Assembly: GCA_947626395.1 (NCBI GenBank)
Contig: CANQRU010000039.1
Location: forward strand, 1 to 34,054
From: an uncultured Lachnospiraceae bacterium
GTDB taxonomy: Bacteria; Bacillota; Clostridia; Lachnospirales; Lachnospiraceae
DNA length: 34,054 bases
Reading direction: 5' to 3'
Numbering within the stretch: the stretch's first letter is position 1; every line of letters begins with the position of its first letter. The position numbers were made by a program, and so were the translations under genes. This document shows, one piece after another, positions 1 to 34,054 of the stretch. The notes beneath the pieces were generated by a model, which saw nothing but the letters and a program-made list of their open reading frames with translations, was not told where the DNA came from and did no database searches.

Positions 1-10
1 TCTTTTTCAT
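1..10 (-). CDS. Possible 5' end of a sugar ABC transporter solute-binding protein (partial)
   Basis: Only the first three codons would lie in the window: ATG followed by two lysine codons on the minus strand. An AAGGAAGG Shine-Dalgarno stretch lies about 10 bases before the ATG. The upstream same-strand genes are two LplB/LplC-type permeases that need a solute-binding lipoprotein partner, and M-K-K is a common start for such signal peptides. The identity is inferred from context alone. Confidence 0.3.
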
Positions 11-64
11 AATACGTTTTCCTTCCTTTTCATACATGATTTGTTGATGAAAGTTTATTTTATG

Positions 65-132
65 CCGCGCAGTCCTTTCGTGGCTCCGATCTCATCGGAA
101 CTTCGCGTTTTCAGGCCCGAAAGGCTGCGCGG
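65..132. repeat. Intergenic stem-loop between permease gene and downstream gene
   Basis: A 15-bp arm starting CCGCGCAG (65-80) pairs with 118-132, with one bulged T. The 37-base interior holds a second small hairpin (TCCGAT/ATCGGA). No strong T-run follows on the gene (minus) strand, so it is more like an mRNA-stabilising or attenuating structure between permease and binding-protein genes than a full terminator. The rest of 11-210 shows only the ribosome binding site of the next gene. Confidence 0.5.
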
Positions 133-210
133 GTGAAACTTTTTTCTGTCGGCTATATTCGTTCTGAACATCCGCTCTGCTGCCACATAGCTTTTTTCTG
201 CCGATATCGG

Positions 211-1116
211 TCATCCCTTGACCGCGCCGGCCATCATACCCTTCTCGAAATACTTCTGTACGAACGGGTAGATGATCAGCATCGGCGCAGCCGCCACGAT
301 GATCGACGAGAACTTGATCATCTCGGTCAGCTTATTTAACTCCGCGTAGCCGCCGGAGATCGTGCTCGCCTGTGCCGCGGAAGCGGAGCTCCGGATCAGG
401 ATGTTGCGAAGAACCAGCGGAAGCGGGGCCTTCTCCGGTCCGGTTAAGTAGATCAGGGCTGTAAACCAGTCGTTCCAATAGGCGACCATGCTGAACACCA
501 CCATAACCGCCATCATGGACATGCTGAGCGGAATGACCACCTGCAGGAAGATGCGGAACTTGGACGCTCCGTCGATCTCCGCCGCCTCGATCAGTTCCTT
601 CGGAATGCTGTTCTGAAAGAAGTTCCTCACGATGATCATGTTGCCGACCGCCACGCCGCCCGGCAGGAACAGCGCCCACATATTATTGATCAGGCCGGTC
701 TGCTTGACGATCAGGTAGGTAGGAACCAGGCCGCCGCCGAAGTACATCGTGAAGATGAAAAACAGGCTGAAAAACTTCCTCCCCGGCAGATCCGCAATAC
801 TGAGCGGATACGCCGTCAGGTACAGCATGGTCACGGAGAAGATCGTACCGATGACCGTGTACTTGATGCTGTTGATGTAACCGGTCAGGATGCTGGAATC
901 CGCGAACACCGCCTTATAGCCGTCCAGCGTGAAACCGCTGGGGAACAGGAAAGTCTTGCCGGCGTACACATCGTAGGGGTTCGATACGGAAGCGACCAGC
1001 ACGTAGAACAGCGGGTACGCCACCAGGAACAGGAATATGGCGCAGATCACGACCAGAACGATATCGCTGGTCCTCTCAGAGAAGCCGTGAAGTTCTCCAC
1101 TTTTCTTTTTAGCCAT
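211..1116 (-). CDS. Carbohydrate ABC transporter permease (LplC/YtcP-like, MalG type)
   Basis: Inner-membrane permease of a CUT1-family sugar importer, expected to pair with the permease just upstream and import an oligosaccharide with a binding protein and a shared ATPase. The 301-residue protein has about six hydrophobic segments and the cytoplasmic ATPase-docking EAA loop (EAAEIDGASKFRIF) in its second half. An in-frame GTG lies 9 bases earlier, but it falls inside the AGGAGG Shine-Dalgarno at 1125-1130. The ATG at 1114-1116 is therefore chosen, with 8 bases spacing. The gene starts 12 bases after the stop of the upstream permease, so the two are surely cotranscribed. The neighbouring alpha-fucosidase suggests a fucosylated substrate; that is inference. 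Confidence 0.93.
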   Translation of the reverse strand: MAKKKSGELHGFSERTSDIVLVVICAIFLFLVAYPLFYVLVASVSNPYDVYAGKTFLFPSGFTLDGYKAVFADSSILTGYINSIKYTVIGTIFSVTMLYLTAYPLSIADLPGRKFFSLFFIFTMYFGGGLVPTYLIVKQTGLINNMWALFLPGGVAVGNMIIVRNFFQNSIPKELIEAAEIDGASKFRIFLQVVIPLSMSMMAVMVVFSMVAYWNDWFTALIYLTGPEKAPLPLVLRNILIRSSASAAQASTISGGYAELNKLTEMIKFSSIIVAAAPMLIIYPFVQKYFEKGMMAGAVKG

Positions 1117-1128
1117 CTCTTCCACCTC

Positions 1129-2076
1129 CTATACGAAGCTGACGTCTTCAGAAAGCGTCTTCGTGATCTTATTGACAATAATCAGCAGGATGATATTGAT
1201 CACCGTGTTGAACAGGCCGATCGCCGTCGAGTAGCTGTACTGGGCGCGCTCGATACCTTGCTGGTACACGTACACCGCGATGGTATCGCTGGTGGCCTTG
1301 TTCAGATCCGTCTGCAGCAGGTAAACCTTCTCGAAGCCTACGTTCATCAGCCCGCCGGCCGCCATGATCAGCATCAGCACGATGGTGGGCATCAGCTCCG
1401 GGATGTCGATGTAAAGGATCCGCTGGAACATGCTGGCTCCGTCGATCTTCGCCGCCTCATAGTGGGAAGTATCGATGTTGGACAGCGTCGCCATATAGAC
1501 GATGATGCCCCAGCCTGCGTCCTGCCAAATGCCGGACGCGATGTAAATCGTACGGAAGGCGTTGGCCTGCGTCATGAAGTCAATGTTCGTTCCCGCGATC
1601 AGGTTGATCAGACCGCCGGAGGGACTTAAGAAGATCCGGATCATACCGCAGACGACCATGGTGGAAATGAAATGCGGCGCGTACAGGACGGTCTGGGTCA
1701 CTCTCTTAAACTTCTGGAACCGCAGCTGGTTGATCATCAGTGCCAGGATGATCGGGATCGGGAAGCTCCACAGGAGGCTGAACAGGCTTAAAAGCACCGT
1801 GTTCTTGATCATCCTCCAGAAGGTCGGGGCCTTGAAGAACCTCTGGAACCACTGGAACCCTACCCATTCGCTGCCCCAGTATCCTCTGGACGCCACGAAA
1901 TCGCGGAAAGCGATCTGGATACCGTACATGGGCTGATACTTGTAGATCAGCGTCAGCACGAAGGGGACAGCCAGCATCGCGTACAACTGCCAGTTCTCGA
2001 TGATGCGCTGCTTGAGCGGCTTGCCCGATTTGGGCTTCGCTGCGGCCACTGCTTTCGCGGCCTGTTTCTTGCTCAT
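1129..2076 (-). CDS. Carbohydrate ABC transporter permease (LplB-like, MalF type)
   Basis: First gene of the sugar transporter operon. The 315-residue membrane protein has a lysine/alanine-rich cytoplasmic N-terminus of about 25 residues, then about six hydrophobic segments. The EAA loop reads EAAKIDGASMFQRIL. It should form the heterodimeric channel with the permease encoded immediately downstream. An AGGAG-type ribosome binding site precedes the ATG at 2074-2076. A strong promoter lies about 220 bases upstream, with operator-like palindromes in the transcribed leader, so repression by the divergent LacI-type regulator is likely. No ATPase gene is visible; families of this type usually use a shared MsmK-like ATPase encoded elsewhere. 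Confidence 0.93.
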   Translation of the reverse strand: MSKKQAAKAVAAAKPKSGKPLKQRIIENWQLYAMLAVPFVLTLIYKYQPMYGIQIAFRDFVASRGYWGSEWVGFQWFQRFFKAPTFWRMIKNTVLLSLFSLLWSFPIPIILALMINQLRFQKFKRVTQTVLYAPHFISTMVVCGMIRIFLSPSGGLINLIAGTNIDFMTQANAFRTIYIASGIWQDAGWGIIVYMATLSNIDTSHYEAAKIDGASMFQRILYIDIPELMPTIVLMLIMAAGGLMNVGFEKVYLLQTDLNKATSDTIAVYVYQQGIERAQYSYSTAIGLFNTVINIILLIIVNKITKTLSEDVSFV

Positions 2077-2253
2077 ACGAACCTCTCCTTTCTGTCCGCC
2101 GGGAAGGCGCCTGCATGAAAATGAATTTCTCTTTTCGTATCAGTCCCGGCCCGCGGGCTGCGTTTCCCGAATTCGAAAGTCTTTCTGCGAAACGCCGGCC
2201 GTTCCTTTATGTAAGGATCGTTATCAGTAAAATGGTTCCGGCTCTGGTTTTCG

Positions 2254-2285
2254 TGAAATTGATTTCATATATTCGTGAAACGTTA
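2254..2285. promoter_or_regulatory. LacI-type operator candidates downstream of the permease promoter
   Basis: TGAAAT-TG-ATTTCA (2254-2267) is a perfect dyad. TGAAACGTTA (2276-2285) shares the GAAACGTT core with the palindrome beside the regulator promoter. Both lie just downstream of the predicted permease start site, where a bound repressor would block transcription. Binding by the adjacent LacI-family protein is inferred from position and similarity. Confidence 0.5.
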
Positions 2286-2304
2286 TTTTATTTTTGTTGT
2301 GTTT

Positions 2305-2333
2305 ACGATAACACTAACTGGCAGGATTGTCAA
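2305..2333 (-). promoter_or_regulatory. Promoter of the sugar permease operon
   Basis: On the minus strand TTGACA (2328-2333) is followed after exactly 17 bases by TATCGT (2305-2310), preceded by TGT, which gives an extended -10. Transcription would start near 2298 and give a leader of about 220 bases before the first permease. The rest of 2077-2567 holds the operators and the regulator promoter listed separately. Confidence 0.65.
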
Positions 2334-2451
2334 TATGGAATTTGATATTTTTGCCTCAGAAATCATTTTTTGGATATTTTCACTGTATTTTCGCTTATTT
2401 TTTGTGCATTATATCTAAGCAACATCCTCTTCGCACTGTCTTATGCTAAAC

Positions 2452-2472
2452 GAAACGTTTCATGAAATTTCA
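2452..2472. promoter_or_regulatory. Tandem operator palindromes upstream of the LacI-type regulator promoter
   Basis: GAAACGTTTC (2452-2461) and TGAAATTTCA (2463-2472) are perfect 10-bp palindromes. Their centres are 11 bp apart, one helical turn, and they end two bases before the -35 box of the regulator gene. The GAAACG half-site is typical of LacI-family operators. CcpA-type cre binding is an alternative, because cre sites have a similar core. Confidence 0.5.
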
Positions 2473-2474
2473 GC

Positions 2475-2503
2475 TTTACAAATATCAAAAAATATGCTAT
2501 ACT
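2475..2503 (+). promoter_or_regulatory. Promoter of the LacI-type regulator gene
   Basis: TTTACA (2475-2480), 17-base spacer, TATACT (2498-2503) with an upstream TG making an extended -10. It lies about 65 bases before the start codon and immediately downstream of the paired palindromes. Confidence 0.65.
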
Positions 2504-2567
2504 TACCGCATAGTTATCAAACAATAAGCTGCACGAACCGCATTTTGACGATAGAACGGAGAGCATT

Positions 2568-3566
2568 ATGATGAGAAAGATGAGCACAGCGCCAACCATG
2601 AAGGATGTAGCCCGCGAAGCCGGCGTGGCCCTCGGGACCGTATCAAAGGTGGTCAACGGCCTGCCCGTAGGCGAGAATTACCGGATCCGGGTGGAGGCCG
2701 CGATCGAGAAGCTGGATTATCAGGTGAACAGCTACGCCCAGGGGCTGAAATCCAGCCGCACCTATTCCATAGCCGTACTGCTCCCGAATACATTTAATCC
2801 GTTCTTCGCGGATCTGGCCCACCAGCTCAACCTGGCGCTGCAGAAGCGCAGATATAAGATGCTCCTCTGCTGCACGGCCTTCAACCCGACCGAGGAGCAG
2901 GAATACATTAATATGGTTCGGCAGAATAAGGTGGACGGCATCATCGGCCTGACCTACAATCCGGACCTGGTCGTGGAGCCGGACACGCCTTACGTGACCA
3001 TCGACCGCTATATGGGTCCCGGCATCCCCTGCGTTGCCAGCGATAATTACGCCGGCGGGCAGATGGCTGCCGAGAAGCTGGCCGATCTGGGCTGTAAGAA
3101 GGTGGCCTTCCTGCGGATCGGTTCCTCTCTTACCAACGAGCCCAATAAGCGCCGTTCCGGTTTCGAGAACGGCTGCCTGGCCAGACAGTTGAATTATGAG
3201 ATGAAGATATTGGACGACGGGGATCCGTTCGACGGTTTCATAGATTTCCTGAGAGAGCATTTCCATAACGGAAAGCTGGATTTCGACGGGCTGTTCTGCG
3301 TAACGGACAACCTTGCGTTCCAGATCATGAAGGTTCTGGAATCGATGGGGCTTAAGGTTCCGGAAGATGTACAGATCATCGGCTTCGACGGCGCGCGGAT
3401 GTTCGGCGACGGCCGCTACGTCTGCTCCACCATCGTCCAACCCACGGACGCCATCGCGGAGATGTGCGTGGAGCTGGTTCTGATGGATAACGCGGCGCTG
3501 CGGCCGCCGCTCGTCTGTCTTCCGGTCAGTTACGCCTATGGCGGAACAACGATGGAGCGTCCTTAA
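2568..3566 (+). CDS. LacI/GalR-family transcriptional regulator
   Basis: A 332-residue sugar-responsive repressor. The N-terminal helix-turn-helix starts near residue 10 (TMKDVAREAGVALGTVSKVV), followed by the hinge helix. From about residue 66 a periplasmic-binding-protein-like effector domain begins (SIAVLLPNTFNPFFADLAHQ). Length and order are standard for the family. The ATG at 2568 has a GGAG site 6-9 bases upstream; a second ATG follows directly, so the start could be one codon later. It is divergent from the sugar permeases and converges on the fucosidase gene with one base between stop codons. It probably controls both transcripts in response to a sugar released from the imported glycan; the effector is unknown. 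Confidence 0.93.
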   Translation: MMRKMSTAPTMKDVAREAGVALGTVSKVVNGLPVGENYRIRVEAAIEKLDYQVNSYAQGLKSSRTYSIAVLLPNTFNPFFADLAHQLNLALQKRRYKMLLCCTAFNPTEEQEYINMVRQNKVDGIIGLTYNPDLVVEPDTPYVTIDRYMGPGIPCVASDNYAGGQMAAEKLADLGCKKVAFLRIGSSLTNEPNKRRSGFENGCLARQLNYEMKILDDGDPFDGFIDFLREHFHNGKLDFDGLFCVTDNLAFQIMKVLESMGLKVPEDVQIIGFDGARMFGDGRYVCSTIVQPTDAIAEMCVELVLMDNAALRPPLVCLPVSYAYGGTTMERP

Positions 3567-3567
3567 A

Positions 3568-5037
3568 CTAGTCTATCTGAATCCTGAACACCACCGGCAT
3601 TTCGCCTGCGATCTTTCCGGTAGAAATTGTCAAGCCTTCCCCGCTGCGCTCCCAGCGGGGATTTTTGTCGTATCCTAACACCTCGACGGAGCGGATGATC
3701 CCGTGGAAATTCGGCGCGTGGGAGGCGTCCGCCTCTGCCAGGGAGCGGATGCAGACCGTATCCTTATCCTTCATATTCAGGCAGATGGCATAGAGATAGC
3801 CTCCGTTCACGGTGAACCGGATATCCTCCGAAGTATAGCCCTTGTCCTCCGAATCCGCGAACTGTCCCTCCACGATCTTCGTGGGTCCTTCCGCGGATTT
3901 TCTCCAGATCTTGGAACCGTAAATGGCCTCGCCGTTGACCTTCATCCATTTGCCGATCTCTTCCAGGATATGACGATCCTCGTCCGGGATCGTACCGTCC
4001 GCCTTCGGTCCGATATTCAGGAGCAGGCGGCCGTTCTTGCTGACGATGTCCACCAGGTCGCGGACGATCTGATGCGGCGTCTTGTAGACATTTCCTTCAG
4101 TGTAACCCCAGGAATTATTGGCGACCGAGGTGTCCGTCTGCCAGGCGTAAGGCTTGGCTTCGGCGAACTGGCCGCGCTCCACGTCGATGACGGCGGTGCC
4201 GAACGCGCAGGCGTCGTGCTTGTAGTTGACGACCACCTCTTCGCCCCACTCGTCCGCCCGGTTGTAATAGTAGGCGATGAATTTGCGCAGGTACGGCTTC
4301 ACGCTGCTGTGCTGGATCCACCAGTCGAAATAAATGATCTTCGGGCGGTACCGGTCCACCAATTCGCAGCAGCGGCAGAGCCAGTCATTTAAGAACTCCT
4401 CCGTCGGCGTCGGCTCGGAATACAGGTCGAAATGATCCGCCGGCTCCTTCATCGAAGGCCAGTAGAGGTCTCCGCGCTTTAATGGCTCTTTGATGTCGGA
4501 ATCAAAGTCTTTGCCGTGGCCCATGAAGAACCAGTGCTCGACGCGGTGCGAGGAAGCGCAGGGATACAGCCCCGCCTTGCGGCAGGCGTCGTGAATCTCG
4601 CCCAGGACATTGCGGTGCGGCCCCATTTTCGCGGCGTTCCAGTCGGAAATGGCGCTGTCGTACATCTGGAAGCCGTCGTGATGCTCGGCCACCGGCATCA
4701 CATACTGTGCCCCGGCCTCCTTGAAAAGACTGACCCATTCCTCCGCGTTGAAATTCTCCGCCTTGAACATGGGAATAAAATCCTTATAGCCGAAATCCTT
4801 GTGCGGGCCATAGGTCGCCACATGATGCTCGAATTCACGGGTGCCCTGGATGTACATGTTGCGGGAATACCACTCGCTGCCGAAAGCAGGCACCGAGTAA
4901 ATGCCCCAGTGGATGAAAATGCCGAATTTGGCCTTCTCATACCACTGCGGAACGTGATACTGCTGCAGGGACTCCCAGGTGTCCTTGTAGCGGCCGTTCG
5001 CGATGACCTCATTGATCGTTTTCAGATACTCCTGCAT
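3568..5037 (-). CDS. Alpha-L-fucosidase, glycoside hydrolase family GH29
   Basis: Retaining exo-glycosidase that removes terminal alpha-L-fucose. The 489-residue protein has no signal peptide, so it should act on imported oligosaccharides in the cytoplasm. GH29 landmarks are the N-terminal FGIFIHWG near residue 40, AEHHDGF near 110, and YFDWW with Asp238 as the likely nucleophile. Later comes the C-terminal block NGRLLLNIGPKADG of the TIM barrel, followed by a small beta domain. An ATG seven codons upstream has no ribosome binding site, whereas the ATG at 5035-5037 follows AAAGGAG by 6 bases. The upstream 5038-5203 region holds a GC-rich imperfect hairpin around 5090-5125 but no clear promoter. 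Fucosidase assignment is firm; the linkage preference is not readable. Confidence 0.95.
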   Translation of the reverse strand: MQEYLKTINEVIANGRYKDTWESLQQYHVPQWYEKAKFGIFIHWGIYSVPAFGSEWYSRNMYIQGTREFEHHVATYGPHKDFGYKDFIPMFKAENFNAEEWVSLFKEAGAQYVMPVAEHHDGFQMYDSAISDWNAAKMGPHRNVLGEIHDACRKAGLYPCASSHRVEHWFFMGHGKDFDSDIKEPLKRGDLYWPSMKEPADHFDLYSEPTPTEEFLNDWLCRCCELVDRYRPKIIYFDWWIQHSSVKPYLRKFIAYYYNRADEWGEEVVVNYKHDACAFGTAVIDVERGQFAEAKPYAWQTDTSVANNSWGYTEGNVYKTPHQIVRDLVDIVSKNGRLLLNIGPKADGTIPDEDRHILEEIGKWMKVNGEAIYGSKIWRKSAEGPTKIVEGQFADSEDKGYTSEDIRFTVNGGYLYAICLNMKDKDTVCIRSLAEADASHAPNFHGIIRSVEVLGYDKNPRWERSGEGLTISTGKIAGEMPVVFRIQID

Positions 5038-5203
5038 ATTTAGCTCCTTTCGCTGCATTGTTTGTTTGAAGTGTGGTATATATTTTCCGGTCCGCCTTCG
5101 GGGTAAGACAGGCGGCCGGTTTCTTCACTGTCGTGTTCTTTTCTACCGAGACTCATACTGCCGGGTCTTTCGCTGCCGGTTCCAACTGCTGTCACGAATC
5201 CAT

Positions 5204-5953
5204 CTATACAGCAGAAAATCCCTCCTCATCCACGCGCCACACCTGGTCCGCGTCCAGCGACTCCCGAAGGCATGTCCGCACATTCGCCATATCGCTGAAA
5301 TCCACGAACCGCGCGGCCTCCTCCGCGTCCACGCCTGTCCGGATCCGACGGCCGACGAGCCGCTGCCGCAGAAAATCCTCGTCCGCCTCCAGCCGGATAG
5401 TATAGTCCGCGTAAGCCTTCAGATTCTTCCATCCGGGACGGTCTAAGAGCAGATAATTTCCTTCCAGCAGGATCAGATCCCCCTCGACGCGGACCGCGTC
5501 CTCCCGCGGATTGTGGAGCAGGCGGTCATATTCCGGCCAGCCGCACGCTTCCCCGGCCGCCACACGACGGATCCGTTCGGCAAGGCGCTCCAGATCGAAA
5601 GTCTCCGGCGCGCCCTTCACCTTCACCATCGGGATCTCCTCGCCGCCGCGGACCGTGGTATGAGTCAGAAGATAATCCTGATAACGGTGGAATCCGTCCA
5701 TCCCGATCGCGGTGACCGGCGCGCAGCCTTCCGTCTTCTCCGATAACTCTTTCAGGAAGCCGGACAGCGTGCTCTTGCCCGCTCCCGGCGGGGCCGCCAA
5801 AAACGCCAGCACTCTCCCGCCCTTCCGCTCCCTCAGCCGGGTAAGCGTTCGGAGTAATGGCAGGAAAAGTCCGGAAATATTCTCCCCGCTGAACCAGACC
5901 CGGCTTTTGATTCCGTTGATCTCTGTCTCATACGTCACAGTCTTCATCGTCAT
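5204..5953 (-). CDS. P-loop nucleoside/nucleotide kinase-like protein (uridine kinase/PanK fold)
   Basis: A 249-residue P-loop kinase. Walker A is APPGAGKST at residues 54-62, followed by IGMDGFHRYQDYL, the substrate-lid segment typical of the uridine kinase/pantothenate kinase-like group (YggC and FrcK relatives). A conserved LILLEGNYLLLD strand follows near the middle, and a lid with several arginines (RQRLVGRRIRTG). The phosphate acceptor in this subfamily is not settled, so a substrate is not assigned. AGGAG precedes two possible starts, 5953 (4 bases spacing) and 5947 (10 bases); neither is ideal. It lies upstream of the fucosidase in the same direction, with a 166-base gap, so co-regulation is possible but unproven. 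Confidence 0.8.
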   Translation of the reverse strand: MTMKTVTYETEINGIKSRVWFSGENISGLFLPLLRTLTRLRERKGGRVLAFLAAPPGAGKSTLSGFLKELSEKTEGCAPVTAIGMDGFHRYQDYLLTHTTVRGGEEIPMVKVKGAPETFDLERLAERIRRVAAGEACGWPEYDRLLHNPREDAVRVEGDLILLEGNYLLLDRPGWKNLKAYADYTIRLEADEDFLRQRLVGRRIRTGVDAEEAARFVDFSDMANVRTCLRESLDADQVWRVDEEGFSAV

Positions 5954-5980
5954 TTTCTCCTGCCTATAGTATAGATAAAA

Positions 5981-6024
5981 TACGGCCGCCGCGCAAGAAC
6001 TTTCGTTTCCAAAGCGACGGCCTT
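5981..6024 (-). terminator. Intrinsic terminator downstream of sigK
   Basis: GGCCGCCGC (5984-5992) pairs with GCGACGGCC (6014-6022) with one mismatch around a 21-base loop. On the minus strand the stem is followed by GTATTTTATC. It lies 29 bases past the sigK stop. A T-run on the plus side (6023-6027) could make it bidirectional. Confidence 0.5.
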
Positions 6025-6052
6025 TTTCAGTTTCCTTCCGCAGATTGCCTCT

Positions 6053-6676
6053 TTAATCCTCCGCGAACTCATCCCGGATCTTCTCGATCGCCTTCTTCTC
6101 GATCCGACTCACGTAAGATCTGGATATGCCCATCTGCTGGGCGATCTCCCTCTGGGTATATTCCCTGCCGCCGAAAAGCCCGTAGCGCATCCGGAGGACC
6201 TTCTGCTCGTTGGGCTTTAGGCAGTGGCTGTACGCCTCGTAGAGCTCCTTTACATCCTGCTCCAGGATCATATCCTCCAGCGTGTCCCGGCTGTCCGTCT
6301 CGATCACATCCACCAGGCTGACCGTCTCCCCGTCCTTATCCACGCCGATCGGGTCGTAAAGGGATACCTCCCTGGAATATTTTTTATTCGACCGCAGCAG
6401 CATAAGGATCTCGTTCTCGGCGCAGCGGGCCGCGTATGTGGCCAGCCGCCCCCGTTCGGCGTTAAATGTGCTGACCGCCTTGATCAGTCCGATAGTTCCC
6501 ACCGACAGCAGATCCTCCGTATCATAGCCGGATCCCTGGTATTTCTTCACTACATGGGCCACCAGCCGCATATTATGTTCTATCAGCTTATCCCTGGCCT
6601 CCAGGTCGCCTTCCTCCAGGCGCTTCAGGCAGTCCCGCTCCTCGCGGGCAGACAAAGGTTTCTTATAAGTCTTCAA
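6053..6676 (-). CDS. sigK: RNA polymerase sporulation sigma factor SigK
   Basis: Late mother-cell sigma factor of sporulation. The 207-residue protein has sigma region 2 (LIEHNMRLVAHVVKKYQ, then DLLSVGTIGLIKAV and TYAARCAENEILM). Then comes the SigK hallmark VSLYDPIGVDKDGETVSL, and region 4 with the DNA-binding helix-turn-helix (TQREIAQQMGISRSYVSRIE). The gene is continuous, so there is no skin-type prophage interruption. The frame extends to a TTG at 6700, but that lies in a terminator hairpin without a ribosome binding site. The TTG at 6674-6676 gives the family-like start M-K-T-Y-K-K-P-L-S, with GGGTGG about 10 bases before. With this start there is no room for the inhibitory pro-sequence of Bacillus pro-SigK. 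A SigK/SigE-like -10 motif lies just upstream. Confidence 0.93.
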   Translation of the reverse strand: MKTYKKPLSAREERDCLKRLEEGDLEARDKLIEHNMRLVAHVVKKYQGSGYDTEDLLSVGTIGLIKAVSTFNAERGRLATYAARCAENEILMLLRSNKKYSREVSLYDPIGVDKDGETVSLVDVIETDSRDTLEDMILEQDVKELYEAYSHCLKPNEQKVLRMRYGLFGGREYTQREIAQQMGISRSYVSRIEKKAIEKIRDEFAED

Positions 6677-6679
6677 TAC

Positions 6680-6732
6680 AAAAAAGCCACCCGAAAGCAA
6701 AACTTAATGTAGTTTATGCTTCGGCGGCTTTT
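6680..6732 (-). terminator. Terminator hairpin of the suf operon, overlapping the sigK translation start
   Basis: On the minus strand the 5' arm (6732-6717, starting AAAAGCCGCCGAAGCA) pairs with the 3' arm (6699-6682) over about 15 Watson-Crick pairs plus a G-U, with one bulge. It is followed by a six-T run (6685-6680). It lies about 100 bases past the sufB stop. The 3' arm contains the GGGTGG that serves sigK. Confidence 0.7.
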
Positions 6733-6737
6733 CAAGT
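6710..6737 (-). promoter_or_regulatory. Candidate SigK-type promoter of sigK
   Basis: CATAAACTA (6718 down to 6710 on the minus strand) matches the mother-cell sigma -10 consensus CATANNNTA. Seventeen bases upstream lies an AC within GCAC, the minimal SigK -35 element. Transcription would begin near 6703, inside the loop of the overlapping hairpin. This fits the known positive autoregulation of sigK in Bacillus. The match is short, so confidence is moderate. Confidence 0.5.
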
Positions 6738-6833
6738 GCTTTTACACCCTCCGGCGCGGCTTATACTATTTTCAGCGCCGGCATGCTCACGATCAGATAC
6801 CGGCTCCGGCAGCCGTCGGGCTTTAACTGTCTC

Positions 6834-7751
6834 TTACTGCAGGAACCCGCGGATGATCATCTCCTCCGCTTCCTTCTCGGAAAGCCCCATGGTCATCAGC
6901 TTCATCAGCTGCTCGCCCGCGATCTTGCCGATGGCGGCTTCATGGATCAGGGAAGCGTCCACATTGGTCGCCTTCAGCTGGGGCGTCGCCACGATGACGC
7001 CTTTGTCCATGATAATGGAATCGCACTCCGCGTGGCCGCTGCAGGCCGCGTTGCCGTCGATTCGGATCACGACCTCCTGGAAGCTGGACTCCTTCGCCAC
7101 GCCGCGGCTGATCATATCGCAGGTGGAACCGTCCCCGTTCATCTCCACGGAAAGTTCCGCCTTGGCCTTCTGATCTCCCTCGGTCAGGATCTTGTCGTGG
7201 ATGATAATGGACGCGCCGGCGGCCAGCTTCGCGCTGGTCACGCGCAGCGTATCGTCGATCCCGCCGATCTGGGATGTCTCCAGTTCCATCGTCGAACCCT
7301 CGGAAAGCTCGATCACCGTCGTCGGGTTCATCAGCCGCTTTCCCCGGCCGGTCCCCTCGCCGTAATGTTTCTCCACGTATTTCACGCGGCTGCCTTTGCC
7401 CACATAGAAGCTGTGGACGCCGTCGTGCCGGGAATCCTCGCCGCCGCAGTTGGAGATTCCGCAGCCGGCGATGATGGTCACGTCGCAGTTCTCGCCGACG
7501 AAAAAGTCGTTGTAGACCAGTTCCTTAAGTCCGCTCTGGCTGATGATCACCGGGATATGAACGCTCTGGTTCTTCGTGCCGGGCTTGATGATGATATCGA
7601 TCCCCTGCTTATCCTTTTTCGTCACAATGTCGATGGACGCCGTCGTATTTCTCGCGGCGCTCTGCCCGTTGCTGCGGATGTTATAGGCGCCTACCGGCAA
7701 CGCGTCCAGCGCGGCTACTTCTTTTAACAAGCTCTTCTGAATCTCATCCAT
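6834..7751 (-). CDS. sufB: SufB/SufD-family Fe-S scaffold protein (minimal SmsB type)
   Basis: Scaffold component that assembles iron-sulfur clusters with the SufC ATPase. At 305 residues it is much shorter than E. coli SufB (about 495). It matches the minimal, ancestral-type SufB described as SmsB in the SMS (Suf-like minimal system) literature. The right-handed beta-helix core is visible as repeated short beta strands. A cysteine cluster DVTIIAGCGISNCGG lies near residue 95-110, and the SufB/D C-terminus reads DASLIHEAAIGKIAGEQL. A GTG three codons upstream overlaps the Shine-Dalgarno, so the ATG at 7749-7751 with GAGGTGA before it is preferred. It starts five bases after the sufC stop. No cysteine desulfurase or SufU gene is adjacent. 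Confidence 0.9.
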   Translation of the reverse strand: MDEIQKSLLKEVAALDALPVGAYNIRSNGQSAARNTTASIDIVTKKDKQGIDIIIKPGTKNQSVHIPVIISQSGLKELVYNDFFVGENCDVTIIAGCGISNCGGEDSRHDGVHSFYVGKGSRVKYVEKHYGEGTGRGKRLMNPTTVIELSEGSTMELETSQIGGIDDTLRVTSAKLAAGASIIIHDKILTEGDQKAKAELSVEMNGDGSTCDMISRGVAKESSFQEVVIRIDGNAACSGHAECDSIIMDKGVIVATPQLKATNVDASLIHEAAIGKIAGEQLMKLMTMGLSEKEAEEMIIRGFLQ

Positions 7752-7756
7752 CCCTG

Positions 7757-8515
7757 TCACCTCTTTTCCCCGCAGGACGAGGCCGCCTGCTGCGTGTTCA
7801 GAAGGACCGAACAGGCCGCCGGACGGATGTCCGTGGACAGATGCTCCATCACCCGCGCGCCTTCGTCGTATTCCAGCACCTCGCCGTCCTTCAGATAAAT
7901 GATCTTGTCCGCGATATTTAGGATCCGCTCCTGATGGCTGATGATCATGATCGTGCCGGACGTCTCCTGATACAATTTCTCAAAGACCTGGATCAGGCTC
8001 TGGAAACTCCAGAGGTCGATCCCCGCCTCCGGCTCGTCGAAAAGCGTCATCTTCGTCCCTCTGGCCGCCGCCATCGCGATCTCGATCCGCTTCATCTCGC
8101 CGCCGGACAGGGTATCATCCAGTTCCCGGTCGATGTAATCCTTGGCGCACAAGCCCACCTCGCTTAAGACCTCGCAGGCGTGGGCGAAGCGCTCGCCGCC
8201 CTTCTTGTCTTTGCCGCCGGCCAGCTCCAGAAGATCCCGGACCCGCAGGCCCTTGAAGCGAACCGGCTGCTGGAAGGCGAAGCTGATCCCACGGTTGGCC
8301 CGGTCTGTTACGGACAGATCCGTGATATCCTCGCCGTCCAGCCAGATCCGGCCGGACGTGGGCGCGAGAAGCCCCATAATGATCTTAAGAAGCGTGGACT
8401 TGCCGCTTCCGTTAGGGCCTGTGATCGCCACGAAGCGGTCGTCCACCGTCAGGCTCACCTGCTTTAGGATCTCCTTGCCGTCAGCCTGAAACGATATATT
8501 CTCCAGTTTCAACAT
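7757..8515 (-). CDS. sufC: SufC-family Fe-S assembly ABC ATPase (SmsC)
   Basis: Soluble ABC ATPase that powers cluster assembly on SufB. The 252-residue protein has Walker A GPNGSGKST at residues 33-41, the Q-loop in SFAFQQPVRFKG, the signature LSGGEMKR, Walker B MTLFDEPEAGIDLWS and the switch-histidine segment IMIISHQ. Absence of membrane partners and the adjacent sufB give the specific assignment. The frame is open for 26 codons upstream, but the ATG at 8513-8515 has AGGTG at 6 bases and begins the typical MLKLENISF. It opens the two-gene sufCB operon. The 97 bases between it and the upstream dehydrogenase gene show no clear terminator or consensus promoter, so some read-through is possible. 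Confidence 0.93.
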   Translation of the reverse strand: MLKLENISFQADGKEILKQVSLTVDDRFVAITGPNGSGKSTLLKIIMGLLAPTSGRIWLDGEDITDLSVTDRANRGISFAFQQPVRFKGLRVRDLLELAGGKDKKGGERFAHACEVLSEVGLCAKDYIDRELDDTLSGGEMKRIEIAMAAARGTKMTLFDEPEAGIDLWSFQSLIQVFEKLYQETSGTIMIISHQERILNIADKIIYLKDGEVLEYDEGARVMEHLSTDIRPAACSVLLNTQQAASSCGEKR

Positions 8516-8612
8516 GTTGTCACCTGATTTCCTCTCTTCATTGCCATCTTCCGCTGCCCGGTAATCTCTGAATATCAGGCAGGCATTCATCAAATACTAT
8601 AAATCTCCGCGC

Positions 8613-10259
8613 TTACTGCTTACCGGAGACATATCGGTGCAGCGTCCCGCGCACCGCGCCCGGCCCCGCCAGAAGTTCCTTAAACATAGCCTCAATCTTC
8701 GGAGCCAGCCCCGCCTTCACCAGATCCGTGCCGAACAGCACCGCATTGGACAGTATCGGTTCCAGCTTTCCCTCCGCGCTTTCCGGCGCGCCGAGGGTGA
8801 TCCCCGCCAGCTGATCCTGCAGCTTTCCAAGCATCGGATCGCTGCTCAGTTCCATGGGCTGTCCGTTGTCGTCCACGCCCAGCAGGTACCTGAGCCATCC
8901 GGCGATCACCAGCGGGATCGCCGTCAGACTGCGCACATCGCGCAGGCCGGATCCTGTGCTGCATGCAGAGCCGTCCGCCAGATACGCCTTGATCGTCTCC
9001 CCGAACCGCACCGGGATCTTCTGACTGGTATCCGTAGCGATCCTCTGGGGCATATCCGGAATGAACGGGTTGGGAAGCCGCTGATCGATAACCTCATGAA
9101 TAAACCTCATCGGATCAATGATACCCGGATGGGTTACAACCGGCATTCCCTCCTCATAACCCACGATCTCCACCAGCCGTTTCAGATCCGGATCCTTCAT
9201 CTCTGCGAAGATCCTGTCGTATCCCAGCAGGCATCCGTAGACGGCCAATGACGTGTGCAGCGGATTTAAGCAGGTCGTCACCTTCATCCGCTCGGTCCGG
9301 TTCACCGTCTCCCGGTCCGTCATGTAGACGCCGGCGTTCTCCAGGGCCGGACGCCCGTTGGGGAACCGGTCCTCCACCACCAGATACTGGGGTACTTCGG
9401 CGTTGACGAACGGCGCAATGTAGGTATTCCGGCCGGTGACGACGGGAGCCATATCCTCGATCCCGGCCGCCGCCAGCGCCTCTTCCACTTCCTTCGCCGG
9501 ACGCGGCGTGATCTTGTCGATCATGGTCCACGGGAAGGAAATGATCTCCTCGTCCGTCAGCCACTTCACGAAATCCGCCGGCACATAGCCCCGCTTCTCC
9601 CATTCTTCCGCAACTGTAACGATACCCGCACGCAGCTTCTCTCCGTTATGGCTGCAGTTGTCCATGCTGACCACGGCAAGCGGTCCGCGGCAGGTACGGT
9701 ACCGTTCCAGCAGAAGCGCCGTCACCACGCTCATCGCGTGACGGGCCGCCGCCGGACCGTCCTCCAGGTCCTTTGCCGCCGCAGGCTGATAATTTCCTTT
9801 CAGATCCGTCAGGGCGTAGCCCTTCTCCGTGATCGTAAAGCTGATCATCTGAAGGGACGGCTGTGCAAAAATATGCTTCAGACGGCCAAAGGATGCCTGA
9901 TCCCCCGTGTCCGCCTTCACGCCTTCGGCGATGGCCGCCGCGATCTCCCGCTCCATGGCACCGTCCGGATACAGACTGACGGCCATGGTCAGATTATCGT
10001 ACGGTTCGTAGATCCGGTCAATGATATCATAATCAAAGGTCTCCGCCGCCACGATCCCGCACCGGGCCAGCCCCTTCTGCAAAAGCCGCTGCTGCAGGAC
10101 CGCGATAAAACCGCGAAAGATATTCCCGGCCCCGAAATGCACCCAGACCGGCGCCTCCTCCGTCGCTTTCCGCATCGCTTCCACATCGAATCCCGGCAGC
10201 TTCACCTGCGCCCTTTCCCAGGCAGCCGTATCGCGGATGCCTTCAAGCGTCATTTTCAT
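8613..10259 (-). CDS. Mannitol dehydrogenase-family oxidoreductase (fructuronate reductase/UxuB-like)
   Basis: NAD-dependent polyol or uronate dehydrogenase of the long-chain mannitol dehydrogenase family. The 548-residue length fits. The Rossmann nucleotide-binding segment VHFGAGNIFRG lies near residue 39. Catalytic-region blocks such as VVSMDNCSHNGEKL and MKVTTCLNPLHTSLAV are the family lysine/asparagine/histidine motifs. Likely substrates are D-fructuronate/mannonate (uronate catabolism) or mannitol; sequence alone does not choose. The ATG at 10257-10259 follows AGGAAGAGG by 5 bases. It lies 42 bases after the epimerase-like gene, so both probably form one operon for sugar acid or hexose metabolism. 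Confidence 0.9.
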   Translation of the reverse strand: MKMTLEGIRDTAAWERAQVKLPGFDVEAMRKATEEAPVWVHFGAGNIFRGFIAVLQQRLLQKGLARCGIVAAETFDYDIIDRIYEPYDNLTMAVSLYPDGAMEREIAAAIAEGVKADTGDQASFGRLKHIFAQPSLQMISFTITEKGYALTDLKGNYQPAAAKDLEDGPAAARHAMSVVTALLLERYRTCRGPLAVVSMDNCSHNGEKLRAGIVTVAEEWEKRGYVPADFVKWLTDEEIISFPWTMIDKITPRPAKEVEEALAAAGIEDMAPVVTGRNTYIAPFVNAEVPQYLVVEDRFPNGRPALENAGVYMTDRETVNRTERMKVTTCLNPLHTSLAVYGCLLGYDRIFAEMKDPDLKRLVEIVGYEEGMPVVTHPGIIDPMRFIHEVIDQRLPNPFIPDMPQRIATDTSQKIPVRFGETIKAYLADGSACSTGSGLRDVRSLTAIPLVIAGWLRYLLGVDDNGQPMELSSDPMLGKLQDQLAGITLGAPESAEGKLEPILSNAVLFGTDLVKAGLAPKIEAMFKELLAGPGAVRGTLHRYVSGKQ

Positions 10260-10301
10260 ATATGCCTCTTCCTTTCCGAAAGAATCTTCCGCAGCGATTT
10301 C

Positions 10302-11198
10302 TTATCCGCAAATGATCTCGATCTTCCAGCGGTTCTCATACGTCTCCCCGGCGCCCAGGGCGTTCAGCCCCGGCTGGCTCGCCAGATCTTCCACGATACC
10401 ATCCCGCGAAGGAAGAGACGACCATGGCTCGATGCAGACATAGGGCGCGTCCGAATGGGGTTTGTGCCAGATCCCCAGATACCGCATCTGCGGATAGGAC
10501 ACGCGAACCGCCTTCCGTCCGTTCTTCGCATGCAGGCATACCTGCGCCGGCACGCCGGTGAGAACAATGGCGTCGTCGTCAAACAGATCATGGCGCAGCG
10601 GCAGCACTCCGTCATCGCCCAGCGCATACGGCGTCGTTCCGGTCACGAAACAGGCCGGCGAGAATCCGACGCGGCGCGTCTCCCCTTCGGACGATACCCC
10701 GGCCGCTCCGGCAAACTGAAGCTCATAATCTTCGAAATGAAGCCCACTCTCTAACGGCACATTGAATCCCGGATGGCCTCCGATCCCGAAATACATGGTC
10801 TTCTCATCTTCATTCACTACCCGGTAGACCACTTCCAGTGAATTTCCTTCCAGCCGGTATTCGATCTCGTAAGTAAAATGATACGGATACTCAGCCCGCG
10901 TCTTCTCGTTGTCCTTAAGCCTCAGAAGGAGCCGGGACCCGCCGCATTCCGCGGCCGCAAGTTCACTGTCCTTCACGAAACCGTGGATATCCATATGATA
11001 TTCTTTGCCGTCCAGCGTGTATTTCCCCTCGGTCATCCTGGCGATGTAGGGGAACAGGTTCGGCGCCTGATCCTTCCAGTAGGCCGGATCGCCCTGCCAC
11101 AGATACTCAGTTCCCTCCGGATCCCGGATCGAACGCAGGCTGCCTCCCAGGGTCTGCGCCGTTACGCTCAGGTACTCATTCTTGATCGTGTATTCCAT
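10302..11198 (-). CDS. Aldose 1-epimerase family protein (LacX-like)
   Basis: Predicted cytoplasmic mutarotase-fold enzyme that interconverts sugar anomers. The 298-residue protein begins with a LacX-like N-terminus (YTIKNEYLSVTAQTLGGSL). It contains NLFPYIARM near residue 48, the conserved FGIGGHPGFNVPL segment carrying the active-site histidine, and CIEPWSSLPS near the C-terminus. LacX-type members act on undefined sugars, so no substrate is claimed. The frame is open further upstream, but the ATG at 11196-11198 is preceded by GAGGAG and matches the family start. It is the first gene of an operon with the dehydrogenase downstream. A good promoter stands 45 bases upstream. Confidence 0.9.
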   Translation of the reverse strand: MEYTIKNEYLSVTAQTLGGSLRSIRDPEGTEYLWQGDPAYWKDQAPNLFPYIARMTEGKYTLDGKEYHMDIHGFVKDSELAAAECGGSRLLLRLKDNEKTRAEYPYHFTYEIEYRLEGNSLEVVYRVVNEDEKTMYFGIGGHPGFNVPLESGLHFEDYELQFAGAAGVSSEGETRRVGFSPACFVTGTTPYALGDDGVLPLRHDLFDDDAIVLTGVPAQVCLHAKNGRKAVRVSYPQMRYLGIWHKPHSDAPYVCIEPWSSLPSRDGIVEDLASQPGLNALGAGETYENRWKIEIICG

Positions 11199-11242
11199 AC
11201 TCTTCTCCTCCTCATACATTCTAACACCAAAACAGCTGCTAT

Positions 11243-11271
11243 ATTGTATCTCATAAATCCTGAAAATGCAA
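11243..11271 (-). promoter_or_regulatory. Promoter of the epimerase-dehydrogenase operon
   Basis: TTGCAT (11266-11271) and TACAAT (11243-11248) on the minus strand, separated by exactly 17 bases. Transcription would begin near 11236, about 38 bases before the ATG. Confidence 0.6.
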
Positions 11272-11334
11272 GCGGCAGTCACACATCCGGCCAGGCTCCG
11301 CAGAGCCTGTCTCCTCTGCCGGCAGGCCGCAGAC

Positions 11335-12120
11335 TTACAGCGCCGAATAATGCCACATATTATAGATGCTGATCCCGATGATCACCGCCATCAGACAGAT
11401 AAACAGCTTATCCACCGCTTTATTGTCCATCCTGCGGTTGAACATCCGGCCCACGATGCCTCCGCCGATACCTCCTGCCACCATCAGTCCGAGGACCGGC
11501 CACCGGAACTCCGGAACGGAAGCCGTAACGATCGTGGAGATCAGACTGGCCAGCTGGCTGAACAGGATGATATACAGGCTGTTGGCCGCGGCGGTCTTCG
11601 TATCCATACTGAAGAAATAGAACAGCACCACCAGATTGATCGGCCCGCCGCCGATTCCCAGGAAACTTGACATCACGCCGAGAGCGAAACCGATCAGCAC
11701 GCACACCAGGACGGAATCCACATGGCGGGTCTTTATCTTCGCCTTATAGAGCGTGTAAATGAGCGTGCCGCCCGTGATTACGGCCAGACACGCGGCCTGC
11801 ACCGCGCCGACGGTATTCTGGTTGGCGAAAAGTCCGCGGATATAGCTGAAAAGCTCCTTGCCCACGATTCCGCCCGCGACGGCCCCGACCGCCAGCGGCG
11901 TACCCGTCTTCATCTCGACCCGCCGTTCGCCGGCCAGCATGGATTTGCCCACGGAATAGCAGCTCATGGACAGTACCGTGCATCCGGAAAGGAAGCTGAT
12001 GGTGCTGACAGACGCCAGACCGAAAAGATCCAGCACCGGCTTTATGATAACGCCTCCGCCAATACCGCATATAGCCCCCGCTACGCTGGCAAAGAAACTG
12101 ACAATAAGAAATAGCAACAT
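11335..12120 (-). CDS. TauE/SafE-family sulfite/organosulfur exporter (membrane permease)
   Basis: A 261-residue integral membrane protein of the TauE/SafE (DUF81) family, thought to export sulfite, sulfonates or other small anions. About seven to eight hydrophobic segments are visible. The two-fold repeat is marked by the glycine-rich GAICGIGGGVIIKPVLDLFG at the N-terminus and SSFLGIGGGPINLVVL in the middle. The ATG at 12118-12120 has a GGAAGGGGG ribosome binding site about 10 bases upstream. It stands alone with its own promoter. A perfect 9-bp dyad lies at the start of the transcript. The substrate cannot be deduced. Confidence 0.9.
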   Translation of the reverse strand: MLLFLIVSFFASVAGAICGIGGGVIIKPVLDLFGLASVSTISFLSGCTVLSMSCYSVGKSMLAGERRVEMKTGTPLAVGAVAGGIVGKELFSYIRGLFANQNTVGAVQAACLAVITGGTLIYTLYKAKIKTRHVDSVLVCVLIGFALGVMSSFLGIGGGPINLVVLFYFFSMDTKTAAANSLYIILFSQLASLISTIVTASVPEFRWPVLGLMVAGGIGGGIVGRMFNRRMDNKAVDKLFICLMAVIIGISIYNMWHYSAL

Positions 12121-12158
12121 GATCTAACTGCCCCCTTCCTTCTCTTTCGTTTGCGCGC

Positions 12159-12184
12159 GGTATCATCTCTGTCAGGATGATACC
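12159..12184. promoter_or_regulatory. Perfect dyad (operator or leader hairpin) at the tauE-like promoter
   Basis: GGTATCATC (12159-12167) and GATGATACC (12176-12184) form a perfect 9-bp inverted repeat with an 8-base spacer. It lies just downstream of the predicted transcription start near 12187, a classic repressor position. No regulator gene is adjacent on this strand. Confidence 0.5.
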
Positions 12185-12193
12185 TATTCTATT

Positions 12194-12222
12194 ATTATAG
12201 CGGGGGGGATCTGCGCTGTCCA
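12194..12222 (-). promoter_or_regulatory. Promoter of the TauE/SafE-family gene
   Basis: TGGACA (12217-12222), 17 bases, TATAAT (12194-12199) on the minus strand: five of six and six of six consensus positions. Confidence 0.7.
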
Positions 12223-12245
12223 GTAAAATCCGGCGGCATGCGCGC

Positions 12246-12276
12246 AAAAGCCTGCGCTTTCCGTTCTGCGCAGGCT
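12246..12276 (-). terminator. Intrinsic terminator of the chromate-transporter operon
   Basis: AGCCTGCGC (12249-12257) and GCGCAGGCT (12268-12276) form a perfect 9-bp stem with a 10-base loop. On the minus strand it is followed by four Ts (12249-12246). It lies directly after the stop of the last gene. Confidence 0.65.
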
Positions 12277-12281
12277 CATTC

Positions 12282-12824
12282 CTATACGATCACGATCTCA
12301 TTTTCCCGTTCCATGTACCGGCAGAAGACGAACAGTCCGCAGATCGTCTCCGGCCGCAGCTTATCCGCGGCGTCGATGTCCCATCCGCCGGTGATCCCTC
12401 TGTGGAGGATCCGCAGCACCTCTTTTCCGGAAAGCTCCGAGAGCAGGTAGCCGGCGCCGCCTTTCATGGCCAGGTTATACTCCCGGCCGTCCATCCGAAG
12501 ATGCGCGTGATCCACCTTCGGCATGCGATACGGCGGCCATCCGGTTCTCTCCGGCTCCTCCCCTTCCGCGTAATCCGGCTGCGCGGCGGCGCAGACACAG
12601 CCGGCCATGTCCTCTAAAATATATTCCACAGAACGGACGCCGTTCCCGGTACTGCCCGATGTACCCGCCGGATTGTCCGGCCTCCGGATCTCCGTCCTGA
12701 GAACCGGCGCGCCGTCCGCCGAGAGGATCTTCCTCTCTGATCCGGCAAATTCCCGCTTCACGCGTGCCAGCGCCTTTTTCTGATCCCCGTCATAAAGCAT
12801 TCCCGACTTCATTACATATTTCAT
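12282..12824 (-). CDS. Hypothetical protein, last gene of the chromate-transporter operon
   Basis: I do not recognise this 180-residue protein. It starts with a basic, strand-rich block (MKYVMKSGMLYDGDQKKALA) and has no signal peptide or membrane segment. The middle is rich in glycine, proline and acidic residues (about residues 50-95) and looks flexible. The C-terminal third is predicted globular and ends in a hydrophobic strand. Cysteines occur at the centre (AGCVCAAA) and near the end (ICGLFVFC). The ATG at 12822-12824 has a strong GGGAGGG site. It lies 30 bases behind the second chromate-transporter gene and before a terminator, so it is cotranscribed with them; a functional link is only suggested. 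Confidence 0.75.
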   Translation of the reverse strand: MKYVMKSGMLYDGDQKKALARVKREFAGSERKILSADGAPVLRTEIRRPDNPAGTSGSTGNGVRSVEYILEDMAGCVCAAAQPDYAEGEEPERTGWPPYRMPKVDHAHLRMDGREYNLAMKGGAGYLLSELSGKEVLRILHRGITGGWDIDAADKLRPETICGLFVFCRYMERENEIVIV

Positions 12825-12854
12825 TGTCCAGCCCTCCCATACAGACTTCCAGAA

Positions 12855-13418
12855 TCAAAGGATCGAATAAAGGATCAGACCGGCCAGCCCCGATCCGGCC
12901 ATGACCGCGATCGGATGCGGCTTCCATTTCCGGAGGCAGAAGAAGCCCGCCGCAAATATGGCCGCCGCCGTCAGATCGATCCCGCTTAGATCGGCCGGCA
13001 GCGTCCTCTGGCCGAAAAAAGCCATAAATACGATGGACAGCCCTGCCGACGCGATCATTGCGACGACCGCCGGCCTGAGCCCGGCCAGGATCCCCTGTAC
13101 CATGGTCAGATTCCGAAAATGATAGTACAGATAAGCCAGGGTCATCACGATCGCGCAGGACGGCGCCACACAGCCCAGCGTAGCGACGACCGCGCCCGCG
13201 AAACCGGCCACCTGGATCCCGACAAACGTTGCGGAATTGATGGCGATGGGCCCCGGCGTCATCTCCGCGATAGCCATGATATCCGCGAACTGCCCCATGG
13301 TCAGCCACGGATGAATGTCCACCACCTGCTGCTGGATCAGCGGCATGGCCGCATAGCCGCCGCCAATGCTGAAAAGGCCGATCTGAAAAAAGCTGAAGAA
13401 CAGTTCCAGGTAGATCAT
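12855..13418 (-). CDS. Chromate transporter (CHR family), second half-size subunit
   Basis: A 187-residue membrane protein with one CHR domain. The hallmark N-terminal segment reads FFQIGLFSIGGGYAAMPLIQ, and EMTPGPIAINSATFVG follows near residue 55. About five to six hydrophobic segments follow. Short CHR proteins work as heterodimers encoded by adjacent genes, as here: its ATG overlaps the TGA of the upstream CHR gene by four bases (ATGA), the sign of translational coupling. The transported ion may be chromate or, physiologically, another oxyanion such as sulfate. Confidence 0.92.
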   Translation of the reverse strand: MIYLELFFSFFQIGLFSIGGGYAAMPLIQQQVVDIHPWLTMGQFADIMAIAEMTPGPIAINSATFVGIQVAGFAGAVVATLGCVAPSCAIVMTLAYLYYHFRNLTMVQGILAGLRPAVVAMIASAGLSIVFMAFFGQRTLPADLSGIDLTAAAIFAAGFFCLRKWKPHPIAVMAGSGLAGLILYSIL

Positions 13419-14080
13419 GATCTGCCGCCCCCTTCCCCGGCCAAACTGCTTTTCTGCCCGCCTCCGCCGGCTGGCGGCGTCTCCTGCCCGGAACCGCCGT
13501 CAGCGCCGGAGCGCATTTTCTTTTCTCTGGAAGCGAGATACATCGTATCCGCCGCGCCGATCAGACCGCAGATCAGAATGATCACAACGATACTGACCCC
13601 CAAAAACCGTACCGCCGCGAACGTGGCGGCAAGCATCACGACCGGCAGCGCCCGCTTCAGCGCTAGCAGTCCCTTCGTCATCGTAACGACTACATCGCAG
13701 ATCACCGCGCCCACGCCGGCCAGCATCCCCGCCATGATCATCGTTACCGCCGCATTGTCCCGGACGGCCGTGTAGCACAGCGATACCAGGGAAATAATAA
13801 CCAGCGGCGGGATCACCGTCCCGAGCACCGTCAGCAGCGCTCCCAGCCCTCCGGCCACATGATAGCCCACCAGGATCGACGCGTTGACCGCGATAGCCCC
13901 CGGCGACGACTGGGCAATGGCCGTCAGATCCAGCATCTCCTGCTCTTCGATCCAGTGCAGTTCATCCACAAATTTCCTGCGCATCAGCGGAATGATCACA
14001 AATCCGCCGCCGAATGTACAGGCGCTCAGTTCAAAAGTTGAAGTGAACAATGTCCAGTATTTCTGTGCTTTCCCGCTCAA
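13415..14080 (-). CDS. Chromate transporter (CHR family), first half-size subunit
   Basis: A 221-residue CHR-domain membrane protein with the motif STFELSACTFGGGFVIIPLM near the N-terminus and AIAQSSPGAIAVNASILVG near residue 52. The C-terminal 35 residues are a glycine/serine-rich hydrophilic tail (about residues 185-221), unusual for the family and probably unstructured in the cytoplasm. The start is TTG at 14078-14080 behind GGGAGGA (about 8 bases spacing). It is divergent from a LysR regulator across 170 bases, which makes LysR-controlled expression likely. Its own -10 candidate (TATACT, 14124-14129) has only a poor -35, as expected for an activator-dependent promoter. Confidence 0.92.
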   Translation of the reverse strand: MSGKAQKYWTLFTSTFELSACTFGGGFVIIPLMRRKFVDELHWIEEQEMLDLTAIAQSSPGAIAVNASILVGYHVAGGLGALLTVLGTVIPPLVIISLVSLCYTAVRDNAAVTMIMAGMLAGVGAVICDVVVTMTKGLLALKRALPVVMLAATFAAVRFLGVSIVVIILICGLIGAADTMYLASREKKMRSGADGGSGQETPPAGGGGQKSSLAGEGGGRS

Positions 14081-14133
14081 CGGTTTTCCTCCCTCATTTC
14101 ATGCCTCTCTCTTTGCCGTAAACAGTATACACC

Positions 14134-14162
14134 TTGACAGTTAATATTAAAAATAATATAAT
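14134..14162 (+). promoter_or_regulatory. Consensus promoter of the LysR-family gene
   Basis: TTGACA (14134-14139), exactly 17 bases, TATAAT (14157-14162): a perfect sigma-A promoter in an AT-rich intergenic region. A dyad ATTTTA-T-TAAAAT (14161-14173) overlaps the -10 and start site and may be an autoregulatory LysR site. Confidence 0.75.
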
Positions 14163-14250
14163 TTTATTAAAATAATAAGCTATTCAATATAAATGTATCG
14201 ATTTCCGCCTGTATGAGCGAAAAGAAAACGAACCAAAAGAGGAAACCATT

Positions 14251-15165
14251 ATGACCGTCAGACATATGAAGATTTTCCTGGCCATCACAGAAAACGGCTG
14301 CAATACGACGAAAGCGGCCCAGGCCCTTATGATGACCCAGCCGGCCGTAAGCCTGGCCGTCCGCGAACTGGAGCAATACTACGGCGTCGTCCTGTTCGAC
14401 CGGATCGGCCGGAGGCTTAAGATCACCGAAGCCGGACTGCAGTTCCAGGAATACGCCGCCCATATCTGCTCCCTGTTCGACGATATGGAAAAGGGCATGC
14501 GCGACTGGGACGCCCTCGGACTATTGCGGGTAGGGGCCAGCATCACGATCGGCTCCCAGTTTCTCCCACGCTATGTCCAGACCTTCGGCGTCCTTCATCC
14601 CGGCACCCAGGTCCGCGCCCTGGTGGCCCCATCCGACCTTCTGGAACAGAAGATCATGGACAATGAACTCGATTTCGCGCTGATCGAAGGCGTCGCCCAC
14701 AATCCGGCCCTCCGCGCGGAAGAATATATGGAAGACTGCCTGATCGTGATCTGCCCGAATAATGAATATTTCCGGAATAAACGGCATCTGACGACAGACG
14801 AATTCAGGAGACAGTCCTTTCTGCTGCGGGAACCGGGAAGCGGCACCCGCGAGGTCGTCGATCAGGTCACGGAAAACGCGGGCTTCCATGTCAGCCCGAT
14901 CTGGGAAGCCATGAGTACGACCGCCCTGGTCAACGCAGTGATAAACGGCCTTGGGATCTCGGTACTGCCCCAGCGGATGGTCATGGGCGTCATCGAGCAT
15001 GGGCTGGTGGTTCCCGTCAGCGTAGAGGGCATCGAATTCAGGCGAAGATTCCATATCATCTATCACAGGGAGAAATACCTTACCAGAGCCGCCAGGGATT
15101 TCCTGGATCTGTGCAGGAATTATGAAATGGATTATCCGCTGCCGCATTACAGCGGGCTGTTCTGA
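14251..15165 (+). CDS. LysR-family transcriptional regulator
   Basis: A 304-residue LysR-type regulator. The N-terminal winged helix-turn-helix spans about residues 1-60, with the recognition region TTKAAQALMMTQPAVSLAVR. The linker helix leads into a substrate-binding domain from about residue 90 (LRVGASITIGSQFLP). The GSGTREVVD segment near 195 and the GISVLPQRMV segment near 235 are typical effector-pocket elements of the CysL/CysB-like branch. The ATG at 14251 has GAGG at 8 bases. It is divergent from the chromate-transporter operon, the usual arrangement for a LysR protein and its target. The effector is unknown; an oxyanion or sulfur compound is a guess from the neighbour. Confidence 0.93.
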   Translation: MTVRHMKIFLAITENGCNTTKAAQALMMTQPAVSLAVRELEQYYGVVLFDRIGRRLKITEAGLQFQEYAAHICSLFDDMEKGMRDWDALGLLRVGASITIGSQFLPRYVQTFGVLHPGTQVRALVAPSDLLEQKIMDNELDFALIEGVAHNPALRAEEYMEDCLIVICPNNEYFRNKRHLTTDEFRRQSFLLREPGSGTREVVDQVTENAGFHVSPIWEAMSTTALVNAVINGLGISVLPQRMVMGVIEHGLVVPVSVEGIEFRRRFHIIYHREKYLTRAARDFLDLCRNYEMDYPLPHYSGLF

Positions 15166-15270
15166 CCGGCGGATCTGCCTGCGGCAGCTTGCGCAGACCA
15201 CTCATGGCTGGCCATGCGAAGCGTTTCTGTATCATCAGACACTGTACATTTTTAATCAAGAATAATACAA

Positions 15271-15293
15271 GCAGGGTGTCACTGGCACCCTGC
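15271..15293 (-). terminator. Second (distal) terminator-like hairpin after htpG
   Basis: GCAGGGTG (15271-15278) and CACCCTGC (15286-15293) form an 8-bp stem with a 7-base loop. On the minus strand it is followed by the T-rich TTGTATTATTCTTG. It stands about 80 bases past the htpG stop, behind a first hairpin. Confidence 0.55.
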
Positions 15294-15307
15294 CCGAATG
15301 GAAAGAT

Positions 15308-15343
15308 AAATGGCCCGCGCCTTCTATCCGGCGCGGGCCATTT
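15308..15343 (-). terminator. Main intrinsic terminator of htpG
   Basis: AAATGGCCCGCGCC (15308-15321) and its exact complement (15330-15343) form a perfect 14-bp stem with an 8-base loop, followed on the minus strand by ATCTTTCC. It could also end the converging LysR transcript. Nothing else is visible in 15166-15375. Confidence 0.7.
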
Positions 15344-15375
15344 CAAACACAACTTTCTTCGATTTTCCGGAAAGA

Positions 15376-17379
15376 TCAGCCTACCAGCTGCATCATGATC
15401 TCATTGCTTCTCGCCAGGAATTCCGTCATCCGCTCCGGGCTTAAACTGCCATGGCTTAAGGAGGCCATATCGTAAAGCTGCTTACAGATCTTCTCGGTCA
15501 GCTCGCCTTCCTCATGATCCAGCACGTACTGAACCAGCTTATGATTGGCGTTGAGGATCAGGGTCTCGCCCATGCCGCCGAACATATCGTTATCCACGCC
15601 GTACATATTGTACATCCGCATCATATCCTGCATACGGCGGTTCTCCTCGGACAGGGTGATCATGGAAGCCAGCTGCTCATCTTTCAGTTTCTCCACCTTG
15701 ATCTCCAGCTTGTCGTTACCGATGGCCTTCTTAAAGGTCCCCGCCAACTTCTCGCTGTCCGCCTTGAAGCTTTCCGCGTCCTCTTCCTTCACTTCCTCCT
15801 TGAAGGTGGAACTGACGTCCGCGTCGATGCGCAGGAACTTGACGCCCTCGTGCTTCTGCTCCATTTGTGTAATGAAGGGGCTGTCGATCGTGTGCTTTAA
15901 GATGACCGCGTCCAGACCTTCCTTCTTAAACATGTTGATGTACTGGCCCTGCTCCTTCTCGTCGGTCACATAGTAGATGATGTTCTCGTGCTTCTCCTTC
16001 GCCGCGTCCAGGCAGTCCTGCAGCGTCAGATATTTGCCGTCCAGGTTCTTGAAAATGATGTAGTCCTTCATCTTCTCCTCGAACTTCTCATCCTTTAAGC
16101 AGCCGAACTTGATGAAGGGGCTGATGTCGTCCCAGTATTTCTCGTAATTCTCCCGGTCGGTCTTGCACATGCCGGACAGCTTGTCGGCCACCTTCTTCGT
16201 GATGTAGTCGGAGATCTTCTTCACGAAGCCGTCGTTCTGCAGGGCGCTCCTGGACACGTTAAGCGGCAGGTCCGGGCAGTCGATGACGCCCTTTAAGAGC
16301 ATCAGGAATTCCGGGATCACTTCTTTAATATTGTCCGCAATGAAGACCTGGCTGTTGTACAGCTTGATCGTGCCCTCCAGGCTGTCGTACTCGGTGTTGA
16401 TCTTCGGGAAGTACAGGATGCCCTTTAAGTTGAACGGATAGTCCATGTTCAGATGGATCCAGAACAGCGGCTCCTTGTAATCCATGAACACCTTCCGGTA
16501 GAACTCCTTGTACTGCTCCTCGGTGCACTCGTTGGGATGCTTGTTCCACAGCGGGTTCACGTCGTTTAAAGCCACCGGGCGCTTTAAGATCTTATACTTC
16601 TCCTTCGCCGGGGACACCTCCACGACTTCCTTCTCGCCGTTCTCGTTCTCCTTCTCCTCGGTCTTCGCCTCCTCGACGATAGTCTCGATAATGGTGTCCT
16701 TCTCTGTCAGCTCGTCCTTCTCGATCGTCTCATACTGGGGCTCCGCCGTCGCATTATCCAGGAAAATGGGCACCGGCATGAAGCCGCAGTACTTCTCGAT
16801 GACCTCGCGGGCCCGGTACTCATTGGCAAACTCCGTGCTGTCGTCGTTCAGATACAGGGTCACCGTCGTGCCGTGGCTCTCCCGGCTGCCCTCGCCCATC
16901 TCAAACTCGGTGCCGCCGTCCGACTCCCAGTGGACCGGCGCCGCGTCCTTCTGATAGGACAGGGAATCGATGGTCACCTTGTCCGCGACCATGAACGCGG
17001 AATAAAAGCCCAGTCCGAAATGGCCGATGATCTGATCCTCATTGGCCTTGTCCTTATATTTCTCCAGGAAATCCTGGGCGCCGGAGAAAGCGATCTGATT
17101 GATGTACTCGTCCACCTCATCGGCGGTCATACCGAGACCGTTGTCAGAGACCGCGATGGTCTTCTCCGTGGGATTCACCGTGACCTGGATCTTATACTCC
17201 ATGTCCTCCGGCTTCTCGTACTCGCCCATCAGCTCCAGTTTCTTAAGCTTCGTGATCGCGTCGCAGCCGTTACTGATCAGCTCACGGTAGAAGATATCGT
17301 GATCCGAGTACAGCCATTTCTTGATCACCGGGAAAATGTTCTCGCTGCTTATGGATAAGCTTCCTTTTTTCGTTGCCAT
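15376..17379 (-). CDS. htpG: Molecular chaperone HtpG (bacterial Hsp90)
   Basis: ATP-dependent cytoplasmic chaperone. The 667-residue protein has the GHKL ATPase domain at the N-terminus: RELISNGCDAITKLKKLE (catalytic Glu and Mg-binding Asn), AVSDNGLGMTADEV and GHFGLGFYSAFMVADK. A middle domain follows, with NVSRSALQNDGFVKKI carrying the ATP-contacting Arg, then a C-terminal dimerisation domain. A charged Glu/Lys-rich linker near residues 215-250 resembles the eukaryotic Hsp90 linker in composition and is longer than in E. coli HtpG. The ATG at 17377-17379 has AAGGAG at 9 bases. It is a single-gene transcript with its own promoter, a CIRCE operator and two terminators. Its leader of about 220 bases is rich in hairpins. 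Confidence 0.97.
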   Translation of the reverse strand: MATKKGSLSISSENIFPVIKKWLYSDHDIFYRELISNGCDAITKLKKLELMGEYEKPEDMEYKIQVTVNPTEKTIAVSDNGLGMTADEVDEYINQIAFSGAQDFLEKYKDKANEDQIIGHFGLGFYSAFMVADKVTIDSLSYQKDAAPVHWESDGGTEFEMGEGSRESHGTTVTLYLNDDSTEFANEYRAREVIEKYCGFMPVPIFLDNATAEPQYETIEKDELTEKDTIIETIVEEAKTEEKENENGEKEVVEVSPAKEKYKILKRPVALNDVNPLWNKHPNECTEEQYKEFYRKVFMDYKEPLFWIHLNMDYPFNLKGILYFPKINTEYDSLEGTIKLYNSQVFIADNIKEVIPEFLMLLKGVIDCPDLPLNVSRSALQNDGFVKKISDYITKKVADKLSGMCKTDRENYEKYWDDISPFIKFGCLKDEKFEEKMKDYIIFKNLDGKYLTLQDCLDAAKEKHENIIYYVTDEKEQGQYINMFKKEGLDAVILKHTIDSPFITQMEQKHEGVKFLRIDADVSSTFKEEVKEEDAESFKADSEKLAGTFKKAIGNDKLEIKVEKLKDEQLASMITLSEENRRMQDMMRMYNMYGVDNDMFGGMGETLILNANHKLVQYVLDHEEGELTEKICKQLYDMASLSHGSLSPERMTEFLARSNEIMMQLVG

Positions 17380-17480
17380 GTTGCATCGCTCCTTCTTTTC
17401 TTTTTATTTCTTTCTTCGCCGCAGGCGGTAATCCGTTCTCTTCGGGACTATTCCTCTTTGCGGCGCGGATATCTTTTGCC

Positions 17481-17589
17481 GCGGCTCACCGGCAGACCGG
17501 TCAGCCGCAGTATTCCCATACAAACAGAGCGCCAGCGACGTCTGTTCGTATTTCCATGCGAGCAGGACGCTAGTGCGCCCTGTTCGCAT
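17481..17589 (-). repeat. Three consecutive hairpins in the htpG 5' leader, two of them related
   Basis: Hairpins lie at 17556-17589, 17518-17551 and 17481-17508. The first two are both 34 bases long, separated by 4 bases, and 22 of 34 positions agree. Two paired positions change together (A-T against G-C at pairs 3/32 and 11/24), which supports conservation of structure. The third has a GC-rich stem of 11 pairs with a C-C mismatch. None has a T-run. Confidence 0.65.
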
Positions 17590-17607
17590 TTTCCCTCTTC
17601 GCAGACA

Positions 17608-17636
17608 AGTGTAATACCATTTTCCAGATTTGTCAA
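17608..17636 (-). promoter_or_regulatory. Promoter of htpG
   Basis: TTGACA (17631-17636), 17 bases, TACACT (17608-17613) on the minus strand. It lies immediately downstream of the CIRCE element and would give a leader of about 220 bases. Confidence 0.65.
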
Positions 17637-17643
17637 TAGATTT

Positions 17644-17670
17644 TTAGCACTCATTTTAAGTGAGTGCTAG
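17644..17670. promoter_or_regulatory. CIRCE element (HrcA operator)
   Basis: TTAGCACTC-N9-GAGTGCTAG matches the HrcA operator consensus TTAGCACTC-N9-GAGTGCTAA in 17 of 18 arm positions. It ends seven bases before the htpG -35 box, so HrcA repression of htpG is the simplest reading. It is also about 75 bases upstream of the divergent membrane-protein promoter. Confidence 0.9.
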
Positions 17671-17744
17671 CAATCAGGGCTGAATCCGTCCTTCCGGATA
17701 TCCGATTCAACCAGGCGCGCATCCGGTCGATTCGTGCGGTCCTA

Positions 17745-17773
17745 TTTACAAACAGGGACTTCCATACTATAAT
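17745..17773 (+). promoter_or_regulatory. Promoter of the DUF4190-DUF975 membrane protein operon
   Basis: TTTACA (17745-17750), 17 bases, TATAAT (17768-17773). Transcription would begin near 17780, about 50 bases before the first ATG. Confidence 0.7.
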
Positions 17774-17831
17774 AAATGCGTACGGAATCCTGGATCTTAC
17801 AGGATTGTTACAAGAAAGGTGGGGAATACAT

Positions 17832-18131
17832 ATGAATGAACAAGCAGTTCAACCCAAAGACGACAATTCCATGGCGCTGGGTTCCATGGTCGTCGGCATC
17901 ATCTCCATCGTCACCTCCTGTTGCTGCTGCGGCGGCATCATTCTGGGAAGCCTGGCGGTGGTTCTGGCGTGTCTGTCCAGAGTGGAAACCTATTTTGACA
18001 AACGGGCGAAGACCGGTCTGATCTGCGGCATTATCGGTATGGTTTTAAGCGTTGCCGCAGGCGTTGTGATCCTTGTCTATCTGGCGGCGGCAGGTGCGTC
18101 CGGACTTGCCGGATCCGGCTTCTATTACTAA
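17832..18131 (+). CDS. Small DUF4190-like membrane protein
   Basis: A 99-residue protein with a short acidic N-terminus and two hydrophobic segments (about residues 14-45 and 58-87), separated by a charged loop (SRVETYFDKRAKTG). This is the pattern of DUF4190-type small membrane proteins. A run of four cysteines (TSCCCCGG) lies in the first hydrophobic segment. The frame is open further upstream, but the ATG at 17832 is the one with AGGTGGGG before it. Thirteen bases separate it from the DUF975-like gene, so they are cotranscribed. Function is unknown; some relatives are bacterial envelope or stress proteins. Confidence 0.8.
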   Translation: MNEQAVQPKDDNSMALGSMVVGIISIVTSCCCCGGIILGSLAVVLACLSRVETYFDKRAKTGLICGIIGMVLSVAAGVVILVYLAAAGASGLAGSGFYY

Positions 18132-18144
18132 GGAGGTGCGCGAT

Positions 18145-19365
18145 ATGGATATCAAACGGTCTGATCTGAAATTATACGCCCGGCGGGCTCTGAAAGGCAA
18201 CTGGGGCATCATGATCGGCGCGACGCTGATCAGCATGGGAATTTCCTATCTGTTCACAGTCGCACTGAACGCAGTTCTGTTCGCGGCTCTGGGACGCGGA
18301 ATCCAGGCCCTGTCCGGGATCTTCTCTTCCTCCGCGGCGCCGCTGCCGGCAGGAAATCTGTCCATCGGAACTATGGTCGTCATACTGATCATCCTGTATT
18401 TTGTTTACCTGGTGGTTATGCTCCTTATGAGCGTCGGCTATCAGAGGCTCTATCTGGACGCGGCAGCCGGCCAGAAGGCAAAGGTTACCACCCTGTTCTG
18501 GGCCTTCACTCACAGCCCGTGGAAATTCGTTCTGATCTCCGTGCTGATCGCGCTTCTGGAAGGGATCACCACGGTGCCGATCTGCATCATGTCCTTAGCA
18601 GCCGCACTGACAGGCGGAAGCGGTTTCGCCGCTATTTTCCTGCTCATATATGAGATCATTTTCCTGATCGTCTACGCTTATGTACTGCTGACCTTCAGCC
18701 AGTTCTATCTGATCCTGGTGGAGGCTCCGGAGAAAGGCATCTTTGAAGCATTGGCGGAAAGTCAGCGTATGATGAAGGGCAACCGCGGCAAATATTTCAT
18801 GCTGTGCCTGAGCTTCTTCGGGCTCTCGCTTCTGGCGGCTTTCAGCTTCGGGCTGGCGGCGCTGTGGCTTTCACCGTACGTCGGATGTACGATGGCAATG
18901 TTCTATCTCGGACTTAAGGGTACGATTCCGGAGGAACTGAAACGCAGCCCGGCCGAGACCGCGCCAGCAAACGCGTATACCGGTTCGACATACTATCAAC
19001 AGACGACGCCCCAGGAAATGTACTACCGGCAGCCGGCTCAGACGACGCCTCAGGAGTCTTACTATCAGCAGCCAACACAGACGCCGCCTCAGGAGTCTTA
19101 CTACCAGCAGCCAGCCCAGACGGCGCCTCAGGGGACGTACTATCAGCAGCCAGTCCAATCGGCGCCTCAGGAGTCTTACTACCAGCAGCCAGCCCAATCG
19201 GCGCCTCAGGAGTCTTACTATCAGCAGCCGGCCCAGACGGTGCCTCAGGAGTCTTACTATCAGCAGCCGGCCCAGACGGCGCCTCAGGAAAGTGCAGCAC
19301 CGGCCCAGCCCCAGGCGGACGCGGATCCTGACAGAAATACACCTTCGGACTTCCCGCAGGCGTAA
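18145..19365 (+). CDS. DUF975-like integral membrane protein with C-terminal Tyr/Gln/Pro repeat tail
   Basis: A 406-residue protein. The N-terminal RSDLKLYARRALKGNWG is the typical DUF975 opening, followed by about six hydrophobic segments to residue about 260. From residue 283 to 383 comes an incomplete unit plus seven 13-residue repeats close to YYQQPAQTAPQES, then a short acidic tail. The repeat tail is hydrophilic, lacks charge and probably lies in the cytoplasm. AAGGAGG precedes the ATG at 18145. DUF975 function is unknown. The tail is low-complexity and may vary in copy number between strains. Confidence 0.85.
   Translation: MDIKRSDLKLYARRALKGNWGIMIGATLISMGISYLFTVALNAVLFAALGRGIQALSGIFSSSAAPLPAGNLSIGTMVVILIILYFVYLVVMLLMSVGYQRLYLDAAAGQKAKVTTLFWAFTHSPWKFVLISVLIALLEGITTVPICIMSLAAALTGGSGFAAIFLLIYEIIFLIVYAYVLLTFSQFYLILVEAPEKGIFEALAESQRMMKGNRGKYFMLCLSFFGLSLLAAFSFGLAALWLSPYVGCTMAMFYLGLKGTIPEELKRSPAETAPANAYTGSTYYQQTTPQEMYYRQPAQTTPQESYYQQPTQTPPQESYYQQPAQTAPQGTYYQQPVQSAPQESYYQQPAQSAPQESYYQQPAQTVPQESYYQQPAQTAPQESAAPAQPQADADPDRNTPSDFPQA
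18991..19293 (+). repeat. 39-bp coding tandem repeats (13-residue units)
   Basis: One 30-base partial unit (18991-19020) and seven 39-base units starting at 19021, 19060, 19099, 19138, 19177, 19216 and 19255. The units are highly similar in DNA as well as protein, which points to recent duplication. Confidence 0.9.
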
Positions 19366-19383
19366 TATAACCGCATATATTCG

Positions 19384-19414
19384 TCATAGGACATAAAAAG
19401 AAACGCATAGGATA
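19384..19414 (+). promoter_or_regulatory. Candidate SigE-type sporulation promoter of the YlmC-like gene
   Basis: TCATAGG (19384-19390), 15-base spacer, CATAGGATA (19406-19414). The -10 fits CATANNNTA, and the -35 matches the SigE consensus KMATATT in five of seven positions. The start would fall near 19421, in the loop of the overlapping hairpin. Confidence 0.45.
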
Positions 19415-19449
19415 CACCAAGTTCTCCAAAAGGTGGTCCTGTGCGTTTT
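19401..19449 (+). terminator. Terminator-like hairpin spanning the YlmC-like ribosome binding site
   Basis: The arm 19401-19418 pairs with 19432-19448 over 16 pairs (one G-U, one small internal loop) around a 13-base loop, followed by TTTTG. It would end the upstream DUF975 transcript. Its 3' arm contains the GGTGG ribosome binding site and reaches the TTG start codon. Confidence 0.65.
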
Positions 19450-19705
19450 GCGTATCTCCGAATTAAAACAGAAGGAAGTCATCAACGCTGAAGACTGCAA
19501 ACGTCTCGGCTTTGTCGGCGACGTGGATTTCGACATGTGCGACGGCTGCATGAAGGCTCTGATCGTCCCCGGCCCCGGCAGCTTCTGCGGCTTCCTGGGC
19601 CGGGAAAAAGAATATATCATCCCTTACCGCGACATCTGCCAGGTAGGGGATGATATTATCTTAGTCAATGTGAAAAAGAAAGATGTGGAGGCGCCGGTTC
19701 GCTGA
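19448..19705 (+). CDS. YlmC/YmxH-family sporulation protein (PRC-barrel fold)
   Basis: An 85-residue PRC-barrel-like protein. RISELKQKEVINAEDCKRLG at the start and DVDFDMCDGCMKALIVPGPG in the middle are the family blocks; the C-terminus (EYIIPYRDICQVGDDIILV) completes the barrel. Relatives are annotated as sporulation proteins in Clostridia and Bacilli, with no defined biochemical role. The TTG at 19448 gives the family-typical start M-R-I-S-E-L-K, with AAAGGTGG about 12 bases upstream. The GTG at 19433 in the same frame overlaps that site and is less likely. The translation start is buried in a hairpin, with a sporulation-type promoter motif in its 5' arm. Confidence 0.88.
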   Translation: MRISELKQKEVINAEDCKRLGFVGDVDFDMCDGCMKALIVPGPGSFCGFLGREKEYIIPYRDICQVGDDIILVNVKKKDVEAPVR

Positions 19706-19714
19706 ACCGGCGCC
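19690..19714. terminator. Strong GC hairpin at the 3' end of the YlmC-like gene
   Basis: GGCGCCGGTTC (19690-19700) and its exact complement (19704-19714) enclose a 3-base loop that includes the first base of the TGA stop. There is no clear T-run on either side, so it is a terminator or 3'-end stabiliser of uncertain type. The following 19719-19860 shows nothing recognisable. Confidence 0.45.
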
Positions 19715-19860
19715 GGTTATGCTGTTTCCAACCGATGGCTTTCGCTCACTCTGTGCCGCTCTCAGGTCGGTAACCTTCTGTTTCCGATGTATCACTTTCG
19801 GACTTGGAACTTCCGCTTCCGCCTGTGCCTCTTCCGCTCCGTCCGCAGTCATATATCCGC

Positions 19861-22728
19861 TTACTCTGCCTTCTCCCTCGCCGCCATCATGGCCTTGATC
19901 TTCTCTTCCCAGGATTCCACCAGCTCCACGCGGCAGCCGCGCAGCTCCATGCCGCTCTGCCCGAAGAAGAACGTCACGAAGGACGTGTTCTGGAACACCG
20001 GGTTCAGCGTGATCTCCTGCTTCTGCCACTCCTTATCCTCACCGGTTAAGGAGACCATTTTCACGATCTGCTTATCCTGGGAAATGGTCACCGGCACCTG
20101 AGCCAGGCTCCCCTGATTCGGTACGCGGCACTCGAACTCCATCCGATACTGCCCGCGTTCCTTCGCCGCCAGTTCGAACATGACGCGGCTGCCTTTGTCC
20201 GTCGAGATCTCTTCCACCGGAAGCGACGCGCCAGTAGGCGGCAGCGCCACACGGATCAGCGCGGAGACGGCTCCCTCTTCCTGGGCCGCCGCGGCCGCCA
20301 GATCACGGTCAAGTTCGGTCTCGATGCCCTGCATGCGGGCAAATGCGGGCGTCCGCATCAGATAGCGGCAGATATTGGCCGCCGCCCGCAGGTATTCGCC
20401 GCGGGTAACCTTGCCGGCCGCGAGCGCTTTCGCAGAATTGTCCTTCTGGGAATTCTCTTCCGCGTTGTTCACCACCATGAACAGGTCGTTCTGACCACGG
20501 ACCATGGCCGCGACATTGTGGACGTCGCCCGGTTCGCCCTCGTCATTGCCGGTAGACCACCAGTCGGTCATGACGATGCCGTCGTAGCCCCATTCCTTCC
20601 GCAGGATCGTGGTCAGCATGTCGTAATTGCTGGAGGACCAGAACCCATTGATCGGATTGTAGGAGGTCATAATGGAATAGCCGCCGCCCTCGCGCACCGC
20701 GATCTCGAAGCACTTCAGATACAGTTCGCGAAGCGCCCGCTCGGAGACCACCGCCTCTACACGGTGACGGTTGTATTCCTGACTGTTGCAGGCGAAATGC
20801 TTCATGGTTCCGGTGACGCCGTAGCGCCCCATGCCCCGCAGCTGGGCCGCCGCCATCTTGCCGGTAACCAGCGGATCCTCGGAAAAATACTCGAAATTAC
20901 GGCCATTCAAAGGATTGCGATGCAGGTTGATGCCCGGTCCCAGAAGCGTGTCGATCTTATTCTTGCGAAGCTCCAGGCCCTCCCACTCGTACAGCTCCTC
21001 GGAAAGGGCTTCATTGAAAGAAGACGCCAGGCACGCACCGTTGGGCATGGCGAACGCGATGCTGCCGCAGTCCATACGGATGCCGCTGGGGCCGTCGGCG
21101 CAGCAGGCCACGGGGATCCCGAACTCCTGCAGACGCTTCGTCACGCCGCCGAAGGCTCCGGCCGTTCCCGGCGTTACCTTCGGGGAGCACATGCCCTCGC
21201 CGCGGACCATGCAGAACAGATCTTCATTCTCCAGCTGGGCCAGGAACGTCTCCATGCTTACGCGACCCGCCTTTACATCCGCCAGTTTCCAGCCTTTGTC
21301 GCCTGTGCAGGCGGGACTTTCCGGCAGACGTTCTTCTCTGCGCGCCGACGGCTCGGCTGTGCGCAATGGAGCTTTCTCCCAGGTTACTATGTATTGCGGG
21401 GCCGGTGCGTCAGCCGCCTCTCCGGATACCGCTCCGCCGATCCGCATCACCGGCTTCATCCGCTCAAATTCCGTCACCGGCGCCATGGCCTCCTCGACCG
21501 TCTCGAGAGCCACCGTTCTGTCGATCGCAATGCTCCCGGCCAGCCCGGCGCTGCGGACGTCCGTACCCACATAGAAACCATACTCTCCGGCCTCCAGCAC
21601 ATAACCGGACTTATACCCGGTCACTCCGCTGTCATCGTAGGAAGCCGCCGTGCGCCACGGGAATTCCACCGTCACCATCTGGGATTCTCCCGGAGCCAGA
21701 AGAGCGGTCTTGGCAAAGCCGCACAGGGCGCGGGCAGGCTTTCCCAAAGCTCCCTGAGGCGCCTGCACATACACCTGGACGACTTCCTTGCCGGCATACT
21801 TCCCGGTATTCGTCACCCGGACGCCTGCGCGGACACGGCCGAATACATTGCCCGGCATGATCTCTTCGATCTTCGGGTTCTCAAGAACGAAGCTTGTGTA
21901 GGACAGGCCGAAGCCGAAGGGATACAGCACTTTGTCCTTCGCAAATGTCTCAAAATACCGGTAACCCACATAGATATCCTCGGCGTACACATTTCTCGTG
22001 CTGTCGCCGTGATTCTTCGTGGAAGGATAATCCTCAATATCCCAGGCGATCGTGTCGGCCAGCTTGCCGGACGGAGTCACCGTGCCGTCAAGCACATCCA
22101 AGACGCCGTTTCCGCCTTCCTGACCACCCTGCCATACATAGAGGACCGCAGAGGGCTGATACGCCTTCACCCATTTCATGTCGATGATATTGCCTACGTT
22201 CAGAAGCACCACCGTACGCTCAAACACGCCGCAGACAGTCTTAAGCATCTGCTCCTCGGCTTCCGTCAGCAGGTAGCTTCCGGCCTCCGCCTTATTGTCC
22301 TGATCCTCGCCGGCTGTCCGGCCGATGATCACGACGGCCGTATCCGATTCCTTCCGGGCCGCCTCCACAAATTCCTCCGTAAGCGGCATCTCCTTCTGGT
22401 ACCACGGCTCTCCGGCCCAGCCTACGCCCTTGTCGTAGGGATGATCTTTCAACCACTCCTCATAAGCCGCCATCACGGTCTGATTCAGCACGAAACTGCT
22501 GCCCATGAGCGCTTCCCGGATTCCGGTCACATAGCTGGCGTTCACAAGACCGCCGGAACCGGTGCCGCTCTTATAGTAGTTAAACTGGCTTCTTCCGAAC
22601 AGGGCGATCTTCTCGCCCGCCGTAAACGGCAGCACGCCGCCCTCGTTGCGCAGCAGAACGGCGCCCTCTGCCGCCGCTTCCCGCGCTTTCTTCGCATACT
22701 GCTTCAAATCGAAAATTCTCTCTGCCAT
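19861..22728 (-). CDS. Beta-glucosidase-like glycoside hydrolase family GH3, inverted domain order
   Basis: Retaining exo-beta-glycosidase, predicted cytoplasmic (no signal peptide). In the 955-residue protein the GH3 C-terminal alpha/beta domain comes first (EGAVLLRNEGGVLPFTAGEK near residue 20). A fibronectin-III-like domain follows (VTNTGKYAGKEVVQVYVQAP near 310). The catalytic TIM-barrel domain comes last, with DGPSGIRM, FEYFSEDPLVTG, KHFACNSQEYNRH and the nucleophile Asp722 in IVMTDWWS. This swapped order is known from rumen bacteria such as Butyrivibrio fibrisolvens and Ruminococcus albus. A C-terminal beta-rich extension of about 140 residues follows, perhaps a carbohydrate-binding module. 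AGGAGAGG precedes the ATG at 22726-22728. It is monocistronic. Specificity (glucoside, xyloside or other) is not determinable. Confidence 0.95.
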   Translation of the reverse strand: MAERIFDLKQYAKKAREAAAEGAVLLRNEGGVLPFTAGEKIALFGRSQFNYYKSGTGSGGLVNASYVTGIREALMGSSFVLNQTVMAAYEEWLKDHPYDKGVGWAGEPWYQKEMPLTEEFVEAARKESDTAVVIIGRTAGEDQDNKAEAGSYLLTEAEEQMLKTVCGVFERTVVLLNVGNIIDMKWVKAYQPSAVLYVWQGGQEGGNGVLDVLDGTVTPSGKLADTIAWDIEDYPSTKNHGDSTRNVYAEDIYVGYRYFETFAKDKVLYPFGFGLSYTSFVLENPKIEEIMPGNVFGRVRAGVRVTNTGKYAGKEVVQVYVQAPQGALGKPARALCGFAKTALLAPGESQMVTVEFPWRTAASYDDSGVTGYKSGYVLEAGEYGFYVGTDVRSAGLAGSIAIDRTVALETVEEAMAPVTEFERMKPVMRIGGAVSGEAADAPAPQYIVTWEKAPLRTAEPSARREERLPESPACTGDKGWKLADVKAGRVSMETFLAQLENEDLFCMVRGEGMCSPKVTPGTAGAFGGVTKRLQEFGIPVACCADGPSGIRMDCGSIAFAMPNGACLASSFNEALSEELYEWEGLELRKNKIDTLLGPGINLHRNPLNGRNFEYFSEDPLVTGKMAAAQLRGMGRYGVTGTMKHFACNSQEYNRHRVEAVVSERALRELYLKCFEIAVREGGGYSIMTSYNPINGFWSSSNYDMLTTILRKEWGYDGIVMTDWWSTGNDEGEPGDVHNVAAMVRGQNDLFMVVNNAEENSQKDNSAKALAAGKVTRGEYLRAAANICRYLMRTPAFARMQGIETELDRDLAAAAAQEEGAVSALIRVALPPTGASLPVEEISTDKGSRVMFELAAKERGQYRMEFECRVPNQGSLAQVPVTISQDKQIVKMVSLTGEDKEWQKQEITLNPVFQNTSFVTFFFGQSGMELRGCRVELVESWEEKIKAMMAAREKAE

Positions 22729-22784
22729 GGTAGCCTCTCCTGTCTGTATGTTTGTTCAAAGATTAATGAACTTCCATCAACTGG

Positions 22785-22813
22785 ATTATACAATGACGAA
22801 GGCATTTTTTCAA
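22785..22813 (-). promoter_or_regulatory. Promoter of the GH3 gene
   Basis: TTGAAA (22808-22813), 17 bases, TATAAT (22785-22790) on the minus strand. Upstream, three CGCAA/TGCAA repeats (22833-22865) could bind an activator. Confidence 0.7.
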
Positions 22814-22886
22814 GCAAAGGATTGCCATATTACGCAACTTTCCATTGCAATACTTATTGTCGCAATTCTGACATATGCACATAAGA

Positions 22887-22926
22887 AATAGCCGTCCTTC
22901 ACCCGAAAAGTCTAGGAACGGCTATT
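22887..22926 (-). terminator. Putative terminator of the metNIQ operon
   Basis: AATAGCCGT (22887-22895) and ACGGCTATT (22918-22926) form a 9-bp stem; on the minus strand TTTCTTAT follows. A second small hairpin, GGGTGA/TCACCC, lies between it and metQ. The remainder of 22927-23058 shows nothing else. Confidence 0.5.
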
Positions 22927-23058
22927 CTTAGTTGCAAATAGATTTTCGCCGGGACGGGTGAGTCGCATTCACCCTCCGACTGTCTTGATAAGCATATTAT
23001 ATGCCATCACAAACGAAAAAGCAACTATTTTTTGAATCAAACCTCACATTATCTCTTT

Positions 23059-23958
23059 CTAAAACAGCGGCACCACCGCGCCCTCGTAGGTGTCTTCCAT
23101 GAATTTCTTCACTTCGTCGCTCTTGAGCGCCTCGATCAGGGCCTGGACGGCCGGATTGTTCTCCTCGCCATTGCGGACGGCGATCACGTTGCCGTAGGTC
23201 GTGGCGGCGATGGATTCGGAATCCTCCACAGCCAGAGCATCGGCCACCTTGAAGCCGGCCTCGATGGCGTAGTTGCCGTTGATGACCGCGATGTCCACAT
23301 CCTCGATGACGCGCGGGATCTGGGCGGCCTCAACCTCGTAAAGCTCCAGATTCTTTGGATTCTCCACGATGTCATTCTTCGTAACGGTCAGATCGGCGCC
23401 TTCCTTCAGCTTGATCAGTCCCTGCGCCTCCAGAAGCAGAAGCGCGCGCGCCTCGTTGCTGGTGTCGTTGGGAACCGCTACGACCGCTCCATCAGCCAGC
23501 GCGTCCAGGGAAGCGGTCTTGCCGGCGTAGATGCCGAAGGGCTCGTAGTGGATTGCCGCGGCGGATACCAGATCCGTGCCGTTCTCCTCGTTGAAGGACT
23601 CCAGATACGGAAGATGCTGGAAATAGTTGGCGTCCAGGTCGCCGGACTCCAGCGCCAGGTTAGGCTGAATGTAGTCCACATACTCCATAACCTGTAACTC
23701 ATAACCTTTTTGCGCCAGGATTTCCTTCGCCGCGTTCAGGATCTCCGCATGAGGCGCGGGGCTTGCCCCGACAATAATCTTGGTCAGTTCGCCGCTGGCT
23801 GCCGTTGTCTCAGCCGCAGCCGTTCCTGCTGCCGTGGCTGTTCCACCTGCTTCCGTCCCGGACGAACCGGACTGCTGGCCGCCGCAGGCGGTCAGAGCCG
23901 ATACAGCAAGAACCGCCGCTGTGAATACCGATAATCTCCTTAATGCTTCTTTTCTCAT
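23059..23958 (-). CDS. metQ: Methionine ABC transporter substrate-binding lipoprotein MetQ
   Basis: Membrane-anchored extracellular binding protein of the methionine importer. The 299-residue precursor has a type II signal peptide with lipobox L-T-A-C (Cys25), then a glycine/serine/threonine/alanine-rich linker of about 35 residues. The NlpA/MetQ domain starts near residue 60 (KIIVGASPAPHAEILNAAKE), with YVDYIQPNLALESGDLDANY and HYEPFGIYAG as family motifs. GGAGGAG precedes the ATG at 23956-23958. The gene is separated from metI by about 366 bases with tandem repeats and has no clear own promoter, so it is probably expressed from the T-box-controlled operon. Confidence 0.95.
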   Translation of the reverse strand: MRKEALRRLSVFTAAVLAVSALTACGGQQSGSSGTEAGGTATAAGTAAAETTAASGELTKIIVGASPAPHAEILNAAKEILAQKGYELQVMEYVDYIQPNLALESGDLDANYFQHLPYLESFNEENGTDLVSAAAIHYEPFGIYAGKTASLDALADGAVVAVPNDTSNEARALLLLEAQGLIKLKEGADLTVTKNDIVENPKNLELYEVEAAQIPRVIEDVDIAVINGNYAIEAGFKVADALAVEDSESIAATTYGNVIAVRNGEENNPAVQALIEALKSDEVKKFMEDTYEGAVVPLF

Positions 23959-24165
23959 AATGATTCTCCTCCTTATGGATCATTTGATGCAGAGTGGAGT
24001 GCGCGTCGACAACGCCTCACGCTGCATACTGATATGATTTATCATAAAGACCTCGTCAGATCTTTATTTCTCACTCAATACCGCCCCGAAGCGGCTCTGT
24101 TTCCATGCAGGACATTTCCTCAACACATAATTTCGGCCACAGCCGGGAATCCTGACAATGCTGCC

Positions 24166-24335
24166 GCATTTTGTTCTGTCAGTTTCACATTTTCGTCCTT
24201 TCGGATTCCAATCCTCGTCCTGTCGGTTCCATATTTTCTTTTTACCGGTTCGAGATTTCTTCCAACCGGATCCACACTTATCCTGCCGGATCCGCATTTT
24301 CTACCAACTGGATTCACACTTTCCCTACCGGATCC
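24166..24335 (-). repeat. Degenerate ~21-bp tandem repeat between metI and metQ
   Basis: Eight consecutive units of 20-23 bases on the minus strand (starting at 24335, 24314, 24293, 24273, 24251, 24230, 24209 and 24186) follow a pattern close to GGATCCGG-T-AGGA-GAAAAT. The first unit covers the last codons and stop of metI. The rest of the metI-metQ interval (23959-24165) holds a ribosome binding site and two weak hairpins near 23990-24070, with no gene I can support. Confidence 0.7.
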
Positions 24336-24990
24336 TCTTATCGCTCTTTCTGGAAAGCCGGTTCCCCGCCTCCTGGATGATCTGTACCATCACCACCAGA
24401 AGCACCACCGACACCCACATCAGAAACGGCTCATACCGGTAATAGCCGTAGTTGATCGCAATGGCTCCCAGCCCTCCGCCGCCGGTGAAACCGGCCATGG
24501 CCGAATAGCTGAGAATCGTCGTCACCGCCAGCGCCGCGCCGAGAAGAAGGGACGGCTTCGACTCCGGCAAAAGCACCTTCCAGATAATCTGCCAAGTGGA
24601 CGCGCCCATAGACTGGGCCGCCTCGATGACGCCCGCGTCCAGTTCCCGGAAGGACGATTCCACCACCCTGGCCACATAGGGCGCCGCCGCGATAGTCAGC
24701 GGGATTACGATTGCCGGCGAACCGATCCTGGTACCGATCACGATCTTCGACAGCGGCAGCGCGATGAACAAAAGGATCAGAAACGGTACGCTGCGCAGCA
24801 GGTTGATTACAACTCCCAGAATTTTCTGCAGCCACGGGATCGGCCGAATTCCACCTTCGTCAGTGACCACCAGGATGATCCCCAGCGGCAGGCCGATGAT
24901 GTAGGCGAACAGGGACGACAAAGCCGTCATATAGAAGGACTCCCAGATCCCCGTCTTCAGCATATTGATCGTTACCGCATCAAGCTTCAT
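24325..24990 (-). CDS. metI: Methionine ABC transporter permease MetI
   Basis: Inner-membrane channel subunit of the MetNIQ importer. The 221-residue protein has five hydrophobic segments and the EAA loop EAAQSMGASTWQIIWKVLLP that docks MetN, both typical of the family. The ATG at 24988-24990 lies inside the end of metN (11-base overlap) behind GAGGAGGTGA, so translation is coupled. The last three codons and stop lie in the first unit of a 21-bp repeat, so the extreme C-terminus (RIR) may have been reshaped by repeat insertion. Confidence 0.95.
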   Translation of the reverse strand: MKLDAVTINMLKTGIWESFYMTALSSLFAYIIGLPLGIILVVTDEGGIRPIPWLQKILGVVINLLRSVPFLILLFIALPLSKIVIGTRIGSPAIVIPLTIAAAPYVARVVESSFRELDAGVIEAAQSMGASTWQIIWKVLLPESKPSLLLGAALAVTTILSYSAMAGFTGGGGLGAIAINYGYYRYEPFLMWVSVVLLVVMVQIIQEAGNRLSRKSDKRIR

Positions 24991-25999
24991 AACCGTTCAC
25001 CTCCTCGTAAGGAATCTTGATCGATTCCAGATAATCAATCACTCTCTCCGCACCGTCCGCGTCCTTCGGCAGCTGTACCACCATCTGTCCCATTGCCTTG
25101 CCCTGAATATCCCTTGTGGCCGCGTACATGATGTTCACCGGCGCCTTGCAGGCAAGGACCATATTGGAAATGATCGGCTCCGCGGACTCTCTGCCATCAA
25201 AGATAATTCGGATACTTCTTCCGCTTCCGGCACCGCCTGCCGCACGTTCCCCGGCATCTCCCATGATCAGCTTCCGTCCGATGGCAGACTGCGGATTTAA
25301 AAATATCTCCGACACCGCGCCGACCTCGGCGATCCGGCTCTGGTCGATGATCGCCACCCGGTCGCAGATGGCCTCAATCACCGCCATTTCATGGGTAATC
25401 ACGATGATCGTCACGCCCATGGTCTGATTAATCTCCTTAAGAAGCTCCAGGATCTGCTTCGTCGTGTTGGGATCCAGCGCGCTGGTGGCCTCGTCGCAGA
25501 GGATCACCTTCGGATTGGTCGCCAGCGCCCTGGCGATGGCCACCCTCTGCTTCTGTCCGCCGGATAACTGGGCCGGATAGGCCTGCGCACGGTCCTCAAG
25601 GCCGACCATTTTCAGAAGCTCCAGGGCCCGCTCACGCGCCTCTTTCTTCGGCACCCCGGTCAGTTCCAGCGGGAAACAGACGTTGCGGATCACATTTCTC
25701 TGGGCCAGCAGATTGAACTGCTGGAAGATCATTCCCATGGAGCGGCGGGTCGCGCGCCGCTGCGCGTCAGTCATCGCCGCCATGCTCTGGCCTTCGAAAA
25801 GCACGTCGCCTTCCGTGGGGACTTCCAGATAGTTGATGCAACGCACCAGAGTGCTTTTGCCGGCGCCGCTCAGGCCGATGATTCCGAAAATCTCACCGGC
25901 GGATACCTCCAGATTGATGTCCTGAAGGGCACGCACAGGGCCGTTTGCGGTTTTGAATTCTTTGGCCAGATTTTTGATCTGGATGATTGGGGTTTCCAT
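24980..25999 (-). CDS. metN: Methionine ABC transporter ATP-binding protein MetN
   Basis: ATPase subunit of the methionine importer. The 339-residue protein has Walker A GLSGAGKST (42-50), Q-loop GMIFQQFNLLAQR, signature LSGGQKQRVAIARAL, Walker B VILCDEATSALDP and switch histidine VITHEM. The last 80 residues form the NIL regulatory domain that binds methionine and gives trans-inhibition. The ATG at 25997-25999 follows GGAGGT by 7 bases. It is the first gene of the operon. The 5' leader of about 515 bases contains a methionine T-box and, after the T-box terminator, an unexplained nested palindrome. Confidence 0.96.
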   Translation of the reverse strand: METPIIQIKNLAKEFKTANGPVRALQDINLEVSAGEIFGIIGLSGAGKSTLVRCINYLEVPTEGDVLFEGQSMAAMTDAQRRATRRSMGMIFQQFNLLAQRNVIRNVCFPLELTGVPKKEARERALELLKMVGLEDRAQAYPAQLSGGQKQRVAIARALATNPKVILCDEATSALDPNTTKQILELLKEINQTMGVTIIVITHEMAVIEAICDRVAIIDQSRIAEVGAVSEIFLNPQSAIGRKLIMGDAGERAAGGAGSGRSIRIIFDGRESAEPIISNMVLACKAPVNIMYAATRDIQGKAMGQMVVQLPKDADGAERVIDYLESIKIPYEEVNGYEA

Positions 26000-26043
26000 G
26001 AGATGTACCTCCAGTTTTTGTCAATAAAAATGTTGTGCACATA

Positions 26044-26209
26044 TTCGCGACCCGCCAGCGCCGCCTCGGAAACGCGAAGCGTTTCCTCGGTCGCGGGCAT
26101 TGTTCCAATGCCCGCTCTGCCGTGAACCGACAGCCTCCGGCCTCCGCAAGCGGCGCCGGAGGCTGTCGGCTCACGGCGTGGCGGCGCTGTAACGATTTGC
26201 CTTCGCGAA
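26044..26209 (-). repeat. Nested multi-arm palindrome in the metN leader
   Basis: An outer pair TTCGCGA/TCGCGAA (26044-26050, 26203-26209) encloses a 10-bp stem CAGCGCCGCC/GGCGGCGCTG (26056-26065, 26180-26189). Inside lie three hairpins: 8 bp with loop GAA (26068-26086), 10 bp with loop TTC (26093-26115), and a 22-bp arm with one mismatch (26119-26140, 26156-26177). No frame in it looks like a gene. It could be a structured RNA or a palindromic mobile repeat. Confidence 0.8.
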
Positions 26210-26514
26210 AAAAACAGGCTCCCGTCCGCATAGGACGGGAGCCTTAAACTCTCGTGGTACCACCTAATTTCACCGGACACTCACATATCCGGCCTCTGCA
26301 GGTACGGCCTTCCGTTCGCAAACGGTAAGGATTATACCCTGTCGCTGTAACGGGCGCTGCCGTCGTGACCTAAACCATATGTTTCGGCCACGCAACTCCA
26401 GGACCATGTTCACAAGCTTCATTCTGCTCCTTCTCAGCCTTCGGAGCTCTCTGTGAGAATATCCCCCTGCTACTCTTCCCTTCCAAGTCTTTGGGTTCTG
26501 TATTCGGTTGACTT
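26208..26514 (-). ncRNA. T-box leader, methionine-specific, controlling metNIQ
   Basis: tRNA-sensing riboswitch. On the minus strand the conserved T-box AGGTGGTACCACG (26265-26253) carries the TGGT bulge that pairs with the NCCA end of uncharged tRNA. Stem I shows AGTAGC (near 26474), CTCCGAAGGCTGAGAAG and a specifier loop GAAC-ATG-G whose ATG (26407-26405) pairs with the methionine anticodon. The terminator is a perfect 12-bp stem (26216-26227, 26233-26244) followed by seven Ts (26214-26208). Low charged tRNA-Met should allow read-through into metNIQ. Confidence 0.9.
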
Positions 26515-26520
26515 GCGTTA

Positions 26521-26549
26521 ATATTATGGCATTCTTTTCAATTTGTCAA
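26521..26549 (-). promoter_or_regulatory. Promoter of the T-box leader and metNIQ
   Basis: TTGACA (26544-26549), 17 bases, TAATAT (26521-26526) on the minus strand. Transcription would begin near 26514, just before T-box stem I. Confidence 0.65.
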
Positions 26550-26648
26550 GCGATTTTCAAAATTTTTTATCTGCCACGACTGCAAAGCGCATACGTCCGG
26601 GCGTCAAAAATGGTCACCGTTCTCCGCCGTGCCGCGGCACTATTTCCG

Positions 26649-27653
26649 TCACAGTGCCTGAAACTGCGGAATAAACTGGGTCGCCACGAAATACACGATC
26701 ACCACGATGCCCAGCGCGATCCGGTAATATCCGAACAGCTTGAAATCATTTCTCCGGATATAGGTCATCAGGAACCGGATCGAATACACGCTCACCAGGA
26801 ACGCCACCACCATGCCGAACAGCAGGAGGAAAACCTCACCTCCGGTAAAATGGAACCCGAACTTGATCAGCTTCAGAAGGCTGGCTCCGAACATGACCGG
26901 AATCCCCAGGAAAAATGAAAACTCCGCCGCCGCGCCACGCGAACAGCCCAGAAGCATGGCGCCCAGGATCGTCGCGCCGGACCGGGAGGTGCCAGGCACC
27001 AGAGAAAGCGTCTGGAACAAACCGATCAGCAGCGCCAGGTACAGAGAAATCTGCTCCACCTTCTCCGTCTCCGCCCGTTTGCCGTAATTCCGGTTCTCCA
27101 CCACAATGAACAGGATACCGTAAATGATCAGCGCCGCCGCCACCACATACGGTCCCCGCAGATGCTCTTCCATCCAGTCGTCCAGCGGGATCCCGACGAT
27201 CGCCGCAGGCAGGCAGGCGATAATGACCTTCACCCACAGCACCAGCGTACTGGCCTTGATTCCCACATGACCGTCCTTCCCCGCCGGGATCGACAGTGGA
27301 ATGATGTCCTCACGGACGCCGCCCCTGTTCGTATGATAAGAATCCGTGGTCATAACGACGGATTTGCTGCTCTTCCCGCCAAGCGGCACAGCCAGATTCT
27401 TCTTACCCATACTTTTGCCCTTTATGGTCACGAAGGGAAATAATTTTGAAAAATAAAGTACCACCACGGCCAGGATCGCTCCCAACTGGATCACTACCAG
27501 AAATACTTCCCTGAATTCCGGCGTCACATCCAACTGGATCAGTTCGTCCAGCAGGATCATATGGCCGGTGCTGCTGATCGGCAGCCATTCGGTGAAGCCT
27601 TCCACGATACCGAATACGAGTGCCTTTAAAATCTCTATGATGTCCATCTGCAT
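26649..27653 (-). CDS. uppP: Undecaprenyl-diphosphatase UppP (BacA)
   Basis: Membrane phosphatase that recycles the C55 lipid carrier for peptidoglycan synthesis; it also gives bacitracin tolerance. Catalytic motifs are EGFTEWLPISSTGH (residues 18-31) and PGTSRSG (near 220). At 334 residues it exceeds the usual 260-280. The surplus is a hydrophilic segment of about 58 residues (about 76-133) between early membrane helices, rich in Lys, Ser and Gly. GGGAG precedes two ATGs, 27653 (4 bases spacing) and 27647 (10 bases). It is 31 bases after ung and probably the last gene of hisH-hisF-ung-uppP. No clear terminator is seen behind it. Confidence 0.95.
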   Translation of the reverse strand: MQMDIIEILKALVFGIVEGFTEWLPISSTGHMILLDELIQLDVTPEFREVFLVVIQLGAILAVVVLYFSKLFPFVTIKGKSMGKKNLAVPLGGKSSKSVVMTTDSYHTNRGGVREDIIPLSIPAGKDGHVGIKASTLVLWVKVIIACLPAAIVGIPLDDWMEEHLRGPYVVAAALIIYGILFIVVENRNYGKRAETEKVEQISLYLALLIGLFQTLSLVPGTSRSGATILGAMLLGCSRGAAAEFSFFLGIPVMFGASLLKLIKFGFHFTGGEVFLLLFGMVVAFLVSVYSIRFLMTYIRRNDFKLFGYYRIALGIVVIVYFVATQFIPQFQAL

Positions 27654-27684
27654 TCTGCTCCCTGTCTGTTTTATTTCACTGCTC

Positions 27685-28362
27685 TCAGATATTCTCGATC
27701 TGCCAGTCGATCGGTTCTACGCCGTGGCTCTGCAGAAATTCGTTGCATTGGCTGAAATGGCGGCACCCGAAGAATCCCCGGTACGCCGAAAGCGGACTCG
27801 GATGGGGCGCCTTAAGCACCAGATGCTTCGGATTCGTCAGCATCGGGATCTTCGACTGGGCCGGTCTCCCCCACAGCATATATACGATGGGACGGTCCTC
27901 CCGATTCACCGCTTCAATGATCGCATCCGTGAACTGCTCCCAGCCCCGACCCTGATGGGAATTGGCCTGATGGGCCCGCACGGTCAGCACCGTGTTCAGC
28001 AGAAGCACGCCCTCTTTCGCCCATTTGACCAGATAACCGTTGTTCGGGATATAGCAGCCCAGATCGTCATGCAGCTCCTGATAAATGTTTATGAGCGACG
28101 GCGGGATCTCCTTCTGATCCGGCAGCACCGAGAAGCACAGGCCGTGAGCCTGATGCTCGTTGTGATACGGATCCTGCCCCAGGATCAGCACCTTCACCTC
28201 TTTGAGCGGCGTCAGATGCAGGGCGTTAAAAATGTCATCCGCCGGCGGGTAGATGACCCGCGTGCGGTATTCCTGATTGACAAAATTGTACAGATCCTTA
28301 TAATAAGGCTTCCGAAACTCGCCGCCAATGGCCTGCAGCCAGTCGTTCTGGATCGCTCCCAT
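27685..28362 (-). CDS. ung: Uracil-DNA glycosylase, family 1
   Basis: Base-excision repair enzyme that removes uracil from DNA. The 225-residue protein has the water-activating motif GQDPYH with Asp64 and the leucine-loop motif HPSPLSAYRGFFG with His187, at the same positions as in E. coli Ung. GGAGGAG lies 7 bases before the ATG at 28360-28362. It is placed 36 bases after hisF and 31 before uppP, an unrelated set that probably shares one transcript. Confidence 0.97.
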   Translation of the reverse strand: MGAIQNDWLQAIGGEFRKPYYKDLYNFVNQEYRTRVIYPPADDIFNALHLTPLKEVKVLILGQDPYHNEHQAHGLCFSVLPDQKEIPPSLINIYQELHDDLGCYIPNNGYLVKWAKEGVLLLNTVLTVRAHQANSHQGRGWEQFTDAIIEAVNREDRPIVYMLWGRPAQSKIPMLTNPKHLVLKAPHPSPLSAYRGFFGCRHFSQCNEFLQSHGVEPIDWQIENI

Positions 28363-28398
28363 GATTTTCTCCTCCTGTAACCTTGTAACCCGGCACCC

Positions 28399-29160
28399 TC
28401 ACAACCGCATCGGCACGCCGCGTCCGGCCAGATACTCCTTCACCTGCCGGATCTCCAGTTCCTTATAGTGGAACAGCGAAGCCGCCAGTGCCGCGTCCGC
28501 TTTTCCCACTGTCAGCGCGTCATAGAAATGTTCCAATGTCCCCGCGCCGCCTGATGCGATCACGGGCACCGACACATTTTCGGCGATCCGCGCCGTCAGC
28601 TCATTATCATAGCCGGCCTTGGTCCCGTCGCAGTCCATGCTGGTCAGAAGAATCTCCCCGGCTCCCAGCCGGTCCGCCTCCATGGCCCACTCCACTGCGT
28701 CCAGTCCGGTATCGATGCGGCCGCCGTTCTTATACACATTCCAGCCGGAACCATCCGTGCGGCGTCTGGCGTCGATGGCCACCACCACGCACTGCCGGCC
28801 GAATTTGTCCGCGGCGTCGCTGATCAGCCGCGGCGTATTGATGGCCGAGGAATTGATGGAGATCTTATCCGCGCCTTCCCGAAGGAGCAGGCGGAAATCA
28901 TCCACCGTGCGGATACCTCCGCCCACCGTGAACGGAATGAACACCGTCTCCGCCACTCTCCGCACCATGTCCACCACCGTGGCCCTGGCATCGGAAGACG
29001 CCGTGATATCTAAGAATACCAGCTCGTCGGCCCCGGCCTTATCATAGGCCGCGCCGATCTCCACCGGATCCCCGGCGTCGCGCAGATTTACAAAATTCAC
29101 ACCCTTCACCACGCGTCCGTTGTGGACGTCCAGGCAAGGGATGATGCGTTTCGTATGCAT
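28399..29160 (-). CDS. hisF: Imidazole glycerol phosphate synthase subunit HisF
   Basis: Cyclase subunit of IGP synthase in histidine biosynthesis: it uses ammonia from HisH to convert PRFAR into imidazole glycerol phosphate and AICAR. The 253-residue beta/alpha barrel has the acid/base residues Asp11 ([13 protein letters not shown]) and a second Asp near 130 (VVAIDARR), plus the two phosphate sites [10 protein letters not shown] and [10 protein letters not shown]. The frame is open upstream, but the ATG at 29158-29160 with GAGGAAA matches the family start. It lies 16 bases after hisH. The other his genes are not in the window. Confidence 0.97.
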
Positions 29161-29176
29161 AATTATTTCCTCTTTG

Positions 29177-29782
29177 TCACATCGCCAGGAAATTCCGCAG
29201 GATCCGAAGTCCCACGTCCCCGCTCTTCTCCGGATGGAACTGGCAGGCGCATACATTGCCGCGCTCCACCGCCGCATGGATGCGGACGCTGTACTCCGTG
29301 GACGCAGCCACGATGTCCTCATCCTCCGCCTTCAGATAATACGAATGAACGAAATACACAAAGCTTCCCTGCGGGATCCCGGCGAAAAGCCTGCTGCCTT
29401 CCGTAATCTCCAGTGAATTCCAGCCCATATGGGGAATCTTAAGCCCGGCGCCGTCCGGAATCCGCAGAATACGTCCCGGAAACACGCCAAGCCCCTCTGC
29501 TCCCGGGCTCTCCTCGCTGCTCCCGAAAAGAAGCTGCAGCCCCAGACAGATCCCCAGAAACGGCTTGCCGGAGGCCGCCGCTTCCCGAACCACATCCGCC
29601 AGACCATACTGGGAAAGCCTTGCCATGGCGTCGCCGAAAGCGCCTACGCCCGGCAGGATCACCCGGTCCGCGCCCAGGATCTGATCCCGATCCCTGGTCA
29701 CAAGCGCCTCCTCGCCGAGAGCCTCCAGCGCCTTCGCCACACTTCTTAAATTTCCCGCGTCATAATCAATGATCGACGTCAC
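29177..29782 (-). CDS. hisH: Imidazole glycerol phosphate synthase glutaminase subunit HisH
   Basis: Class I glutamine amidotransferase that supplies ammonia to HisF. The 201-residue protein has the complete triad: Cys79 in [11 protein letters not shown], His183 and Glu185 in FHPEKSG. The oxyanion segment [11 protein letters not shown] is near residue 45. The start is a GTG at 29780-29782, with only a distant GAAGGG ahead, so initiation may be weak. It opens a group hisH-hisF-ung-uppP and has a promoter about 40 bases upstream. Confidence 0.95.
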
Positions 29783-29822
29783 CGTTTTGGATTCCCTTCC
29801 GTCAGATTATGTATACTTGTCG

Positions 29823-29851
29823 ATTGTATCAGAAATGTATGAAAAAAACAA
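29823..29851 (-). promoter_or_regulatory. Promoter of hisH-hisF, overlapping the upstream terminator
   Basis: TTGTTT (29846-29851), 17 bases, TACAAT (29823-29828) on the minus strand. The -35 box lies in the T-run of the preceding terminator. The start would be near 29816, about 34 bases before the GTG. Confidence 0.5.
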
Positions 29852-29873
29852 GTGGTCTCCACGCGGAAACCAC
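29842..29873 (-). terminator. Intrinsic terminator of the GH43-GH36 operon
   Basis: On the minus strand GTGGTTTCC pairs with GGAGACCAC (one mismatch, four-base loop), followed by TTGTTTTTTT. It lies about 30 bases past the GH36 stop. Confidence 0.8.
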
Positions 29874-29904
29874 CTGTCTTATATCGGATCGCTGAAACCT
29901 GCAT

Positions 29905-32283
29905 TCAGATCTTCTTCAAATACACAAGCTCGCTGGCGAAATCGCCCCACTTCGGCGGAACCAGAAGCCCAGCGTTCATGAGAAGACGGCCGCTGTAAAT
30001 CCTTCCTTTCTTCTCATTTGCACCGTCTTCCTGGACTGCCTCCGCGTCTGCTCCGGCTTCCGCTGTCCCGACGGCATCTGCTCCTGCCGCACCCGCTTCG
30101 CCGGCCTCTTTACGCGTTTCACCGGTATACTCTTCCACCACATAATCTGCGTCCGGATCCAATCCCTTCAGCCGGATCCGCCGACTGTGCTGATTCGGTT
30201 TCCCCAGCACCTGCACAAACGTGACCATCGCCTCCGACTGATCCTTCGACACCACCTGCCAGCAGTCCAGCACATGGTTCTCGGCCCAGGACGCGATCCG
30301 GTAGTAATCGCCTTCCCGGTTCAGATCCGCGAACCGGTGATACATCGCCACCTGGCTTTCAATCTCTTCCCGGTCCGCCTCGGAGATTTTCGTGATATCC
30401 AGTTCATAGCCAAATGTCCCCGCCAGCGCCACATGTCCTCTGGTCTTAAACGGCGTCGTCCGTCCCACCGCGTGGTTCGGGCAGTCGCTGACGTGCGCGC
30501 CCATAGTGCCCAGCGGATAGAGCATGGCTGTGCCCTCCTGGATCTCAAGCCGCTCCACAGCGTCCGTGTCGTCGGAGCACCAGATCTGCGGACTGTAGTA
30601 GAGCATGCCCGGATCGAACCTGGCGCCGCCTCCGCAGCAGTTCTCCAGCAGCAGATCCGGAAACTCCTTAAGAAGCCTCTCCTGCAGTTCATAGATCCCA
30701 AGCGTGAACCGGTGGGCCAGTTCGCCCTGCTGATCGCCCGCGAGATAAGAACTGCCCGGATCGGTCAGCTGCCGGTTGGAATCCCATTTCACATAGGAAA
30801 TGTCCGCGCTGTGCAGGATCTTTGCCACGCAGCCGTAGACATACTCCCGCACCTCCGGCCGGGACAGATCCAGCACATATTGGGCACGGCTCTGGGTTGG
30901 AGTCCGGCCCGGCTGCCGCATCGCCCAGTCCGGATGCTGCCGGTACAGATCGGAATCCGGCGAGATCATTTCCGGCTCGAACCAGATGCCGAATTTCAGG
31001 CCCTCGGCCTTCACCCGCTCCACCAGTTCATTCAGGCTGCACCCCAGCTTCTCCTCGTTCGCGACCCAGTCGCCCAGGGAACAGTTGTCGGAATCCCGTT
31101 TTCCGAACCAGCCGTCGTCCATGACCAGCATCTCGATGCCCCGCTTCTTCGCCTCCCGGGCGATATCCACCAGCTTGTCCGCGTTGAATTTGAAATACGT
31201 CGCCTCCCAGTTGTTGATCAGGATCGGGCGCTGCTTATGCAGGTATGGGCTGCGGATCAGATGGTTCCGGTACAGATCGTGGAGGGTGCGGGTCATTTTC
31301 CCGAGGCCCTCGTCGGAATAGACGCAGACCACCTCCGGCGCCGTGAAGGTCTCGCCGGGCCTTAGCGCCCACTCAAAGCCCTCCGGATTGATGCCCATCA
31401 TCATGCGCAGACTGCCGAACTGGTTCAGCTCCGCCTCCGCCGTGAAATTGCCGGAATAAATGAAATGCATCGCGTACACGTCGCCCTGATCCTGCCCGGC
31501 GTCCCGGTCCATCACCGCGATAAACGGATGATCCTGATGGCCCGACTCGCCGCGGAAGGACGACACCATCTGCCGCCCCAGCGTCACCGGCCGGCGGTTC
31601 CTATGCCGCTCCCTGGCCCAGGAGCCGTGAAGCGTCAGCATGTCCATGCCCGAATCGGCTCCCGAGCCGATCCCCGCGTTTCCGCAGCCGCGGCCAACCA
31701 GACCGCCGCACAGGTTCCGGTCGCTGATATCCATATCGAAGCTGGCGCTTAAGACCTTCTCCACATAGATTGTGGATGCGCTCTCATTGACCAGTTCCGC
31801 GCTCCGGATCACGGCGCGGCTGTCGTCGAAAATGCTGTAGCGCAGCGTAACCTTTAACCCTATAACCTCGTCCTGCAGGTCAATCTCCAGAGTCTGGCCG
31901 CCTGCGGCGCTGCAGAACGTGGCCGGAAGCCCTAGCAGTCCCGGCTTTCCGTCCAGGATCCGGTATCCCGCGTAATGCAGCTCGCACCCGCGGTATCCTG
32001 CCTCCGTCCTTACCCGCAGACTGCTCTGCCGGTAGTCGCCCACGCCCCACGCGGCGTACTCCGTCGGAAATGTATCCGCGAAGGAGCATTTCTCCCGCAA
32101 ATTCTCCGACGGCACAAACGGCGGCTCGCCGGTGCGCATCAGATATCCGCAGCGATCGTCGTCCAGCCTCTTCCCGAAATACACATGTCCCACATATTTA
32201 TCATCTGCAATCCCGATGACATACTCCACATCGCCGGCCGAAAGCCGGAACAGTTTCTGATCCTCGATAAACTGAATACCCAT
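29905..32283 (-). CDS. Alpha-galactosidase, glycoside hydrolase family GH36
   Basis: Retaining alpha-galactosidase for raffinose-family sugars or galactomannan side chains; probably cytoplasmic (no signal peptide). The 792-residue protein has an N-terminal beta-sandwich, then the TIM barrel with NNWEATYFKFN, LVMDDGWFGKRD and GIWFEPEMI. The nucleophile is Asp501 in YVKWDSNRQ, and the acid/base lies in WCSDDTD (about 570-574). ENCCGGGARFDPGM is also typical. In the C-terminal beta domain a low-complexity Ala/Gly/Glu/Asp stretch of about 35 residues (near 720-760) interrupts the conserved sheet. AAGGAGAG precedes the ATG at 32281-32283; the ATG 24 codons earlier lacks one. It starts 16 bases after the GH43 stop. 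Confidence 0.96.
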   Translation of the reverse strand: MGIQFIEDQKLFRLSAGDVEYVIGIADDKYVGHVYFGKRLDDDRCGYLMRTGEPPFVPSENLREKCSFADTFPTEYAAWGVGDYRQSSLRVRTEAGYRGCELHYAGYRILDGKPGLLGLPATFCSAAGGQTLEIDLQDEVIGLKVTLRYSIFDDSRAVIRSAELVNESASTIYVEKVLSASFDMDISDRNLCGGLVGRGCGNAGIGSGADSGMDMLTLHGSWARERHRNRRPVTLGRQMVSSFRGESGHQDHPFIAVMDRDAGQDQGDVYAMHFIYSGNFTAEAELNQFGSLRMMMGINPEGFEWALRPGETFTAPEVVCVYSDEGLGKMTRTLHDLYRNHLIRSPYLHKQRPILINNWEATYFKFNADKLVDIAREAKKRGIEMLVMDDGWFGKRDSDNCSLGDWVANEEKLGCSLNELVERVKAEGLKFGIWFEPEMISPDSDLYRQHPDWAMRQPGRTPTQSRAQYVLDLSRPEVREYVYGCVAKILHSADISYVKWDSNRQLTDPGSSYLAGDQQGELAHRFTLGIYELQERLLKEFPDLLLENCCGGGARFDPGMLYYSPQIWCSDDTDAVERLEIQEGTAMLYPLGTMGAHVSDCPNHAVGRTTPFKTRGHVALAGTFGYELDITKISEADREEIESQVAMYHRFADLNREGDYYRIASWAENHVLDCWQVVSKDQSEAMVTFVQVLGKPNQHSRRIRLKGLDPDADYVVEEYTGETRKEAGEAGAAGADAVGTAEAGADAEAVQEDGANEKKGRIYSGRLLMNAGLLVPPKWGDFASELVYLKKI

Positions 32284-32299
32284 TCTCTGATCTCTCCTT

Positions 32300-33847
32300 T
32301 CACCGATCGAATGTAAACCAGTCGAACTCCGCTTCCCCGCCGCCGGTAAATTCAAAATATACCGCGTGCTTTCCGACGATCCCCGCCGTCACGGACGCGG
32401 AATACTCCGCCATATCTCCCGGCTGAACCGCAATCTCCGCGACCACCCGGCCGCGCCAATCATCCAGGCGCACCCGGATTGTCATAGGCTTCCTGGCGGC
32501 GTCCGCCATGGAGTTTCCGGCGGCGTCTGTTGTCGATTCCGCATCCGTTTTCACGCCAGCTCCTAGCTTCACGGCATCCGCCTGTCCCGCGGCATCCGCC
32601 GCAATGTCCGCCTCTTTCACCGCCGCCCGGACCGTCGCGCTCTTCGGCGCCGCCGCGCCAAACTGCAGATACCGGAAGCCTGCCGTTGTCCCGTCCGTGA
32701 TACCGACAATCGGCGCGGAAACGCCCTCCGTCTGCTCATAGACCGGCTTAATATACGCCTGATGAAGCGGACTTAAGTGACAGGCGTATCCCGCGGAAAT
32801 GATCCGATACGCGTCAAGACCGTTGATATGTCCGCCCTGGGAAGTCATTTCCACCGGCTTCGAGCTGACCGGCTCGCCGCCTACGTATGTAATATCGCCG
32901 ATATAGACCTTGCCGTCCTTCCCCATGGCCACGTCCACCGGCTCCAGCATTCCCTGCCGGGCGAACTCGTCCGTCCCGGTGTGACGGTGGTAGAACACAT
33001 ACCATTTGCCGTTCACCTCGATGATCGAGCCGTGGTTGTTGCCCCAGCGGTAAGTCTGCTGCCCGGTTCCGTCGGGGAGCCGCAGGATCTCGCCGCCGTT
33101 GAAACTGATATCGCCGCCCTCTTTGAAGCCGTCCAGCGGCGAATCGCTGTATTTGTAGGACAGGAAGCCATTGCACGGCCCGTAGACGCCAAGCTCAGGC
33201 ACCGGCGTGGTATAGCGTTTGGAATAAATGTAGACGTATTTGCCCATCACCTTCCGCGGACTGGACGCCTCGAAAAACGCGTCCCGCGTGTCAAGTCCGA
33301 TTTCATTGTTCTTCGGGTTCCAGCCGTCCGGCGTATGGCCCATGGGATCGGCGTGGAACGTGCCCTCTTTGATCGTCGCCATATCATCGTTCAGTTCCGC
33401 ACAGAAGCAGCGGCAGAAACCCCAGTAGGCGTAGACCCGCCCGTCGTCGTCCACCAGGACGCCGGGATCAAAGCCCAGCTGGGTCAGGACCGGATTCTCA
33501 AACGGCCCCGCCGGATTCTTCGACGACGCCACCATGATCCGCCCGCCGTGGCTCTCCGCCGCGTAGAGGTAAAAGGTGTCGCCCTTCTGCACCACGTCCG
33601 GTGCGAACAGCGTGGATCCGTCCGTGGCCGTATAGCAGACACCGTGGCAGGTCCAGTCTGTCAGATCGTCCGCCGGCGCGCTCCAGACCACCTGGTCCGG
33701 GCCGCAGTAGGCCGTTCTTAGAGTATCGTGGGATCCGTATACATAGACCCTTGTCTCGCCGTTATAAGTAAATACCCGCGGTTCGCCGTCCGGGACATGC
33801 TCCCAGAGCGGCATGTAGGGATTTGCGGATGTGATTCTCTGTTTCAT
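32300..33847 (-). CDS. Glycoside hydrolase family GH43 with C-terminal beta-sandwich (CBM6-like)
   Basis: Five-bladed beta-propeller hydrolase acting on arabinose-, xylose- or galactose-containing polymers. The 515-residue protein begins NPYMPLWEHVPDGEPRVF, with Asp20 as the probable catalytic base. It continues with FDPGVLVDDDGRVYAYWG (about residue 125, pKa-modulating Asp) and FFEASSPRKVMGKYVYIYSK with the acid Glu. GNNHGSIIEVNGKWYVFYHR is also family-typical. From about residue 360 a beta-sandwich resembles CBM6. It is interrupted by an Ala/Asp-rich low-complexity stretch near 405-455, much like the one in the adjacent GH36 protein. GGAGGA precedes the ATG at 33845-33847. The exact activity is not determinable. 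Confidence 0.9.
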   Translation of the reverse strand: MKQRITSANPYMPLWEHVPDGEPRVFTYNGETRVYVYGSHDTLRTAYCGPDQVVWSAPADDLTDWTCHGVCYTATDGSTLFAPDVVQKGDTFYLYAAESHGGRIMVASSKNPAGPFENPVLTQLGFDPGVLVDDDGRVYAYWGFCRCFCAELNDDMATIKEGTFHADPMGHTPDGWNPKNNEIGLDTRDAFFEASSPRKVMGKYVYIYSKRYTTPVPELGVYGPCNGFLSYKYSDSPLDGFKEGGDISFNGGEILRLPDGTGQQTYRWGNNHGSIIEVNGKWYVFYHRHTGTDEFARQGMLEPVDVAMGKDGKVYIGDITYVGGEPVSSKPVEMTSQGGHINGLDAYRIISAGYACHLSPLHQAYIKPVYEQTEGVSAPIVGITDGTTAGFRYLQFGAAAPKSATVRAAVKEADIAADAAGQADAVKLGAGVKTDAESTTDAAGNSMADAARKPMTIRVRLDDWRGRVVAEIAVQPGDMAEYSASVTAGIVGKHAVYFEFTGGGEAEFDWFTFDR

Positions 33848-33932
33848 ATTCGATAATTCCTCCTGCGTCTCTTCTTATCGCCCTGCGTCCTGCGCAAATG
33901 CAGACGTTTCCGGCTGCTCAAAGCCTATGTGG

Positions 33933-33961
33933 AGTGTACCATACGGCATTCCAACTTGCAA
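33933..33961 (-). promoter_or_regulatory. Promoter of the GH43-GH36 operon
   Basis: TTGCAA (33956-33961), 17 bases, TACACT (33933-33938) on the minus strand. A dyad TGTCA-GT-TGACA lies 34 bases upstream (33995-34006) and may be a regulator site. Confidence 0.55.
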
Positions 33962-34008
33962 GCGATATGGCGTAAGTCGATGAAGTAAACGAATTGTCAG
34001 TTGACATG

Positions 34009-34031
34009 AAAAAGACGATCCCCAAGGGACG
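34009..34031 (-). terminator. Probable terminator of a gene beyond the right edge
   Basis: On the minus strand a short stem CGTCCC/GGGA(T)CG with a three-base loop is followed by TCTTTTT. It would end a transcript entering from outside the window. Confidence 0.4.
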
Positions 34032-34054
34032 ATGACCTCAGACTCATTTCCCCA

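Follow-up and report, generated by a model that had tools for sequence, protein, structure and literature searches.

A dispersed palindromic repeat behind intrinsic terminators in Lachnospiraceae, with a copy between a T-box and a metN-like gene

The strong palindrome between a T-box terminator and a metN-like gene in the window (the whole 34,054-nucleotide stretch of uncultured Lachnospiraceae DNA that was analysed) is a copy of a repeat element that is dispersed over unrelated loci, is mostly inherited locus by locus, and decays. As the best explanation of the data, the element is rather likely to be an inherited, decaying, dispersed non-coding palindromic repeat of ~155 bp, with its 5' end behind an intrinsic terminator and a four-way fold in which stem P1 closes hairpins P2, P3 and P4. 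Of the two roles proposed in the preliminary description of this DNA (a second regulatory RNA or a non-autonomous palindromic mobile repeat), the dispersed palindromic repeat fits better, a preference that is partly supported.

Fold and setting of the element before the metN-like gene

The palindrome claimed at positions 26044-26209 is real and beats every shuffle on both strands. The plus strand of this interval folds at -113.1 kcal/mol, compared with -71.3 +/- 4.3 in 200 dinucleotide shuffles (0/200 as good; z -9.8), and the minus strand, which carries metN, folds together with its flanks (25995-26240) at -142.5 versus -94.4 +/- 5.1 (0/200 shuffles as good; z -9.4). When the plus strand was tiled into 409 stretches of 166 nt, the most stable one lay on the element (-98.7), and the next unrelated one reached -76.0. 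The computed fold recovered the claimed hairpins of 8, 10 and 22 bp (Table 1). The outer 7-bp pair described with them can form in the window and in its nearest relative (L028), but it amounts to 6 bp in the fold and is missing from the 22-copy consensus.

Along the metN strand, the T-box (RF00230) is followed by a U-run, the element, 44 bases and the metN-like gene, so that the element starts right behind the Rfam T-box, between its terminator and metN, as had been claimed. The best NCBIfam match of the gene is TIGR02314 MetN (E 2.1e-101), with 339.3 bits and thus below the curated cut-off of 499.7. The element in this leader would be transcribed only on T-box read-through, and its effect on metN, if any, is probably tolerated rather than required.

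Table 1. Coordinates of the element, its parts and its neighbours in the window
Feature	Position	Strand	Remarks
T-box leader RF00230	26228..26494	-	106.4 bits, E 9e-23
T-box terminator hairpin	~26216-26244	-	terminator-like site 26244-26216
5' box CGCGAAGGCAAATCGTTACAGC	26186..26207	-	abuts terminator U-run; largely conserved in full copies (alignment)
P1 5' strand (RNA sense)	26178..26189	-	partner 26056-26067
P2, long variable hairpin with GCTTGC tip	26119..26177	-	sequence differs among copies, most pairs kept
P3 hairpin	26093..26115	-	stem nearly invariant (alignment and consensus fold)
P4 region	26064..26091	-	contains 12-mer footprint GCGTTTYCGAGG at 26064-26075
P1 3' strand	26056..26067	-	computed fold
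Outer partner of 5' box	26045..26050	-	formed in window and L028; absent from consensus
Outer helix	26045-26050/26203-26208	+ coordinates	6 bp in computed fold
Closing stem P1	26056-26067/26178-26189	+ coordinates	computed fold
Three hairpins	26068-26086 (8 bp), 26093-26115 (10 bp), 26119-26177 (22 bp)	+ coordinates	computed fold
metN-like ABC transporter ATPase gene	24980..25999	-	ORF; downstream of element

Copies, their placement and weaker relatives

A BLAST search with a 191-base query (E 0.001) found matches in 12 of the 26 genomes of the genus. The full window-type copies number 27, at 11 loci in 11 genomes, and were found only in the window's own genome (G000) and ten of the genomes G010-G023. 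An alignment of 22 full copies (168 columns; a second, cut-off copy of 85 nt at L029 was left out) shows that P2 varies, with the 5' box largely conserved and P3 and P4 close to invariant. From this alignment a covariance model, R1, was built, which also set the ends of five of the 27 copies found by BLAST. The preliminary description had taken copies at many unrelated loci with target duplications as the mark of a mobile element, and a single conserved site before metN with compensatory changes as that of a cis-regulatory RNA. BLASTN and the covariance model yielded copies at unrelated loci, and since 11 loci carry full copies, a cis-acting RNA unique to metN was rejected. Compensatory changes were found as well: RNAalifold gave 47 consensus pairs for the 22 copies, with both sides changed in some copy at 22 of them.

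At E 0.01, R1 matched 19 of the 26 genus genomes, some of them weakly, and at E 0.001 it matched 60 of 299 Lachnospiraceae genomes (including G000 and G023 from the same genus). Presence outside the family was rejected, as all six matching genomes in a 196-genome sample of the order belong to the Lachnospiraceae. An exact 30-base pattern occurred in 23 stretches among 84,980 species genomes, all of them uncultured Lachnospiraceae 'Lapin' MAGs. The element had no BLAST match in plasmids and phages, on which ground carriage by either was rejected, and three element patterns had no exact match in viral contigs.

The proposal of a dispersed mobile palindromic repeat holds in part. As in MITE-like elements, related copies are dispersed at unrelated loci; however, no target duplication, readable empty site or mobilising enzyme was found, and mobility is therefore inferred from the dispersal. 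When the ptsH-like and rlmD loci were examined for target duplications across the genus, the flanks of element-free genomes proved too diverged for the ends to be read. In L047, L045, L052, L054, L056, L029 and L033, tandem partial copies stand behind the same terminator.

The 11 loci in the genus (genes named from NCBIfam or Pfam, with one copy tested per locus) comprise seven T-box leaders (metN-like, TIGR04076 family, trpE, valS, pheS, tyrS and Asp-tRNA(Asn) ligase), one ZTP riboswitch leader (IMP cyclohydrolase-like gene, a weak match below the cut-off), and three terminators at gene ends (followed by a DEAD-type helicase gene, rlmD and rex). The gene upstream at the DEAD-type helicase locus is HPr-like by eye, with no Pfam match. 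Behind the terminator, the orientation is fixed in all 27 copies. The T-box model RF00230 (E 0.001) gave 63 matches in seven genomes, of which 15 exceed the Rfam cut-off and the remaining 48 have E 9.3e-8 or below; 15 of the 63 adjoin a full copy (4 over the cut-off, the other 11 at E 2.8e-12 or better). Conversely, of the 21 R1 matches in these seven genomes that are full-length and score above 100 bits, 15 have their start no more than 30 nt from an RF00230 match on the same strand, a proportion that neutral insertion fails to explain. The other six include one after the ZTP riboswitch, four at gene ends and one (G023:C103) behind what looks by eye like a T-box at the edge of a contig. By a crude yardstick, T-boxes are over-represented: the window holds 3 terminator-like sites in 34 kb at a threshold of our own choice (a minimum of 9 pairs and of 7 G-C pairs), which scales to ~300 in a genome, and G000 has 10 T-box matches.

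The placement raises the alternative of a cis-acting RNA of attenuator-controlled genes, which would form at the 5' end of the coding mRNA after antitermination and set its processing, stability or translation. Attenuator leaders account for 8 of the 11 loci, and each of the 11 is followed by a reading frame in the same direction (the contig of L029 stops short of the gene); the two-sided changes and the near invariance of P3, P4 and the 5' box are also in its favor. The three gene-end terminator loci argue against it, as does the promoter-like sequence seen by eye between the element and rex, and taken with the scars and pairing data below, this alternative is considered rather unlikely.

More distant copies occupy other positions. 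Context was read for 36 weaker hits, and the 28 loci fetched outside the genus were designated L121-L148. In other Lachnospiraceae genera, 11 of these 28 start no more than 3 nt from the stop codon of a tuf-like gene (L121-L126, L128, L136-L138 and L142) and 3 within 15 nt of an rpsI-like stop (L131, L135 and L143), calls that were made with Pfam on L122 and L135 and by eye, from the same C-terminal peptide or DNA, for the rest. Some weaker relatives begin within the last codons of a reading frame. Six (L105, L106, L107, L129, L132 and L141) start directly after TATAAT boxes, as if with their own promoter. By eye, P2 is terminator-like with a GCTTGC-type tip in many weaker relatives, so that a single RNA may rarely span the element from end to end. 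An Rfam search at 20 weaker loci (17 outside the genus, 3 inside) found no T-box, which makes the attenuator preference, as far as tested, a trait of the window subtype. These contexts allow a tentative and on present data unlikely scenario, namely a Lachnospiraceae-wide uncatalogued RNA family marking transcription-unit boundaries, with its 5' box at tuf-like and rpsI-like stops, P2 as terminator, and positions after TATAAT boxes, that would have moved behind attenuators in this genus and there exert a shared control, past the terminator, over tRNA-ligase, trp, met and purine transcripts that read through.

Inheritance, scars and the pairing of the arms

The nearest neighbor of 17 of the 27 copies lies at the same locus (17 of 22 possible, as five are sole at their locus), a count as high as which was reached in 0 of 5000 label shuffles, and no copy (0/27) has its nearest neighbor in the same genome. 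The remaining five copies, at metN (2) and Asp-tRNA(Asn) ligase (3), are nearest to a copy at another locus, and exchange or repeated gain at these two loci is possible. For the repeat as a whole, copies would have been gained behind terminators in an ancestor.

Loss is recorded in scars. Among the 48 T-box leaders without a full copy, 40 were fetched, and the P4 footprint (at most 1 mismatch, within 120 nt downstream) was present in 8 of these, compared with 0/40 on the control strand; one further leader retains the 5' box, and two others (L200 and L215) resemble remnants by eye. A census of the footprint 12-mer GCGTTTYCGAGG against a reversed-pattern control in five genomes gave hits versus controls of 10/2 (G000), 8/4 (G012), 5/1 (G013), 6/2 (G016) and 6/4 (G023, where the two are close); it sees only scars that keep the 3' arm of P4, and its sites were read fully in G000 and partly elsewhere. 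The 10 hits in G000 fall on nine sites. One is the intact copy at metN, and the other eight are scars (at the Asp-tRNA(Asn) ligase, tyrS, trpE, TIGR04076, valS, rlmD, ptsH-like and rex loci); six of the nine are at T-boxes and three at gene-end terminators. By eye, the hits G016 C41 and G023 C1, C11 and C75 show neither terminator nor scar. Deletions of a similar kind have brought the 5' box and P4 together at valS and rlmD in G000 and in a ZTP-like leader in G013 (by eye), and the ptsH-like and rlmD loci bear scars in some relatives and nothing recognisable in others. Slipped-strand deletion between short direct repeats could have removed the palindrome and left such scars.

That eight of the nine detectable sites in the window's own genome are scars, with the genes still present, speaks against a cis-acting RNA. 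The second regulatory RNA proposed in the preliminary description gains from the over-represented attenuator leaders and the compensatory changes, but loses weight because close relatives have repeatedly lost the element and because copies stand at ordinary gene-end terminators; it is possible rather than favored. An inherited repeat is likelier than a second switch because the element sits behind transcription stop signals, mostly those of T-boxes, and is often lost.

The paired changes are themselves open to another reading. P4 of the ptsH-like scar in G000 forms a perfect palindrome, and G012 and G013 carry a GA mismatch there; the arm of a scar has thus become a perfect match, indicating that pairing can be perfected by mutation alone. 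The P4 tip reads GAA in 11 of the 22 copies, TTC only in the window, and is mixed in the others. Template switching has been reported to create and maintain RNA hairpins (PMC8794818). Given the rewritten scar, the varied tip and this report, paired changes alone are no proof of RNA selection here, and hairpin-templated (template-switch) mutation may help to keep the arms matched.

Strand comparisons bear on a further alternative, in which the element would act at the DNA level, as a cruciform or as a palindrome bound by protein at the ends of transcription units (comparable to BIME/REP), and its RNA structure would be incidental. In the 27 genus copies, G-U pairs are about equal on the two strands (52 on the RNA strand versus 55 on the complement), a lack of strand preference that agrees with a DNA-level element and speaks against a cis-acting RNA. 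The palindrome perfected in a scar and the terminator-like P2 of many weaker relatives (by eye) likewise point to DNA. The G-U pairs of 34 weaker R1 hits, 27 of which come from outside the genus and 7 from within it, nevertheless favor the RNA strand by 92 to 41, although these were found with a sense-strand model; the orientation behind the terminator is fixed, no binding protein was identified, and the DNA-level alternative is judged quite improbable. For 20 of the 27 genus copies (p 0.0016), the RNA strand is more stably folded than the complement, which counts in favor of a cis-acting RNA; the same holds for 29 of the 34 weaker hits. Pair counts from the model-fitted alignment that includes antisense matches were not relied on.

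Relation to known elements

The window element has no Rfam match at the gathering score, a result that also weighs against a cis-acting RNA. At E 10 or below, the window copy yields 13 Rfam matches, the best being microRNA hairpin models (E 0.0009), and as every one falls below the gathering score, membership in an Rfam family was rejected. No published description of the element was found in the literature at the level of titles and abstract openings.

The closest resemblance in layout is to Clostridiales-1 RNA (RF01699; Weinberg 2010, PMC2864571), which is likewise common in Lachnospiraceae, multicopy in some genomes, and (by eye) built from a P1 closing three hairpins with a long P2 ending in GCUUGC. 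The sequences of P1, P3, P4 and the ends differ, and RF01699 and R1 do not cross-match: the window copy fails to match RF01699 even at E 10 (cut-off 48 bits), and R1 matches none of 28 RF01699 loci with confidence (best E 7.2). The two share a layout and not a sequence model. Although one weaker relative (L126) reaches 51.7 bits with RF01699, it is highly improbable that the element is a divergent Clostridiales-1 RNA. RF01699 exceeds its cut-off in 13 of the 26 genus genomes (controls: 1/14 matched, below the cut-off) and in 87 of 200 family genomes (controls 0/14). Within the genus, it does so in 9 of the 11 genomes G001-G009, G024 and G025, in 4 of the 14 genomes G010-G023, and not in G000. 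At the ptsH-like locus of G011 and G017 (L274 and L275), a different palindrome lies behind the same terminator, and its inner hairpin resembles P4 of Clostridiales-1 by eye.

Several other systems offer partial parallels. The REP/BIME and ERIC sequences of enterobacteria are short dispersed intergenic palindromes, often at transcription-unit ends, all of which applies to the present element; it differs from them in sequence and host, in its preference for attenuator terminators, and in that only 5 of the 11 full-copy genomes carry a Y1 transposase. The Y1 (RAYT-type) domain PF01797 was detected in G000, G012, G017, G019 and G023 and was not found in G011, G013, G014, G015, G016 and G021, several of the 11 genomes being incomplete drafts; a RAYT-driven REPIN was rejected because of this inconsistent co-occurrence. 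Tandem leaders that combine a T-box with a riboswitch also place a structured RNA beside a T-box, but the present element stands behind unrelated genes and ordinary terminators, again with no Rfam match at the gathering score. Group IIC introns insert behind terminators; an Rfam match to their ribozyme core was not found in the window.

The data from these genomes point to a repeat family of common gut bacteria that goes undetected by Rfam. In this genus, it is placed preferentially behind the terminators of attenuators, a position from which only read-through transcripts include it. The element also carries a warning: one scar's arm has been rewritten to match its partner, so that paired changes in a long hairpin do not necessarily reflect selection on RNA.
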